Below are positions 1-54,695 of a stretch of DNA of 54,695 nt, piece by piece. The stretch's first letter is position 1, and each line of letters opens with the position of its first letter. Under the pieces are notes generated by a model that saw only the letters and a list, made by a program, of their open reading frames with translations, searched no databases and had not been told where the DNA came from. This DNA comes from Bacteroidales bacterium (GTDB lineage Bacteria > Bacteroidota > Bacteroidia > Bacteroidales > GWA2-32-17). The stretch is taken from assembly GCA_026417155.1 (NCBI GenBank), contig JAOADU010000045.1, positions 1 to 54,695 on the forward strand, given 5' to 3'. The position numbers and the translations under genes are program-made.

Positions 1-367
1 CTAAAGCTTGCAGTTGTGCATCTCCACCAGTGTTTGTTACTGTTCCAATATTTGAATAGTTGTTAGGACCGGCTATTAATGTTCCTGTGTACCAGTGACG
101 ACCAACGTTTCCGGTTGATAAAATAATACCTGAATTTAAACCAATAATACTGGTTCCACCATAGAAGTAGCCTGCATTACCAGCCTCGGTTCCACCATAA
201 CTACCGGAAAAGGAAGCATTCGAAAATGTAACACCAGTACCTACTAATTTGTCAACTAATTGATTGGCATTTGCTGGTTGAGAAAGTTGAATATTGTAAA
301 TTGTGAATTGCGCGTATGTAGTTAAACATAATAACAATCCTAATGAAAAGAATATTGTTGTTTTCAT
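1..367 (-). CDS. Choice-of-anchor L domain protein, exported, N-terminal part
   Basis: Only the first 122 codons lie in the window; the gene runs off the left edge. It begins with a cleavable signal peptide (MKTTIFFSLGLLLCLTTYAQ) and continues with the opening of a choice-of-anchor L domain: LVDKLVGTGVTFSNASFSG, then a glycine-rich GYFYGGTS stretch and IGLNSGIILSTGNV. These landmarks are typical of large extracellular Bacteroidota proteins that are anchored at the C-terminus, often by T9SS sorting domains; that end cannot be seen here. A TAnnTTTG promoter element sits just upstream, so it is probably transcribed alone, away from the glycosyltransferase gene. Family call is good; the molecular role is unknown, with adhesion or surface display the usual guess. 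Confidence 0.8.
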   Translation of the reverse strand, partial: MKTTIFFSLGLLLCLTTYAQFTIYNIQLSQPANANQLVDKLVGTGVTFSNASFSGSYGGTEAGNAGYFYGGTSIIGLNSGIILSTGNVGRHWYTGTLIAGPNNYSNIGTVTNTGGDAQLQAL

Positions 368-381
368 AGGTAAAATTTTTT

Positions 382-389
382 CAAATGTA
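382..389 (-). promoter_or_regulatory. -7 promoter element of the choice-of-anchor L gene
   Basis: On the minus strand this reads TACATTTG, matching the Bacteroidota -7 consensus TAnnTTTG, 14 bases upstream of the start codon. No clear -33 TTG is seen at the expected distance. Confidence 0.5.
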
Positions 390-472
390 TAAAAAATTTT
401 AAATTTTCTTAAAATTTTACGTAAAAATTTCTAAATAGTTTCAGTTAAATTGCAGTATATTTATGAAATTTT

Positions 473-1570
473 ATGGATCTACTAATAGTTATCATACTTA
501 CTATTTATCTTATATTCTTTTTGTACCTGTATTTGTATTTATTTAAAAAAAATAAAATCAAACATCATAAATCTAATGCGATTAGTATTTCTGTGTTGAT
601 TGCTATTCGAAATGAATCTATTAATATACCGCGAATATTTAATCAACTGAATAATCAAAAATATTCTGGCTTCGAAATAGTGATGGTAGATGATCATTCA
701 GAAGATAATACTATTGAAATTGTTGAATCGAAAAAAAAGCCGTATTTAAAGTTATATTCATTGCCAGAGAACATAAAAGGGAAAAAAAATGCTATTTTAT
801 ACGGTTTGAGGCAATGTAGCGGAGAATGGGTTGTATTGACCGATGCAGATACAGAGTTTTCGCATAACTGGCTAGAAACATTAAATAGCCACATGCAACA
901 AGCAGATATATTAATAGCACCTGTGTTAATAAGGAAAAATATTGCATTAAATTTTTTGAATATCTTTGAAACGATTGATGTTGTTGCTATGCAATTGTTA
1001 TCGTATGCAACAGTAAAGGCAGGTATGCCGTTTTTGGCTAGTGGAGCGAATATGGCTATTAAAAAAGATTTAGCTATTGAGCTCTATTCAAGAATTAACA
1101 CAAATATTTGTTCAGGCGATGATGTGTTTTTATTACACGAATATTTAAAGATGAATAATAATGTAATGTTTATTACTCATTCTGAAGCGTTTGTATACGT
1201 ACGTCCTCAAATATCATGGAAGGATTTTTTGAAACAGAGGATTCGTTGGGCATCAAAAGTAAAGTATTATAGAAATTTTTCGGCAATATTTTTCTCATGG
1301 TTAATTTTTTTGGTTCACTTTTTACCTATAATTTATGTAATATTAAGTTTTATTTTCGATTTTAAGCTAATGCTTTTGCTTATTATGTTGTTAGCCAAAT
1401 TTATTATAGACTTTATATTCATTTTAAGGGGTTTTCGTTTATTTCAATATACCGTAAAAATGCTATGGTATTTTCCAATAGTATGGTTTATTTATTTTAT
1501 TTATATTAGCTTTGTACCTATTATTGCTTTATTTTCAAAAGTTAATTGGAAAAATAGAAAGTGGAGATAA
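473..1570 (+). CDS. Membrane glycosyltransferase, family 2
   Basis: A processive-type GT2 enzyme of 365 residues that would transfer a sugar from a nucleotide-sugar donor at the inner face of the cytoplasmic membrane. An N-terminal membrane helix (residues 1-24) precedes the GT-A domain, which shows the nucleotide-binding DD (73-74), the DAD metal motif (124-126), a GDD acid motif (215-217) and QRIRW (255-259), the Q-x-x-R-W signature of this family. Three or four membrane helices follow (about 272-355), ending in NWKNRKW. The donor and acceptor cannot be told from sequence. A small unknown gene starts three bases after its stop codon, so the two are probably co-transcribed. Family is certain, substrate unknown. 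Confidence 0.88.
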   Translation: MDLLIVIILTIYLIFFLYLYLYLFKKNKIKHHKSNAISISVLIAIRNESINIPRIFNQLNNQKYSGFEIVMVDDHSEDNTIEIVESKKKPYLKLYSLPENIKGKKNAILYGLRQCSGEWVVLTDADTEFSHNWLETLNSHMQQADILIAPVLIRKNIALNFLNIFETIDVVAMQLLSYATVKAGMPFLASGANMAIKKDLAIELYSRINTNICSGDDVFLLHEYLKMNNNVMFITHSEAFVYVRPQISWKDFLKQRIRWASKVKYYRNFSAIFFSWLIFLVHFLPIIYVILSFIFDFKLMLLLIMLLAKFIIDFIFILRGFRLFQYTVKMLWYFPIVWFIYFIYISFVPIIALFSKVNWKNRKWR

Positions 1571-1573
1571 GAC

Positions 1574-1948
1574 ATGACAAAAGGAACTCAAAAAATAAAA
1601 ATTCCCAAAAACATTTCACAAACAAAGTTTGTGGGGATTATTTCTCAAAGTCTAATTCATGAAATAATTATTGCTTGCACAACAAAGCTTACGATAAATT
1701 TTAAACGAATATTATTTGAAGAGAATGAAATATTTGTTTCGGATAATGCAAATTACAAGTTTTATTTATTTAAAAATAGTACATTAACCGATGCAAACGT
1801 AGATTATATTTTAGTTATAAAATATAATGAAAATGTAGATATTCAAGAAATTTTGAGTTTATTAAAACAAATCTCAATATTTTTAGGTGTATATGAGTTG
1901 ACATTGTCTCCAAAAAAAATGACAAACATTTTGAAAATTTTAGTCTAA
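1574..1948 (+). CDS. Small hypothetical protein
   Basis: A 124-residue soluble protein that I do not recognise. It is rich in Lys, Ile and Asn with no signal peptide, membrane segment or obvious catalytic motif. The string VDYILVIK in the second half is faintly reminiscent of the small Bacteroidota IPExxxVDY family, but the match is too slight to name it. It is wedged between the glycosyltransferase (3-base gap) and the SRAP gene (6-base gap), so it is very probably translated from the same messenger. The tight spacing on both sides is the main support for it being a real gene. Confidence 0.6.
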   Translation: MTKGTQKIKIPKNISQTKFVGIISQSLIHEIIIACTTKLTINFKRILFEENEIFVSDNANYKFYLFKNSTLTDANVDYILVIKYNENVDIQEILSLLKQISIFLGVYELTLSPKKMTNILKILV

Positions 1949-1954
1949 TATATC

Positions 1955-2683
1955 ATGTGTTTCAGTGTTGCATTTATTGAAACAACTCCTAAAGCCTATG
2001 TAGAAAGGTTTGGAAAACAAAAAGACACAGCAAAACTACAAGAACATAAATTTACATCATACTATTTTGTTAGCGCTTTCGAATATCCCCAATTGCCAAT
2101 AGTTACCGAAGATAAAATATTTTGGGCATATTGGGGACTCATACCTCATTGGACAAAAGATATGAATGCTGCGATGAACATTCGAAGCAAAACTGTTAAT
2201 GCTAGATGCGAAACTTTGTTCGAGAAACCATCATTCCGAAAATCTGCTCGTACAAAGCGTTGCTTATTAGGAATATCCGGATTTTACGAATGGCATCATT
2301 ATAATGACTTGAAAATACCTTTTTTTATTTCTGCCAAAAATGCACAATGGCTTACTTTGGCATGTATTTACGACGACTGGGTAGATCAACAAAGTGGTGA
2401 AATTATTCCAACATTTAGTATAATTACGATACCAGCAAACGATTTAATGAGTAAGATTCATAATACAAAGAAACGGATGCCTTTAATTTTAAAGCCAGAA
2501 CAAGAAGAACAATGGATTAGTTCTAAGACAAATATACAACAGTTGAATAATTTATTTACACCAATTTCATCAGATTATTTACATGCGTATTCTGTTTCGA
2601 CATTTATCAATGATGCAAAAAATAACAGAAATGTGCCTCAAGCCTTAGAGCCTTATAATTACAATATTGACTTAGTAGTTTGA
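1955..2683 (+). CDS. SRAP (YedK/HMCES) DNA-protein crosslink protein
   Basis: A 242-residue SRAP-domain protein. This family shields abasic sites in single-stranded DNA by forming a thiazolidine crosslink through Cys2, which becomes the N-terminal residue after Met removal. Cys2 follows the initiator Met directly, which also fixes the start. The other family active-site residues are visible: Asn75 in NIRSKT, Glu112 in GFYEW and His169 in SKIHNTKKRMP. In E. coli YedK the asparagine is also residue 75. Length is normal for the family. It ends 46 bases before metK, whose promoter begins at its last codons, so it closes the short glycosyltransferase operon. Confidence 0.93.
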   Translation: MCFSVAFIETTPKAYVERFGKQKDTAKLQEHKFTSYYFVSAFEYPQLPIVTEDKIFWAYWGLIPHWTKDMNAAMNIRSKTVNARCETLFEKPSFRKSARTKRCLLGISGFYEWHHYNDLKIPFFISAKNAQWLTLACIYDDWVDQQSGEIIPTFSIITIPANDLMSKIHNTKKRMPLILKPEQEEQWISSKTNIQQLNNLFTPISSDYLHAYSVSTFINDAKNNRNVPQALEPYNYNIDLVV

Positions 2684-2710
2684 AAAGTGGATAATAAAAT
2701 ATTAACTTTG
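2679..2710 (+). promoter_or_regulatory. metK promoter (-33 TTTG, -7 TAACTTTG)
   Basis: TTTG at 2679-2682 and TAACTTTG at 2703-2710 are separated by 20 bases, fitting the Bacteroidota TTTG-N19-TAnnTTTG layout. The metK ATG lies 19 bases further on. The -33 box overlaps the end of the SRAP gene. The leader is too short to hold a SAM riboswitch. Confidence 0.75.
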
Positions 2711-2729
2711 CAGACAAAAAATTAGTGTT

Positions 2730-4067
2730 ATGAGTTATTTATTCACATCCGAATCTGTATCTGAAGGACATCCCGATAAGGTTGCCGATCAAATTTCCGA
2801 TGCTTTACTAGATGCTTTTCTCACCGTAGATAGCGAATCGAAAGTAGCATGCGAAACTTTAGTAACAACAGGTTTAGTAGTTCTTGCGGGTGAAGTAAGG
2901 ACAGAAGGATATGTTGATGTGCAGGAAGTTGCGCGTAGAGTAGTAAATCGAATTGGCTACAATAAAGCCGAATACATGTTCGATGGTAACAGCTGTGGTG
3001 TAATAAGTTCAATACACGAACAATCGCCCGATATACGACAAGGTGTAGTACGAGAAAATCCTGAAGAACAAGGAGCAGGCGACCAAGGAATGATGTTTGG
3101 CTATGCATGTCGCGAAATGGATAATTTTATGCCTATACCAATTGAAATTGCACACATGTTGGTTCAGGAACTGGCAGCCATTCGTCGCGAAGGAAAACAG
3201 ATGACTTACCTCAGACCCGATTCAAAATCGCAGGTAACGGTTGAATATGAAGATGACGGAACACCTAAACGAATTGATACAATAGTAGTTTCAACACAAC
3301 ACGATGAATTTATAAAACCAGAAAATAATTCTGCCGAGGCAATTAAGAAAGCCCACCAACAAATGCAAAACATTATTACAAATGATGTGCGAAATATTCT
3401 ATTGCCCCGCGTCATAAAAGCTTTACCCAATAGAGTACAACAGTTATTTAACGATGATTTTAAATTATTTGTAAATCCTACGGGTGTTTTTATCATAGGC
3501 GGCCCTCATGGCGATACAGGGTTAACAGGAAGAAAAATTATTGTCGATACTTACGGTGGTAGGGGAGCACATGGTGGAGGAGCTTTTTCGGGTAAAGACC
3601 CATCAAAAGTAGATCGCTCAGCAGCATATGCAATGCGACACATAGCTAAAAATATGGTAGCAGCAGGCATATGCGATGAAGTACTCGTTCAAGTTGCCTA
3701 TGCAATTGGAGTAGCAAAACCTGTTGGTTTTTATGTAAATACATTTGGCACAGCGAAAGTGAAAGATAACAATGGAAATATTCTTTCCGATGGCGAAATT
3801 GCTAAAGTAGTTCAGTCTGTTTATGATATGCGTCCGTATTATATCATAAAAAATTTAGGTTTAAAAAATCCTATTTATGAGCCAACCGCTGCATATGGTC
3901 ATTTTGGACGCGATCCGTATAAGAAAATTGTAGAAATCTCAAAACCAAACGGTAACGGAATTGAGAAAAATAACTGTAGCAATAAAGAAATGAAAGAAAT
4001 AGAATTCTTTACTTGGGAAAAACTCGACTATGTCGATATATTTAAAAAAGCATTTCAAATAGCATAA
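2730..4067 (+). CDS. metK: S-adenosylmethionine synthetase
   Basis: Makes S-adenosylmethionine from methionine and ATP, supplying all methylation reactions and polyamine synthesis in the cytoplasm. Family landmarks are intact: GHPDK (13-17) near the N-terminus for ATP/methionine binding, the [12 protein letters not shown] signature in the central domain and the Gly-rich [19 protein letters not shown] loop. At 445 residues it is about 60 longer than the E. coli enzyme; the extra length includes a C-terminal tail ending in [18 protein letters not shown], which as far as I know is common in Bacteroidota MetK. It has its own promoter and the next gene also has one, so it is likely monocistronic. 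Confidence 0.97.
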
Positions 4068-4108
4068 ACTTGTTGATAATTTTCTGTGTATTGTACTTTA
4101 TTTTTTCG

Positions 4109-4116
4109 TACTTTTG
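4109..4116 (+). promoter_or_regulatory. -7 promoter element of the TPR gene
   Basis: TACTTTTG matches TAnnTTTG. It decides the start of the next gene: the in-frame TTG at 4114 lies inside this element and cannot be translated from this promoter, so the ATG at 4135 is the likely start. A TTG at 4091-4093 is a candidate -33 box, with a short 15-base spacer. Confidence 0.6.
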
Positions 4117-4134
4117 TTAAAAGTACTTTTTTAC

Positions 4135-5622
4135 ATGTTTGATGATTTTTTCATAAATAGTGATGATATTGAAGAGTTAGAAAAACGATTTCGTGACTAT
4201 TTAAACGGCGAAGAACTTAGTTTTTATGCCACTGAAGATGAATTTATTTCTCTTATAGATTATTATTTGTATTATGAATTGCATTATCCTTTAGAGAATG
4301 CTTTAGAATTGGCTTTAGAATACTTTCCACAGTCGAGCGAAATTTTGTTTAGAAAAGGAATGTATTTTTATTTAGACAATAAACTTATTCAAGCTAAGAA
4401 TTACTTTTTACAATCTTATGTTTATGATGTTGAGAACATTGAAGTTATTAAGTATCTGATTTTTCTTTTTGCAAAGCTTAGAAACTTTGATGAAGCAAAA
4501 AATTATTTCGATAAACTTAATAAAGTTATTTATGACGACGATTGGACAAGGGTTTTTATTGCTGATGACTTTTTTAAAGAAGTGTTAGACAACGAACAAC
4601 TGTGGTTAGTATTTTCAGAAAATAAAGAACTCAATAATAAAGAATTATTTTTATTGAATTGTTCCATAAATTTATGTAAACAAATTAAAGACGAATTTGT
4701 ATTATTTGATTTTCAGCAAAACATCATAGAACATGAAGCATACCAATTGGCATGTCTCAAAAAATTCAAACAAGCCAAAAAAGTATTAGAAAAATCTATA
4801 GAAATTGATCCTTATTCGTACGACGCATGGATATTTTTAACCATATTAAATTTAAAAGATAATCAATTCGAATTAGTAAACAAATCGTTAGAGTATATTG
4901 TTGCTATAGAGCCTGAATTATTTGAAAACGAGCAATTTTTACTCGGAAAAATGCTTACTTTTTTGCAACGTTATCACGAAGCTATTCCAATTTTAGAAAA
5001 TATAACTCAACATAAATTAGTTTCAAGAAATTTATGGGAAGCCTACTATTTACTTGGCAAATGTTATGCTGCATTACAAGAATATCAGGTTGCTATTGAT
5101 TGTTTCGAAGAAAGCTACATGCTAAATAACAAAAATATTTATCCTAACCTCGAAATAGCTAGCCTTTATTTAGAATTGAACAAAATGGAAAAGGCTTCAG
5201 AATATTTATTAAAAGCTACAAATACAGATAAAATAGAGGCTGAAGTTTATTATTTATTTGCTGAATATTATTTAAAGCTAAAAAAATACGAAGAAGGACT
5301 CAAAAGCATAAACCGAGCTTTAAAGGATTATCCTGACGATGTAGATTTTATTTTATTAAAGTCTGAGATATTAGAAGCATCAGGAAAAACACAAGAAGGG
5401 ATAGAGTTGCTGAAAAGGTATTTATATGAGATGCAAGAATTACCCGTTGTTTATTATCGTATCGCAGGTATTTACGTCGAATTGAATGAAATAGACCAAG
5501 CTTATGAATATTTAAAAAAGGGCTATAATAAAGACCGAAAATGGATAGATGTATTTTTTGAAGCACATCCAAAAGCTAAAACGATAAAAAAATTAACATC
5601 ATTGATTCAAAAAAATATTTAG
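4135..5622 (+). CDS. Tetratricopeptide repeat protein
   Basis: A 495-residue, very acidic soluble protein built almost wholly of TPR-like helical repeats. Clear units lie in the C-terminal two thirds, for example AYYLLGKCYAALQEYQVAID and VYYLFAEYYLKLKKYEEGLK, each with the small-residue pattern of TPR helix pairs and 34-residue spacing. No signal peptide or catalytic domain is visible, so it should act in the cytoplasm as a protein-interaction scaffold; its partners are unknown. The start at 4135 was chosen over an in-frame TTG at 4114 because the latter sits in the promoter. The ComA-like gene starts two bases after its stop codon, implying co-expression. Confidence 0.85.
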   Translation: MFDDFFINSDDIEELEKRFRDYLNGEELSFYATEDEFISLIDYYLYYELHYPLENALELALEYFPQSSEILFRKGMYFYLDNKLIQAKNYFLQSYVYDVENIEVIKYLIFLFAKLRNFDEAKNYFDKLNKVIYDDDWTRVFIADDFFKEVLDNEQLWLVFSENKELNNKELFLLNCSINLCKQIKDEFVLFDFQQNIIEHEAYQLACLKKFKQAKKVLEKSIEIDPYSYDAWIFLTILNLKDNQFELVNKSLEYIVAIEPELFENEQFLLGKMLTFLQRYHEAIPILENITQHKLVSRNLWEAYYLLGKCYAALQEYQVAIDCFEESYMLNNKNIYPNLEIASLYLELNKMEKASEYLLKATNTDKIEAEVYYLFAEYYLKLKKYEEGLKSINRALKDYPDDVDFILLKSEILEASGKTQEGIELLKRYLYEMQELPVVYYRIAGIYVELNEIDQAYEYLKKGYNKDRKWIDVFFEAHPKAKTIKKLTSLIQKNI

Positions 5623-5624
5623 TT

Positions 5625-6404
5625 ATGAATTATAAACTGCCGTTTATACCAGAGCGAACCAAAAAGCCTCGAAATACAGGCTTGGCTATGGTTATGGACA
5701 AAGGGTTAAGCATTCAGGAAGCAGAAAACTTATGCGAGGTGGCTGGCGATTATGTCGATTTTGTTAAATTTGGCTTTGGCACTTCGTTAGTGTCCAAAAA
5801 TATTAAAGAAAAGATAAAAATATTTCGTTCGTGTGGCATACGTCCATATTTTGGTGGCACATTATTCGAAATTTTTCTCATTAGAAATATGTTCGATGAA
5901 TATAAGCGTTTTGTTGATGAGCATCAGCTCGATGTTGTAGAAGTATCTGATGGTTCTATGGTTCTTAATCATGAGCAAAAGTGTGAATACATAAGGCAAT
6001 TATCGCAATATTATACTGTGCTATCTGAGGTTGGATCTAAAGAAGAAAGCATCATTATTTCGCCGTCTCGCTGGATAAAAATGATGAAAAACGAATTACA
6101 GGCAGGTGCATTTAAAGTTATTGCTGAGGCACGAGAAAGTGGGAATGTTGGTATTTACAGGTCTAATGGAAGTGCACATGTAGTACTTATTAATAAAATT
6201 TTAAGTGCAGTAAATGTAGATGATGTGATCTGGGAAGCTCCTAATAAATCTCAGCAAGTTTGGTTTGTTAAGTTATTAGGTTGCAATGTTAATTTAGGAA
6301 ATATTGCTCCACAAGAAATTATTTCGCTCGAAACGATTCGTTTAGGATTAAGAGGCGATACATTTTATCAATACTTGCCCGAAGAACTTCAAATAGAAGA
6401 TTAA
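5625..6404 (+). CDS. comA: Phosphosulfolactate synthase (ComA family)
   Basis: ComA-family enzymes add sulfite to phosphoenolpyruvate to give (2R)-phospho-3-sulfolactate, the first step of coenzyme M synthesis in methanogens and of sulfolactate formation in Bacillus. The 259-residue protein has the family length for a TIM barrel and its hallmark segments: VDFVKFGFGTS near residue 50, RPYFGGTLFE near 80, VEVSDGSM near 110, and a KVIAEARESG segment near 165 that includes an acidic residue in the active-site region. The downstream enzymes (ComB phosphatase, ComC dehydrogenase) are not in this window, so the final product is unknown. It overlaps the convergent MBOAT gene by four bases and sits two bases after the TPR gene. 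Confidence 0.85.
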   Translation: MNYKLPFIPERTKKPRNTGLAMVMDKGLSIQEAENLCEVAGDYVDFVKFGFGTSLVSKNIKEKIKIFRSCGIRPYFGGTLFEIFLIRNMFDEYKRFVDEHQLDVVEVSDGSMVLNHEQKCEYIRQLSQYYTVLSEVGSKEESIIISPSRWIKMMKNELQAGAFKVIAEARESGNVGIYRSNGSAHVVLINKILSAVNVDDVIWEAPNKSQQVWFVKLLGCNVNLGNIAPQEIISLETIRLGLRGDTFYQYLPEELQIED

Positions 6405-7915
6405 AATTGAAAATAAATAAACGGCTGAATAGTTGAACTCTTTATCTGAACTATTATAAAAATAGCAATAAAAGTTATCAATAATTTAACGACATAAGGG
6501 CTACGAATAAACATGCCCCGATAGGTTTCTTTAATTTTACATGGCAACCAATGAATGATAAAACCGAGTAATAATATTATTACGATTGTTGGGTAGGAAC
6601 TAACGAAATCAATAAAAATATTAGCGTGAAAATAAAAGATAATATTTTGAAGCATTGTGTTAACTGAATTGATATCGGGTGCTCTAAAAAATAGCCACGC
6701 AAAACACACAATATGAAAGGTAATACATATACTAATAAAGTTTCCTATTTTATGTGAAGGTATTCTAATACGTAAAGATTGAAAGAGTTTATGTGTCATT
6801 AAAGCAATGCCATGAATACCTCCCCAAATAATAAACTTTATATTAGCTCCATGCCATAAGCCACCTAAGAGCATAGTAATCATCAGGTTTAAATATTGTC
6901 TTAATTTACCTTTACGGTTTCCTCCCAAAGGAATGTAAAGATAGTCCCTAAGCCACGTGCTAAGGGAAATATGCCAGCGACGCCAAAAATCGGTAATGTT
7001 AGTAGCTTTGTAAGGAGAATTAAAGTTTATTGGCAAACGGAAGCCGAATAATAATGCCACACCTGTTGCGATATCGGTATATCCGCTAAAATCGCAGTAA
7101 ATTTGTATAGCATAACCATACACTCCAAGTAAATTTTCTATTCCAGAATATGCCGACGGATTTTCGAAAATTCTATCTACAAAATTGATAGAAAGGTAAT
7201 CGCTTATAACCATTTTTTTTATCAGTCCATTGAGTATCAGAAAAAGGGCATGCGAAAATTCTTGCTTTGTTAGGTGATATTTTATAAACAATTGTGGAAT
7301 AAATTCCGATGCTCGAACTATAGGTCCTGCAACAAGTTGTGGAAAAAAACTAACATAAAAAGCAAAATCAACAATATTATTTACTGGTTTTATTTTATTA
7401 CGATATACATCAATCGTATAACTCATAGTTTGAAAAGTGTAAAATGATATACCTACTGGCAAAATAATTTCGCTGATATCGAATGATGTGCCAAACCATT
7501 GATTTGTAACTGCAGCTAATAGATTTGTTACTTCAAAATTGGTATGAAAGAGCTGATTTATTACATCAATAATAAAGTATGTGTACTTAAAATAACCAAG
7601 AACTAAAAGATTAACAACTACACTAAGGGTTAACCACAATTTTTTAACAGATTTTTTCTGAGAATAATAGATGAGTTTTCCCGCTGTATAGTCAACAATA
7701 GTCGAAAATATTAAGAGTGAGAAAAAATATCCTCCTGACTTATAATAAAAAAATAACGATACAATGAATAGATATGTATTTCTTAAAATATTGCTTTTGT
7801 ACAAAAAACTAAACCCAACTAAAACAATGCCTAGAAAAATCCAGAAGTATAATTGTGTAAACAATAAGGGTTCGTTTTCTTTATATGCCAAAATATCTAT
7901 AATCCATTCTTTCAT
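6401..7915 (-). CDS. MBOAT family O-acyltransferase (AlgI-like)
   Basis: A 504-residue polytopic membrane protein of the AlgI/DltB type, which carries acyl (usually acetyl) groups across the cytoplasmic membrane to extracytoplasmic polysaccharide or peptidoglycan. About ten membrane helices are visible. Hallmarks are CDFSGYTDIATG (about 274-285), DFWRRWHISLSTWLRDYLY with His315, and GGLWHGAN with the catalytic-type His355. It is the last gene of the cluster and follows two SGNH proteins, overlapping the upstream one by four bases. This layout matches alginate and peptidoglycan acetylation systems, in which an MBOAT hands acetyl groups to a periplasmic SGNH transferase. The acceptor polymer is not identifiable. 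Confidence 0.92.
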   Translation of the reverse strand: MKEWIIDILAYKENEPLLFTQLYFWIFLGIVLVGFSFLYKSNILRNTYLFIVSLFFYYKSGGYFFSLLIFSTIVDYTAGKLIYYSQKKSVKKLWLTLSVVVNLLVLGYFKYTYFIIDVINQLFHTNFEVTNLLAAVTNQWFGTSFDISEIILPVGISFYTFQTMSYTIDVYRNKIKPVNNIVDFAFYVSFFPQLVAGPIVRASEFIPQLFIKYHLTKQEFSHALFLILNGLIKKMVISDYLSINFVDRIFENPSAYSGIENLLGVYGYAIQIYCDFSGYTDIATGVALLFGFRLPINFNSPYKATNITDFWRRWHISLSTWLRDYLYIPLGGNRKGKLRQYLNLMITMLLGGLWHGANIKFIIWGGIHGIALMTHKLFQSLRIRIPSHKIGNFISICITFHIVCFAWLFFRAPDINSVNTMLQNIIFYFHANIFIDFVSSYPTIVIILLLGFIIHWLPCKIKETYRGMFIRSPYVVKLLITFIAIFIIVQIKSSTIQPFIYFQF

Positions 7916-9111
7916 CGTGCAAGAAAACCATTTAAATAAGTGTTCATAAATGCTTCAAAAAACAGATTACCTACTAATTGATATCCTTGTTTGTTTAAAT
8001 GTAATTTGTCGGATGTAGCTAATTTATTGATATACCAATGATGCATGCTATAATGTCCGCCAGCAACATCGTATAAATCCCACACAGAACAGCATTCTTC
8101 TTTGGCTATTTGTAGTATTATTTCTCTAACAAACGAAACATGTGTATTAATGTACTTTCGTTTATAGTAATGTTCCATAGGTGTTGTAAGTAATATGGGC
8201 AAATAAGGATTTTTTCTTTTTATGTTTTTAATTAAGTTTCTAAAATTATTGGCGATTTCAATGCTATCAATATGTTTTGAATACACATCGTTCGTGCCTA
8301 AAGAAATAATTAACCAATCGTATTTCATCAACGCAATAAAGTCGGCAATTAAAGTGTTTAGAAATGTAGAAGCTTTTGCGCCATTGATGCCAATGGTATG
8401 ATATACAATTCCTGGATCATCATTGAAAGGAATTATACCGTATAGTTTAAAATATTTATTATTTGTTGTATCAAGCCGTATATTAAGTACTATAGAATCG
8501 GTATATTTAGCAAGCTTATATGTTCGAAAAATAATGGTATCGTTTAATGCCGATAGACTAAGATTGGTAAGAATTGGATTTGTTATTTTAATGGAAGTGT
8601 CAATATTGTTTGTGATAATTGTTAGATAGTTAAAATTATTATTGGGCAAGACTTTTTTATTTATTGAGATAAATATTTTATGAGCACAACTATCGTTGGT
8701 TATGGCTGTAATGCCCAATGGTGTGTAATTATTTTTTTTAATAGAAGTATATGCTTCCCAATTGCCGGTACATTCAACTTTTAAAGAGATGGGCTGATTG
8801 CTTTTTAATATTCCATAAGGGAATCCTATGGCAGGTGATCCAATTAAATGAAAAAAATTATTAAAAAATTGGTTGCGTAATTGATTCGTAAAAATATCGG
8901 CTTGAATATGCGAATCGCCAATGTGTAATATTTTAATTTGCTCATTACCAGAAATTTGCAATCGATTGTATTTATCGAATAACGAGTCGTAAAACGGACA
9001 ACGATTCCATAGTTTAAAGTAGTTACTATCTTTATTTAAAAATACAAAATTCGAGTCTTGGGCAAATAATGTTGATGAAAAGAATAGTATAAATAGAATG
9101 GCAAGTGGCAT
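7912..9111 (-). CDS. Exported SGNH/GDSL-fold esterase or acetyltransferase
   Basis: A 399-residue protein with signal peptide MPLAILFILFFSSTLFAQ and a complete SGNH catalytic set: GDSHIQAD with nucleophile Ser67 (block I), a Gly-bearing INGAKAS segment (block II), GTND at 272-275 (block III, oxyanion Asn) and DKLHLNKQGY with Asp368 and His371 (block V). It should act in the periplasm or outside. Because it overlaps the MBOAT gene by four bases, the likeliest job is to place acyl groups on, or remove them from, a surface glycan in partnership with that transporter-like enzyme. A non-catalytic region of about 170 residues between blocks I and II may be a glycan-binding beta domain. Confidence 0.85.
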   Translation of the reverse strand: MPLAILFILFFSSTLFAQDSNFVFLNKDSNYFKLWNRCPFYDSLFDKYNRLQISGNEQIKILHIGDSHIQADIFTNQLRNQFFNNFFHLIGSPAIGFPYGILKSNQPISLKVECTGNWEAYTSIKKNNYTPLGITAITNDSCAHKIFISINKKVLPNNNFNYLTIITNNIDTSIKITNPILTNLSLSALNDTIIFRTYKLAKYTDSIVLNIRLDTTNNKYFKLYGIIPFNDDPGIVYHTIGINGAKASTFLNTLIADFIALMKYDWLIISLGTNDVYSKHIDSIEIANNFRNLIKNIKRKNPYLPILLTTPMEHYYKRKYINTHVSFVREIILQIAKEECCSVWDLYDVAGGHYSMHHWYINKLATSDKLHLNKQGYQLVGNLFFEAFMNTYLNGFLAR

Positions 9112-9117
9112 GATATT

Positions 9118-10545
9118 TTAGCTATTTACATAAGATTTTGATTGTTTATATCGCACAAGTTCGTTATACAGAGCATGAAATAGTAGTTTTGATATTTTCT
9201 GAGCACCAGCAAATGAGAAATGAGTATAATCTTTTGAAGCAAGTCCAGCTTTGACCCAGCTTGCCATAGAATGTGCACCTCCCATAGCTTCGTATGTGTC
9301 CCAAAAAGCACAATTGGCTCGTTTGGCAGCTTGTTTTTGTGCATTTCGAATTTTTGTAATGCTAGGTATAGATACTAAGCCACTATCGGTATTCATAGAC
9401 ATATCGGATATGCCAACTACTAATATACTTGCTTGAGGAAAGCAACGCTTAAGATGTTGAAGCTGATAGTAAACCCAATTTTCATAAAAAGTATAGTCAT
9501 TAAGATTAGAGGGAGCAACGTTAATGCCGAATTGATACATAATAAGTTTTACGTTTAGTAAAATACCCGACGAACTTAACTGATTGCATGGAATTTTTGA
9601 AAAATCGGTTCCAGAGTTTCCTCTTAATGAAATATTATCAAAATAAATTCCATGGTCGTCTTCAAAACTTATTGCATACAAATCGGGGCTGTCTTTACCA
9701 GTAAATTCTAATGTAATTTTTTCTGCTTTTTTATGAATATCGAATGTTGTTGTTTGAATAGTTATAGTTGGATTTAAACTTTTCATTTCTATAAAATCAT
9801 TATCAGCATACAATTGTACAAGTACCGGTTTGTTAAGATTCCCGTAAATGAGCTTAACTTTTTTGAATTCTTGGCACATTGCACCTAATTCCTTATTTTT
9901 CCTTGCAATAAGCGAAGCTTCGAAAATAACGCTATCGTTTCCGGAAGAATCATTATACAGGGGAGCATAACGTACAAATTGCAACAGAGGACCAAAATTA
10001 TTGTGGTTTAATTTTTTATTTTTTGAATTATTTACGGTATATCGTTGCCAGTTTCCTTCGGTTGTTATATCTATGGCTTGACTGATTTGATTTACTTTGA
10101 AAGGGATAATTAGTCCTTCTCCACAACTGGGGATTATTTTTTGAAACTGTTGTCGCAAATAATTTGTAATTCGGTCGCCTTCAATTTGGCTATCGCCATA
10201 ATGAAGCACATGTATATATGGCTGGTTTTGGAGTGCATCAAAAAACAATTGAAGGTTTTCTGCAAATTCTATGGAAATGGAAACCGGTACAATAGTGTCT
10301 CTTATTGTTAATCGTGCTGAATCTTTGTTGTTTTCTTTAATGTTATTTTCAGTTTTCGTCAAATTATGAATGATGATTTCGGCAGTGCGATTTTCAGCAT
10401 GCTTTGTTTGTTTAATTGGGATTTTGGGAATACGAATATGGATACTTCCTATGCTTAATTGACTAGGTAATGGCAATAAACTTAGAGAAAGAAAAAAAAT
10501 AAATATAACTGAGAAGAAAAGCAAAGTTTGCCAGGGCTTGAACAT
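9118..10545 (-). CDS. Membrane-anchored SGNH-fold protein, second copy
   Basis: A 475-residue paralogue of the next gene, held in the membrane by one N-terminal helix (about 8-26) with the rest periplasmic. It carries GDSQIEGD (Ser118 as nucleophile, in GDS 117-119), RGNSG (308-312) and a C-terminal DYTHFSFAG with Asp439 and His442. Block III is altered: GTND of the neighbour is FGIN here, keeping Asn342 but losing the Thr and Asp. The triad is complete, so it may still be active. Pairing of a helix-anchored and a freely exported SGNH protein with an MBOAT recalls AlgJ and AlgX. It lies six bases upstream of the second SGNH gene. Confidence 0.8.
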   Translation of the reverse strand: MFKPWQTLLFFSVIFIFFLSLSLLPLPSQLSIGSIHIRIPKIPIKQTKHAENRTAEIIIHNLTKTENNIKENNKDSARLTIRDTIVPVSISIEFAENLQLFFDALQNQPYIHVLHYGDSQIEGDRITNYLRQQFQKIIPSCGEGLIIPFKVNQISQAIDITTEGNWQRYTVNNSKNKKLNHNNFGPLLQFVRYAPLYNDSSGNDSVIFEASLIARKNKELGAMCQEFKKVKLIYGNLNKPVLVQLYADNDFIEMKSLNPTITIQTTTFDIHKKAEKITLEFTGKDSPDLYAISFEDDHGIYFDNISLRGNSGTDFSKIPCNQLSSSGILLNVKLIMYQFGINVAPSNLNDYTFYENWVYYQLQHLKRCFPQASILVVGISDMSMNTDSGLVSIPSITKIRNAQKQAAKRANCAFWDTYEAMGGAHSMASWVKAGLASKDYTHFSFAGAQKISKLLFHALYNELVRYKQSKSYVNS

Positions 10546-10549
10546 AGTT

Positions 10550-12067
10550 TTAACGGCTAGGTAGAATTAGCTTTTGACCAATTTTAATATGCGAAGCATT
10601 GGAAATGTTGTTGATTCGGCAGAGTTCATCAACACTAACATTGTATTGTTTGGCAATGGAAAATAATGTGTCGCCTTGTCGGACAATATGGGTTTTGGGA
10701 ATTTCTTTATTAAACTCTTGAGCCATACTATCGGTTTTTACAATGGTATTAGTTGAATCGACCGAATTAATATTTGTTGGTATTGACTTTACTTCTTCTT
10801 TTTTTCTCAATACATAAATAACAATTGTTTTTCCGACTTTTAAGGGTCTTTTTTTGCTAATATGATTCCACGATGCAATGTCGCTTGACGAAACATTATA
10901 CTTCCGAGCAATGCTTTGCAAAGTTTCTCCTTTTTTTACTTTATGATAAATGGCTACTTCTTGCATATTGGCATAATTGTTAATAACGTATGTGCTCGGT
11001 CTGATTGCTTTGAAAAAAAGCGTATCTTTATATTTATAAACAGAATCGCCAAGTGCAATAAAGTTAGAAATATATTCAACGGGTAAATAAAGTGGAAGAG
11101 GTTGTTCAGGTAAAGCAGGTATGATATCTTTTTTATATTGAGGATTAAGTATTTGTAGCAGCTCTAAAGGGATTTGCAAAAGTTCGGATACTTGTTTTAA
11201 ATGTAACATTTTGTGAACGTATATTGTGTCAACTTTATTAGGCATGAATGTTTTTCTAGGAATAATATTCAGTTCTTTGTAATAATGAAACGTATAAGCA
11301 GCTCCAATGAAGGCAGGAACATATCCACGAGTTTCGCGAGGCAGATATTTATAAATGCCCCAATAGTTATTTTTACCGGAACGTTTAATAGCTTTGTTAA
11401 CATTACCAGGTCCGCAGTTGTAAGCTGCTAATACTAAGTGCCAGTCTTGAAAAACATTGTACAAGTCGCGTAAATATCGGGCAGCAGCATCGGACGATTT
11501 AATTACATCCATTCGTTCATCTATAAATGATGTAACTTTTAATCCGTAGAGTTTACCTGTTGGTAATATAAATTGCCATAAACCTACAGCTCTGGCTCTA
11601 CTAATAGCACGTGGATTTAATGCTGATTCTATAATTGGCAAGTATTTTAATTCTAAAGGAAGTCCGTATCTGTCGAGTGCTTCTTCAAAGTATGGAAAGT
11701 AATATTCGCTATTGCCTAGCATGTAAGAAACTAATTTTCTTCGTTTTTTTGAGTAAAAATCTATGTATTGTTTGGTAATAGTATTAAATGTCATTTCTAT
11801 GTATGAATTCATTCGATTTAGTTGTGTAAGAATAATTTCATCAGAAAAATAAGGGGGCGATGCAGTGTCGTTATCAAAAATATTTTGTTCAATTTCGCGG
11901 TTAAATGGTAAATGTTGTTTATACCATAAAAGTAAAATGCTATCGGCGTGCTCTGTAAATTCCTTAAAATCTAAATCGAATGTGTCTTCAATAGTATCGT
12001 TTTGTTGTCCTATAGTGCTTGTGTAGCCAGTAATAAAGAAAAATAATATGATGAAAGCTTTTTTCAT
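10550..12067 (-). CDS. LysM-containing lytic transglycosylase (MltD-like)
   Basis: Cleaves the glycan strands of peptidoglycan in the periplasm, leaving 1,6-anhydro ends. The 505-residue protein has a signal peptide (MKKAFIILFFFITGYTSTIG), an SLT domain at about 115-265 with the catalytic Glu147 in PIIESALNP, then GLWQFILPTGKLYGL and AAYNCGPGNV motifs, and two C-terminal LysM domains that bind peptidoglycan (about 375-420 and 460-505). The start at 12067 is preferred over an in-frame TTG at 12085, which lies in a near-consensus promoter element (TATACTTG on the minus strand, 12083-12090). This MltD-like layout is common in Bacteroidota. It sits between DUF5683 and the SGNH genes, five bases from the latter. 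Confidence 0.92.
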   Translation of the reverse strand: MKKAFIILFFFITGYTSTIGQQNDTIEDTFDLDFKEFTEHADSILLLWYKQHLPFNREIEQNIFDNDTASPPYFSDEIILTQLNRMNSYIEMTFNTITKQYIDFYSKKRRKLVSYMLGNSEYYFPYFEEALDRYGLPLELKYLPIIESALNPRAISRARAVGLWQFILPTGKLYGLKVTSFIDERMDVIKSSDAAARYLRDLYNVFQDWHLVLAAYNCGPGNVNKAIKRSGKNNYWGIYKYLPRETRGYVPAFIGAAYTFHYYKELNIIPRKTFMPNKVDTIYVHKMLHLKQVSELLQIPLELLQILNPQYKKDIIPALPEQPLPLYLPVEYISNFIALGDSVYKYKDTLFFKAIRPSTYVINNYANMQEVAIYHKVKKGETLQSIARKYNVSSSDIASWNHISKKRPLKVGKTIVIYVLRKKEEVKSIPTNINSVDSTNTIVKTDSMAQEFNKEIPKTHIVRQGDTLFSIAKQYNVSVDELCRINNISNASHIKIGQKLILPSR

Positions 12068-12091
12068 TTTGAAATTATGTTGCAAGTATAG

Positions 12092-12643
12092 TTATTTTTT
12101 AAAGTTCAAGCAAATTTTAAGCTCAGGTTCTATTGTGCAACTTGATGGTATAGGGGTAAATGAGGGATGAATTTGTAATGATAACTTATCGCTTATATCA
12201 AAATCAAACAAATACGCATCGACAGTGGCATCTATAATATTGAGAAAATAAACTCCAACGGTGAAAATTGCAAACATGTCGCGATATCGTCTATAATAGT
12301 TTTTTCCAGCATCTAAGCCAGATAAGGTAAATGTTGTATTGTACATGGTATAATATCCATTCGGATTTGTTGAAGAGAGTTCTTTGTATGCAGTTCTGAA
12401 GTCTTGATAATATTTATTGTTTCTATATGTAAGGTAAGCAAGTGTTCCCATCCCGCCATAAATAATGGGTATTTTCCAATATTTCTTATTGTATGCCTGA
12501 CCTAAACCTGGCATAATAGCCGAGAGAGTGGCAGCAAGTTTGGGCGAATGTTTTGACTGAACAGTATCGGTTTGTTTTTGTGAAACAGTTGTTTGAATGA
12601 ACAGAATAGTAAAAATTGACAAGCTAAATAATTTTCGTAACAT
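12092..12643 (-). CDS. DUF5683 family exported/membrane protein
   Basis: A 183-residue protein with an N-terminal signal sequence and the DUF5683 core: SAIMPGLGQAYNKKYWKIP followed by two hydrophobic segments (about 55-75 and 120-140). The family is restricted to Bacteroidota and its function is unknown to me. In the genomes I know, DUF5683 genes commonly sit directly downstream of parAB and upstream of a MltD-like lytic transglycosylase, exactly the order here, which suggests a conserved envelope role. It starts two bases after the parB stop codon, so it is very likely translated from the parAB messenger. Confidence 0.85.
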   Translation of the reverse strand: MLRKLFSLSIFTILFIQTTVSQKQTDTVQSKHSPKLAATLSAIMPGLGQAYNKKYWKIPIIYGGMGTLAYLTYRNNKYYQDFRTAYKELSSTNPNGYYTMYNTTFTLSGLDAGKNYYRRYRDMFAIFTVGVYFLNIIDATVDAYLFDFDISDKLSLQIHPSFTPIPSSCTIEPELKICLNFKK

Positions 12644-12645
12644 TA

Positions 12646-13509
12646 TTATTCTGTTAGCTTTTTGAGTATTTGGTCAAATTGGTGCTCATTGTCAAAATAC
12701 ACAACAATTTTTCCGGTCCCCAAATTGGTTTTTTTAATATCAACTTTGCAATTAAGTTTGCTTCGGAGTTGCTCTTTAAGGTTAAAAATTTCTTTTGTGC
12801 GTTGATATACCCGATTAGTTTTTACAGTATTTTTTTCGGCTTCAATATTTAGTTCGCGAACAATATCTTCAACTTTTCGTACAGAGAAATCGTATTTTAA
12901 GATTTGTTGATAAATCATACGTTGTGTTTCAGGATCGTCAATATTTATTAAAGCTCGGGCGTGTCCTACCGATATTTTGTTTTGTTTAAGACCTAATTGT
13001 ATTTCGTCGGGAAGTTTTAATAAACGCAGAAAATTAGCTATAGTAGAACGATTTTTTCTAACTCTTTCGCTTAATTGTTCTTGTGTTAAATTACATTCGT
13101 CAATTAAGCGTTGATAACTTAGTGCTATTTCAATTGGATCTAAGTCTTTGCGATGAATATTTTCGATAAGTGCCATTTCGAGCATTTCCTGATCGTTGGC
13201 TTGTCGCACGTAGGCAGGAATGCTTTCGAGCCCAATGCTGATACTGGCACGCAAGCGTCGTTCGCCCGAAATTAGCTGATAGCGGTTTTCTTCAATTTTT
13301 CTAACCGTAATGGGTTGAATAATTCCAAATAATCTAATAGATTCGCTTAATTCTTGAAGAGCTTCTTCATCAAATTCGGTTCTTGGCTGGTAGGGATTAA
13401 CTTCTATTTGATGTATGGGAATTTCGTTAACAATAGCCGATTTAATGGTTTCAGCATCGGCAATAAGAGCTCCTAAACCACGTCCAAGTGCATTTTTTTT
13501 GGCATTCAT
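12646..13509 (-). CDS. parB: Chromosome partitioning protein ParB
   Basis: A CTP-dependent DNA clamp that loads at parS near the origin and works with ParA and SMC in chromosome segregation. The 287-residue protein shows the basic N-terminal ParA-contact segment (ALGRGLGALIAD), the NPYQPRTEFDEEAL box, the CTP-binding GERRLRA motif (82-88), ENIHRKDL (116-123), a helix-turn-helix near 137-175 and a C-terminal dimerisation domain. It begins two bases after parA. I found no convincing 16-bp parS palindrome in the window. The housekeeping setting implies the chromosomal rather than a plasmid system. Confidence 0.96.
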   Translation of the reverse strand: MNAKKNALGRGLGALIADAETIKSAIVNEIPIHQIEVNPYQPRTEFDEEALQELSESIRLFGIIQPITVRKIEENRYQLISGERRLRASISIGLESIPAYVRQANDQEMLEMALIENIHRKDLDPIEIALSYQRLIDECNLTQEQLSERVRKNRSTIANFLRLLKLPDEIQLGLKQNKISVGHARALINIDDPETQRMIYQQILKYDFSVRKVEDIVRELNIEAEKNTVKTNRVYQRTKEIFNLKEQLRSKLNCKVDIKKTNLGTGKIVVYFDNEHQFDQILKKLTE

Positions 13510-13511
13510 GA

Positions 13512-14312
13512 TTATTCAACTATTTTTGATTCGTTTGGAATTCGTGTCATATTGTTTTTTTGAAGTACTTCGCGAGCAAGATTCAAATAACTAATAGCAC
13601 CATGGCAGTTTGCATCGTATAATATAACAGGTTTGCCATAACTGGGTGCTTCGCCGAGTTTTACGTTTCGGGGTATGATAGTGGTAAATACCATATTCTG
13701 AAAATGTTTTTTCACTTCTTGTACTACCTGATTTGACAGGTTGAGTCGTGAATCGTACATGGTGAGTAAAAAGCCTTCGATTTGCAATGATGGATTCAAT
13801 CGGCTTTGTATTATTTTTATGGTATTAAGGAGTTTTCCTAAGCCTTCTAAGGCAAAATATTCGCATTGTACAGGAATAATAACCGAGTCGGCGGCTGTTA
13901 ATGCATTAACTGTGATTAAACCTAATGATGGGCTGCAGTCAATAAAAACAAGGTCGTAATCGTTTTTTATCTTTTCAATAACAGCTTTCATCATCTTTTC
14001 GCGATTGGGGTGGTTGAGCATTTCTATTTCAGCACCGACTAAGTCTATGTGCGAGGGGAGTAAATGTAATTTTGGTAATTCGGTTTCGAGAATGATGTTT
14101 TTAGGTTGTACTTCTTCAATAAGACATTCGTAAATGCTGGTTTTTATATTTTTTAAATCGAAGCCCAAACCCGATGTGGCATTGGCTTGTGGATCGGCAT
14201 CTATTACAAGCACTTTAAAATCTAATACAGCTAAACTTGCAGCAAGATTAATTGCCGTTGTTGTTTTTCCTACGCCACCTTTCTGATTGGCTAATGCTAT
14301 AACTTTTGACAT
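13512..14312 (-). CDS. parA: Chromosome partitioning ATPase ParA (Soj)
   Basis: A Walker-type ATPase that binds DNA non-specifically as an ATP dimer and is released by ParB, moving the origin region. The deviant Walker A motif KGGVGKTTT lies at residues 11-19, Walker A' LVIDADPQANATSGLG near 36-51 and Walker B LVFIDCSPSLG near 120. At 266 residues it is a short chromosomal Soj type without the N-terminal helix-turn-helix of plasmid ParA. It has its own promoter and is the first gene of a probable seven-gene operon ending in the MBOAT gene. Confidence 0.96.
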   Translation of the reverse strand: MSKVIALANQKGGVGKTTTAINLAASLAVLDFKVLVIDADPQANATSGLGFDLKNIKTSIYECLIEEVQPKNIILETELPKLHLLPSHIDLVGAEIEMLNHPNREKMMKAVIEKIKNDYDLVFIDCSPSLGLITVNALTAADSVIIPVQCEYFALEGLGKLLNTIKIIQSRLNPSLQIEGFLLTMYDSRLNLSNQVVQEVKKHFQNMVFTTIIPRNVKLGEAPSYGKPVILYDANCHGAISYLNLAREVLQKNNMTRIPNESKIVE

Positions 14313-14336
14313 TGTAACGAATAATTTTCAAACTTG

Positions 14337-14344
14337 CAAAGTTA
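14337..14344 (-). promoter_or_regulatory. -7 promoter element of the parA operon
   Basis: Reads TAACTTTG on the minus strand, 24 bases upstream of the parA ATG, matching TAnnTTTG. No TTG lies at the usual -33 distance. Confidence 0.6.
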
Positions 14345-14426
14345 ATAGTAAAAAGTATGGTTTTTTAGTTTTTGATAAATGCGTTATCAACAATTTGTAT
14401 TGAATTGTTAATAATCGGTCAATCGT

Positions 14427-15791
14427 TTATGTTGTTTTTGAAAAATATTCATAAAACTTAACGATACTTTTAATTCCATTGTAAAAGTTTTGTAATGGAT
14501 AATTTTCATTTGGGCTATGAATAGCATCACTTTCAAGCCCAAAGCCCATTAGTACAGATTTTAATCCGAGGATTTCTTCAAATGTTGCGATAATAGGAAT
14601 ACTTCCTCCGCTCATGGTTGGTAGGGGTTCTTTTCCGTAAACATCGAATAATGCTTTTCTTGCTGCATCTAATGCTGGCAGGTCTAATGGAGTAACATAT
14701 GGTTGACCACCATGTAATATTTCGACCGAAACGGATACGGTAGGAGGTGCTATTGATAGAATATAATCTTTAATGAGCTTACCTATTTTTTCATGTTGTT
14801 GATAGGGGACAATGCGTGAAGATAATTTTGCATATGCTTTTGATGGTAATACAGTTTTAGAGCCTTCACCAGTATAGCCTCCCCATATTCCACATAAATC
14901 TAATGTAGGACGAATGCCTGTTCGTTCTATAGTAGTATATCCTTTTTCGCCCCAAAGTTCTTTTATGCCAAGCGATTTTTTGTAATTTTCTTCATTAAAT
15001 GGAATTTGATTTATAAGTTTTCGTTGTTCGTCAGTATATTCAAGTACATCGTTGTAAAAACCAGGGATAGTGATTTTTCCATTATCATCTTGCATGGAAG
15101 CAATTATTTTGCATAATACATTGAGTGGGTTGGCAACAGCTCCTCCAAATAAACCACTGTGCAGGTCACGATTGGGTCCGGTAACTTCTATTTGTAAGTA
15201 AGTAAGTCCCCTAAGTCCTGCTGTAATAGATGGTGTGTCTGCAGCAATCATTCCAGTATCTGAAACCAGAATTACATCAGCTTTAAGCATTTCTTTATGT
15301 TCGTAGCACCATTTAATCATCGATGGCGAACCAATTTCTTCTTCGCCTTCAATCATAAATTTTACATTGCATTTTAATTGATTAGTTTTTACAAGATATT
15401 CGAAAGCAACGGCATGCATGAAGCCTTGTCCTTTGTCGTCGTCGGCACCACGTGCATATATTTTATCGTGTTTTATAGTAGGTTCAAAGGGTTGTGTTTC
15501 CCATAATTCAAAAGGTTCGGCAGGCATAACGTCGTAATGTGCATACACAAGTACAGTAGGCAATGAATGATGGATTATTTTTTCGGCATAAACTATTGGA
15601 TTACCATTAGTTTGATAGATTTCGGCTTTATCGGCTCCTGCTTCGATTAAAATATTTTTCCAATATTCGGCTGCTTTTTGCATGTCGTTTTTATGTTCGG
15701 GTTTTGCACTTATTGAGGGAATTCTTAATAAGCCAAACAGTTTGTCTAAAATGTTTTGATTCTGTTCTTTCAAGTAAACTTCAATGCTCAT
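14427..15791 (-). CDS. M20 family metallodipeptidase
   Basis: A 454-residue dizinc peptidase of the M20 family (carnosinase / PepV-like group), cytoplasmic, cleaving dipeptides or other small amide substrates. Metal-site motifs are all present: VLVYAHYDVMPAEP (His ligand), GADDDKGQG (bridging Asp), EGEEEIGSP (catalytic Glu and ligand), VSDTG (Asp ligand) and the C-terminal AIHSPNENY His. The dimerisation lid lies between about 200 and 340. It is the last gene of a long run and begins four bases after the LOG-family gene ends. The exact substrate cannot be told. Confidence 0.9.
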   Translation of the reverse strand: MSIEVYLKEQNQNILDKLFGLLRIPSISAKPEHKNDMQKAAEYWKNILIEAGADKAEIYQTNGNPIVYAEKIIHHSLPTVLVYAHYDVMPAEPFELWETQPFEPTIKHDKIYARGADDDKGQGFMHAVAFEYLVKTNQLKCNVKFMIEGEEEIGSPSMIKWCYEHKEMLKADVILVSDTGMIAADTPSITAGLRGLTYLQIEVTGPNRDLHSGLFGGAVANPLNVLCKIIASMQDDNGKITIPGFYNDVLEYTDEQRKLINQIPFNEENYKKSLGIKELWGEKGYTTIERTGIRPTLDLCGIWGGYTGEGSKTVLPSKAYAKLSSRIVPYQQHEKIGKLIKDYILSIAPPTVSVSVEILHGGQPYVTPLDLPALDAARKALFDVYGKEPLPTMSGGSIPIIATFEEILGLKSVLMGFGLESDAIHSPNENYPLQNFYNGIKSIVKFYEYFSKTT

Positions 15792-15795
15792 AGTT

Positions 15796-16395
15796 TTATA
15801 TTTTTAAGTGATTATTCATATACTCAATAGCATCTTCGCAAGAATGTGAAATGTGAAAGTGTAAAAGATCGCTCTCAGTAATAAATTTTTTCTGTAATGC
15901 TTCGTCAATAAATTGTAAAAGCAGGTTGTAATAATTGTTTATATTAAGTAAAATAAGTGGTTTATTTGTATATCCTAATTGTATTAAAGTTAGTGTTTCG
16001 AAAAATTCTTCAAGAGTACCGAATCCGCCAGGTAATACTATAAAACCATTACTACGCTTACGCATTTCGTACTTACGGTCGGTCATGTCTTTAGTAATTA
16101 TTATTTCATCATCGGTTTCGGAAGCTATTCCTTCAATGTTTAGGCTTTCGGGTAAAATTCCTGTAACCTTTCCGCCATGTTTCTGAACCGATTGAGCTAA
16201 TACGCCCATTAAACCAACTTTTCCGCCTCCATGAATAACATCGTAGTTATTTTTGGCTAATAGTTCGCCTAAAAAGGCAGCTTGCGTTTTATATATATCA
16301 TCAATATGTTGCGATGATGAACAAAATACACCAATGGTTAATTTGTTTGATGTACTGTATAGTTTATGAATATTATCTAAATCGAATGGTTTCAT
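15796..16395 (-). CDS. LOG family nucleotide 5'-monophosphate phosphoribohydrolase
   Basis: A 199-residue Rossmann-like protein of the TIGR00730/LOG family, long misnamed lysine decarboxylase. Characterised members release the base from cytokinin riboside monophosphates or purine and pyrimidine monophosphates. The signature PGGFGTLEEFFE lies near 122-133, with GGGKVGLMG in the nucleotide-binding loop near 56-64 and an Arg-rich segment (DRKYEMRKRS) between. Its ATG shares one base with the tadA stop codon (TAATG), indicating translational coupling. A role in purine salvage is a reasonable inference beside tadA and purD. Confidence 0.88.
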   Translation of the reverse strand: MKPFDLDNIHKLYSTSNKLTIGVFCSSSQHIDDIYKTQAAFLGELLAKNNYDVIHGGGKVGLMGVLAQSVQKHGGKVTGILPESLNIEGIASETDDEIIITKDMTDRKYEMRKRSNGFIVLPGGFGTLEEFFETLTLIQLGYTNKPLILLNINNYYNLLLQFIDEALQKKFITESDLLHFHISHSCEDAIEYMNNHLKI

Positions 16396-16832
16396 TAGCT
16401 TCTTTTTTGTTTAAAAAAATTGGTCATTAGTTCGGCACATTCTTTAGCCAATATTCCTCCACTAACGGTTGTTTTAGGGTGAAATAATTGATAACCTTTT
16501 GATATGGATCCCATTTTTAAGTCTGTTGTTCCGTAAATTACTTGATTAATTTGTGCCCAGTATAGGGCTGCTGCACACATAGGACAAGGTTCTACTGTTA
16601 CGTATAATGTGCAACCTTTTAAATATTTTCCCCCTAAAGCATTAGCAGCGGCAGTAATAACTTGCATTTCGGCGTGTGCTGTAACATCATTGAGTGTTTC
16701 GGTTAAATTGTGTGCACGGGCAATAATCTTTCCATCAAAAGTAATAATTGCGCCAATAGGTACTTCATCTTTCAGAAAAGCTTTATGAGCTTCTTTAATA
16801 GCTTCTTTCATATAATAATTATGGTCGAGCAT
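16395..16832 (-). CDS. tadA: tRNA-specific adenosine deaminase
   Basis: Converts adenosine 34 of the tRNA-Arg(ACG) wobble position to inosine. The 145-residue protein has the cytidine/deoxycytidylate deaminase zinc site: His53 and Glu55 in TAHAEMQ, and Cys83 and Cys86 in EPCPMCAAAL. DEVPIGAII (22-30) and the NLTETLNDVTAH stretch are typical of TadA and separate it from the guanine deaminase found near 43.7 kb. It is co-directional with the flanking genes, 14 bases after the membrane protein gene and overlapping the LOG gene by one base. Confidence 0.92.
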   Translation of the reverse strand: MLDHNYYMKEAIKEAHKAFLKDEVPIGAIITFDGKIIARAHNLTETLNDVTAHAEMQVITAAANALGGKYLKGCTLYVTVEPCPMCAAALYWAQINQVIYGTTDLKMGSISKGYQLFHPKTTVSGGILAKECAELMTNFFKQKRS

Positions 16833-16846
16833 TGATATATTAATTA

Positions 16847-17809
16847 TTAAAGCATAATTACTATCGATACAAAATTAAGCATAAGAATTCCAATAAAAAA
16901 TAATTTTGTAAGTGATGATGTTTGAAATGATACTAGTTGTACAGAAAGTATGATACTGACGAATAAATTAATTATAATAAAAATTGTTTCGTTGGGCATG
17001 ATAATATAAGATAGCCATAAATATAACAAATTAAAAACCAACCACAAATAATATCTTCGCTCTTTTATTTTCTTTAGAGTGTTGCGATAGTAAATAAATC
17101 GGTATATGCTAAAAATTGATAAAGAAAAACTACAAAGAACAGGGAATAGAGGTATTGAATGATAAATGGAAATATTGGTTATGGAATCGAAAAATAACGT
17201 AAAATAACTTTGGCTATTAGGTGAAATAATAAATAAAATTGAATCGAATATGAACATTGGTATAACGAAGCTTACTAAAGGTAATAAGTACTCTTTAGGG
17301 TTAAATGGACGAAAGTTTAAAAGCCATAAAATAACTAATGGAAACAATAATACAACATTAATATTTAAAGCACTTAATATTCCTATAATAAAGCCATATT
17401 GAAAAAGAATGGAATATATCTTATTTTGCTCATAGGCATCAATCAATATTTTGAATGAGAAAATTAATAACGGAAAAACGAAAAGGTCTGTAACTGACAG
17501 TAATGTAATGGGATAAGCATGCATAAGAATGAAAAAAATAATTGAAGGTAGAAAAACACTAAAATGATTATAGTAAAGTTTAGTTAAGAAAGTTATGGAT
17601 ATAGCCGATATTATTATAAGTGTTTGAATAATTATAAAAAAAATCCATGTATAAGTAGAAAAAGCAAAGTTGTAGAAATGCAATATATTAATATTAAAAT
17701 TAATTATTGAATCGAGCGTAAAATATTGATAAAGATTGCCTAAAATACCTAATAACAATAGGAATATAACGTTTATTCCTTTGCTTTCATAAATAAGCTT
17801 TGCTATCAT
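16847..17809 (-). CDS. Polytopic membrane protein, DUF6427-like
   Basis: A 320-residue integral membrane protein with eight to ten hydrophobic helices across its length and no catalytic motif that I recognise. The segment WLLNFRPFNPKEYLLPL followed by VSFVIPMFIF (about 162-188) resembles the N-F-R-x-x-N-x-K-E core of the Bacteroidota-specific DUF6427 family. Function is unknown. It begins three bases after the purD stop codon and is therefore almost certainly translated with purD. Assignment to DUF6427 is from memory of the motif and should be confirmed by a profile search. Confidence 0.7.
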   Translation of the reverse strand: MIAKLIYESKGINVIFLLLLGILGNLYQYFTLDSIINFNINILHFYNFAFSTYTWIFFIIIQTLIIISAISITFLTKLYYNHFSVFLPSIIFFILMHAYPITLLSVTDLFVFPLLIFSFKILIDAYEQNKIYSILFQYGFIIGILSALNINVVLLFPLVILWLLNFRPFNPKEYLLPLVSFVIPMFIFDSILFIISPNSQSYFTLFFDSITNISIYHSIPLFPVLCSFSLSIFSIYRFIYYRNTLKKIKERRYYLWLVFNLLYLWLSYIIMPNETIFIIINLFVSIILSVQLVSFQTSSLTKLFFIGILMLNFVSIVIML

Positions 17810-17812
17810 TTG

Positions 17813-19096
17813 TTAAAACTCAAATCCAATATCGCTACGATAATACATATTTTCGAATGAAATTTTTTGCATCGAATCATAAACTTTTTGTTTGGCTTCT
17901 TTCAGTGTTGGAGATTGAGCACTTACTACCAAAACTCTACCTCCATTTGTTACGATTTGATCATTTGCCCATGAAGTTCCTGCATGAAATACTTCTGACG
18001 ATAGATGGTTGAGTCCATATATAATTTTTCCTTTTTCGTATTCCAAAGGATATCCTTTGGATGCAGCGACCACACAAACAGAGTAATTAGAAATGATATC
18101 AAGTTTGCATTGGTGAACAGTTCCGTTAAATAAGCTTTCGAAAAGTTCTAAAATATCAGTTTTCATCCTAGGTAGAATTACTTCGGTTTCAGGGTCGCCT
18201 AAGCGTACATTGTATTCTATAACATAAGGTTCATTGTTGCTTATAAGCAAACCAATAAAGATAAAACCTTTGTAATTTATTTTTTCATGCAATAGCCCAT
18301 AAACTGTTCTATGTACTATTAAATCGTTAATTTTTTTACGTAATTCATTTGTTAAAAAGGGTACGGGAGATATAGCTCCCATGCCGCCGGTATTTAATCC
18401 GGTATCTCCTTCGCCTATACGTTTGTAATCTTTAGCTTCGGGCAATATAGTATATTTTTCTCCGTCGGTAAGTATAAAATACGAGCATTCAATGCCTTTT
18501 AGAAATTGTTCGATGACTACAGTATTACTGGCTTCGCCAAATTTACCATTTAGCATTTCTTCTAATTCTTTGCATGCTTCGTAATAATCGTGAATAATTA
18601 AAACCCCTTTTCCAGCAGCTAAACCATCAGCTTTCAGTACATAAGGCGGATTAAATGTTTTAAGAAATTCTTTACCTTCCTGAATGGTTTGTTTGGTGAC
18701 AATATGGTATTTGGCTGTTGGGATATTATATTTTAGCATAAATTGTTTTGCCCATGATTTGCTTCCTTCTAATTTTGCACCTTCCGATAATGGAGCTATG
18801 ATAAGACAATGACGAGTTTCGTGTTGTTGAGTTAAATAATCGGCTATCCCTTTTACAATAGGTTCTTCAGGACCTACTACTACCATTTTTATGTTATTCT
18901 CTACAATAGTTTGTTTTATTGAATTGAAATCGAGTGGGTGAATATTTATGTTTGTAGCAATTAGAGAAGTACCTGCATTTCCAGGAGCAACAAATAATTT
19001 ATTTAATCTAGGGCTTTGTTTTATTTTCCATGCCAATGCATGTTCTCGAGCACCAGATCCTATTATTAACACATTATATGGATATTGCAGATTCAT
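17813..19096 (-). CDS. purD: Phosphoribosylamine--glycine ligase
   Basis: Second step of de novo purine synthesis: joins glycine to 5-phosphoribosylamine using ATP. The 427-residue length is normal. Motifs are VLIIGSGAREHALAWK at the N-terminus, VVVGPEEPIVKG near 72, the ATP-grasp segments KADGLAAGKGV and GDTGLNTGGMGAISPVP, and YNVRLGDPETEVILPRM for metal and ATP. It sits in a run with other purine-related genes (tadA, LOG) but also directly follows the zinc-ribbon membrane genes by nine bases, a mixed operon. No purine riboswitch or other leader structure is apparent in this short gap. Confidence 0.97.
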   Translation of the reverse strand: MNLQYPYNVLIIGSGAREHALAWKIKQSPRLNKLFVAPGNAGTSLIATNINIHPLDFNSIKQTIVENNIKMVVVGPEEPIVKGIADYLTQQHETRHCLIIAPLSEGAKLEGSKSWAKQFMLKYNIPTAKYHIVTKQTIQEGKEFLKTFNPPYVLKADGLAAGKGVLIIHDYYEACKELEEMLNGKFGEASNTVVIEQFLKGIECSYFILTDGEKYTILPEAKDYKRIGEGDTGLNTGGMGAISPVPFLTNELRKKINDLIVHRTVYGLLHEKINYKGFIFIGLLISNNEPYVIEYNVRLGDPETEVILPRMKTDILELFESLFNGTVHQCKLDIISNYSVCVVAASKGYPLEYEKGKIIYGLNHLSSEVFHAGTSWANDQIVTNGGRVLVVSAQSPTLKEAKQKVYDSMQKISFENMYYRSDIGFEF

Positions 19097-19105
19097 ATTT
19101 GAAAA

Positions 19106-20221
19106 TTATTTATCTAACAAAAATACAATTAATGCAATAATTCCGACAACAAAAAGTATTGTTAATGTAATTTTTACCCAACTATATGGTCTTTCGCCTT
19201 GAACTTCTCCAGTCTGACCATTAACCATAAAGCGATAAATTTTGTTTTTGTAGCGGTAGGCGCTAATCCAAATCGGCAATAAAATGTGCTTAAAAGTTAT
19301 ATCGTCATAATGTACTTTCATGTTTAGAATTTGCTGATGATCGCCTCCTATGTCTTGTCGTATGGCTTGTCTAATAGCAACGTTCATTTTTTCTTTTCCA
19401 ATTTCAAAGCCTTCTTTTACATCTATCTGATATGTTTCTGTTCGAAATCCGCTTAAAAATTTTTCATCGAATGGCACTAGTTCAGATAGATCCCATGGTT
19501 CTAATCGGTCGGTATATTTTTGCGGTAATGATTTGCTAGCTAATACCAGCACATCGTCAAAATTAACATAAACAGTACCACTAACGGGCGTCCAACGAGT
19601 CTTTACAACAGTCCTAGTTCTCGTAACGGTTTTTCCGTTTTCGACAGTTGTATATGTTTCGGTTGTTGTGTAATTGTCGCCACGTAATCCATGATAATGA
19701 GTAATTGTACTGCTATCATAAGTCCAATATGGGATATAGAGTCCTTTAAGTTTTTCTTGTTGAGTAGCGTATTTTTTCAAATCGTTGGGGGCAAACCAGA
19801 GCTTACGCAACCAATTTTGAAAACATTGAAAAGCTCGTTTTGTATCTATTTTAAACGGTAAAACTGACCATGGTTTTATTACATTTTTAATTTCAGAGTT
19901 TTTAACTGTTAATACACTTCCACAAAATGGGCAAAGTTCAGAAACTACATTCGAATCAAAAGTGGTTTGAGCTCCACACGAATTGCATCGCACAGTAGAT
20001 AATTGATGTTTGGGTACTGTATCGCTATGTTTTGAAATAAATGACACATAGTCCATCTCTTCGATGACTACAGGTTCTATATGAATTTCATTTTCTGCAC
20101 CACAGTATTCACATTTTAACTTATTAATTCCCGGAGCGAAAACTAATTTTGCTCCACACTGTTTGCAGGTTACTTCGTGTTGATTGGTTTTTAGGGTTTC
20201 TGTTTCAAAGTCGTTTCCCAT
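19106..20221 (-). CDS. Double zinc-ribbon membrane protein, copy B
   Basis: A 371-residue protein with two four-Cys zinc ribbons at the N-terminus (Cys19/22/37/40 and Cys79/82/97/100), a soluble central region of about 230 residues and one C-terminal membrane helix (about 347-368), preceded by the motif VNGQTGEVQGERP. It is paralogous to the gene just upstream, overlapping it by 17 bases. Proteins with TFIIB-type ribbons next to an SPFH protein occur in B. subtilis ydjG-ydjI and relatives, often misannotated as helicase or PriA fragments. The likely place is the cytoplasmic face of the membrane with the ribbons inside. Molecular role unknown. Confidence 0.75.
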   Translation of the reverse strand: MGNDFETETLKTNQHEVTCKQCGAKLVFAPGINKLKCEYCGAENEIHIEPVVIEEMDYVSFISKHSDTVPKHQLSTVRCNSCGAQTTFDSNVVSELCPFCGSVLTVKNSEIKNVIKPWSVLPFKIDTKRAFQCFQNWLRKLWFAPNDLKKYATQQEKLKGLYIPYWTYDSSTITHYHGLRGDNYTTTETYTTVENGKTVTRTRTVVKTRWTPVSGTVYVNFDDVLVLASKSLPQKYTDRLEPWDLSELVPFDEKFLSGFRTETYQIDVKEGFEIGKEKMNVAIRQAIRQDIGGDHQQILNMKVHYDDITFKHILLPIWISAYRYKNKIYRFMVNGQTGEVQGERPYSWVKITLTILFVVGIIALIVFLLDK

Positions 20222-21338
20222 GGTTAGTATTTTTTAAAGTAAATATTAAAGGAATTCCTATAATCAAGATTAATAAGCCATATAATTCCATTGCTATAAT
20301 TATAAGTCCAATAATTATTACAAAAATAACAAATATCCATAAAAAAATAATTTTTAAAATACTTGTTGGTCGGTTACCTACAACTTGTCCAGTTTGTCCG
20401 TTAACTAAAATCTGATAAATTTTACCTTTGTATTTATAAGCACTGATCCAAACAGGCAAAAAAGCCAAATGATAAAATACTTCCTTGTGTTCGTAAGATA
20501 TTGACTTTACAATAGTTTGGTCGCATTCTTGTTTTTCATATTTTGAGCAAATGTTTTCTTCTAACAATTGCTTTACTTTTGCTGAATTTTCATTAAATGA
20601 CTTAACTATATCTTTCTGCGGTAATAATATGGAATATCCTAGTGTATATAGCTGATTGAATTTAACCTCATTATTAAAATCCCATTGATTGTTCCATGGT
20701 TCAATAATTATTTCATCAAACGTAGGTATAGAAGGGTCAATAAAATAATTAGGGATAACATCGGTTGAAAGTATAGCTAAATGTTTTATTTGTATATCAG
20801 ATTCGCCTTTAATTGTAGTCCACGAAATTTTTTTTGAAAATATTGATTTAATACCGCATTTGATTTGATAATTTACTTTAGTTTTCGTTTTCACAATCCA
20901 ATATGGTATGTACGTAGGTTCAATATTTTCTAATTTTCTGAATTGTTTAACGAAACTGTTGGGAGCTAAATAAATTCGACGCATCCATTGTTTAATATTT
21001 GTTTTGGCTGTTTCTTTTTCAATGTTGAATGGTATAATAGCGTCAAATTCATAAATATTATGCGAATGGATATCATTAAGGTTAATGTTAGAAGAGCAAA
21101 AAGGGCAAGCTTTAGGAATATATTGGCTATGAGAAAAATTTGCACCGCAAGAGTTACATAAAACTAAGTTAGAAACTGGTTGAGATTTTTCATTATGATT
21201 ATCGTTAATGTTGTGCCATTCTATTGGGTTGTTTTGTTGTTCAAAAGCATAAACTGTATGACAATGTATGCACTTTAATGTGGTGGATGCAGGAACATAT
21301 TGCAAATGCCCGCCACAGTTTTGACAAGAATGGTTCAT
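20205..21338 (-). CDS. Double zinc-ribbon membrane protein, copy A
   Basis: A 377-residue protein organised like copy B: zinc ribbons with Cys5/8/23/26 and Cys61/64/78/81, a central domain of about 220 residues, then VNGQTGQVVGNRP and two C-terminal membrane helices (about 331-353 and 356-372), one more than copy B. The two share the Trp/Ile-rich stretch PVWISAYKYKGKIY just before the membrane part, so they arose by duplication and may form a heteromer. It lies three bases after the SPFH gene. A role at the membrane with the SPFH partner is inferred from context only. Confidence 0.75.
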   Translation of the reverse strand: MNHSCQNCGGHLQYVPASTTLKCIHCHTVYAFEQQNNPIEWHNINDNHNEKSQPVSNLVLCNSCGANFSHSQYIPKACPFCSSNINLNDIHSHNIYEFDAIIPFNIEKETAKTNIKQWMRRIYLAPNSFVKQFRKLENIEPTYIPYWIVKTKTKVNYQIKCGIKSIFSKKISWTTIKGESDIQIKHLAILSTDVIPNYFIDPSIPTFDEIIIEPWNNQWDFNNEVKFNQLYTLGYSILLPQKDIVKSFNENSAKVKQLLEENICSKYEKQECDQTIVKSISYEHKEVFYHLAFLPVWISAYKYKGKIYQILVNGQTGQVVGNRPTSILKIIFLWIFVIFVIIIGLIIIAMELYGLLILIIGIPLIFTLKNTNHGKRL

Positions 21339-21341
21339 ACA

Positions 21342-22439
21342 TTATGGCTGGGGTGGTATTGGTGGAGGTACTGTCCCAAATAAATTTTGTAATTCGGCTA
21401 CATTACCAGCATTATCCCAGTTCGACATTCCTTGTCGCCACACTAATGTTTGCTTATTAATTTGGTTTTGACTAATTAATTGTTTAATTGTGTTAATATC
21501 GTATGGACCTGCTTGTTGTCCGTTAATTACAACATAGAATTGGATTTGTGGTGGGACAGGGGGTGGTGTATTTTGCTGTTGCTGTTGGTTCATTGCATTC
21601 ATCATTTGGTTTGCCATTGCAAACCCCATGCCCATACCTAATCCTGCACCTGCTGTTCCCGAAGGATTATTGGCAGCAGCAGTCATAGATTCAGCTGCCT
21701 GAAATTGTGTATATTTGTTTAAATCGCCAATAATGCCCATGCTTGTGCGTTTATCAAGAGCTTCCTCGACGTTAGGAGGTAATGAAATATTTGCAACTAA
21801 AAATTTTGTTAGTTCTATACCATACTCATTGAATTCTGGTTTAATTTTTTGTTCTAAATATTTTGACAGTTCATCATAGTTCGATGCCATATCGAGTACA
21901 GGTATTTTAGCTTCTCCTATGGCATCTGTAAAACGTGTAACCACTATGTTTTTTAATTGTTCTGTTATTTTGTCGGTTGTAAAATTTCCATCGGTTCCTA
22001 CTATTTCTTTAATAAACTTAGCAGGGTCGATTACTTTCATTGCATAATTCCCGAATGCACGGATGCGTATAGGACCAAATTCAGGATCACGAAGCATAAT
22101 GGGATTAGGCGTGCCCCACTTTAAGTCGGTAAAGTTTTTAGTATTGATGAAATACACTTCGGCTTTGAATGGACTATTAAATCCGTATTTCCAACCTTTT
22201 AAAGTTGATAATATGGGCAAGTTTTCGGTTGTAAGAGTGTACATACCGGGTTGAAAAATGTCGGCAATTTGCCCTTCATTTATGAATACTGCTACTTGTG
22301 ATTCGCGAACGGTTAGTTTTGCACCATTTTTTATTTCATTTTGATATCGTTCGAAACGATAAACCATCGTATCATTGGTGGGGTCGAGCCATTCAATGAT
22401 ATCAATAAATTCGCCTCGGAGTTTGTCAAAAAGTCCCAT
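21342..22439 (-). CDS. SPFH domain protein with C-terminal GYF_2 domain (YdjI-like)
   Basis: A 365-residue soluble protein. Residues about 20-235 form a YdjI/virion-core type SPFH (band-7-like) domain with the family segments NEGQIADIFQPGMYTLTT and FGNYAMKVIDPAKF. A Met/Gly/Gln-rich linker (about 250-298, with a five-Gln run) leads to a GYF_2 domain at about 300-355 (GPYDINTIKQ, then VWRQGMSNW), usually a proline-motif or peptide binder, followed by a short Pro-rich tail PPPIPPQP. It lacks a membrane helix and probably reaches the membrane through the zinc-ribbon partners encoded right after it. Such proteins are linked to membrane stress in B. subtilis. Confidence 0.85.
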   Translation of the reverse strand: MGLFDKLRGEFIDIIEWLDPTNDTMVYRFERYQNEIKNGAKLTVRESQVAVFINEGQIADIFQPGMYTLTTENLPILSTLKGWKYGFNSPFKAEVYFINTKNFTDLKWGTPNPIMLRDPEFGPIRIRAFGNYAMKVIDPAKFIKEIVGTDGNFTTDKITEQLKNIVVTRFTDAIGEAKIPVLDMASNYDELSKYLEQKIKPEFNEYGIELTKFLVANISLPPNVEEALDKRTSMGIIGDLNKYTQFQAAESMTAAANNPSGTAGAGLGMGMGFAMANQMMNAMNQQQQQNTPPPVPPQIQFYVVINGQQAGPYDINTIKQLISQNQINKQTLVWRQGMSNWDNAGNVAELQNLFGTVPPPIPPQP

Positions 22440-22457
22440 AATTATTTGTATTAGTAG

Positions 22458-23606
22458 TTATTCAATTCTATCGATAAATAATATTCCATTTAGATGGTCA
22501 ATTTCATGTTGGAAAATAACGGAAGTGAAGTTTGACATGGTTGTTCCTTGGACAACTTCTGTCTTGTGCGTTCCATCAAGTAAATCGTATTCAATACCAA
22601 TGGCAGAAAATCTACGTGTTCTACCCGTTATACCGGGAATAGATAAACAACCGTCGCCATTAAACAGTATTGTATTTTGCGATGTCATAACAATTTTAGG
22701 ATTGAGATAAACTTCGAATGGTTGACCAGGGCGGTCGAGTCGTTTAACCCATATTACATTACGATTGATACCAACTTGTGGTGCAGCTATACCAACGCCA
22801 CTTGTAGCATCTAAAGCTTTTTTCATTCGTTTAATTAAAGTTTTTAATACAATATCGTTCGAGTCGGGACGAACATTAATACTTTGTTTTCTCAAAATAA
22901 GTGAGTCTTGATAATTTGTTGTAAGTAAAATACGCATTGCAATTGAGTCAGGTTTAGCCATAATTGAATCAATTTCCTGACCTGTAAATGCAAGAGGATC
23001 TTGTGTTGTAGGAAGAATACCCCCACCTAAATGTGTTATAGCATGCTGTACGTATGAGGCTGTTTCTGTTTCAATCATTTCTACTTGTTTCTTTCCTTCA
23101 ATGGTGTAGTATTCAACGAAAATTAAATTATATCGAGCAATAGAAGCAGGGTAATTATTGGGCAAAGTAGCACAAGTTTCGTTGTAAATGGTTGTTGCAT
23201 TTGAATGTTGGGTAATAACAGGATTTATCAGTACTTCAAAAGGTTCACCAGTTTTGTCTTTACGCTTAACAATGATAATATTTCTGTTTATACCTATTTC
23301 GGGAGCTGCTATGCTAGTTAGATTATGTTGTTTTATGGTTTTAAGCATGCGACGGTAAAGATGCAAGGTGGTATCATTGGGCACCTTAACATTTTTTGAC
23401 TTTTTTTGAAGAATTTGTAAATCATTTGGAAGACTTGCATTTAAAAAAGTAAAAGGCTGGGTTGTGTCACCAGAAAATATGATAGACGCTTCATTTGAAG
23501 TAAAGAATAAAGAGTCTTTAACTATTGGTAATTCGTTTTCTTTTTTACAGTGATAAAATGAAAAGGATATTATTAATATAAAAAATGCAACACAAAAAAA
23601 TTTCAT
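22458..23606 (-). CDS. Exported lipoprotein with two tandem peptide deformylase domains
   Basis: A 382-residue protein with a lipoprotein signal peptide ending at Cys20 (FSFYHC-KK) and two PDF folds. The C-terminal copy (about 245-382) is intact: GVGIAAPQVG (270-279), DGCLSIP with Cys320, and QHEIDH with His367, Glu368, His371. The N-terminal copy (about 62-200) keeps TSIAAPEIG, Cys145 in NETCATLP, and His188/His192, but reads QHAITH, so the catalytic Glu is Ala189. It may bind metal without catalysis. Normal deformylase works on nascent chains in the cytoplasm, so an exported one needs another substrate. The start at 23606 was chosen because an in-frame TTG at 23636 lies in the promoter. It leads the SPFH operon by an 18-base gap. 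Confidence 0.85.
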   Translation of the reverse strand: MKFFCVAFFILIISFSFYHCKKENELPIVKDSLFFTSNEASIIFSGDTTQPFTFLNASLPNDLQILQKKSKNVKVPNDTTLHLYRRMLKTIKQHNLTSIAAPEIGINRNIIIVKRKDKTGEPFEVLINPVITQHSNATTIYNETCATLPNNYPASIARYNLIFVEYYTIEGKKQVEMIETETASYVQHAITHLGGGILPTTQDPLAFTGQEIDSIMAKPDSIAMRILLTTNYQDSLILRKQSINVRPDSNDIVLKTLIKRMKKALDATSGVGIAAPQVGINRNVIWVKRLDRPGQPFEVYLNPKIVMTSQNTILFNGDGCLSIPGITGRTRRFSAIGIEYDLLDGTHKTEVVQGTTMSNFTSVIFQHEIDHLNGILFIDRIE

Positions 23607-23633
23607 AATTGATGCGATATATTGTTTAAAGTT

Positions 23634-23641
23634 CAAATATA
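23634..23641 (-). promoter_or_regulatory. -7 promoter element of the tandem-deformylase operon
   Basis: Reads TATATTTG on the minus strand, 27 bases upstream of the ATG at 23606. It overlaps an in-frame TTG at 23636, which rules that codon out as the start. It may drive the whole nine-gene run down to 14427, since no gap within that run exceeds 20 bases. Confidence 0.6.
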
Positions 23642-23665
23642 AATTATTTTTTTTTAATAAAGAAA

Positions 23666-24229
23666 TCAGATAGTTAATATTTCTTTTTCTTTGTTTACAA
23701 GGATATCATCAATTTTATTGATGTATTGATCTGTTATTTTTTGAATTTTTTCTTCTGCTTCTTTTATTTCATCTTCAGCGATACCTTCTTTTTTTAATTT
23801 TTTTAGTTCTTCGTTGGCATCTCTGCGAGCATTTCTTATACCGATTTTTGCAGTTTCACCTTCATTTTTTACTTGTTTTACGAGTTGTTTTCTTCTTTCT
23901 TCGCTTAATGGAGGTACAATAATACGAAGAATTTCGCCATTATTTTGAGGGTTAAATCCTAAATTGCTAGCTTGAATAGCTTTTTCAATAGGTTCAAGCA
24001 TACTTTTATCCCATGGTTGAACTATAATAGTGCGAGGATCGGGGGCTGCAATATTGGCAACTTGATTTAATGGGCTTTTAGTACCATAATAATCAACATA
24101 AATTCCATCAAGCATTATTGGTGATGCTTTACCTGCTCTAATTTTTAATAATTCAGACTCAAGATGCTTAATAACTTTATCCATTTGTTCTTTTGTTGAA
24201 TCAATACAAAATAATACTTCTTCACTCAT
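23666..24229 (-). CDS. frr: Ribosome recycling factor
   Basis: Splits post-termination ribosomes with EF-G. The 187-residue length is standard. Typical segments are the N-terminal helix (MDKVIKHLESELLKIRAGKA), the beta domain with VDYYGTKSPLNQVANI, IVQPWDKSM and AIQASNLGFNP, then IVPPLSEERRKQLVKQVK and the long C-terminal helix. The start at 24229 (MSEEVLF) is preferred: an in-frame TTG at 24247 lies inside the promoter element. In many bacteria frr follows pyrH; here it follows an exported DUF3575-like gene but with its own promoter. Confidence 0.96.
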   Translation of the reverse strand: MSEEVLFCIDSTKEQMDKVIKHLESELLKIRAGKASPIMLDGIYVDYYGTKSPLNQVANIAAPDPRTIIVQPWDKSMLEPIEKAIQASNLGFNPQNNGEILRIIVPPLSEERRKQLVKQVKNEGETAKIGIRNARRDANEELKKLKKEGIAEDEIKEAEEKIQKITDQYINKIDDILVNKEKEILTI

Positions 24230-24244
24230 ATACTTTATTTTTTG

Positions 24245-24252
24245 CAAAAGTA
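24245..24252 (-). promoter_or_regulatory. -7 promoter element of frr
   Basis: TACTTTTG on the minus strand, matching TAnnTTTG, with the frr ATG 16 bases downstream, implying a very short leader. It overlaps the TTG that would otherwise extend the gene. Confidence 0.6.
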
Positions 24253-24285
24253 ATGGTTTTTAATGTAATTTATGTTTAAAAAAAA

Positions 24286-24888
24286 TTAAAATGAATAACC
24301 GATTGAAAATCCTAATTTAATTTTTGTTCCAGTATTTTTAGGACCAGTAAAGCTAACTAAAAAACCTCCTTTGGCTACATTGTTATCGTAATGTTCATTT
24401 TTTATGTATTCTATGTATCCTGGACCTACAAAGAAATCGAAAACAAAATTATTTTTTAAAAACCATTGAGCACCAAACATTCCTCCATATCCTTTTCCAA
24501 TAACTTGTCCAATTATTTTGTTACTGTACCTATCTAATGTTAGATTATAAAATTCTTCATATAAATAATATCCGCCAAAAAACAAAGTTACTCTATGTAT
24601 GGTATCTTTGTAAAAATAGTGCCGTAATTGTGGCATTATTATAAAACCATCGGCATTATACGTAGATTGACCTGAGCCTGTTTTATTCAGAATGTAAGTA
24701 TAGTTTCCACCTAACGAAAATAAATTTTTAATAAAGAAACGTTCAATGGTTATAGGTATGGCTGAGGCAATACCACCTAACGGATTTATCTTGATGACAT
24801 TTTTTTTATGACATAACTTATTATCATCTTGAGAAAATATCAACATGTTTAAAGAAATGAATATCAAAAGAAAAAATAATTTGTACAT
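24286..24888 (-). CDS. Outer-membrane beta-barrel-like protein (DUF3575-like)
   Basis: A 200-residue exported protein with signal peptide ending near FSQDD. The mature part alternates amphipathic strands and turns like a small eight-stranded outer-membrane barrel and closes with the aromatic residue Phe200 (IGYSF), as barrels usually do. The early motif INPLGGIASAIPITIERFF resembles the NPL...G...ieYer start of DUF3575 proteins. It begins three bases after the upstream T9SS-type gene and shares its promoter. Ligand or role unknown. Confidence 0.7.
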   Translation of the reverse strand: MYKLFFLLIFISLNMLIFSQDDNKLCHKKNVIKINPLGGIASAIPITIERFFIKNLFSLGGNYTYILNKTGSGQSTYNADGFIIMPQLRHYFYKDTIHRVTLFFGGYYLYEEFYNLTLDRYSNKIIGQVIGKGYGGMFGAQWFLKNNFVFDFFVGPGYIEYIKNEHYDNNVAKGGFLVSFTGPKNTGTKIKLGFSIGYSF

Positions 24889-24891
24889 AAA

Positions 24892-25761
24892 TTAAGGATA
24901 AGTAATTATTTTCTTAGTTATTGTATTTAAATCGTTTGTACAAGAAATAAAATAAATATTATTAAGTGGTAAAGTAAACGATATTTCACTGTATGTATGT
25001 AATTTAGATATGCTTTTACCTGTAATATCAAAAACTTCAATTATGGTAGGTTGTTTTATATTTTTTATTCGTAAATATGGAGAGGTCCATTGAATTTCTG
25101 GGGAAATATTATTGGAAACGGAAGTTATACTGTTATTGTATTCAAAAGTTAAATTATCGATGTACAAAATACTATTCGGTTGAGGATAATCTTTATCGGA
25201 AGAAAGTATAATAATATTCAAATGTGTAGGAGTTTCTTGTGTATTAATGTATTGAATAGGCACAGTAAAAGGAGTCCATGATAAAACAGTATTTGTTGGT
25301 TTAAAGTTTCCTGAGCCCAAAGTGTCCCAAGAGTTTCCGTTTTGTTTTAATAATATAACGCCTATAAAAGCTCTATCGTTATTTACGGGTTCGTATTGAT
25401 AATAACCTTTTAATATGCTTGGCTTGAATGTAAAAGGATAACCTCCTGTTATGCTACTTTGAAATGTAGCAATATTAACGTTAAAATCGCCTAAAGTAAC
25501 TAAACCTGGTATAGGTGTGCCAAAGATAGACCTTGACTGGATTTTTGCACAAGATGTACCATTTTGTACAATATTGGTTTCTCGTGTAACTGTAAATATA
25601 TTTAATGAACTTGTTGTTGAATTTGGTGTATCCCAATATTGTGGATTTTGATAATTACTTTCATTATACCATTGTTCAAAATTACCGTTAGGAACTTGCT
25701 GAGAATATGCTACTTTAATTAGCAACAATAGCAAAAAAGTAGAAATAAACTTATGTTTCAT
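24892..25761 (-). CDS. Secreted protein with degenerate T9SS sorting domain
   Basis: A 289-residue exported protein: signal peptide MKHKFISTFLLLLLIKVAYS, then a beta-rich domain opening with VPNGNFEQWYN (a carbohydrate-binding, PCMD-like start, about 20-205), then a C-terminal segment (about 215-289) with the IIEVFDITGKSI and NNIYFISCTN features of a type A T9SS sorting domain. The usual YPNP motif is replaced by SPYLRIKN, so the tail is worn. The start at 25761 is fixed by a full promoter upstream, which overlaps an alternative upstream codon at 25800. Binding partner unknown. Confidence 0.75.
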   Translation of the reverse strand: MKHKFISTFLLLLLIKVAYSQQVPNGNFEQWYNESNYQNPQYWDTPNSTTSSLNIFTVTRETNIVQNGTSCAKIQSRSIFGTPIPGLVTLGDFNVNIATFQSSITGGYPFTFKPSILKGYYQYEPVNNDRAFIGVILLKQNGNSWDTLGSGNFKPTNTVLSWTPFTVPIQYINTQETPTHLNIIILSSDKDYPQPNSILYIDNLTFEYNNSITSVSNNISPEIQWTSPYLRIKNIKQPTIIEVFDITGKSISKLHTYSEISFTLPLNNIYFISCTNDLNTITKKIITYP

Positions 25762-25772
25762 TTTTTTAACTA

Positions 25773-25805
25773 CAAAGATACCATATAATATTGATATCAT
25801 TCAAA
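25773..25805 (-). promoter_or_regulatory. Promoter of the secreted-protein pair (-33 TTTG, -7 TATCTTTG)
   Basis: On the minus strand TTTG (25805-25802) and TATCTTTG (25780-25773) are 21 bases apart, a good Bacteroidota sigma-A type promoter. The ATG at 25761 lies 11 bases downstream of the -7 element. Confidence 0.72.
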
Positions 25806-25855
25806 ATTTAAGTATTAAAAGTTCTTAAATAATGAAATTATTCGAAAAATAAAAA

Positions 25856-25883
25856 AAGAGGTAATCTTAAACGATTACCTCTT
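25856..25883 (-). terminator. Rho-independent terminator of ppdK
   Basis: A perfect 11-bp stem (AAGAGGTAATC / GATTACCTCTT) with a six-base loop. On the minus strand it is followed by a T-rich run, 14 bases after the ppdK stop codon. It isolates ppdK from the secreted-protein genes downstream. Confidence 0.88.
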
Positions 25884-25896
25884 AATCTTTAATAAA

Positions 25897-28683
25897 TTAA
25901 ACGGTAGCTAATTTTTTGGTAGTTTTTTTCTTGTTTTTCTTTTGAGTATGCTTTACAGCAGCTTGAGCGGCAGCTAGGCGGGCAATGGGAACTCTGAATG
26001 GTGAGCAGCTGACATAATCAAGACCTAAAATGTGACAAAATTCTATAGAGTTTGGTTCGCCACCATGCTCGCCACAAATTCCAAGTTTAATTTTTTTACG
26101 AGTTTTTCTTCCTTTTTCGCAAGCTATGCGCATGAGTTCACCAACACTATCACGGTCTATTTGCTGGAAAGGATCGACAGGGAGTATTTTTTTATCAAGA
26201 TATTCAGGCAAGAAGCTACCAATATCGTCTCTGGAGAAGCCGAACGTCATTTGAGTGAGATCGTTGGTACCAAAAGAGAAAAATTCTGCATATTCAGCAA
26301 TTTTATCAGCAGTTAAGGCTGCACGTGGAATTTCGATCATAGTACCTGTTAAATGTGGAATTTCTTTTAGTTTGAATTTTTCGCACACTTCTTGATAAAC
26401 TTTTTGTATAAGTTCGTATTGATGTTTTAATTCGGTTTGTACACAGGTGACAGGTATCATTATTTCGGGGAAAGGCTTCTTATTTGCTTTTATAAGTTCT
26501 GCAGCAGCTTCAAATATTGCTCTGACTTGCATTTCTGTAATTTCGGGATAAGAAATTCCAAGGCGTACACCTCTATGTCCCATCATGGGATTATTTTCGT
26601 GCAGGGAATCAGCTCTCTTGTTGAATTCTTCTACATCAATATTTAAGCTTTTAGCAAGTTTTTCGCGTTCTTCAGGATTATGAGGTACAAATTCATGCAG
26701 AGGTGGGTTTAGTGTACGGAATGTTACAGGCAATCCATCCATAGCTTCCAGTGTACCTTTAACGTCTTCTTTAACAAATGGGAAGAGTTCATCTAAAGCA
26801 GCACGACGTTCTTTTTCAGTTTTAGATACAATCATTTTGCGAAGTAAGAACAGTGGTTTTTCGCTGCCTTCGCCATAGAACATGTGTTCGGTTCGGAAAA
26901 GTCCAATGCCTTCAGCTCCAAATGCACGTGCTCTTTTGGCATCTTCGGGAGTATCGGCATTGGTTCGTACTTTGAGTTTACGAACATCGTCGCACAATTT
27001 CATGAATTTAACAAAATCCGGGTTTTCTTCTGCAGCTTTTTTCATGGGTAATTCGCCAAGGTAAACGATACCTTTCGAACCATTTAAAGTAACCCATTCT
27101 CCTTCTTTATATACATTACCTTCGGCATCGGTCATTTGCTTGTTGTTGACGTCGATATGTATATTGCCAGCACCAACGATGCAGCATTTTCCCCAACCAC
27201 GAGCAACAAGGGCAGCATGGCTTGTCATTCCACCGCGTCCGGTAAGAATAGCTTGTGCTGCTCGCATACCATCTATATCTTCGGGATTTGTTTCTTCACG
27301 AACAAGGATAACTTTTTTGCCTTGTTTTGCCCATTCTACTGCATCTTTTGATGAGAATACTATTTGACCCGATGCTCCACCCGGACCAGCTGGTAATCCA
27401 CTACCAATCTTTTTGGCAGTTTTTTCAGCTTTTGGGTCTATTATCGGATGTAATAATTCGTCTAATTGATTGGGCGAAACTCTTAATACAGCTTCTTCTT
27501 TGGTTATTAGTTTTTCTTTGAGCATGTCGAGAGCTATCTTGACAGCTGCAGGGCCATTACGCTTTCCCACACGACATTGTAACATGTAAAGTTTGCCTTC
27601 TTGAATAGTAAACTCTATATCGAGCATATCTTTGTAGTGCTTTTCGAGTTTTTTCTGAATTTTGTGTAGTTCTTTATATACTTCAGGCATAGCTTTTTCG
27701 AGCGATGGCAAATGCTTGTTTTGTTCGTTTTTGCCTGCTTCGTTAATTGGGTTAGGCGTACGAATACCTGCTACAACATCTTCACCTTGGGCATTAGGTA
27801 GCCATTCGCCATAGAAAAGATTTTCGCCCGTAGCAGGATTTCTGGTAAATGCAACTCCCGTAGCCGATGTGTCGCCCATATTACCAAAAACCATCGACTG
27901 CACGTTTACAGCTGTACCCCACCAGTCGGGAATACCCTCTATTCGACGGTATGATATGGCACGTTTACCATTCCAACTTTGGAAAACTGCTGCAATTGCT
28001 CCCCATAATTGATCTTTTGCATCTTCGGGGAAAGGTTTGCCTAATACTTCCTTTACTTTTTTCTTATAGATGACAATTAATTCTTTTAGGTCCTCTGCCG
28101 ACAATTCCGTTTCGTGCTTAACTCCTTTGGCATGCATCATTTTTTCCATCTCTTTTTCGAGCTGTTGTCTGATTCCTTTACCTTCTTCGGGTTCAATGCC
28201 AGCAGCTTTTTCCATTACAACATCGGCATACATTTGAATAAGACGACGTTGCGAATCGTAAACAAATCTTGGATTTTTAGTTTTTTCAATTAAACCTTCA
28301 CGAGTTTCGTCATTTAGTCCAACGTTTAAGACGGTTTCCATCATACCGGGCATAGATGCTCTGGCTCCGGAACGAACGGATACTAGTAATGGGTTTTTTC
28401 TATCGCCAAATTTCATGCCCATGACTTTTTCTACGCGTGCAAGAGCTTCTTCTACTTGTTGTTTAAGTTCTTTTGGATAAGTTTTGTTGTTTTCGTAATA
28501 ATACGTACAAACTTCAGTGGTTATGGTAAAACCAGCTGGGACAGGTAAGCCTATTAGGTCCATTTCGGCTAAGTTAGCACCTTTACCACCTAATAATTCT
28601 TTCATATTGGCTTTACCTTCGGCTTTGCCATTCCCAAAGAAATAAACGTATTTCTTTGATTTTTCTTTTGTTTTTGTTCCCAT
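25897..28683 (-). CDS. ppdK: Pyruvate, phosphate dikinase
   Basis: Interconverts pyruvate, ATP and phosphate with phosphoenolpyruvate, AMP and pyrophosphate; in anaerobic Bacteroidota it serves glycolysis or gluconeogenesis. The N-terminal ATP-grasp domain (LLGGKGANLAEM, VSVRSGARASMPGMM) is followed by the swivelling phosphohistidine domain with His489 in GGMTSHAALVARGWGKC, and the C-terminal PEP-binding barrel with Cys870 in GICGEHGGEPNS. At 928 residues it is longer than the usual 870-910, partly through a Lys-rich tail (KKNKKKTTKK) after residue 915 that I cannot explain. It stands alone with a strong terminator. Confidence 0.97.
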   Translation of the reverse strand: MGTKTKEKSKKYVYFFGNGKAEGKANMKELLGGKGANLAEMDLIGLPVPAGFTITTEVCTYYYENNKTYPKELKQQVEEALARVEKVMGMKFGDRKNPLLVSVRSGARASMPGMMETVLNVGLNDETREGLIEKTKNPRFVYDSQRRLIQMYADVVMEKAAGIEPEEGKGIRQQLEKEMEKMMHAKGVKHETELSAEDLKELIVIYKKKVKEVLGKPFPEDAKDQLWGAIAAVFQSWNGKRAISYRRIEGIPDWWGTAVNVQSMVFGNMGDTSATGVAFTRNPATGENLFYGEWLPNAQGEDVVAGIRTPNPINEAGKNEQNKHLPSLEKAMPEVYKELHKIQKKLEKHYKDMLDIEFTIQEGKLYMLQCRVGKRNGPAAVKIALDMLKEKLITKEEAVLRVSPNQLDELLHPIIDPKAEKTAKKIGSGLPAGPGGASGQIVFSSKDAVEWAKQGKKVILVREETNPEDIDGMRAAQAILTGRGGMTSHAALVARGWGKCCIVGAGNIHIDVNNKQMTDAEGNVYKEGEWVTLNGSKGIVYLGELPMKKAAEENPDFVKFMKLCDDVRKLKVRTNADTPEDAKRARAFGAEGIGLFRTEHMFYGEGSEKPLFLLRKMIVSKTEKERRAALDELFPFVKEDVKGTLEAMDGLPVTFRTLNPPLHEFVPHNPEEREKLAKSLNIDVEEFNKRADSLHENNPMMGHRGVRLGISYPEITEMQVRAIFEAAAELIKANKKPFPEIMIPVTCVQTELKHQYELIQKVYQEVCEKFKLKEIPHLTGTMIEIPRAALTADKIAEYAEFFSFGTNDLTQMTFGFSRDDIGSFLPEYLDKKILPVDPFQQIDRDSVGELMRIACEKGRKTRKKIKLGICGEHGGEPNSIEFCHILGLDYVSCSPFRVPIARLAAAQAAVKHTQKKNKKKTTKKLATV

Positions 28684-28799
28684 GTGATTTATTTTTTAGT
28701 TACTGAAACATTTTTATGCGAATATAATGACAAAATTACAATTTTAAACTTATCGAAAATAAAATTACTTTTAAATTTTTTTAATCGTTAACATTAAGG

Positions 28800-28807
28800 T
28801 ATATTTG
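28800..28807 (+). promoter_or_regulatory. -7 promoter element of rpe
   Basis: TATATTTG, matching TAnnTTTG, 19 bases before the rpe ATG. No good -33 TTG is visible. The 28684-28826 gap between the divergent ppdK and rpe holds nothing else that I can name. Confidence 0.55.
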
Positions 28808-28826
28808 TGCCAAATGCGTATTTAAG

Positions 28827-29474
28827 ATGATAGCACCTTCTATTTTGTCGGCTAATTTTTTAGAATTAAAAAAAGACATTGAATTAATTAACAATAGTAA
28901 TGCAGATTACATTCATTTAGATGTGATGGATGGTGTTTTTGTTCCGAATATTACGTTTGGTGTTCCAATTATTAAGCAAATAAAAACAATAGCACAAAAA
29001 CCTTTGGATACTCATTTAATGATAATACAACCTGAACGATATATTGAAGAATTTGCTGATGCAGGTTCTAAAGTAATTACAGTTCATTACGAAGCATGCA
29101 TTCATTTACATCGCACTATACAGCAGATAAAAAAAACAGGTGCATTAGCAGGTGTGTCAATTAATCCTCATACTCCAGTATCTGTATTAGAAAATATATT
29201 ATGTGAGTTGGATTTAGTGTTAATTATGTCGGTTAATCCTGGATTTGGAGGACAAACATTTATTCCGTTTTCGTTTGATAAAATACGACAGCTAAAAGAA
29301 ATAAAAGAAAAAAACAAATATTCATTTTTAATTGAAGTGGATGGAGGTGTAACTCTCGAAAATGCTGCTGAGTTGTATAAAGCTGGTGTTGATATATTAG
29401 TAGCGGGCAATACTGTATTTAGCAATCCCGATCCGTTGAAAACTATTAATGAAATACGAGAAAAAATGTTTTGA
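28827..29474 (+). CDS. rpe: Ribulose-phosphate 3-epimerase
   Basis: Interconverts ribulose 5-phosphate and xylulose 5-phosphate in the pentose phosphate pathway. A 215-residue TIM barrel with the standard motifs: IAPSILSANFLELK at the N-terminus, YIHLDVMDGVFVPNITFG with a catalytic Asp and metal His, LDTHLMI, the VNPGFGGQTF loop and EVDGGV near 170 with the second catalytic Asp. The gene has its own promoter and meets the saccharopine-dehydrogenase-like gene tail to tail, with ten bases between. Confidence 0.96.
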   Translation: MIAPSILSANFLELKKDIELINNSNADYIHLDVMDGVFVPNITFGVPIIKQIKTIAQKPLDTHLMIIQPERYIEEFADAGSKVITVHYEACIHLHRTIQQIKKTGALAGVSINPHTPVSVLENILCELDLVLIMSVNPGFGGQTFIPFSFDKIRQLKEIKEKNKYSFLIEVDGGVTLENAAELYKAGVDILVAGNTVFSNPDPLKTINEIREKMF

Positions 29475-29484
29475 TATTACAAAC

Positions 29485-30693
29485 TCATTCTTTGCCTTCA
29501 AGATAATTGCGAAGATATTCAAAATGAGTGGTAAGTGTACCTTTGTATAAAATGGTTGCACGTTTTATTACATCGCTTTCTGTTTTAATAAGTTCGGGTA
29601 TGATTTTATTAGCAAATGTGTTGGCAAAATCTTCTGAAGAGCTTCTGGGAAGTTCGGCTGGTAAATTATCAATAGCCATTACTGCTACATTACCTGGTTT
29701 TAATGGGTCGTCTTCTTTTTGTGTATGGGGATTATATCCGTAAATAGGATTGGCTATAGTAGATGCTCGTAATGTAGAAGCAATGGGTTTCCCAATATCG
29801 CAACTAACGTCGCCAATGACTTGTATATGAAATTCAGGTAAAAGGTAGTCTTCAGGCTTTAAAAAAACGGGCGATTTAGGATCCCAATAGTGGCAAGGAA
29901 TATAAACGTCTGTTTTTAATGCATAAGGTAAAAAAGTTGATACGTATTCTTCAGGATATTTTGTAAAGTGTTCGAAATTAAAAGGGATATCATTTTTATG
30001 TTTTACATAATGCCATGGGTCTAAACGAGCAAATACAGGTTCATGGTAAGATTTGGTTAAAAAATCTTCGGGTGAGATTTGTTTAATATTAAGATGTGAA
30101 AGGGTTTCTAAAGCTCCGTTGGCAACTCTTCCTCCTCCGGTAACTAAAATTTTTATAGGAGGTAGTTTTACATGTTCTAATTGCTGAAATAATTCATGAT
30201 GATCGAAACATTCGAAGGCTCTTTTTATGGTAAATAAACCTGTTTTTATGCCGTATGTATAAATCGTATTGTAAGCTCCGACAATTCCTGCCCAACGTCC
30301 GAAAGCAATTAGTCTGACATGATGATCATCGGTTATAAATTCGTAATCAATCAATGTAATTCCAAGTTCTGCACATTTTTGTAGCATGGCTCTATTGTAA
30401 GGTTGTTTTTTTGCCGTGTGAGAAAAAAATAAATAAGTTTTGTTGGGTATTAAAGTTTCTTTGGCAACTTCTTTAATTCCTATTAATACATCACAATCTG
30501 AAATATCGTTAGATACCGGAATGTTTTTTTCTAAGTATTCTTCATCTTTAAAAGCGCGAATATCACTCGATTGAATTAACATATGTATGTCAGGGTATTG
30601 TTCTATTATTTTTTTTGCAACGTGTGGAGTAATAGCAACTCGCTTGTCAGGCTGAATTTTTGTTTCTCTTAGTACTCCTAATTTCATAGCCAT
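29485..30693 (-). CDS. Saccharopine dehydrogenase (lysine-forming)-like oxidoreductase
   Basis: A 402-residue NAD(P)-dependent enzyme of the alanine dehydrogenase/LYS1 superfamily. The N-terminal domain opens with GVLRETKIQPDKRVAITP; IKE with Lys74 and FFSHT with His92 correspond to the catalytic Lys/His pair of yeast Lys1, and YEFITDD followed by FGRWAGIVGAYN matches that family rather than alanine dehydrogenase. The nucleotide fold carries VTGGGRVANGALE (184-196). Since the neighbouring dapD shows the diaminopimelate route, lysine synthesis by saccharopine is unlikely and the natural substrate is open. The ATG at 30687 is an alternative start. Confidence 0.78.
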   Translation of the reverse strand: MAMKLGVLRETKIQPDKRVAITPHVAKKIIEQYPDIHMLIQSSDIRAFKDEEYLEKNIPVSNDISDCDVLIGIKEVAKETLIPNKTYLFFSHTAKKQPYNRAMLQKCAELGITLIDYEFITDDHHVRLIAFGRWAGIVGAYNTIYTYGIKTGLFTIKRAFECFDHHELFQQLEHVKLPPIKILVTGGGRVANGALETLSHLNIKQISPEDFLTKSYHEPVFARLDPWHYVKHKNDIPFNFEHFTKYPEEYVSTFLPYALKTDVYIPCHYWDPKSPVFLKPEDYLLPEFHIQVIGDVSCDIGKPIASTLRASTIANPIYGYNPHTQKEDDPLKPGNVAVMAIDNLPAELPRSSSEDFANTFANKIIPELIKTESDVIKRATILYKGTLTTHFEYLRNYLEGKE

Positions 30694-30703
30694 AAAATTT
30701 GTG

Positions 30704-30711
30704 CAAATATA
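30704..30711 (-). promoter_or_regulatory. -7 promoter element of the saccharopine-dehydrogenase-like gene
   Basis: TATATTTG on the minus strand, 10 bases upstream of the start codon. It lies back to back with the dapD promoter, so the two genes share a 69-base divergent control region. Confidence 0.5.
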
Positions 30712-30716
30712 AACAA

Positions 30717-30746
30717 TTGTTGATGATAAAATTTACTCTATCTTTG
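30717..30746 (+). promoter_or_regulatory. dapD promoter (-33 TTG, -7 TATCTTTG)
   Basis: TTG at 30717-30719 and TATCTTTG at 30739-30746 are 19 bases apart, a near-ideal Bacteroidota promoter. The ATG at 30763 lies 16 bases on; the closer ATG at 30757 would leave almost no leader. Confidence 0.7.
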
Positions 30747-30762
30747 CAAAAAGTTAATGCTG

Positions 30763-31569
30763 ATGAAAGAGCAAATTCTTCAAATTTGGGAAGATACAAC
30801 GTTGTTGAATGATTCATCTAATCAGGAACTTATAAAAGAGGTAATTCATTTATTGGATGAAGGAAAGCTTCGAGTTGCCGAAAAAGTCAATGATACGTGG
30901 ATAATTCATGAGTGGCTAAAAAAGGCTATTCTTTTATATTTTAAGATGATGCCTATGCAAAAGTACGAGCTTTCTCCTTTTGAATTTTACGATAAAATTC
31001 CATTAAAAAGAGACTATATTTCTAAGGGAATTCGCGTTGTTCCTCATGCTGTTGTCAGATATGGTGCTTATATTGCTCCAAGTGTTGTTCTTATGCCTTC
31101 GTATGTAAATATTGGTGCATACGTCGATAAAGGGACAATGGTTGATACATGGGCAACTGTTGGTTCTTGTGCACAAATTGGCAAAAATGTCCATCTAAGT
31201 GGTGGTGTAGGTATAGGTGGTGTTTTAGAACCTCTTCAAGCTATGCCTGTAATTATTGAAGATGGGTGTTTTATTGGTTCCCGCTGTATTGTGGTCGAAG
31301 GAGTTAGAATAGGGAAGGAAGCTGTACTCGGAGCTAATGTTGTTCTTACACAATCAACTAAAATAATTGATGTATCGCAATCAGAACCCGTAGAATACAA
31401 AGGTTATGTTCCCGAACGATCGGTTGTCATTCCAGGTTCGTATAAAAAACAATTTCCAGGAGGAGAATTTTTTGTTTCATGTGCATTGATTATAGGGAAA
31501 CGTAAAGAAAGTACTGATTTGAAAACATCACTCAACGAAACATTACGTGAATTTAATGTATCGGTATAA
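30763..31569 (+). CDS. dapD: Tetrahydrodipicolinate N-succinyltransferase
   Basis: Adds succinyl from succinyl-CoA to tetrahydrodipicolinate on the way to meso-diaminopimelate and lysine. The 268-residue protein (MKEQILQIWED start) has a helical N-terminal domain and then left-handed beta-helix hexapeptide repeats: VPHAVVRYGAYIAPSVVLMP, GAYVDKGTMVDTWATVGSCA, GGVGIGGVLEPLQAMPVIIE, GCFIGSRCIVVEGVRIG. An in-frame ATG two codons upstream (30757) is possible but less likely. The glycosyltransferase gene begins two bases after its stop, so both are probably co-transcribed. Confidence 0.95.
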   Translation: MKEQILQIWEDTTLLNDSSNQELIKEVIHLLDEGKLRVAEKVNDTWIIHEWLKKAILLYFKMMPMQKYELSPFEFYDKIPLKRDYISKGIRVVPHAVVRYGAYIAPSVVLMPSYVNIGAYVDKGTMVDTWATVGSCAQIGKNVHLSGGVGIGGVLEPLQAMPVIIEDGCFIGSRCIVVEGVRIGKEAVLGANVVLTQSTKIIDVSQSEPVEYKGYVPERSVVIPGSYKKQFPGGEFFVSCALIIGKRKESTDLKTSLNETLREFNVSV

Positions 31570-31571
31570 TT

Positions 31572-32690
31572 ATGATTATTGGTTTTGATGCAAAGAGAGC
31601 TTTTTTTAATAACACAGGATTGGGTAATTATAGTAGAAACACTTTACAACAGTTGTTCGAACATTATCCTCAATATACTTATTATTTATATGCTCCATCA
31701 AATAGAATAAAAATTAAGTTTTCATATCCTGAAAATGTTAAACTTATAACCCCTAATTCAATTACAGGAAAGCTGTTTAAATCATATTGGCGTTCATTTC
31801 TTATTTGTAGCCAACTTATTCAAGACAAGGTACAAATATATCATGGGTTAAGCAATGAATTACCTTTTGGAATCACTGAAACTAAAATAAAAACAGTAGT
31901 TACGATTCATGATTTGATTTTTAAACGTTATCCACAATGGTATAAACCAATTGATGTAAAAATTTACGATAGAAAGTTTAAATATGCAGCTCAGTATGCC
32001 AATAAAATTATAGCTGTCAGCAAACAAACAGCTGCCGATATAGTCGAATTTTACAAAGTACCTGCAGACAAAATAGAAGTAATTTATCAAAACTGTAACC
32101 CATTGTTTTATAAGTTATTATCTGATGATGAGATAAATAAAGTAAAAGAAAAATTTTCTCTGCCCAATGAATATATCCTATATGTTGGCACAATTGAAGA
32201 AAGGAAAAATTTACATAGATTAGTTGAAGCTATCATCATGGCAAAGATTAGTGTTCCATTAATAGCTATAGGTAGAAAAACTAAATATTTTTTTGAAAAG
32301 GTTTTTCCCTTAATTCAAAATAAAGAGCAACAATTTATTTTTATTGAAAATATCGATAATAAACTATTGCCAGCCATTTATCAGGGAGCAAAATTGTTTG
32401 TATATCCGTCGATTTACGAAGGTTTTGGTATTCCTATTCTTGAGGCTCAAGCTTCTGGCGTTCCTGTAATAACATCGAAAGGTGGTTGTTTCGAAGAGGT
32501 TGGGGGTGTGCATTCCATTTATGCAAATCCTTTTGATAGTGAAGAAATAGCAACTTCTATCCTTAAAGTATTGAATGATAAAAATTTAAGAGTAGATATG
32601 ATTGAAAAAGGAAGGTTATTTGTGAAAAATTTAGTCCATTCAAATGGGATTGAAAAATTAGTGAATGTTTACAAACAAATAAATTCATAA
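31572..32690 (+). CDS. Glycosyltransferase family 4 (GT-B fold)
   Basis: A 372-residue cytoplasmic GT-B enzyme of the mannosyltransferase-like GT4 group. The N-terminal half has the early Gly loop (FNNTGLGNYSRN, 12-23) and TIHDLIF (111-117); the C-terminal half has YVGTIEERKNL (204-214) and the donor-binding E-x7-E motif running from Glu283 to Glu291 in EGFGIPILEAQASGVPVI. No membrane helix is seen. The substrate cannot be told; cell-surface polysaccharide is the usual target. It follows dapD by two bases and ends 37 bases before the rpsO promoter. Confidence 0.9.
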   Translation: MIIGFDAKRAFFNNTGLGNYSRNTLQQLFEHYPQYTYYLYAPSNRIKIKFSYPENVKLITPNSITGKLFKSYWRSFLICSQLIQDKVQIYHGLSNELPFGITETKIKTVVTIHDLIFKRYPQWYKPIDVKIYDRKFKYAAQYANKIIAVSKQTAADIVEFYKVPADKIEVIYQNCNPLFYKLLSDDEINKVKEKFSLPNEYILYVGTIEERKNLHRLVEAIIMAKISVPLIAIGRKTKYFFEKVFPLIQNKEQQFIFIENIDNKLLPAIYQGAKLFVYPSIYEGFGIPILEAQASGVPVITSKGGCFEEVGGVHSIYANPFDSEEIATSILKVLNDKNLRVDMIEKGRLFVKNLVHSNGIEKLVNVYKQINS

Positions 32691-32727
32691 AAATTATTTT
32701 AATCTCTTTTTATATCAAAATTATTAT

Positions 32728-32735
32728 TACCTTTG
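32728..32735 (+). promoter_or_regulatory. -7 promoter element of rpsO
   Basis: TACCTTTG, matching TAnnTTTG, 28 bases before the rpsO ATG, leaving a leader of about 20 bases. No clear -33 box. Confidence 0.6.
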
Positions 32736-32763
32736 CAGTTCAAATTTTAAAAGTATTAATAAT

Positions 32764-33033
32764 ATGTACCTAACTGCAGAAAAGAAAAAAGAATTGTTTG
32801 AGAAATACGGAAAGAGTAACGTAGATACTGGATCTGCAGAAAGCCAGATCGCATTGTTCTCATACCGTATAGCTCACTTAACAGAACATTTAAAGAGAAA
32901 TCGTAAAGACTTTTCTACGCAACAAGCGTTAGTAAAGCTTGTTGGCAAACGCCGTAAACTGCTCAACTATCTGAAAGAAAAAGACATTGAACGTTACCGA
33001 GCTATTGTCAACAAACTAAATCTCAGAAAATAA
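32764..33033 (+). CDS. rpsO: 30S ribosomal protein S15
   Basis: An 89-residue primary 16S rRNA-binding protein of the 30S platform. Characteristic S15 stretches are DTGSAESQIALFSYRIAHLTE and HLKRNRKDFSTQQALVKLVG with KRRKLLNYLKEKDIERY. Standard length. It precedes pnp as in most bacteria, and a stable hairpin starts at its stop codon. Confidence 0.98.
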   Translation: MYLTAEKKKELFEKYGKSNVDTGSAESQIALFSYRIAHLTEHLKRNRKDFSTQQALVKLVGKRRKLLNYLKEKDIERYRAIVNKLNLRK

Positions 33034-33056
33034 AAGGCAATGCAACATTGCCTTTT
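33032..33056 (+). terminator. rpsO-pnp intergenic hairpin (attenuator or processing site)
   Basis: A perfect 11-bp stem, AAAAGGCAATG / CATTGCCTTTT, with a three-base loop, starts at the rpsO stop codon. Four Ts close the right arm but no long U tract follows, so it may be a leaky terminator, a 3' end stabiliser or an RNase target between rpsO and pnp, 30 bases before the pnp ATG. Confidence 0.75.
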
Positions 33057-33086
33057 ATTGTTTAAATAAAAATTAATCTTATAATT

Positions 33087-35204
33087 ATGTACACAATTGT
33101 AAAAAAAGAAGTTGCTTTATCGGATGGTCGAATAATAAGCATAGAAACAGGTAAACTAGCCAAGCAAGCTCATGGTTCCGTTGTTTTACGTATGCACAAT
33201 ACAATGTTACTTGCCACAGTTACCTCTGCAAAAGAAGCTAAAGAAGATGTTGATTTTATGCCTTTATCGGTTGAATACCGCGAAAAATATTCGGCTTCGG
33301 GTCGTTTCCCCGGAGGATTTATTAAAAGAGAGGCTAAACCTTCGGATTATGAAATACTAGTTTCTCGGTTAGTTGACAGAGCTTTACGTCCGTTATTTCC
33401 CGATGATTATCATGCCGAAACATTTGTTAATATTGATCTTATTTCATCCGATGGTGAAGTAATGCCCGACGCTTTGGCAGGTTTTGCAGCATCGGCAGCT
33501 TTGGCTGTTAGCGATGTTCCTTTTAATGGTCCTATATCTGAGGTTAGAGTAGCTCGTATTGATGGAAAATTTGTTATAAATCCCAATCGATCAGAATTGG
33601 CAAATGCAGACATTGATATGATTGTTGGAGCTTCGTACGACAATATTTTAATGGTAGAAGGAGAGCTCGACGAAGCTACTGAAGAAGATATGATTGAAGC
33701 CATACGTTTGGCACACGAAGAAATTAAGAAACAGTGTTTGCTTCAAATGGAATTAGCTAAAGAACTTAATGTAATTAAACGTGAGTATTGCCACGAAACC
33801 AACAACGATGAAATAAAGCAAGCGTTACATAATTTCGCATATGAACGAATTTGGAATATTATTGAACAAGGAATAACAAATAAACACGAACGCAATCAAC
33901 AGCTTGATGCAATAAAAGAAGAATTTCTTAACACATTTCCAGAGGAACAGCATGATGAGTTAAAACCAATGATTAACCGATATTACAAAAGTTTAGAAAA
34001 AGAAGTCATAAGAGAATATTACCTCACAAAGAATATTCGTCTCGATGGGAGAAAAATGAATGAAATTCGTCCTATATGGTGCGAAGTTGATTATCTTCCT
34101 ATGGCACATGGCTCAGCTATATTTACTCGTGGCGAAACACAATCACTTACAACTGTTACTTTAGGAACAAAACTCGACGAACAACAAATAGACGGGGTAG
34201 TATTTCAGGGATACGAACGATTTATTCTTCACTATAATTTCCCTCCTTTTTCTACGGGCGATGCTCGGCCATATAGAGGTGTTGGACGGAGAGAAATAGG
34301 ACATGGCAACTTAGCACATAGAGCATTAAAAAGAATGATTCCTACCGATCCCGATATTAATCCATACACCATTAGAGTTGTATCGGATATTCTCGAATCG
34401 AATGGTTCCTCATCAATGGCTACGGTATGCGCAGGAACATTAGCATTGATGGATGCAGGTATCAAAATAAAAAAACCTGTGTCTGGTATAGCAATGGGAA
34501 TGATTTCCGACGAAAAAACAGGTCGCTATGTTATTTTGTCCGATATTTTAGGCGATGAAGATCACTTGGGAGATATGGATTTTAAGGTGTGTGGAACTGC
34601 CGACGGAATTACAGCTACACAAATGGACATAAAAGTTAATGGTTTGTCGTATGAGGTACTTGCTAAAGCTTTAGCTCAAGCAAAAGAAGGAAGACTGTTT
34701 ATTTTACAAAAAATGCTAGAAACAATTTCACAACCACGATCAGATTTTAAACCTCATGCACCAAGAATTGTACGTATGTTAATACCTAAAGATCAAATCG
34801 GAGCTGTAATTGGTCCGGGTGGAAAAATTATACAAGAAATACAATCTGCAACAAATACTACTATAGTTATTGAAGAGGTTGACAATCAAGGTGTAGTAGA
34901 GATTAGCGGTACCGGTTCCGAGTCAATCCAATCGGCTATTCGTAAGATTAAAGGTGTAATGGGCGTAATTGAAGTAGGCGAGGTTTACGATGCTGTAGTA
35001 AAAGCAATTCAAGATTATGGAGCTTTTGTTGAGTTATTTCCTGGAAAAGAAGGATTGCTTCACATATCAGAAATAGAATGGAATAGAATAAAAAAAGTTG
35101 ATGAAGTTTTACATATAGGTCAAAAAATACAGGTAAAACTATTAGGTTTTGATGATAGAGGTAAAATGAAACTTAGCAGAAAAGTTTTGCTACCCAAACC
35201 ATAA
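33087..35204 (+). CDS. pnp: Polyribonucleotide nucleotidyltransferase
   Basis: A phosphorolytic 3'-5' exoribonuclease, a trimer that degrades mRNA and trims RNA ends. The 705-residue protein has two RNase PH domains (about 10-215 and 305-530), the second with [20 protein letters not shown] and [15 protein letters not shown], whose Asp residues are catalytic. A KH domain follows (about 550-615, [15 protein letters not shown]), then an S1 domain (about 620-700, [20 protein letters not shown]). Length is typical. Gene order rpsO-pnp is conserved; in E. coli this region controls pnp by RNase III and autoregulation. Confidence 0.98.
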
Positions 35205-35294
35205 ATTTGTAAGCAACATTTCACAAAAAAATACGTCTTGTATTAGGATTTTATTAAGTAATTTTTTACTTTTACGAACCTAAATTACTAGTTT

Positions 35295-38186
35295 ATGAAT
35301 AGAATATTATTATTCATTGTTTTATTAATTTTTTCTACAAGTTTAATAGCACAACCTCAGAAACAAAAACGTAAATGCGCTACCGAAGAAATACATCAAC
35401 AACTTATTCAACAAGATCCTACTTATTTAGAGCGTTACAATCAGCTTCAAGAATTTGTTAGAAAGTTTGTTGAGCAACATCCTAATGGCTATTCGCCCAA
35501 AGCTGTAATTACTGTTCCCGTAGTGTTTCATATTGTACTTTCGCCATCTCAACATCAACAATTTCCCGATCAACGAGTACATGAACAAATTCAGGTTTTA
35601 AATCGTGATTTTGCAGGACAAAATCCTCATTCTATGGGTGCTTTCCCTGCAAATTTGAAAGCAAATACAGAGCTTCAATTTTGTCTAGCAACCGTTGATC
35701 CCAATGGGAATCCTACTACCGGAATTGAGCGAAGAGACTATACGGGTCCTCAATGGGGAACAAATCCAGGGGTAAAGCATTATTCTCAAGGTGGTTTAGA
35801 TGCATGGGACCCCAATAAATATTTGAATTTATGGGTAGCCGATCTCGGCAATGGTTTGTGTGGATATGCTTTATATCCTGTTGCACCGTTAAGTAATGAA
35901 TTTGGATTAGTAAATCATTGGGAATTTACAGGATTAACAGGTGCAGTTGCTCCCTATAATCTAGGCGGAACAGCTACTCATGAAATAGGACACTGCTTTA
36001 ATTTGAAACATATTTGGGGCGATTCGTCCGGATGTTCGCCCGATGATGCTTGCAATGATACTCCCTTACAAGATCAAGAAAATTACGGAACACCTACTTC
36101 ACCATTAACCGATCAATGTTCGCCTAATCCTCCGGGTGTAATGTTTATGAATTTTATGGATTATGTTGACGATATTGCATATGCTAATTTTACCCCCGAT
36201 CAAAAAACTCGCATACAAGCATGTTTTGCACCAGGAGGTCCCTTATATCAGTTAGGACAATCAACTGCGTGTGGAAATTTGACTAGTGATACTGTGCATG
36301 CAAACTTTAGTGGAAGTCCATTATCGATACCCGTTGGCGGTACCGTTAATTTTACTGATTTATCGACAGGAAATCCAACATCGTGGCAATGGACATTTAC
36401 TGGTGGAACTCCGGCCACTTCAACACAACAAAATCCAACAGGCATACAATATAATGCTGTAGGCTTATATTCTGTTAAATTAAAAGTCTCGAATGCAATT
36501 TCATCCGATAGTATTACCAAAATAAATTATATTGAAGTATATGATCCTAATGCAGTTCATGCCGATTTTGTTGGTAATCCTACTACTTTAATTGCAGGAG
36601 GTACGGTTCAATTTACCGATTTAAGCACGAATAATCCAACATCATGGTCGTGGCAATTCCCTGGCGGAACTCCTTCGAGTTCAACTCAAAAAAATCCAAC
36701 AATAACATACAACACACCAGGTACATATAATGTTTCGCTCACTGCATCAAATGGTAGTACTACAGATAGCGAAATAAAAGTTAATTATATTACAGTTTTG
36801 GACACTACTCAAGCTCCAAATGCCGATTTTATTGCCAATTACACTTTAATTCAACCTGGAAGTTCCGTCAATTTTACTAATTTATCTACAGGATATTATG
36901 ATTCTTTATTATGGATATTTGAAGCTGCCACACCTTCAACTTCAACTCAAACAAATCCAACTAATATTACGTATGATAGTATAGCATGTTTTGATGTTAC
37001 TTTGATATTGTATAGTGTATTAGGAAACGACACATTAAAAAAGCCCAACTACATTTGTGTGTTAAATCCAAATTATACTGATACTGTTAAAGCTAACTTT
37101 CATGCTATAACGTCGCGCTTGATAGTACAAGGCGGAAGTGTTAGTTTTGAAGATTTATCGTACGGTCCTATAACAAGTTGGAATTGGTATTTTGAAGGCG
37201 GTACTCCATCTACTTCAACAGTACAAAATCCTATGAATATTGTTTATTCTACTCCAGGGATATATGATGTACGATTAGTCGTACAAAGTGGTTCATATAG
37301 AGACACATTAGTTAAAAATGATTACATTGTGGTAACGACCGAACCATGGCCAGATCCTAATGGTTTTTGCGATACAACCGGAAATATCATGAATGGCGAG
37401 CATCCTTTAGTATTTATACATTTGCGTCCTAATAGATGGGGTTATATTCCAGGTCACAATCAAAGTCAAATTAAATACTATGCCGATTTACACGTAAATT
37501 ATACTGCAAGCAATGTTAGAGGAATAATTGTGCCCGTTGTAAAAGCCTATGGTGCGAATTCTACGAACAAAGTGCGATTTACTATTTGGGATTATGATAC
37601 ATTAACGGGTAAGCCCGGCGCAGTTTTAGGATACAAAGATGAAATAATAAATAATTTTACTCCCATGTTGTACAAGTCTGTATTGTTTAATTCTCCTGTT
37701 CCTGTAAATGGAAAATTTTTCGTTGGTTATCAATTATATTACAATAATCCTGTCGATACCTTTGTTGTGTACATGGCACCCAATAGAGGTCAAAACGGAA
37801 AGAACACAATGTTTTTATCAAAAACCCCAACTGGTTGGATGACACTTACTCAATTTTTCAATGATACATTGGTTTATAATACATCTTTAGCTATTAAAGT
37901 TGTGGGTTGTTTAGTTGGGATTGACGAAAACGATATAAAGCAGTGGACAGTTTTATATCCCAATCCTTCATCAGACAAAATCACGTTAGAAATATTACAG
38001 GATAAGGTAAGCGATGTTCAATTTGAAGTTGTTGATGTTTTGGGTAAAATAGTAAATGTTCCTGTAGTAAATACATACCAAAATAAACAATATGAATTTA
38101 ACATTAATAGTCTATATCAGGGAGTTTACTTTATTCGTGCAAAAATAAATGGTCAAAATGTAACGTATAGATTTATCAAAATGTAA
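35295..38186 (+). CDS. Secreted M43-type metalloprotease with four PKD domains and T9SS tail
   Basis: A 963-residue extracellular protease. After a signal peptide (to about residue 20) comes a pappalysin-type M43 catalytic domain: HEIGHCFNLKH places zinc ligands His229, His233 and His239 and catalytic Glu230, and FMNFMDYVDD provides the Met-turn. Four PKD beta-sandwich domains follow (about 332-416, 418-500, 505-590, 596-680), each with the F-x-D/N-L-S-x-G and WxWxFxGGTP-type core. After a further beta domain, the C-terminus is a T9SS type A sorting domain (LYPNPSSDKITLEI ... GVYFIRAKINGQ). It probably degrades external protein after outer-membrane translocation. It ends at a strong shared terminator. 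Confidence 0.93.
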   Translation: MNRILLFIVLLIFSTSLIAQPQKQKRKCATEEIHQQLIQQDPTYLERYNQLQEFVRKFVEQHPNGYSPKAVITVPVVFHIVLSPSQHQQFPDQRVHEQIQVLNRDFAGQNPHSMGAFPANLKANTELQFCLATVDPNGNPTTGIERRDYTGPQWGTNPGVKHYSQGGLDAWDPNKYLNLWVADLGNGLCGYALYPVAPLSNEFGLVNHWEFTGLTGAVAPYNLGGTATHEIGHCFNLKHIWGDSSGCSPDDACNDTPLQDQENYGTPTSPLTDQCSPNPPGVMFMNFMDYVDDIAYANFTPDQKTRIQACFAPGGPLYQLGQSTACGNLTSDTVHANFSGSPLSIPVGGTVNFTDLSTGNPTSWQWTFTGGTPATSTQQNPTGIQYNAVGLYSVKLKVSNAISSDSITKINYIEVYDPNAVHADFVGNPTTLIAGGTVQFTDLSTNNPTSWSWQFPGGTPSSSTQKNPTITYNTPGTYNVSLTASNGSTTDSEIKVNYITVLDTTQAPNADFIANYTLIQPGSSVNFTNLSTGYYDSLLWIFEAATPSTSTQTNPTNITYDSIACFDVTLILYSVLGNDTLKKPNYICVLNPNYTDTVKANFHAITSRLIVQGGSVSFEDLSYGPITSWNWYFEGGTPSTSTVQNPMNIVYSTPGIYDVRLVVQSGSYRDTLVKNDYIVVTTEPWPDPNGFCDTTGNIMNGEHPLVFIHLRPNRWGYIPGHNQSQIKYYADLHVNYTASNVRGIIVPVVKAYGANSTNKVRFTIWDYDTLTGKPGAVLGYKDEIINNFTPMLYKSVLFNSPVPVNGKFFVGYQLYYNNPVDTFVVYMAPNRGQNGKNTMFLSKTPTGWMTLTQFFNDTLVYNTSLAIKVVGCLVGIDENDIKQWTVLYPNPSSDKITLEILQDKVSDVQFEVVDVLGKIVNVPVVNTYQNKQYEFNINSLYQGVYFIRAKINGQNVTYRFIKM

Positions 38187-38193
38187 TGGAATA

Positions 38194-38220
38194 AAAAAAC
38201 CGCCCAAAAGGCGGTTTTTT
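38194..38220. terminator. Bidirectional rho-independent terminator
   Basis: Stem AAAAAACCGCC / GGCGGTTTTTT with a five-base loop: five G-C pairs flanked by six A-T pairs, so it ends in a T run on both strands. It serves the metalloprotease gene from the left and the small lipoprotein gene from the right. Confidence 0.9.
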
Positions 38221-38257
38221 CATTCATTGCTTGTCTTCCAAATAACAGCTAAACAGA

Positions 38258-38443
38258 TTACTGTTTAACAGTTGTATCCATAGTAGCATTCAACGAATCA
38301 ACTTGCGAGTTGAGTTCTTGAACAGCTTGGTCTAAAGCTTTGTTTAATGAATCTAAAGCTTGCTGTTGTTCATTTTGACCACCACCGCAAGAAGCTAATG
38401 CAAACATTGAAACTACGAAAATTCCAAAAACTACTTTTTTCAT
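38258..38443 (-). CDS. Small coiled-coil lipoprotein
   Basis: A 61-residue protein with a lipoprotein signal (MKKVVFGIFVVSMFALASC, lipid-bearing Cys19) followed by GGGQ and a 35-residue amphipathic helix with repeating Leu/Val positions (ALDSLNKALDQAVQEL), probably a coiled coil. The ATG at 38449 (MNMKK) is an alternative start. It is reminiscent of Lpp-like envelope peptides in form but shares no clear sequence with them. It stands alone, with a shared terminator. Function unknown. Confidence 0.7.
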   Translation of the reverse strand: MKKVVFGIFVVSMFALASCGGGQNEQQQALDSLNKALDQAVQELNSQVDSLNATMDTTVKQ

Positions 38444-38505
38444 GTTCATAAATTTTAAGTTAAACAATTAAAGAACTTTACAACCATTAATATTTTAAAA
38501 AAATA

Positions 38506-38559
38506 AAAGGTAACCCACCATAATTAAATTTTTTTTTGAAAATTTGATGGGTTACTTTT
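38506..38559. repeat. Inverted repeat over the sigma-factor promoter
   Basis: Arms AAAGGTAACCCA (38506-38517) and TGGGTTACTTTT (38548-38559) are complementary at 11 of 12 positions, the exception being G-T. The spacer is 30 bases and T-rich. The right arm covers most of the -7 element of the sigma gene, so it could be an operator or a transcript hairpin. Confidence 0.6.
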
Positions 38560-38560
38560 G
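38553..38560 (+). promoter_or_regulatory. -7 promoter element of the ECF sigma operon
   Basis: TACTTTTG, matching TAnnTTTG, 30 bases before the sigma ATG, so the housekeeping sigma can read it. It overlaps the right arm of the inverted repeat. Confidence 0.6.
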
Positions 38561-38590
38561 CATATGAATAAATATTAATTTTAAGAATAA

Positions 38591-39151
38591 ATGAATATTC
38601 GTTCACCATTTAATGACGATGAATTAGTTCAAGGTATTAAAGACAACAACTCTATGGTTATTTCGTACATATATAAGAAAAACTATCCCACAATAGCAAA
38701 CTTTATTCGATTAAATGGTGGAAATGATGACGATGCAAAAGATATCTTTCAAGAATCATTGATAACTTTATTTCATAAAGTACAACAAGAAAATTTTTCT
38801 TTAACATCAAAGTTAAATACATATATATATTCTATTGCCAGAAATCTTTGGCTAACAGAGCTTAAGCGAAAACAAAAAAATACCGACGATATTAACGAAG
38901 TTGAAGAATTTTTGCCCAATGATGAACTACTTTTAGATGACATTGAACTTATAAGACAAAATCAGAAAAGGTTAATGTGGAGTTTGGAAAAATTAGGCGA
39001 ACCCTGTAAATCTATATTATCCTATTTTTATTTTTATCAATGGTCGATGCAAGAAATTGCCGAAAAAATGGGTTACACAAATGCAGAAAATGCTAAAAAT
39101 CAAAAATATAAATGTTTGCTAAGATTAAAGAAAATTTATCAGAAAATGTAG
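38591..39151 (+). CDS. ECF-type RNA polymerase sigma factor
   Basis: A 186-residue sigma-70 family protein with only regions 2 and 4, hence ECF group. Region 2 (about 20-95) holds DDAKDIFQESLITLFHKV and the -10-reading TYIYSIARNLWLTELKRK; region 4 (about 125-185) holds LGEPCKSILSYFYFYQWSMQ and the helix-turn-helix EIAEKMGYTNAENAKNQKYK. It recruits RNA polymerase to a dedicated regulon, unknown here. The gene for its likely partner, an anti-sigma-like membrane protein fused to a protease, begins seven bases downstream. Confidence 0.93.
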   Translation: MNIRSPFNDDELVQGIKDNNSMVISYIYKKNYPTIANFIRLNGGNDDDAKDIFQESLITLFHKVQQENFSLTSKLNTYIYSIARNLWLTELKRKQKNTDDINEVEEFLPNDELLLDDIELIRQNQKRLMWSLEKLGEPCKSILSYFYFYQWSMQEIAEKMGYTNAENAKNQKYKCLLRLKKIYQKM

Positions 39152-39158
39152 GCAAATT

Positions 39159-40211
39159 ATGAAGAATACAAGATTAATAGAATTGTGTGAAAAATATGTT
39201 AACGATTGTTTGAACGAACAAGAAAAAAATGAGTTACAATTATTTGTTAATGCTTCTGAGTCTAATAAACAACTATTTGAAGAGAATTTGAATTTTATTA
39301 AAGAATTAAACAATTTTGGTAAGTATTATTTGTTTGAGCAAAATGTAAAGCAAGTTTCACGACAATATGAGGAGTCATTCAAAAATGTTCGCAAGCAATT
39401 TACTCTTTCTTCGGTAATTCCATACATATCTGTTGCCGCTGTGAGTATAGTTGCTGTTTTATTTACATTATATGTTTCGGGATGGTTTTCATATAAGCAA
39501 CAAATTCAAGCATACAGACAATTGTCAAATTCTATTACAACAATTTCAAAAAATCAAAAATCGCTATGGAATACTTTATTTTCTACCAATGAAATTACTT
39601 ATGTTCGAGGTACAGCTTTCGCAATCTCTTCAGATGGATTATTAGCTACAAGTTATCACCTTGTCAAAGATTACGATTCTGTTTTAGTTATCAATGCTTC
39701 TGATTCGAGTGTTAAAATGCATGCAAAACTTGTTGCTTGCGATAAAAATTTGGACATTGCCATATTAAAAATTTCTGATTCTGTTTTTGCATCCATTAAA
39801 AATATACCATACAGCATCAATTATAATTTTCCTGTAGAATTAGGTACTTATGTTTATAGTTTAGGTTTCAGCAAAAGTAGTATAGTTTTTGGTGAAGGCA
39901 GTATAAGTTCGTTCACAGGATTTAATGAAGATACCAATAGCATTCAGGTATCTATTCCTACTAATCCTGGAAACAGCGGAAGCCCTGTATTTAATCAGTA
40001 TGGCGAGGTAATAGGAATAATTTGCGGAAAAAATGATGGAAAGGAAGGAAGTACTTATGCTTTACATTCTAAAGTTTTGAAGAATATTTTAGATAGCTTA
40101 TCAAATAATAAGTTCAATAGAATTTATTTAAAAAATACGATTAAATACCTACCAAAAAATAAACAAGTATCTAAAATTGTTCCTTATATTTTTAAAATCG
40201 AGATTTATTAA
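39159..40211 (+). CDS. Anti-sigma-like membrane protein fused to a trypsin-like protease
   Basis: A 350-residue protein in three parts. Residues 1-80 are a cytoplasmic helical region whose CLNEQEKNELQLFVNASES stretch matches the L-x-x-x-E-x-x-E-L/F pattern of Bacteroidota anti-sigma N-termini. Residues about 86-107 form one membrane helix. Residues about 145-315 are a trypsin-like (DegP/Trypsin_2) domain with a full triad: His167 in TSYHLVKD, Asp199 in DKNLDIAILK and Ser273 in NPGNSGSPV. Topology puts the protease in the periplasm and the sigma-binding end inside. No PDZ domain is seen. Its 3' end overlaps the convergent epimerase gene by 20 bases. The anti-sigma role is inferred from position and layout. 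Confidence 0.82.
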   Translation: MKNTRLIELCEKYVNDCLNEQEKNELQLFVNASESNKQLFEENLNFIKELNNFGKYYLFEQNVKQVSRQYEESFKNVRKQFTLSSVIPYISVAAVSIVAVLFTLYVSGWFSYKQQIQAYRQLSNSITTISKNQKSLWNTLFSTNEITYVRGTAFAISSDGLLATSYHLVKDYDSVLVINASDSSVKMHAKLVACDKNLDIAILKISDSVFASIKNIPYSINYNFPVELGTYVYSLGFSKSSIVFGEGSISSFTGFNEDTNSIQVSIPTNPGNSGSPVFNQYGEVIGIICGKNDGKEGSTYALHSKVLKNILDSLSNNKFNRIYLKNTIKYLPKNKQVSKIVPYIFKIEIY

Positions 40212-41061
40212 CAATATCGCATAGAGCCTTCTCTATATTTTCATATTTGAAAACAAATTGATTATCTATAAGTGCTTGAGGTATAACAGCTTGGCTCGAA
40301 TATAGTACAGATGCTCCTTGCCCATATATTAGGTGAAGAAGTTGTTTAGGTACAGAAAATAATAAAGGTCTATTTAATTGTCGAGCAAAAGTTTTTGAAA
40401 ACTCTTTATTTGTAGTATAATGAGGTGCAACGGCATTGTAAATTCCTTCGGGTATTTTATTTTCGATAGCAAAAGTAAATATAGACAGTAAGTCTTCGAT
40501 ATGAATAAAGCTCATTTTTTGTTTTCCGTTAGCTATAGTAGCTCCTAAGCCTGCCTTAAATAATGGCAAAAGTTTTTTAATCAATCCCCCCGAACTTCCT
40601 AATACAATTCCTAATCGTAATATATAAACTTCAATTCCGTAATTTTTAGCAAACAATGTTGCTTCTTCCCAATCACGGGCAACTCTACCTAAATAATCGT
40701 ACGATAAATTTCTTGAATATTCGTCATGAATATTCTTTGTATCGTATATTCCAATAGCAGAAACAGAGATAATTTTTTTTGGACGTTGTAGAAGTTCGGA
40801 CACTGTTTTTATTAAAATACGCGTTGTATGAACTCGACTTCGATAAATATCAAGCTTGTTTTTGCGTGTCCATCGTTTTTGTATAGAAGAACCTGCTAAA
40901 TTTATTACAATATCGGCTTTCGATAAAGTATCACTAAGTAGATGGCTTTTTTCGTAAATGATTTGATGTGGAATTTTTAAACACGTAAAACCTTTATTTT
41001 CAAGGTGTTTCGTTAGTTCTTTGCCGATAAAACCATTAGCTCCTGTTACGGCAATTTTCAT
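40192..41061 (-). CDS. TIGR01777 family NAD-dependent epimerase-like protein
   Basis: A 289-residue extended short-chain dehydrogenase of the TIGR01777 (YfcH-like) family. The nucleotide-binding TGANGFIG lies at 6-13, then VINLAGSSIQKRWT, SRVHTTRILIKTV, SVSAIGIYD and LRLGIVLGSSGGLIKKL, all family landmarks. The usual catalytic Y-x-x-x-K is not apparent, as is common in this family. C-terminal residues about 240-289 correspond to a DUF1731-type tail. The natural substrate is unknown. It starts 16 bases after cdaA and probably belongs to the folP-cdaA operon. Confidence 0.9.
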   Translation of the reverse strand: MKIAVTGANGFIGKELTKHLENKGFTCLKIPHQIIYEKSHLLSDTLSKADIVINLAGSSIQKRWTRKNKLDIYRSRVHTTRILIKTVSELLQRPKKIISVSAIGIYDTKNIHDEYSRNLSYDYLGRVARDWEEATLFAKNYGIEVYILRLGIVLGSSGGLIKKLLPLFKAGLGATIANGKQKMSFIHIEDLLSIFTFAIENKIPEGIYNAVAPHYTTNKEFSKTFARQLNRPLLFSVPKQLLHLIYGQGASVLYSSQAVIPQALIDNQFVFKYENIEKALCDIVNKSRF

Positions 41062-41077
41062 AGAGGTTGTTTTTTGG

Positions 41078-41866
41078 TTAAATTAAAGAAAATTCTTCTT
41101 CCAATGCTTTTTTGATATCATGAATACTTACATCATAATACAAATTACCATTATGAGCAAAACTTATCGCACCATTTTCTTCAGAAACGACTATTATGAA
41201 AGAATCAGTAAATTCCGACATGCCTAATGCCGCCCGATGTCGGGTGCCATAATGTGGTGGCAAATCAACTCTATCGCTTATGGGTAATATACAACGTGCC
41301 GATACAATTTTATTATTATGTATTAAAATAGCACCATCGTGTAATGGACTGTCTTTTGTAAAAATGCTCTCGATTAAACGACTCGAAATATGGGCATTTA
41401 ACGTATCACCGATGTGCGAATAATTATCGAGACTCATTTTATTGGCTATGACAAATAAAGCACCAATTTTTTTATCCGATAAATTTTTTAATGAAACTTC
41501 GATTGATGAAAAATTTAAAATGGGTTTTGATTTTTTTTGAAATTTAAACAAACTTAAAAAGCGTGTGCGATAATTTATCGTAAAATACTTGGAGCCAATG
41601 AGCAATAAAAAACGTCGTATTTCTTGTTGAAAAACTATAACCAGGGCTATCATACCAACGCCCATAATCTGTCCCAGTAAAGCTTCCATCAGTTGCATTT
41701 TAAATGCTCTTACCGATAACCAAAGTAAATATATTAAGGCAATACCAATAAAAATATTTATTGCTAATGAGCCTCTTATCAGCATATATATTTTATACAA
41801 AATAAAAGCAAAAAGAAGTATATCGAGTACATCGAAGAAAGTAATATGAATAAATAATGAAATCAT
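41078..41866 (-). CDS. cdaA: Diadenylate cyclase (c-di-AMP synthase)
   Basis: Makes cyclic di-AMP from two ATP, a signal for osmotic and potassium control and cell-wall balance. The 262-residue protein has three N-terminal membrane helices (about 10-28, 34-52, 62-82) and a cytoplasmic DAC domain with DGA at 177-179 in DSPLHDGAILI and RHR at 209-211 in HYGTRHRAALGMSE. Length and layout match CdaA (YbbP). The folP-cdaA order is common in Bacteroidota. The regulator CdaR is not encoded next to it, unlike in Firmicutes. Confidence 0.95.
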   Translation of the reverse strand: MISLFIHITFFDVLDILLFAFILYKIYMLIRGSLAINIFIGIALIYLLWLSVRAFKMQLMEALLGQIMGVGMIALVIVFQQEIRRFLLLIGSKYFTINYRTRFLSLFKFQKKSKPILNFSSIEVSLKNLSDKKIGALFVIANKMSLDNYSHIGDTLNAHISSRLIESIFTKDSPLHDGAILIHNNKIVSARCILPISDRVDLPPHYGTRHRAALGMSEFTDSFIIVVSEENGAISFAHNGNLYYDVSIHDIKKALEEEFSLI

Positions 41867-41890
41867 AAAATGTTTGCTAAGTTACAAAAT

Positions 41891-42751
41891 TTACGCATGC
41901 AAATATTTTTCGATAAGTTGTAATGTTTGAACAGTTTCTTTTACATCGTGAGTACGTATAATATCGGCACCGTTAATAATAGCAAGCCCTTGTAAAAGCA
42001 ATGAACCATGTAAAGCTTCGTTTGGTGTAATATTTAACAATTTATATATCATAGATTTTCGTGATATTCCTACCATAATAGGACGTTCGAGAGCTTTAAA
42101 AACTTCAAGGTTTCTAAGTAGTGTATAATTGTGTTCAATATTTTTACCAAAACCAAACCCGGGATCAACAATAATATCATTAATACCATATGTTTGAAGC
42201 TCATGTATCTTTTCGCCTAAGAACTGAAATACTTCGGCAACAACATCGTTGTATATGGCTTGCTGAATCATATTTTGTGGATTTCCTTTCATGTGCATAA
42301 GCACATAAGGCACATTTAAACGTTTGATTGTTTCAAGCATTTCGGTATCGAGGCTATATGCCGAAATATCGTTAATCATGAAAAATCCATAATTTTCGAC
42401 ACAAACGGTTGCAGTATGAGCATTATATGTATCAATAGAAAACCAAACATTGGGAAATGCTTTGGTTATAACTTCTAGATATGGCGTGAGCCTTTTTAAT
42501 TCTTCATCAGCTGCGATAATATCTGCATTAGGACGCGAAGAAGCTGCTCCAATGTCGATAATGGTAGCTCCAGATTCAAGCATGTTTTGTATAGTTTTTA
42601 AACAGCTTTCAATATTATGGATGCGGCTATTGTTGTAAAACGAATCGGGCGTTATGTTAATAATGCCCATAACTATTGGCTTCTCGAGGTAATATATTTT
42701 TTCTCTAAAACGAAGACTTTTCTTTTTACTAAAAATTGTATCTTTAACCAT
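41891..42751 (-). CDS. folP: Dihydropteroate synthase
   Basis: Joins p-aminobenzoate to the pterin pyrophosphate in folate synthesis; the sulfonamide target. The 286-residue TIM barrel shows GIINITPDSFYNNSR, IDIGAASSRPNAD, FSIDTYNA, ILVDPGFGFGK-type sequence (IIVDPGFGFGKN here) and VGISRKSMIYKLL, plus the closing IRTHDVKETVQ. An N-terminal extension of about 25 residues (KKKSLRFREKIYYLEKP) precedes the barrel. It is divergent from tmk with 31 bases between starts and leads the folP-cdaA-epimerase operon. Confidence 0.96.
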   Translation of the reverse strand: MVKDTIFSKKKSLRFREKIYYLEKPIVMGIINITPDSFYNNSRIHNIESCLKTIQNMLESGATIIDIGAASSRPNADIIAADEELKRLTPYLEVITKAFPNVWFSIDTYNAHTATVCVENYGFFMINDISAYSLDTEMLETIKRLNVPYVLMHMKGNPQNMIQQAIYNDVVAEVFQFLGEKIHELQTYGINDIIVDPGFGFGKNIEHNYTLLRNLEVFKALERPIMVGISRKSMIYKLLNITPNEALHGSLLLQGLAIINGADIIRTHDVKETVQTLQLIEKYLHA

Positions 42752-42782
42752 TATTTTTTTTTGTAAAAATAGTTAAAATTTT

Positions 42783-43472
42783 ATGCCGCTCATAGTACTT
42801 GAGGGTCTCGATGGTGCAGGAAAGTCAACTCAAGTGAAGTTACTCAACGAGTATTTTATTAATCAAGGAAAATCTACATTTCTATTGCATTTTCCAAGGC
42901 TTCAAAATCCTTATTTTGGCGAACTCATATCCTCATTTTTGAGAGGAGAATTTGGTGATATACATCAGGTTCATCCGCGACTTGTTGCTTTATTATATGC
43001 GGGCGATAGATGGGATGCTTCACAGCAATTATCTTCATATTTATCTCAGCAATATGTAGTAATTCTCGATCGTTATGTTTATTCAAATATAGCTTATCAA
43101 TGTGCAAAGCTAACGAATGAATACGAAAAAGAAGAATTAAGAAACTGGATTCTGCAATTCGAATTTGAGTATTTCAAAATTCCTAAACCCGATATAAATA
43201 TATTTCTCGATATGCCTATCACTTTTGTCGAAAAAAAACTTAAAGAGCATCGCCAAGGCGATGATAGAGCATATTTAAAGGGAAAAGAAGATATTCACGA
43301 AAAAAATATTTCTTTTCAGGAAAAAGTAAGAAATGAATATTTATATCTATGTACACATTATGATCTACTGTACTTGAATTGCGCTCACAATGAAGCTATC
43401 GAATCGGCTGAACATATTTTTAAAAGAATAATAAATTTAATAGAAGCCAATCTTAATAGTAATAAACTATGA
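42783..43472 (+). CDS. tmk: Thymidylate kinase
   Basis: Phosphorylates dTMP to dTDP. The 229-residue P-loop kinase opens with LEGLDGAGKSTQVKLL (Walker A), has the DRYVYSNIAYQ nucleoside-site motif (near 97-107) and IFLDMPITFVEKKLKEHR leading to the lid. Slightly longer than the usual 205-215. The next gene starts within its stop codon (ATGA overlap), so it is the first gene of the cluster ending at 45197. Confidence 0.93.
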   Translation: MPLIVLEGLDGAGKSTQVKLLNEYFINQGKSTFLLHFPRLQNPYFGELISSFLRGEFGDIHQVHPRLVALLYAGDRWDASQQLSSYLSQQYVVILDRYVYSNIAYQCAKLTNEYEKEELRNWILQFEFEYFKIPKPDINIFLDMPITFVEKKLKEHRQGDDRAYLKGKEDIHEKNISFQEKVRNEYLYLCTHYDLLYLNCAHNEAIESAEHIFKRIINLIEANLNSNKL

Positions 43473-43696
43473 CTAAAATATTAAGTGTTTTATTTTTAAT
43501 TATCATTATAATTAACTGTTCAAAAATAGCCACTAATAATATAAAAAAATCAGAATTAAAAACTTTAACTATTGAAGAATTGGTTAGTGGTCCTGATTGG
43601 GAATTTGTTGATGATTCGGTATATGTTGATGGAATTTATTGCAAACAATATAGAAATAAAATAACTAACCAAAATATACTAATTGCACCAGAATAA
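43469..43696 (+). CDS. Small putative lipoprotein
   Basis: A 75-residue protein with a hydrophobic signal (MTKILSVLFLIIIIINC) whose lipobox ends at Cys17. The mature peptide of about 58 residues has no motif I recognise; it includes LTIEELVSGPDWEFVDD and one further Cys. It overlaps tmk by four bases and ends 13 bases before the guanine deaminase, so it is translated from the same messenger. The coupling to tmk is the best reason to believe it is real. Function unknown. Confidence 0.65.
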   Translation: MTKILSVLFLIIIIINCSKIATNNIKKSELKTLTIEELVSGPDWEFVDDSVYVDGIYCKQYRNKITNQNILIAPE

Positions 43697-43709
43697 AATC
43701 GAAAATATT

Positions 43710-44180
43710 ATGAACCAACATGAATATTACATGCGTCAGGCAATAGCTTTGTCTGATGAAAATGTTGATAAAGGCGGTGGTCCATTTGGAGCCGTTATTG
43801 TTAAAGATGGGAAAATTATAGCAAAAGCAGGCAATAGTGTTACTTTAACTAACGATCCTACTGCACACGCCGAAGTCAATGCTATACGATTGGCAGCCAA
43901 ATCGTTAGGGACATTTGATCTTTCTGGTTGTGAAATATATACATCGTGCGAACCATGTCCGATGTGTTTAGGTGCAATTTATTGGGCAAGAATTGATAAG
44001 GTTTATTATGCCAACACAAAAGATGATGCCCGTAATATAAACTTTGATGATGCATTTATTTATGATGAAATAATGCAACCTTTGCAGTTACGCAAAAAAA
44101 CATTTATACAACTGTTGCGTAACGAAGCTATTAAAGTTTTCGAAAAATGGCAACAGAAAGAAGACAAAATTCCTTATTAA
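43710..44180 (+). CDS. guaD: Guanine deaminase (cytidine-deaminase fold)
   Basis: Deaminates guanine to xanthine in purine salvage. The 156-residue protein has the zinc site His53/Glu55 (DPTAHAEVNAIR) and Cys83/Cys86 (EPCPMCLGAIYWAR), the GGGPFGAVIV loop (22-31) typical of GuaD rather than TadA, and the C-terminal [11 protein letters not shown], the swapped tail that shapes the active site in GuaD. The ATG at 43710 was chosen over an in-frame TTG at 43683, which would overlap the lipoprotein gene. The glycosylase gene overlaps its end by 34 bases. Confidence 0.88.
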   Translation: MNQHEYYMRQAIALSDENVDKGGGPFGAVIVKDGKIIAKAGNSVTLTNDPTAHAEVNAIRLAAKSLGTFDLSGCEIYTSCEPCPMCLGAIYWARIDKVYYANTKDDARNINFDDAFIYDEIMQPLQLRKKTFIQLLRNEAIKVFEKWQQKEDKIPY

Positions 44181-44695
44181 GTAATGCATTACCTTTAGAT
44201 TTTTTTCAAGACGATGTTTTAAGAGTTGCTCCGTTGTTATTAGGAAAGTATTTGGTAAGAAAGTTAAGTAACGGAGCAATAAAACGATCAAAGATTATTG
44301 AAGTTGAAGCATATAGAGGTGAAGAAGATTTAGCTTGTCATGCAAGTAAAGGAAAAACAAAGCGAACCGAAGTTATGTATTGGCAGGGGGGGCACATATA
44401 TGTGTATTTTATTTATGGCATGTATTACATGCTAAACATTGTAACGGGGAAGGAGCATTGTCCTCAGGCAATATTAATTCGTTCGACAGAAGAAGTAAAA
44501 GGACCGGGTAGATTAACTAAGTTTTACGAAATAGATAAAACGTTTAATGGGAAAGTGTTGTCGCCTGAAAATGGCTTATGGATAGAAAATAATTTAGAAA
44601 AAGTAGAATATTATACAACTCCACGCATAGGAGTTGAATATGCTAAAGAGTGGAAATTAAAACCATGGCGTTATGTTGCAAAAAATTATTGGTAA
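44147..44695 (+). CDS. 3-methyladenine DNA glycosylase (AAG/MPG family)
   Basis: Removes alkylated purines and hypoxanthine from DNA. The 182-residue protein follows the AAG fold: [20 protein letters not shown] with the catalytic-type Glu54 and stacking Tyr56, then [18 protein letters not shown] with the discriminating Asn97, and the [12 protein letters not shown] loop (119-130). It is near the short end of the family length. The start overlaps guaD by 34 bases; no better in-frame ATG exists downstream before the conserved LPLDFF. The macro-domain gene starts inside its last codons (23-base overlap). Confidence 0.92.
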
Positions 44696-45197
44696 AACAC
44701 AAGTTATTTTGATTAAAGAAGACATTACAAAATTGTCGGTTGATGCAATTGTTAATGCAGCTAATAAAACACTATTAGGAGGGGGTGGAGTTGATGGTGC
44801 TATTCATAGAGCAGCAGGAAAAGAATTGCTCGAAGAGTGTAAAACATTGGGCGGTTGCGAAACCGGGCAAGCAAAAATTACAAAAGGCTATCGCTTGCCA
44901 GCAAAATACGTTATTCATACTGTTGGTCCAATATGGAATGGTGGAAAAAACAATGAAGATGAATTATTAGCCTCGTGTTATCGTCAAAGTTTATTGTTAG
45001 CAAAACAATATCAATTAGAAAGTATTGCATTTCCAAACATTAGCACTGGTGTATATGGCTTTCCGAAAGAGAGAGCTGCCATTATTGCATATCATACAGT
45101 TACAGATTTTTTAAAGCATAACGACTTTCTGAAAACTTTGTATTTTGTGAACTTTGATGAGGAGAATTATTCTATATATGAAAAGTTGATGAAATAA
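44673..45197 (+). CDS. Macro-domain ADP-ribose hydrolase (YmdB-like)
   Basis: A 174-residue stand-alone macro domain of the MacroD/YmdB type, which hydrolyses O-acetyl-ADP-ribose and can strip mono-ADP-ribose from proteins or nucleic acids. Motifs: [20 protein letters not shown] (ADP-ribose binding and the catalytic Asn/Asp-Gly loop), [33 protein letters not shown], and [14 protein letters not shown]. Its position overlapping a DNA glycosylase gene hints at a role in clearing ADP-ribosylated ends or signals during repair, but that is inference. Confidence 0.93.
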
Positions 45198-45262
45198 TGT
45201 TTTAATAATGATGTTGGCAATTTGTTAAATTAAATATATTAAATTCGCAAAAAATTAAATCT

Positions 45263-46453
45263 ATGAACCTTCATGAATATCAGGCAAAAAGCTTATTAAA
45301 AAAATACGGTGTTGCTGTACCGGTTGGCTATATGCTTACTAATGCGGGCGATGCTGCTTTAATAGCTGAAAAAATAAAACACGAAACAGGGACAGAAGTA
45401 TTTGCTGTGAAAGCACAAATTCATGCAGGGGGAAGAGGAAAAGCTGGTGGAGTAAAAATAGCCAAAAATATACAGGAAGTAACAGAGTATGCCAAACAAA
45501 TATTAGGGATGACATTAGTTACTCATCAAACAGGACCTCAAGGCAAATTAGTACGAAAACTTTATATCGAACAAGGTATTTATTATACAGGACCTTCAGA
45601 AATAAAAGAATTGTACGTGAGTATTTTACTCGATCGACAAATAGGAGAACTGGTTGTTGTATATTCACCTGAAGGGGGAATGGATATTGAAGAAGTTTCG
45701 GCAAAGCATCCCGAAAAAATATATAAAGAATCAATAGATCCGCATTTAGGTTTAACTGATTTTAACGCTCGAAAAATAGCTTTTAACTTAGGGTTGCAAG
45801 GAGACGCCTTTAAAGCTGCTATACCATTTTTGAAATCGTTATACAAAGCATATATTGAAACAGATGCAAGTTTAATAGAAATTAATCCATTGGTAAAAAC
45901 ATCGGATGATAAATTATTTGCAGCCGATGCCAAAATGATATTAGATGATAATGCATTATTCAGACATCCTGAATTTTTAGAGTTGCGCGATAAAGATGAG
46001 GAAAATCCGTACGAAGTTGAAGCTTCGGATCATCATTTGAATTTTGTAAAGTTAGATGGGAATGTTGGCTGTATGGTAAATGGAGCAGGTTTAGCAATGG
46101 CAACAATGGATATAATTAAACTATCGGGAGGCGAACCTGCAAATTTTCTAGATGTTGGTGGTAGTGCAAATGCAAAGACAGTTGAAGCTGGTTTTCGAAT
46201 TATATTAAAAGATCCCAATGTGAAAGCTATATTAGTTAACATTTTCGGTGGTATTGTTCGATGCGATCGAGTTGCCGAAGGAATTATTGAAGCCTATAAA
46301 AATATCGGTGAAATCAATATTCCAATTGTAGTTAGACTTCAGGGAACCAATGCCGAATTGGCAAAACAAATGATTGATGAATCGGGATTAAAAGTTTATT
46401 CTGCCATAACATTACAAGAAGCAGCTGATAAAGTGAAATCCGTTATTCATTAA
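45263..46453 (+). CDS. sucC: Succinyl-CoA synthetase beta subunit
   Basis: The nucleotide-specificity subunit of succinyl-CoA ligase in the TCA cycle. The 396-residue protein has the N-terminal ATP-grasp fold (NLHEYQAKSLLKKYGVAVP, HAGGRGKAGGVK) and the C-terminal CoA-ligase domain (GCMVNGAGLAMATMDI, FLDVGGSANAKTVEAGF, NIFGGIVRCDRVAEGI). The alpha-subunit gene sucD, normally next door, is not in the window; a DUF4294 gene follows instead. A weak promoter-like TAAATTCG lies at 45240-45247. Confidence 0.96.
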   Translation: MNLHEYQAKSLLKKYGVAVPVGYMLTNAGDAALIAEKIKHETGTEVFAVKAQIHAGGRGKAGGVKIAKNIQEVTEYAKQILGMTLVTHQTGPQGKLVRKLYIEQGIYYTGPSEIKELYVSILLDRQIGELVVVYSPEGGMDIEEVSAKHPEKIYKESIDPHLGLTDFNARKIAFNLGLQGDAFKAAIPFLKSLYKAYIETDASLIEINPLVKTSDDKLFAADAKMILDDNALFRHPEFLELRDKDEENPYEVEASDHHLNFVKLDGNVGCMVNGAGLAMATMDIIKLSGGEPANFLDVGGSANAKTVEAGFRIILKDPNVKAILVNIFGGIVRCDRVAEGIIEAYKNIGEINIPIVVRLQGTNAELAKQMIDESGLKVYSAITLQEAADKVKSVIH

Positions 46454-46483
46454 TTTGGCATTCCAATTGTAAGATATATTTAC

Positions 46484-47080
46484 ATGAAGATAATTCTCGT
46501 TTTTTTTATATTATTGTTCCACTTTTCACTTTTTGCTCAGGGAGATAGTGCAAAGCCTAAAAAACAAGGTTATCTTATTTATTTTAATATTGTAGATGGC
46601 GATACGTTACCTATCATATATTTGAGAGAAATAACTATTTTCCCTCCTCGTGTGTTTACAAGCAAAAGAGAAGAAATTCGCTATACAAAGTTAGTTCGTA
46701 AAATAAAAAAAGTATTGCCTTATGCTAAATTGGCTAAGGTAAAGCTGATGATAATTGAGTTAGAATTAAAGAAAATACCTACCGAGGAAGCAAGAAAAGA
46801 ATACTTAAAGATTGCTGAAAAAAAACTTCGTCAGGATTTTGAAGATGAACTTAAAAATTTAACTGTTTCGGAAGGTAGGTTGCTGATTAAATTGATTGAT
46901 AGAGAGACTGGAAAGACTTCATATGAACTTATAAAACAATTAAAAGGTTCATTTACTGCTTTTATGTACCAACAGATAGCTCGACTTTTTGGTGAAAACT
47001 TAAAAGAGCAATACGATTCGCAAGGTGAAGATAAATATATCGAAGAAATAGTGGTACGTATTGAAAATGGCGAATTATAA
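46484..47080 (+). CDS. DUF4294 family exported protein
   Basis: A 198-residue protein with signal peptide MKIILVFFILLFHFSLFAQG. The core DGDTLPIIYLREITIFPPRVF near residues 37-57, followed by a long basic helical region (RKIKKVLPYAKLAKVK) and KLIDRETGKTSYELIKQLKG, identifies DUF4294, a Bacteroidota family of unknown function. It lies 30 bases after sucC and may ride on its transcript. It overlaps the convergent transglutaminase gene by six bases. Confidence 0.85.
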   Translation: MKIILVFFILLFHFSLFAQGDSAKPKKQGYLIYFNIVDGDTLPIIYLREITIFPPRVFTSKREEIRYTKLVRKIKKVLPYAKLAKVKLMIIELELKKIPTEEARKEYLKIAEKKLRQDFEDELKNLTVSEGRLLIKLIDRETGKTSYELIKQLKGSFTAFMYQQIARLFGENLKEQYDSQGEDKYIEEIVVRIENGEL

Positions 47081-48706
47081 TATTTCGCGTTTTATGATTA
47101 CAAAAACACTAGCTTTCTTTAGTAAATCGAAAGGGTGAATGTTTGGATGAGAAGCAACGTTAATCAAATTGGGATAAGCCTTGCCATTGTATAATTTAAT
47201 ATGAGTCCAATCAATACCCAAAAATTGTCCTTCGCAAAATCTATCATGAAAACTTTTGTCGTCGCTGCTCGATTCTAAAGGTAATGGGTATCCTGTATGA
47301 TCAAATACTTCTAACCATGTGTGATTGTAATATACGCTAATGATTCCAGAACTTGCATTGTAAAATCTTGGAATTTTATATCCGCTTACAGATTGGCAAG
47401 AAATGTTATTAATATGAAAGAAAATAAGCATTAACGAGGCATAATCGCCACAAGTGCCATATCCATCTTTCCATATGTCAATAAAATCGCGAGCATAGAT
47501 ATTTTTCTTGTATTCAAGTCGTTGGTAAATAAGGTTACGTAATAATAGCAATTTTTCTAAATCAGTAATTTTATCTTTAATTATAAATTGTTCAAAAAAA
47601 GGATGGTAGCAATCTAAGTCTTGTTTTTCTATATCAGTTAATAAATTTTTTGTAGAGAGGAAGAAAGATTCGATATTTTTGATGGTATGTTTAACACTTT
47701 GTAATTGAAGTAATGCTCTATATCCTATACTTTGTGTATCAATGCCGTTTATTTTATATCTGTAAAAAGGGGATGATAGTTTATTATTATCTAAAATTGG
47801 TTTTATTCCTAAAGGTTGTATTTCTAAAACTTTTTGATGAATGGTATTTATGGGAAGTCGTAAATCAATATCTATTGGTTTGATTGATAATAAAGCATCT
47901 TCAAAAAAAGTTTCTTCGTAGTAGAGTTCAACTTCGAAAGTATTAGTAAAAGATTTTATATATGTCTCATCTTCTTCAATTCTGATATTAATTCGATGCA
48001 AAAACGGCTTTTGTTCTTGCCAACAACGATTGTCGTATCCAACTTCATTTACGAGTCCTCCATATAGGATATAATGCTGGTTTTCATAAAATATCTGCCC
48101 TATGGGATCTATAAATGGTGTTATGGCTTCGAAGAGTAATTTTCCGTTGAATGTGTATTGTCGCAGTATATTTTCTTCCGAATCGGTAATATACAAAGAG
48201 TCGTTTGCAACAAGTAAAGAAGCATTGCCTATTCCTTTGACATAAAATTTATGGCAAAAAGAAAGGCTATTTTCTTCTAATTTATATTTTGAAATGCTTG
48301 CATTTTCTCGATTAAAAATCCAAATAAATGGATAACTAATGTAAAAGTTATTAATATTATCGATATATGGTAATTGCTTTTCAATGGTAAATGTATTAAG
48401 ATTTAGAAATATGAATTCTTTGTATTGTGTATGGTAACTAATTAAGTAATTATCAGCATAAGCTATACCAATGCAATTTTTCCATGTTTGACGGTCGTGA
48501 ATATTAATTTGTATAAGTGATTTTGTTTTTAGTGAATATTGAAATATTGAGCCAGTTATATTATTAAGAAAGAAAACATTTGTATCGTGAATATTTGAAT
48601 TAAATAAGTATCGTTTTTTTTCATGTTTTGGTATAGTGATGCTTCCATCGAAGTGTTCAATAACAGTATCGTATTTGTTTAGCGGAATAAATGTCAATTC
48701 GATCAT
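47075..48706 (-). CDS. Beta-propeller-like protein with transglutaminase domain
   Basis: A 543-residue protein in two halves. Residues about 25-255 are beta repeats resembling a 6-bladed propeller (for example NASLLVANDSLYITDSEEN). Residues about 375-510 are a transglutaminase-like cysteine protease domain: Cys419 in DGYGTCGDYASLM, His462 in NHTWLEVF; the third acid is not clear (Glu478 or Asp482). I see no signal peptide or lipobox at this start, odd for a domain usually outside the cytoplasm, so a missing N-terminus or another export path is possible. It follows the Omp28-like gene by 25 bases. Confidence 0.75.
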   Translation of the reverse strand: MIELTFIPLNKYDTVIEHFDGSITIPKHEKKRYLFNSNIHDTNVFFLNNITGSIFQYSLKTKSLIQINIHDRQTWKNCIGIAYADNYLISYHTQYKEFIFLNLNTFTIEKQLPYIDNINNFYISYPFIWIFNRENASISKYKLEENSLSFCHKFYVKGIGNASLLVANDSLYITDSEENILRQYTFNGKLLFEAITPFIDPIGQIFYENQHYILYGGLVNEVGYDNRCWQEQKPFLHRINIRIEEDETYIKSFTNTFEVELYYEETFFEDALLSIKPIDIDLRLPINTIHQKVLEIQPLGIKPILDNNKLSSPFYRYKINGIDTQSIGYRALLQLQSVKHTIKNIESFFLSTKNLLTDIEKQDLDCYHPFFEQFIIKDKITDLEKLLLLRNLIYQRLEYKKNIYARDFIDIWKDGYGTCGDYASLMLIFFHINNISCQSVSGYKIPRFYNASSGIISVYYNHTWLEVFDHTGYPLPLESSSDDKSFHDRFCEGQFLGIDWTHIKLYNGKAYPNLINVASHPNIHPFDLLKKASVFVIIKREIL

Positions 48707-48731
48707 ATCATTTTGATTAATTTTTTGAGAG

Positions 48732-49559
48732 TTATTGAACTTTAGCTTCTTCTACTTGAATTATTTCGTTGTTAGTTGTTTTATATACGAAGGCTACAAC
48801 ATGCGAATGTTTTTTTTGCCAGTTGTTGTTCCAATTGAATGAAAAATTTCTTAAAATGGTGTCGCCTACATTTTTTGTGTTAATTGGAATGTCGTTACCC
48901 CATGTGCCATTAATACTTGCTCTTAACATGTGCATATGTACGTAGTTTGGTATAAGAGTAGGATTTTGATTATAATCGGTTTGAGGCGATATAATGCTGT
49001 CTTCAGTAATAAAAAGACAAAGTTTGGCAGTTTCTGAAATGGGTTGTAAAATTTTTATACTAATGGTAGATGTAAGTACGTTATTTGTTTGAAATGTGTT
49101 TTGAATACGAATTCCTAAAGCAGGTTGTTGTTGAATTAATTCGTTTACTGCTTCACTCCAACTATCGTGCGAGAGTAATAGGTTTCCGTTGTATGGTTTG
49201 CGATTAACCATCCCCGACGGATATTGTGTTACTCCAAAGGAATTTGTAATTTCATCGCCTTCGCTTGTTCGGTAATCGGCAGGATAATTTGGTGGAAGTG
49301 GCATAGCAAAAAAACCACTATGTATAGCCATTCCAATAATTTTATTGCCATATAAACTTTTAAGTTCGTTTAATTTTTCATGAGCACGTGGGCAATTTCC
49401 ACAGCGATGACCTGTAAAATCTTCAATTAATACTTTTTGAAAATATGTATTTGTGTCGGTAGGATTTTGTGTTTGTTGCTTAAAGGGAGGGTCAATTTTA
49501 TCGCATCCAAATAAGACAAATAAAGCGATAATCAAGCAATTATACCATACTAATTTCAT
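48732..49559 (-). CDS. Omp28-like lipoprotein with thioredoxin-type CxxC
   Basis: A 275-residue lipoprotein (signal MKLVWYNCLIIALFVLFGC, lipidated Cys19) of the Omp28-related family known from Porphyromonas gingivalis. A thioredoxin-like domain begins near residue 43 with VLIEDFTGHRCGNCPRAHE, giving the redox pair Cys53/Cys56, and ends near VTQYPSGMVNR with the cis-Pro region. The C-terminal part (about 150-275) is a beta domain. It probably sits in the outer membrane facing outward or into the periplasm. It is divergent from the porin operon and heads a two-gene unit. Confidence 0.88.
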   Translation of the reverse strand: MKLVWYNCLIIALFVLFGCDKIDPPFKQQTQNPTDTNTYFQKVLIEDFTGHRCGNCPRAHEKLNELKSLYGNKIIGMAIHSGFFAMPLPPNYPADYRTSEGDEITNSFGVTQYPSGMVNRKPYNGNLLLSHDSWSEAVNELIQQQPALGIRIQNTFQTNNVLTSTISIKILQPISETAKLCLFITEDSIISPQTDYNQNPTLIPNYVHMHMLRASINGTWGNDIPINTKNVGDTILRNFSFNWNNNWQKKHSHVVAFVYKTTNNEIIQVEEAKVQ

Positions 49560-49575
49560 AAATTAATCTTTTTAG

Positions 49576-49583
49576 CAAATATA
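49576..49583 (-). promoter_or_regulatory. -7 promoter element of the Omp28-like gene
   Basis: TATATTTG on the minus strand, 16 bases upstream of the Omp28-like ATG, matching TAnnTTTG. The -33 region lacks a clear TTG. Confidence 0.55.
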
Positions 49584-49650
49584 CCAACATATATTGAAAT
49601 TTTCATATAAAATAAATCATTAAGTTATTGTTTTACATAACAAATACAAG

Positions 49651-49686
49651 ATTGTTAACAATTTCATAACATTAACTAAACGTTAA
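49651..49686 (+). promoter_or_regulatory. Candidate Pho-box-like repeats upstream of the porin operon
   Basis: Three hexamers at an exact 11-base period: TTAACA (49655-49660), ATAACA (49666-49671), TAAACG (49677-49682). The first lies within the 12-bp palindrome ATTGTTAACAAT (49651-49662). B. subtilis PhoP recognises TTAACA-like repeats with the same period. The near-consensus -7 TATATTTA follows at 49699-49706. The DNA is AT-rich, so chance is possible. Confidence 0.4.
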
Positions 49687-49724
49687 AATTGCCTATAATA
49701 TATTTATTTGAAAAAAAAATAAAA

Positions 49725-51212
49725 ATGAACAAATTATTGAACGTGTTTTTGCTTTCTTTTATAACTTTTTACAATGCTAATTTATTTTCGCAAGAAAAAC
49801 AAGATAGTATAAAAATATCTGGATACATTCAAAGTCAATATCAATATTTTTTTGTACCTGATTCTGTAGGTGCTACGACTAACAGTTTTGCAACATTTTC
49901 GGGTGGTAATTTTGTTAATAGATTTACTAATCAACGTTTTATGATTCGTCGTGGTCGTTTAAATATTACGTATTATAATAAAATTAATCATGCACGAATT
50001 GCTTTTGACGTTACCGAACGAGGGATTGCCGTTAAAGATGCATATTTTCAATATTATGAACCTTGGTTACAATCAATATACATAAAAGGGGGTATGTTTA
50101 ATCGTCCATTTGGTCAAGAAATAGGTTTAAGTTCGGCACTTAGGGAAACTCCTGAACGTTCTCGTATAATACAAACATTGTTTCCAAACGAACGAGATGT
50201 AGGTTTTACTATAGGGGTTGATAGCATAAAAGATGTAACTTCATTGTTTGATATTTCCATAGGCATAGTTAATGGTAATGGTACAAATTACGAAACAAAT
50301 AATTTTAAAGATATATTAGGCAGAATAGGTATTAAATATAATAAAGATAAATTTTCAGTAAAATTTGGATTTTCGGGGTATAATGGCTACATCAATCATA
50401 TACACGAGCCTGTAGATACAATTGCATCAAATACAAATACTAAATTTTACATTTATCGTTTTGAGAATATTATCGATACGACAGGTCGTACAACAAAAGG
50501 ATTTGTAGTTCAGATGGAAGAATCGAAAGCAGCAGGAAGAATGGGTAAAGGTGTTGAACGACAATACTTAGGTGTCGATGGTGAAATAAAATTTCGTACC
50601 CCACTGGGACCGTTAACCATTAGAGCTGAATATATTTGGGGAATACAACCTGCTGTGGTTAATTTTCGCGATGTTGAACAAGCATATATTATTTATAGTG
50701 GAATGAACTCTCTAAGCCCGAGTGGTCCGGTTTTAGGTGTATCCTGGCCAATGTACGACCAACCGCAACCTTATAATCCTGCAATGGTAGTGCCTACAAA
50801 TAAGTTTCATCATACGTTTGTTCGGAATTTTGCAGGTGGTTACATATATTTTATTCAAAATATTTTTGAAACAAATCATCAAATAGTTTTTAAATACGAT
50901 TGGTACGATCCTAATACAAAGGTTACAGGCAAAGAAATTATTTACGACGAAGCGCTATATTTCAATGATCCTACATACATTAAACCTTATTTAAGTCCTG
51001 CTGATATAAAGTTCGAAACTTATGGAATAGGATTTAATTTTACAATAAACAAACAGTTAAAAGCAATGCTTTATTATGAACACGTAATGAATGAAAAAGC
51101 AAAAATTAAACCTTATGTTGGCGACATACGATTAGGACGGATGCCATCTCCGGGGTATGAAAACGATATTAAAGATGACGTATTAACTATTCGCTTACAA
51201 TATAAATTTTAA
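49725..51212 (+). CDS. Outer-membrane porin, phosphate-selective OprO/OprP-like
   Basis: A 495-residue beta-barrel porin. Signal peptide MNKLLNVFLLSFITFYNANLFS is followed by IKISGYIQSQYQYFF, RFMIRRGRLNITY with an Arg-rich constriction-type segment, and the repeated strands of a large barrel, ending in the aromatic ITIRLQYKF-type strand (LTIRLQYKF here). The FNRPFGQEIGLSSALRETPERS segment resembles phosphate-selective porin O/P family members. The ATG at 49725 is preferred to one at 49689, which sits upstream of the leader and adds charged residues before the signal peptide. Two phosphatase genes follow with tiny gaps, supporting a phosphate role. Confidence 0.85.
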   Translation: MNKLLNVFLLSFITFYNANLFSQEKQDSIKISGYIQSQYQYFFVPDSVGATTNSFATFSGGNFVNRFTNQRFMIRRGRLNITYYNKINHARIAFDVTERGIAVKDAYFQYYEPWLQSIYIKGGMFNRPFGQEIGLSSALRETPERSRIIQTLFPNERDVGFTIGVDSIKDVTSLFDISIGIVNGNGTNYETNNFKDILGRIGIKYNKDKFSVKFGFSGYNGYINHIHEPVDTIASNTNTKFYIYRFENIIDTTGRTTKGFVVQMEESKAAGRMGKGVERQYLGVDGEIKFRTPLGPLTIRAEYIWGIQPAVVNFRDVEQAYIIYSGMNSLSPSGPVLGVSWPMYDQPQPYNPAMVVPTNKFHHTFVRNFAGGYIYFIQNIFETNHQIVFKYDWYDPNTKVTGKEIIYDEALYFNDPTYIKPYLSPADIKFETYGIGFNFTINKQLKAMLYYEHVMNEKAKIKPYVGDIRLGRMPSPGYENDIKDDVLTIRLQYKF

Positions 51213-51216
51213 TTAT

Positions 51217-53865
51217 ATGAAACGAATATATGTAGTTTTTTTTGTGATGTATTTATTCAATTATGCGATAGCGGGCACAAAATATTATCGTGCATCATTT
51301 CGTGACGATCCTTCAACAACCATAGTTATAGGCTGGTGCGATGACGGTACAAGTACGAATGCTAAAGTATATTATGGTACTACAGACTATGGTACTAATT
51401 ATACACAATATCCATTTAATAAATCTGTAGATAGAACTGTGAATCATCGTGGCATGAACAACCGTTTTGTTAGATTAACTAATTTACAGCCAAATACTTA
51501 TTATTATTTTGTTATTAAAGACGATCAGGGAGTAAGTCAGCGAATGATTTTTAAAACATTACCCAACGATCCGAATGTTCCTATTATGTTTATTTCAGGT
51601 GGCGACACTCGCACAGGAGTTCCTCTTGTTGAATTCGAAACAAGCGAATGTAGACCAAGAAGACAGCGAGGTAATCAGTTAGTGGCTAAAATTCGTCCAG
51701 ACTTTGTCGCTTTTAGTGGTGATTATGTACTAACTACAACAGTCAATTCTCAATGGGAAGATTGGTTTGCCGATTGGCAATTGACTTTAGGCACTCATAA
51801 GTTGCTTATTCCTATTGTACCTGTTTTCGGGAATCACGAGCTTGCCGAAGATGTTGAAAAATTTTTCGATATTCCTAATATTAATGCTTATTATGCTTTC
51901 AATTTTGGTGGTAAATTGTTTCGCTTATACAATTTGAATTCTGAAATAGAATGCGATGCCAGTCAGTTGAACTGGTTTACCAATGATTTACAAATGTATT
52001 CAACTCCTGCAAATGAGCCATACTGGAAAATGGTACAATATCATATTCCTCTGGTTCCTCATGGCGAATATTCTCCCATGAGCACGTTGATTAGTTGCTG
52101 GGCACCTTTATTTCAGCAATACAAGGTTAAATTAGCAATGGAGGGTCACACTCATGTACAAAAAGTAACATGGCCAATAATACCTTCATCGGCAACAGGG
52201 AGCGATAATGGATTTATTCGTAACGATACTTTAGGAACCGTTTTTTATGGCGAAGGTTGCTGGGGAGCTCCTTTACGAAATTTATATACTTATTACAGCC
52301 CAAGTCAGGCTTTTAAATGGACACGCAATCAGGGAAAATTTACTGGCTTTGGTGTTGTAACAGTAACTAAACAAAAAATTACAATTCAGGTGGTAAAGTT
52401 TCATGATGCTTCTGATGTTGCTAATGTACAACAAGTAGCACTTACGGCACCACCTGCAACGCTACCAACGGGATTAGTTTTTTGGACACCATCAAATGGT
52501 CAGGTAATTGAAATACCTAATTACAATACATTAAGCAATAACGCATTGTTAAATTCATTAAGCACTTCAATGGGAACCTTGAATCCTTCGTTTAACCCTA
52601 ATACTTATAATTACACAGTTTCTTTACCATCAAATACCACAACTGTACCGACGGTAATAGCAACTCCTCAACATCAGGGAGCAACGGTGTACATTACACA
52701 AGCAACTAATTTACAAGGAACGCAAAATGAACGCACAGCAAAGATAAGGGTAATAGCTGAAAATGGCGTTGACGAGAAAAATTATTCTGTTGAGTTTGTT
52801 TTAGGACCTCAACCTAATGCTTATTTATCTAGTTTAACTGTTAGTCAAGGAACATTAGTGCCACCGTTCAACCCACAAACATTCAATTATTCAGTAACAT
52901 TGCCTTATGGTACAACTACAATTCCTACTGTTAATGCAACACCACAAGACCCACAGGCTACAGTACAAATTACACAAGCAACATCAGTTACAGGAACTGC
53001 CACGGTGTTGGTAACTTCATCAGATCAAAGTACACAAAATACATATACTATAGCTTTTTCAGTTGCTCCAGGATCAGCTAATGAAATAGTTTCATTTACT
53101 ATTCCGGGTCAAATTGGGAATACAGTGATAAATCAACAGACTAATACAATTACTGTGTACATGCCATCGGGTACAAATTTAACTTCGCTTATACCTACAA
53201 TTATTATCACTGGAGTAAATGTTCAACCTCCATCAGGTGTTCCACAAAATTTCACGAATCCTGTGCAATATACCGTAACAGCCGCCGATAATTCTACGCG
53301 TACATATACGGCTACGGTCCTTATAAGTGCTACCAATAACGATGCTACATTAAGTTATCTTTCGGTTAATCCGGGTACATTGCAACCAAGTTTTTCTCCA
53401 AATGTTACAAATTACTCTGTCGAATTACCTCAAGGAACACAATCGGTGCAAATATTTGCTCAGCCTAATGATCCCGCAGCTATGGTAACAATTTACCCAC
53501 CTCAAAATTTGTATGGAAATGTGTCTCAACGAACCGGAATGGTGCTTGTCAAGGCAACCGATCAAATAACGACCAAAATATATACTATTATATTTAATGT
53601 AAGTAATTCTATAACTGATTTGCAAGTAGATCATGATATTAAAATTTATCCTAATCCAATAAATGACGTAATATTTATAGAATTTGAAGGTAGTATTCCC
53701 AATGAAATTCTGTTATACAATGGATTAGGTCATTTAATAAAGGTGATATCCGTGGAAAATGAAAAATTAAAAGAGATTAAAATTTCAGAATGCTCGTCTG
53801 GTACATATTACTTGGCTGCTAAGTTTACAAAAGGTGTAGTAATTCGAAAAATACAAAAACAATGA
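51217..53865 (+). CDS. Secreted calcineurin-like phosphatase with beta-sandwich repeats and T9SS tail
   Basis: An 882-residue extracellular metallophosphatase resembling purple acid phosphatases. After the signal peptide come an Fn3-like domain (about 22-115) and a metallophosphoesterase domain (about 122-400) with Asp130 in GGDTRTG, Gly168-Asp169 in SGDY, GNHE at 205-208, His276 in YHIPL and GHTH at 310-313. Two cadherin-like beta-sandwich repeats, one DUF5018-like repeat and a third cadherin-like repeat span about 445-800 (S-x-G-T-L-x-P-x-F-x-P-x-x-x-x-Y motif). A T9SS type A domain closes it (IYPNPINDVIFIEF). It starts four bases after the porin and overlaps the PhoD gene by four. Confidence 0.92.
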   Translation: MKRIYVVFFVMYLFNYAIAGTKYYRASFRDDPSTTIVIGWCDDGTSTNAKVYYGTTDYGTNYTQYPFNKSVDRTVNHRGMNNRFVRLTNLQPNTYYYFVIKDDQGVSQRMIFKTLPNDPNVPIMFISGGDTRTGVPLVEFETSECRPRRQRGNQLVAKIRPDFVAFSGDYVLTTTVNSQWEDWFADWQLTLGTHKLLIPIVPVFGNHELAEDVEKFFDIPNINAYYAFNFGGKLFRLYNLNSEIECDASQLNWFTNDLQMYSTPANEPYWKMVQYHIPLVPHGEYSPMSTLISCWAPLFQQYKVKLAMEGHTHVQKVTWPIIPSSATGSDNGFIRNDTLGTVFYGEGCWGAPLRNLYTYYSPSQAFKWTRNQGKFTGFGVVTVTKQKITIQVVKFHDASDVANVQQVALTAPPATLPTGLVFWTPSNGQVIEIPNYNTLSNNALLNSLSTSMGTLNPSFNPNTYNYTVSLPSNTTTVPTVIATPQHQGATVYITQATNLQGTQNERTAKIRVIAENGVDEKNYSVEFVLGPQPNAYLSSLTVSQGTLVPPFNPQTFNYSVTLPYGTTTIPTVNATPQDPQATVQITQATSVTGTATVLVTSSDQSTQNTYTIAFSVAPGSANEIVSFTIPGQIGNTVINQQTNTITVYMPSGTNLTSLIPTIIITGVNVQPPSGVPQNFTNPVQYTVTAADNSTRTYTATVLISATNNDATLSYLSVNPGTLQPSFSPNVTNYSVELPQGTQSVQIFAQPNDPAAMVTIYPPQNLYGNVSQRTGMVLVKATDQITTKIYTIIFNVSNSITDLQVDHDIKIYPNPINDVIFIEFEGSIPNEILLYNGLGHLIKVISVENEKLKEIKISECSSGTYYLAAKFTKGVVIRKIQKQ

Positions 53866-54695
53866 AACTATTAGTGCTGTTTTTTTCTTTATTGTCAATT
53901 ATTGTTGTTGCACAAAATAATAGAGAGTATAAATTTAAAAATCGGTTAAGTTTTTCTCTCGATCCAGCTTTTGCTCCGTTTTATCATGGTGTAGCATCAG
54001 GCGATCCGCTTGATACAGCGGTAATTATTTGGACAAGAGTTACACCAGCCGGACAAGTAGATAGTGTATTAGTTGAATGGGAAATGGCTTTAGACACATT
54101 GTTTACACAAGTTGTTAAAAATGGTTCAAAATGGACAAATGCAAATCGTGATTTTACTATAAAAATTGATGTATGTGGCTTAACACCAAACACATGGTAT
54201 TATTATCGCTTCAAAGCATTTAATTTGTATTCGCTAATGGGAAGAACTCGAACCATGCCATCTTATCATCAATCGTATAATAATTTTAGAATTGCTGTTA
54301 TAGGTGGCACAAATTATAATAATGGTTACTACAATGCTTTGTACACACTATCCATGAAAAATAACGTTGATTTAATTTTTCATACTGGCGATTATATTTA
54401 TGAGTATAGTACCAACCATTATGGAAGTCATCCCGATAGAGAGCTATCGCCAAACTGGGAATGTATTACATTGAGCGATTATCGGATGCGATATGCCCAT
54501 TATCGGCTCGATCCCGATATGCGCTTAGCTCATCAACAATATCCATGGATAGTTATTTACGATGATCATGAAACAGCCAATAATAGCTGGAAAGATGGAG
54601 CAGAAAATCATCAGCAAAATGAAGGCGATTGGTACGCGCGTAAGGCAGCCGGTTTACAAGCATTTTATGAATGGATACCAGTTAGAGAAATAAAC
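53862..54695 (+). CDS. PhoD-like alkaline phosphatase, N-terminal part
   Basis: The first 278 codons of a gene that runs off the right edge. The ATG overlaps the preceding stop (ATGA), showing translational coupling. A signal peptide (MKLLVLFFSLLSIIVVAQ) leads to a PhoD N-terminal domain (FYHGVASGDPLDTAVIIWTR, 40-59; GLTPNTWYYYRF) and the catalytic domain with HTGDYIYEY (Asp177 and Tyr180 at the spacing of the B. subtilis iron ligands) and VIYDDHETANNSW (231-243). The position where relatives have S-C-S-N-Y reads IGGTNY (147-152), so the Cys iron ligand appears to be Gly149. Releases phosphate from phosphoesters outside the cell, if active. Confidence 0.88.
   Translation, partial: MKLLVLFFSLLSIIVVAQNNREYKFKNRLSFSLDPAFAPFYHGVASGDPLDTAVIIWTRVTPAGQVDSVLVEWEMALDTLFTQVVKNGSKWTNANRDFTIKIDVCGLTPNTWYYYRFKAFNLYSLMGRTRTMPSYHQSYNNFRIAVIGGTNYNNGYYNALYTLSMKNNVDLIFHTGDYIYEYSTNHYGSHPDRELSPNWECITLSDYRMRYAHYRLDPDMRLAHQQYPWIVIYDDHETANNSWKDGAENHQQNEGDWYARKAAGLQAFYEWIPVREIN

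Follow-up and report, generated by a model that had tools for sequence, protein, structure and literature searches.

Deformylation is usually viewed as a cytoplasmic, ribosome-linked reaction, and the fate of the formyl groups kept by membrane and exported proteins is an open question. Deformylation is blocked when SRP binds, and it is proposed that inner-membrane proteins of N-out topology, LepB among them, keep their formyl-Met, the use of the retained group being said to be unknown (PMC5454389). According to the main text of a recent survey of accessory peptide deformylases (PDFs), membrane or exported proteins as a rule evade deformylation, and the C-terminal extension of E. coli PDF helps ribosome binding (Lamberioux et al. 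2025, PMC12690207). The accessory PDFs are presented there as mobile or chromosomal enzymes tied to actinonin resistance. That main text does not mention lipoprotein, tandem or Bacteroidota PDFs, and no description of an exported, secreted, periplasmic or lipoprotein PDF was found in the open-access literature. In this sense, that no report was found there, the exported PDF family considered here is apparently undescribed.

The window, the whole stretch of 54,695 nucleotides that was analysed, carries a gene in which two PDF domains follow a signal sequence:

22458..23606, minus strand: tandem exported peptide deformylase, 382 aa, with its ATG at 23606
23547..23606, minus strand: signal sequence, residues 1-20, a hydrophobic core followed by FYHC, Cys20 being position +1
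23001..23507, minus strand: N-terminal PDF domain, residues 34-202, with Cys145, His188 and His192 kept, Glu103 in place of the catalytic Gln and Ala189 in place of the catalytic Glu
22464..22991, minus strand: C-terminal PDF domain, residues 206-381, with Gln277, Cys320, Leu321, His367, Glu368 and His371 all present
23634..23641, minus strand: TATATTTG, a candidate Bacteroidota-type -7 promoter element, about 30 bases before the ATG

Start, export signal and neighbours of the tandem gene

The gene reads on the minus strand only, the plus strand over 22458-23606 being full of stops, and the protein translated from the ATG at 23606 begins MKFFCVAFFILIISFSFYHCKKENE. This start is preferred because the longer TTG start of the ORF caller (23636), which was dropped, overlaps TATATTTG, and this promoter-like element is placed alike, at -33 to -37, in two congeners (G001 and G003). 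It should be noted that TATATTTG-type sites are no more numerous in the whole window than expected by chance, the conserved position being the sole support for the element; a scan for sigma-70 promoters likewise gave matches at chance level. Cys20, which follows the hydrophobic segment, is an invariant column in 18 of 18 aligned relatives, single-domain ones included. Thus, the start lies upstream of the lipobox, and a wrong start, or one below the lipobox, is ruled out.

The protein therefore has the signal sequence and lipobox Cys of a Bacteroidota lipoprotein, as originally predicted, though the lipobox is imperfect: its -1 residue is a non-canonical His, replaced by Asn or Gly in some relatives. 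The mature N-terminus, CKKENE, has Lys at +2 and +3, acidic residues at +4 and +6 and Asn at +5, and so matches only in part X-K-(D/E)2-3, the surface lipoprotein export signal (LES) that follows the Cys in C. canimorsus (Lauber et al., PMC5080379).

A canonical def gene, encoding 186 aa, lies elsewhere in the same genome (G000, contig C18), directly after ruvX/yqgF. The tandem protein differs from a housekeeping Def in its signal sequence, in its clade and in its tail, which extends one residue past the C-terminal domain, the long cytoplasmic-type C-terminal tail being absent. That it is the housekeeping enzyme is ruled out by the separate def together with the invariant Cys20, in agreement with the original prediction. 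None of the observations named in advance as counting against that prediction, namely orthologues without a signal sequence, a start downstream of the lipobox or a genome with no other def, was encountered for this gene. More widely, 35 of the 37 genomes carrying an exported PDF have a separate canonical def. In the assemblies of the other two (G035 and G042) only the exported PDF was seen; we tentatively ascribe this to gaps in the assemblies, since in G272, a congener of G042, both genes are present.

The gene stands between frr and a tight run of four genes:

23666..24247, minus strand: frr (ribosome recycling factor), upstream of the tandem PDF gene
21342..22439, minus strand: protein with SPFH (Band_7_1) and GYF_2 domains, starting 18 bases after the PDF stop
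20205..21338, minus strand: zinc-ribbon membrane protein with no Pfam family, in the same apparent operon
19106..20221, minus strand: second zinc-ribbon membrane protein, its zinc-ribbon matches weak and below cut-off, in the same apparent operon
17813..19096, minus strand: purD (GARS domains), the last gene of the tight run

Successive intervals from the PDF gene to purD are 18, 3, -17 and 9 bases, and the C-terminus of the ribosome recycling factor lies directly upstream of the PDF in G001 and G002 as well. An operon of the predicted kind, with SPFH and zinc-ribbon genes, does exist, SPFH adjoining the PDF in 9 of the 10 genomes of the window's family. It does not hold throughout, however: G002, of the window's own genus, has the tandem PDF and lacks SPFH, and in five genomes elsewhere in the order (G025, G028, G035, G037 and G056) the two genes lie on different contigs or one occurs without the other. 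The operon is thus lineage-specific. SPFH being separable from the exported PDF, the neighbours say little about function, and an assignment of function by association with SPFH was dropped for this reason. Among 27 other exported PDF loci there is no neighbour shared phylum-wide, and no partner gene, for instance one for an exported methionine aminopeptidase, is conserved next to the exported PDF. The SPFH-GYF gene and the two zinc-ribbon membrane genes (19106-22439) presumably resemble the YdjI/YdjG membrane-stress pair of B. subtilis. At four Flavobacteriaceae loci (L035, 316-8746; L038; L040; L043) the exported PDF comes after mreBCD-mrdA-rodA in the same orientation, with gldC/gldB facing it.

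Residues and predicted folds of the two halves

The presence of two PDF domains in one chain is borne out by Pfam, PF01327 matching the protein in two stretches (204 bits, E 1e-60). The C-terminal half has GVGIAAPQ, DGCLS(IP) and QHEIDH where the PDF motifs are GxGxAAxQ, EGCLS and QHExDH, so that its motifs are intact as first reported. The one change is in motif II, whose opening E is D here, as it is in 19 of 65 single exported PDFs. The corresponding segments of the N-terminal half, SIAAPE, ETCAT and QHAITH, do not match the motifs and keep the metal ligands alone.

The original prediction described the N-terminal half as lacking only the catalytic Glu. This understates its divergence. Residues are numbered here according to the E. 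coli PDF sequence as we assume it to read; the motif positions agree with the published motifs. In this numbering, Gln50, which belongs to the oxyanion site, is Glu in all nine orthologues, in which Gly43 of motif I is also lost and Ser92 is Thr; Leu91 is variable and Asp135 mostly lost. Nor is the loss of Glu the defining mark of this half, since position 133 is Ala in three orthologues, His in one and still Glu in five; the loss is limited to the window's genus, and the sister genus retains Glu. The metal ligands, by contrast with these positions, are invariant in 9/9, as are Arg102 and Gln131. What stands of the earlier description is a C-terminal half that its sequence marks as competent, joined to a degenerate N-terminal half that retains its metal ligands (Cys145, His188 and His192).

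Structure prediction, proposed at the outset as a check, likewise places both halves among the PDFs of the PDB. An AlphaFold2 model of the N-terminal half alone, made with an alignment of relatives, has a pLDDT of 87.6, and PDFs make up all of its best PDB matches (Foldseek, E 1.6e-12). Within the full-length model the C-terminal half has a pLDDT of about 98 and also matches PDFs in the PDB (Foldseek, E 4.3e-14). The full-length model has a pTM of 0.54, at which the relative placement of the halves is unreliable. On these models, both halves are predicted to have the PDF fold.

Exported deformylases across Bacteroidota and the origin of the tandem

The original prediction missed the spread of single-domain exported PDFs across Bacteroidota. 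Such proteins, which are lipoproteins or signal-peptidase-I types and are annotated by NCBIfam plainly as "peptide deformylase", were found in Flavobacteriaceae, Weeksellaceae, Sphingobacteriaceae, Reichenbachiellaceae and Bacteroidales MAGs. The genome scan matched Tamlana, Leeuwenhoekiella, Flavivirga, Aestuariibaculum, Paucihalobacter, Reichenbachiella, Parapedobacter, Sphingobacterium, Flavobacterium, Chryseobacterium, Epilithonimonas, Dysgonomonas, Tidjanibacter and other Bacteroidales MAGs, together with one Myxococcota MAG. A score gap in the order sample parts exported PDFs (at least 172 bits for the best copy) from housekeeping ones (at most 148 bits). An exported PDF is present in 30 of 198 genomes of this sample and in 8 of 295 of the class sample, the window's own included, and none of about 90 genomes from other classes reached the exported score range.

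Export signals were scored by a simple scheme of our own, not SignalP. Among 85 exported-type ORFs it assigned a lipobox to 63, a signal-peptidase-I site with Gln directly after it, in line with the Q rule of Bacteroidota, to 16, a hydrophobic core only to 4 and no signal to 2. Of these last two, L252 is truncated at the end of its locus and L077 on inspection has the lipobox MRKLLYMTIFSTIFLSSC. No export signal was seen in 72 of the 75 other ORFs, and one of the remaining three is a cut tandem copy. The median number of residues beyond the domain is 8 in exported and 29 in cytoplasmic PDFs. All 65 single exported PDFs and all 8 C-terminal halves retain Gly43, Gly45, Gln50, Leu91, Ser92, His132, Glu133 and His136, which argues that the exported proteins are maintained as enzymes and are not decaying.

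Several members depart from the common form. In Weeksellaceae (Chryseobacterium, Epilithonimonas and kin; loci L058, L059, L061, L063-L065, L069-L072 and L195) the metal-ligand Cys of the exported PDFs is replaced by Asp (EGDLSIP), and their signal has a signal-peptidase-I site with Gln. The chemistry or the metal may therefore differ there; the change could reflect an oxidising compartment or the use of another metal. A 422-aa frame on the minus strand of L255 (G548) joins an exported PDF to an N-terminal DUF1684 (PF07920, E 5e-44), of which Parapedobacter L049 seems to keep a trace. The 518-aa protein of L054 (844-2397) has a C-terminal PDF after a segment weakly resembling Por_Secre_tail, a hint at an extracellular form. 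L252 (G309, contig C12, 29627-31699) has two adjacent exported PDF genes, one of them in a 558-aa open frame. As for the Myxococcota lipoprotein PDFs, L067 groups weakly with those of Bacteroidota and L082 is a long branch beside cytoplasmic PDFs; the differing positions suggest that export may have more than one origin.

The tandem form was found in 9 of the 10 genomes of the window's family, one copy being broken by a contig end. The tenth genome (G005) has a single-domain lipoprotein PDF adjoining the same SPFH gene, and single-domain lipoprotein PDFs also occur in other families of the order. Among these sequences, the tandem is confined to one Bacteroidales family, and it is a local elaboration of the exported family. 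A quick tree of 133 rows was complemented by a careful one of 79 domains, from which the known type 3 PDF-like sequences were left out. In the latter, exported and cytoplasmic PDFs are separated by a branch at 100/98, recovered in 100% of bootstraps, and the N-terminal halves form one group (100/99) within the exported side. Thus, the tandem arose through duplication of an exported PDF. The two halves are not joined in the free tree, and an AU test of their sisterhood gave a borderline p of 0.05. A viral origin was considered and rejected, the viral_contigs scan having matched single PDFs only, at 29-42% identity, with no tandem among them.

Possible functions and comparison with known systems

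The retention of the catalytic residues in all 65 single proteins and all eight C-terminal halves makes an active envelope deformylase the simplest reading. It is, in our opinion, somewhat probable that the protein would act outside the cytoplasm on formyl-Met N-termini that escape the cytoplasmic enzyme. A lipid on Cys20, or else an uncleaved signal, would probably hold the protein at the membrane. Its C-terminal half would deformylate N-formyl-Met peptides as other PDFs do, with Cys320, His367 and His371 holding the metal, Glu368 activating water, and Gln277 together with the backbone of Leu321 holding the oxyanion. Likely substrates would be the N-termini of N-out inner-membrane proteins and of freed signal peptides; SRP may shield such N-termini from the cytoplasmic enzyme, so that formyl-Met would arrive in the envelope. 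The patchy distribution (30/198 in the order, 8/295 in the class, 0 of about 90 outside) fits an accessory task better than general N-out processing. While the export signals, the separate clade, the short tail and the normal def alongside favour this reading, the want of a conserved adjoining partner, the Asp of the Weeksellaceae proteins and the His at -1 of the lipobox count against it.

The enzyme could instead scavenge or clear N-formyl peptides from outside, released by lysed bacteria or organelles, as a periplasm- or surface-facing enzyme that feeds aminopeptidases and dipeptidyl peptidases or stops phagocyte signalling. The lipoprotein form, the partial likeness of CKKENE to the C. canimorsus signal (PMC5080379), the extracellular-type segment fused in L054 and a patchiness suited to a niche trait are consistent with such a role; we consider it unlikely, as flavobacterial members (CSSTK, CSIAK) have no acidic export signal, members come from many lineages, cultured marine genera among them, and no peptidase or uptake genes are linked. 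A repurposed amidase, turning PDF chemistry on another N-formyl or N-acyl compound of the envelope (a sugar, lipid or amino acid), would account for a pocket wall partly unlike that of cytoplasmic PDFs (Phe or Tyr at position 125 in all, mostly Val, Ile or His in place of Arg at 128), and the DUF1684 fusion and the placement right after mreBCD-mrdA-rodA in Flavobacteriaceae could be read in the same way. Against this, all three PDF motifs are canonical, the C-terminal half is closest to ordinary PDFs in fold and sequence, and neighbours differ between lineages, which makes an amidase distinctly improbable. Least probable is a periplasmic decoy that would bind natural PDF inhibitors such as actinonin and protect the cytoplasmic enzyme. 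The drug would reach an exported copy before the cytoplasmic one, the N-terminal half has a metal site without full catalysis, and accessory PDFs can, as described in the main text of the survey, lower inhibitor susceptibility (PMC12690207). A sink, however, has no need to keep Gln50, Leu91 and Glu133, which are kept in 73/73, and position 97 in the C-terminal halves of the family is Thr, Ser or Tyr, not Arg, an Arg-to-Tyr change underlying the reduced susceptibility of Def2.

The N-terminal half calls for a separate judgement. That it is a decaying pseudo-domain with no role would agree with its faster evolution (orthologue identity 39-84%, as against 63-94% for the C-terminal half), with the variation at position 133 and with the single-domain protein of G005 in the same family. 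We nevertheless regard decay as a rather poor explanation. None of the nine orthologues has a frameshift or stop in this half, and dN/dS is 0.05-0.12 where computable, a rough figure owing to codon saturation. Since the ratio is far under 1 wherever dS is unsaturated, the half is diverging but kept. Its metal ligands, Arg102 and Gln131 do not vary, and the change of Gln50 to Glu is fixed, not random. The N-terminal half thus appears to keep a metal-binding fold under purifying selection without the residues needed for catalysis. As a tandem duplicate of an exported PDF that retains the metal site and has Glu for the oxyanion Gln, it probably partners the active half, in a structural role or by binding peptides, and is less likely to be a second enzyme.

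Taken with the preferred reading of an active envelope deformylase, these results suggest that formyl tags are removed in the cell envelope too. A broader and more tentative proposal, about which we have considerable doubt, is that Bacteroidota may perform dedicated deformylation outside the cytoplasm by exported PDFs, completing the N-terminal processing of N-out membrane proteins and of signal peptides, and that in one Bacteroidales family a metal-bound, non-catalytic half may present formyl peptides to the active half or sense them for it. A conserved exported deformylase family, catalytically intact as far as residues can tell and standing beside a normal def, opens the question of formyl fate to direct testing. 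The answer would bear on how the N-termini of membrane proteins are processed, on the formyl-peptide signals read by innate immunity and on the site of action of PDF inhibitors.

Among described systems, cytoplasmic Def (PF01327, TIGR00079, types 1A and 1B) shares with the C-terminal half the fold, the three motifs, the metal ligands and the catalytic Gln, Glu and Leu; unlike it, the exported PDFs have a signal sequence or lipobox, a short tail and a clade of their own. The phage PDF S-SSM7 (PDB 3uwa) is the top sequence match among solved structures and also has a short C-terminus, but it has no signal sequence. The accessory PDFs, as the survey's main text presents them (PMC12690207), are likewise second PDFs beside a canonical one. 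The type 3 PDF-like proteins of S. aureus and S. pneumoniae named in the same text have motif I and II substitutions that lower or abolish activity, and the N-terminal half has such substitutions; in contrast to those proteins, it is fused to an intact copy, has an export signal, and lies inside the exported clade.

Follow-up and report, generated by a model that had tools for sequence, protein, structure and literature searches.

A putative anti-sigma factor fused to a DegS-like serine protease and paired with an ECF sigma factor in much of the Bacteroidota

Can one membrane protein hold an ECF sigma factor inactive and also carry the protease that senses a periplasmic signal? The question is raised by two genes on a 54,695-nucleotide contig of a Bacteroidales bacterium (assembly GCA_026417155.1, contig JAOADU010000045.1), referred to here in its full length as the window, where an ECF sigma factor gene is followed by a gene for a putative anti-sigma protein with its own serine protease domain (Table 1). 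Envelope-stress sensing in Bacteroidota is, to our knowledge, poorly known. The reading favoured here, at a probability of roughly 0.6, is that the ECF sigma belongs to an autoregulated circuit whose anti-sigma factor and sensor protease would be one and the same membrane protein.

Table 1. Coordinates of the sigma factor, fusion protein, promoter and lipoprotein features in the window
Feature	Position	Strand	Basis or remark
Small lipoprotein gene, 63 aa, lipobox ALASC, three D(S/T)x sequons	38258..38449	-	
Divergent promoter-like element, GGGTTAC-N16-ATATTAA, toward small lipoprotein gene	38487..38516	-	
Promoter-like element of sigma operon, GGGTTAC-N16-ATATTAA	38549..38578	+	
ECF sigma factor gene, 186 aa	38591..39151	+	ORF and profile matches, orthologues
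Anti-sigma / S1C protease fusion gene, 350 aa (putative anti-sigma part)	39159..40211	+	
Predicted anti-sigma domain, residues 1-82, helices 3-14, 20-32, 34-81	39159..39404	+	predicted model
Single membrane helix, residues 86-106	39414..39476	+	
xAA motif V92-A93-A94, cytoplasmic side of membrane helix	39432..39440	+	AA in 288/288 relatives
Predicted long helix (possible coiled coil), residues 109-140, bridging membrane helix and protease	39483..39578	+	low pLDDT
DegS/HtrA-like serine protease domain, residues 149-314	39603..40100	+	profile, fold, conservation
Catalytic codons H167, D199, S273	39657-39659, 39753-39755, 39975-39977	+	
Conserved C-terminal tail, residues 333-350, R-x-x-Q-I-K-K-x3-Y-V-F-x-V-K-V-Y in relatives	40155..40208	+	

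The first gene product is assigned to the ECF class, with regions 2 and 4 only and a length of about 190 aa, on profile matches over cut-off to TIGR02937 (sigma70-ECF, 9.2e-20) and Sigma70_r2 (7.7e-9); region 4 models fall below cut-off by sequence, and the predicted sigma4 fold matches SigW and SigL. Its orthologues are 37–73% identical to the window sigma. An earlier note on this DNA had placed the second ORF seven bases after the sigma stop, a spacing borne out by the ORF coordinates. Just upstream of the module lies a 963-aa protein (35295–38186) with an M43 peptidase, three PKD stretches and a Por secretion tail, likely a type IX-secreted protease.

Full-length relatives of the fusion were found within the genus and within the family, and an even draw of 395 Bacteroidota genomes yielded them in 29. 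They are near-universal in two families belonging to the same class (147/157 and 145/161 genomes sampled, ∼90%), one of which is probably Chitinophagaceae, to judge from the likeness of the Flavihumibacter locus L034 to one of its members. A cut-off of 180 bits gave a set of 321 proteins, from which one at a contig end was set aside and three (L014, L015, L077) were rejected as family members, sharing the protease domain only and having no sigma neighbour. In all 317 remaining, testable full-length cases a homologous sigma gene lies directly upstream on the same strand, at a median gap of 3 bases; two of the pairs overlap beyond the adjacency limit set, owing to an upstream alternative start. 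The constant co-occurrence that the earlier note had asked to be checked is thus upheld, and the circumstance that it named as fatal, protease orthologues standing far from any sigma gene, was encountered in none of the 317. Chance adjacency is ruled out by these counts. Sigma orthologues (214–327 bits; next best sigma factors at most 167 bits) were found only in genomes with the fusion. Among 25 genomes in which the fusion was not found, the sigma is also absent from 24, and in the 25th it is present in a gene ending 458 bases from the contig end. The pair is conserved over a large part of Bacteroidota, so that of the ‘unusually compact’ circuit once proposed the compact architecture stands and the rarity does not, the arrangement being common in this phylum. 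A literature search found no paper describing the pair, which ECF group tables might still include.

The protease half of the fusion is assigned to the HtrA/DegS-type (S1C) class on its trypsin fold and H-D-S triad, with a Trypsin_2 match (3.4e-23) over residues 151–287 and best fold matches to DegS without the PDZ domain. Conservation was counted over 288 non-redundant pairs: the residues His167, Asp199 and Ser273, named from the sequence alone in the earlier note, occupy the catalytic positions and are invariant (288/288), as is the glycine two before the catalytic serine. The single membrane helix described there is likewise recovered, as a hydropathy peak at residues 86–104 with exactly one such segment in 282 of the 288 relatives, and the ExxEL motif is present as E22-K-N-E25-L26, position 22 being E in 255 relatives and D in 20. 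The N-terminus, called acidic and helical, is helical and acidic only in part (13 D/E versus 12 K/R in residues 1–82). No PDZ domain is matched in the fusion, where only 36 residues remain after the protease domain; DegS-type activation by outer-membrane protein tails is therefore not transferable to this protein. The last 18 residues are kept to the very end (Q336 97%, V/I at 347 99%, Y350 74%), are predicted to form a helix and a strand, and are possibly a built-in substitute for PDZ-ligand control.

The anti-sigma assignment of the N-terminal domain draws on a co-fold with the sigma factor. In many operons the reading frame runs on past the sigma stop codon into the second gene, so that natural read-through could be used, and the input comprised 57 aligned read-through translations of sigma and N-terminal domain with stops read as Ser, one of which was predicted. 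The co-fold with residues 1–80 that the earlier note called for, and whose failure would have counted against its reading, is obtained with pTM 0.81 and mean pLDDT 87.6 in five agreeing models, a score that, for a prediction carrying no negative control, is hard to reconcile with independent placement of sigma2, sigma4 and the N-terminal domain. The sigma and the N-terminal domain each reach pLDDT ∼95, the artificial linker alone being low, and the predicted sigma2–sigma4 arrangement lies 8.6 Å from an anti-sigma-bound BldN chain (136 residues), as against 15–21 Å from RNA-polymerase-bound ECF chains. Foldseek and VIA-align searches with the co-fold list sigma chains and not anti-sigma chains, an absence that says nothing either way. 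The predicted domain has three helices, the third of 48 residues, and its contacts with the sigma are unreadable from the model. Coevolution over 285 concatenated pairs (mean-field and pseudo-likelihood, with the protease domain of the fusion as internal control) is of too low a depth to weigh heavily: the N-terminal domain is not enriched among the top 50 couplings, and shows a weak excess among the top 200 sigma–fusion couplings (65, p = 0.002).

Further evidence for an anti-sigma role comes from other loci. A profile of the N-terminal domain matches proteins whose genes come immediately after other ECF genes of Bacteroidota (4e-10, 2e-9, 1e-8). At loci L105, L107 and L108 the domain is followed by one membrane helix and its gene preceded by a sigma gene, the C-terminal part being TPR-like or unassigned; judged by sequence, it is a modular anti-sigma-like domain combined with different C-terminal parts. 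Invariant adjacency, the confident co-fold and this recurrence beside other ECF genes together support the view, taken in the earlier note, of residues 1–82 as probably the anti-sigma part of the chain. A class I anti-sigma factor (ASDI) has an N-terminal four-helix domain, with helices 1–3 on sigma4 and helix 4 on sigma2. The position of the gene beside its cognate ECF gene, as expected of an ASDI, is found in 317/317 cases, with no Pfam family match to the N-terminal domain and, in profile comparison with RseA as the sole ASDI compared, no signal beyond the shuffled control. ASDI partners have been found for just 6% of Bacteroidetes ECFs (PMC7406223), and with the window domain escaping both comparisons it may be either a divergent ASDI or a separate class.

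How the sigma might be released is suggested by the membrane helix, in which adjacent alanines, mostly after V or I, occur at the cytoplasmic end in all 288 relatives; in controls an AA pair arises in 40% of shuffled helices, and in 3% in the outer half of the helix. After site-2 cleavage RseA is left with a VAA end and takes the ClpXP route. The xAA motifs of RsgI proteins also give N-terminal fragments that are degraded by ClpXP (PMC12203970). The fusion has two features of a substrate of regulated intramembrane proteolysis, namely the xAA motif in its membrane helix and a site-2 protease in the genome, encoded by one Peptidase_M50 gene, and with the RsgI and RseA precedents this makes regulated intramembrane proteolysis the best-supported route of release. 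On the simplest reading, the first cut would be made by the attached protease.

A shared promoter that this sigma would read, another expectation of the earlier note, was found as the consensus GGGTTAC-N15/16-NTATTAA upstream of 237 of 284 sigma genes, with a spacer of 15 or 16 only; an opposite-strand copy is also present in 137 of the 284, and the window holds both copies where 0.04 would be expected. Across 49 genomes that have the system there are 115 matches to the pattern and 30 to its reversed control; in 38 genomes drawn as fusion-negative the figures are 9 and 19, two of these 9 matches lying in the single genome of the 38 that does hold the sigma; a stricter pattern gives zero control matches in 12 genomes. 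The counts with and without the system are good evidence that the sigma reads the GGGTTAC promoter. The source genome has one further match beyond the two of the window (C50:42465), which adjoins a glycosyltransferase-like frame, looks like chance and was rejected as a real promoter. Between the -10 element and the sigma start codon lie 12 bases (38579–38590), a distance often shorter in relatives by prediction, so that the leader of the sigma mRNA may be very short or missing altogether.

The divergent copy points to a small lipoprotein gene; of the 96 loci whose upstream sequence reaches far enough, 87 have this gene. In seven other genomes a gene of the same type stands apart from the sigma with its GGGTTAC promoter retained (L396, L401, L404, L408, L409, L412, L415). 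The mature lipoproteins, of ∼46 residues, carry 4.2 D(S/T)(A/I/L/V/M/T) motifs each, versus 0.84 in shuffles; this is the Bacteroidota O-glycosylation motif (PMC8550257), and the small lipoprotein is probably O-glycosylated. Neither the divergent lipoprotein nor the xAA motif figured in the earlier note. The GGGTTAC promoter also precedes small AMPK1_CBM/CBM48-like carbohydrate-binding proteins in three genomes (L377, L400, L410).

In the circuit proposed from these observations, residues 1–82 would bind the sigma in the cytoplasm and keep it inactive, as suggested by the co-fold and the gene adjacency. A periplasmic signal would activate the DegS-like domain, which might cut its own chain, or that of an oligomer neighbour, between membrane and protease; the invariant xAA motif would then be where a site-2 protease cuts the membrane helix, and the freed N-terminal fragment would be degraded by ClpXP, both steps being modelled on RseA and RsgI. 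The free sigma would transcribe its own operon and the divergent small lipoprotein gene, as promoter conservation suggests. A more far-reaching version is regarded as unlikely: envelope surveillance, widespread in Bacteroidota, would run through a single self-cleaving chain of anti-sigma factor, sensor and site-1 protease and would serve to maintain one output, a tiny surface lipoprotein with heavy O-glycosylation, and the protease might monitor the export or the glycosylation state of that lipoprotein.

Much turns on whether the protease acts on its own chain. The anti-sigma domain may be real and the protease an envelope quality-control enzyme, with its load reported by conformation or oligomer state, or with another protease cutting the chain: no cleavage site is seen in the fusion chain, another HtrA-type protease gene lies elsewhere in the source genome (G000:C75), and any proteolytic role would keep the triad invariant. 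Such a division of labour is nonetheless considered somewhat unlikely, as the xAA motif indicates stepwise proteolysis of the chain and the protease is always physically joined to the anti-sigma chain. Invariance of H, D, S and the glycine before the serine in 288/288 relatives speaks against catalysis being unneeded altogether, with the S1C domain a ligand-binding sensor as proposed for RsgI9 of Clostridium thermocellum. This is improbable, even though RsgI9, an anti-sigma-I factor with an S1C domain, is the one anti-sigma factor among the PDB sequence matches listed, polysaccharide binding is reported for that domain (PMC12203970), and carbohydrate-binding proteins lie behind the GGGTTAC promoter in the three genomes noted above.

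Least probable of all is that the N-terminal domain does not inhibit the sigma but anchors it to the membrane or acts as its positive partner, a view that the missing similarity to RseA would allow; the predicted sigma2–sigma4 arrangement is closer to the anti-sigma-bound than to the polymerase-bound form, and the xAA motif in the membrane helix also counts against it. The autoregulated circuit with a joint anti-sigma factor and sensor protease is directly testable, combining as it does a near-universal pair of two families with its own promoter, a partner domain and a gene that is likely its main output; self-cleavage would make the chain a single-protein form of the DegS–RseA step, for which E. 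coli uses two proteins.

Set beside known systems, the pair shares with ECF/ASDI pairs a small helical N-terminal domain co-folding with the sigma, a gene directly downstream and one membrane helix, but its domain, unlike theirs, goes undetected by Pfam or comparison with RseA; at L105, L107 and L108 the TPR-like or unassigned part takes the place of the protease. RsgI9 (PDB 7SJY) is the nearest described relative in architecture, being an anti-sigma-I factor with a single membrane helix bearing xAA and an S1C protease-like domain outside. It differs in its Gram-positive host, its SigI-family partner and the reported role of its S1C domain, whereas the window fusion is partnered by an ECF sigma and has no RsgI domain among its Pfam matches; the periplasmic RsgI domain is credited with the self-cleavage of RsgI9 (PMC12203970), whereas the relatives of the window fusion keep their triad invariant. 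The E. coli sigma-E/RseA/DegS/RseP pathway is alike in its ECF sigma, single-pass anti-sigma factor, periplasm-facing DegS-type protease, xAA at the cytoplasmic side of the helix and M50 gene, and unlike in that the window system places a putative anti-sigma factor and a DegS-like protease in one chain without a PDZ domain, with an N-terminal domain not detectably RseA-like and a regulon that is small by motif count. The system is a variant of a known scheme, with the logic of DegS and RseA gathered into a single chain and an output that is small and conserved.
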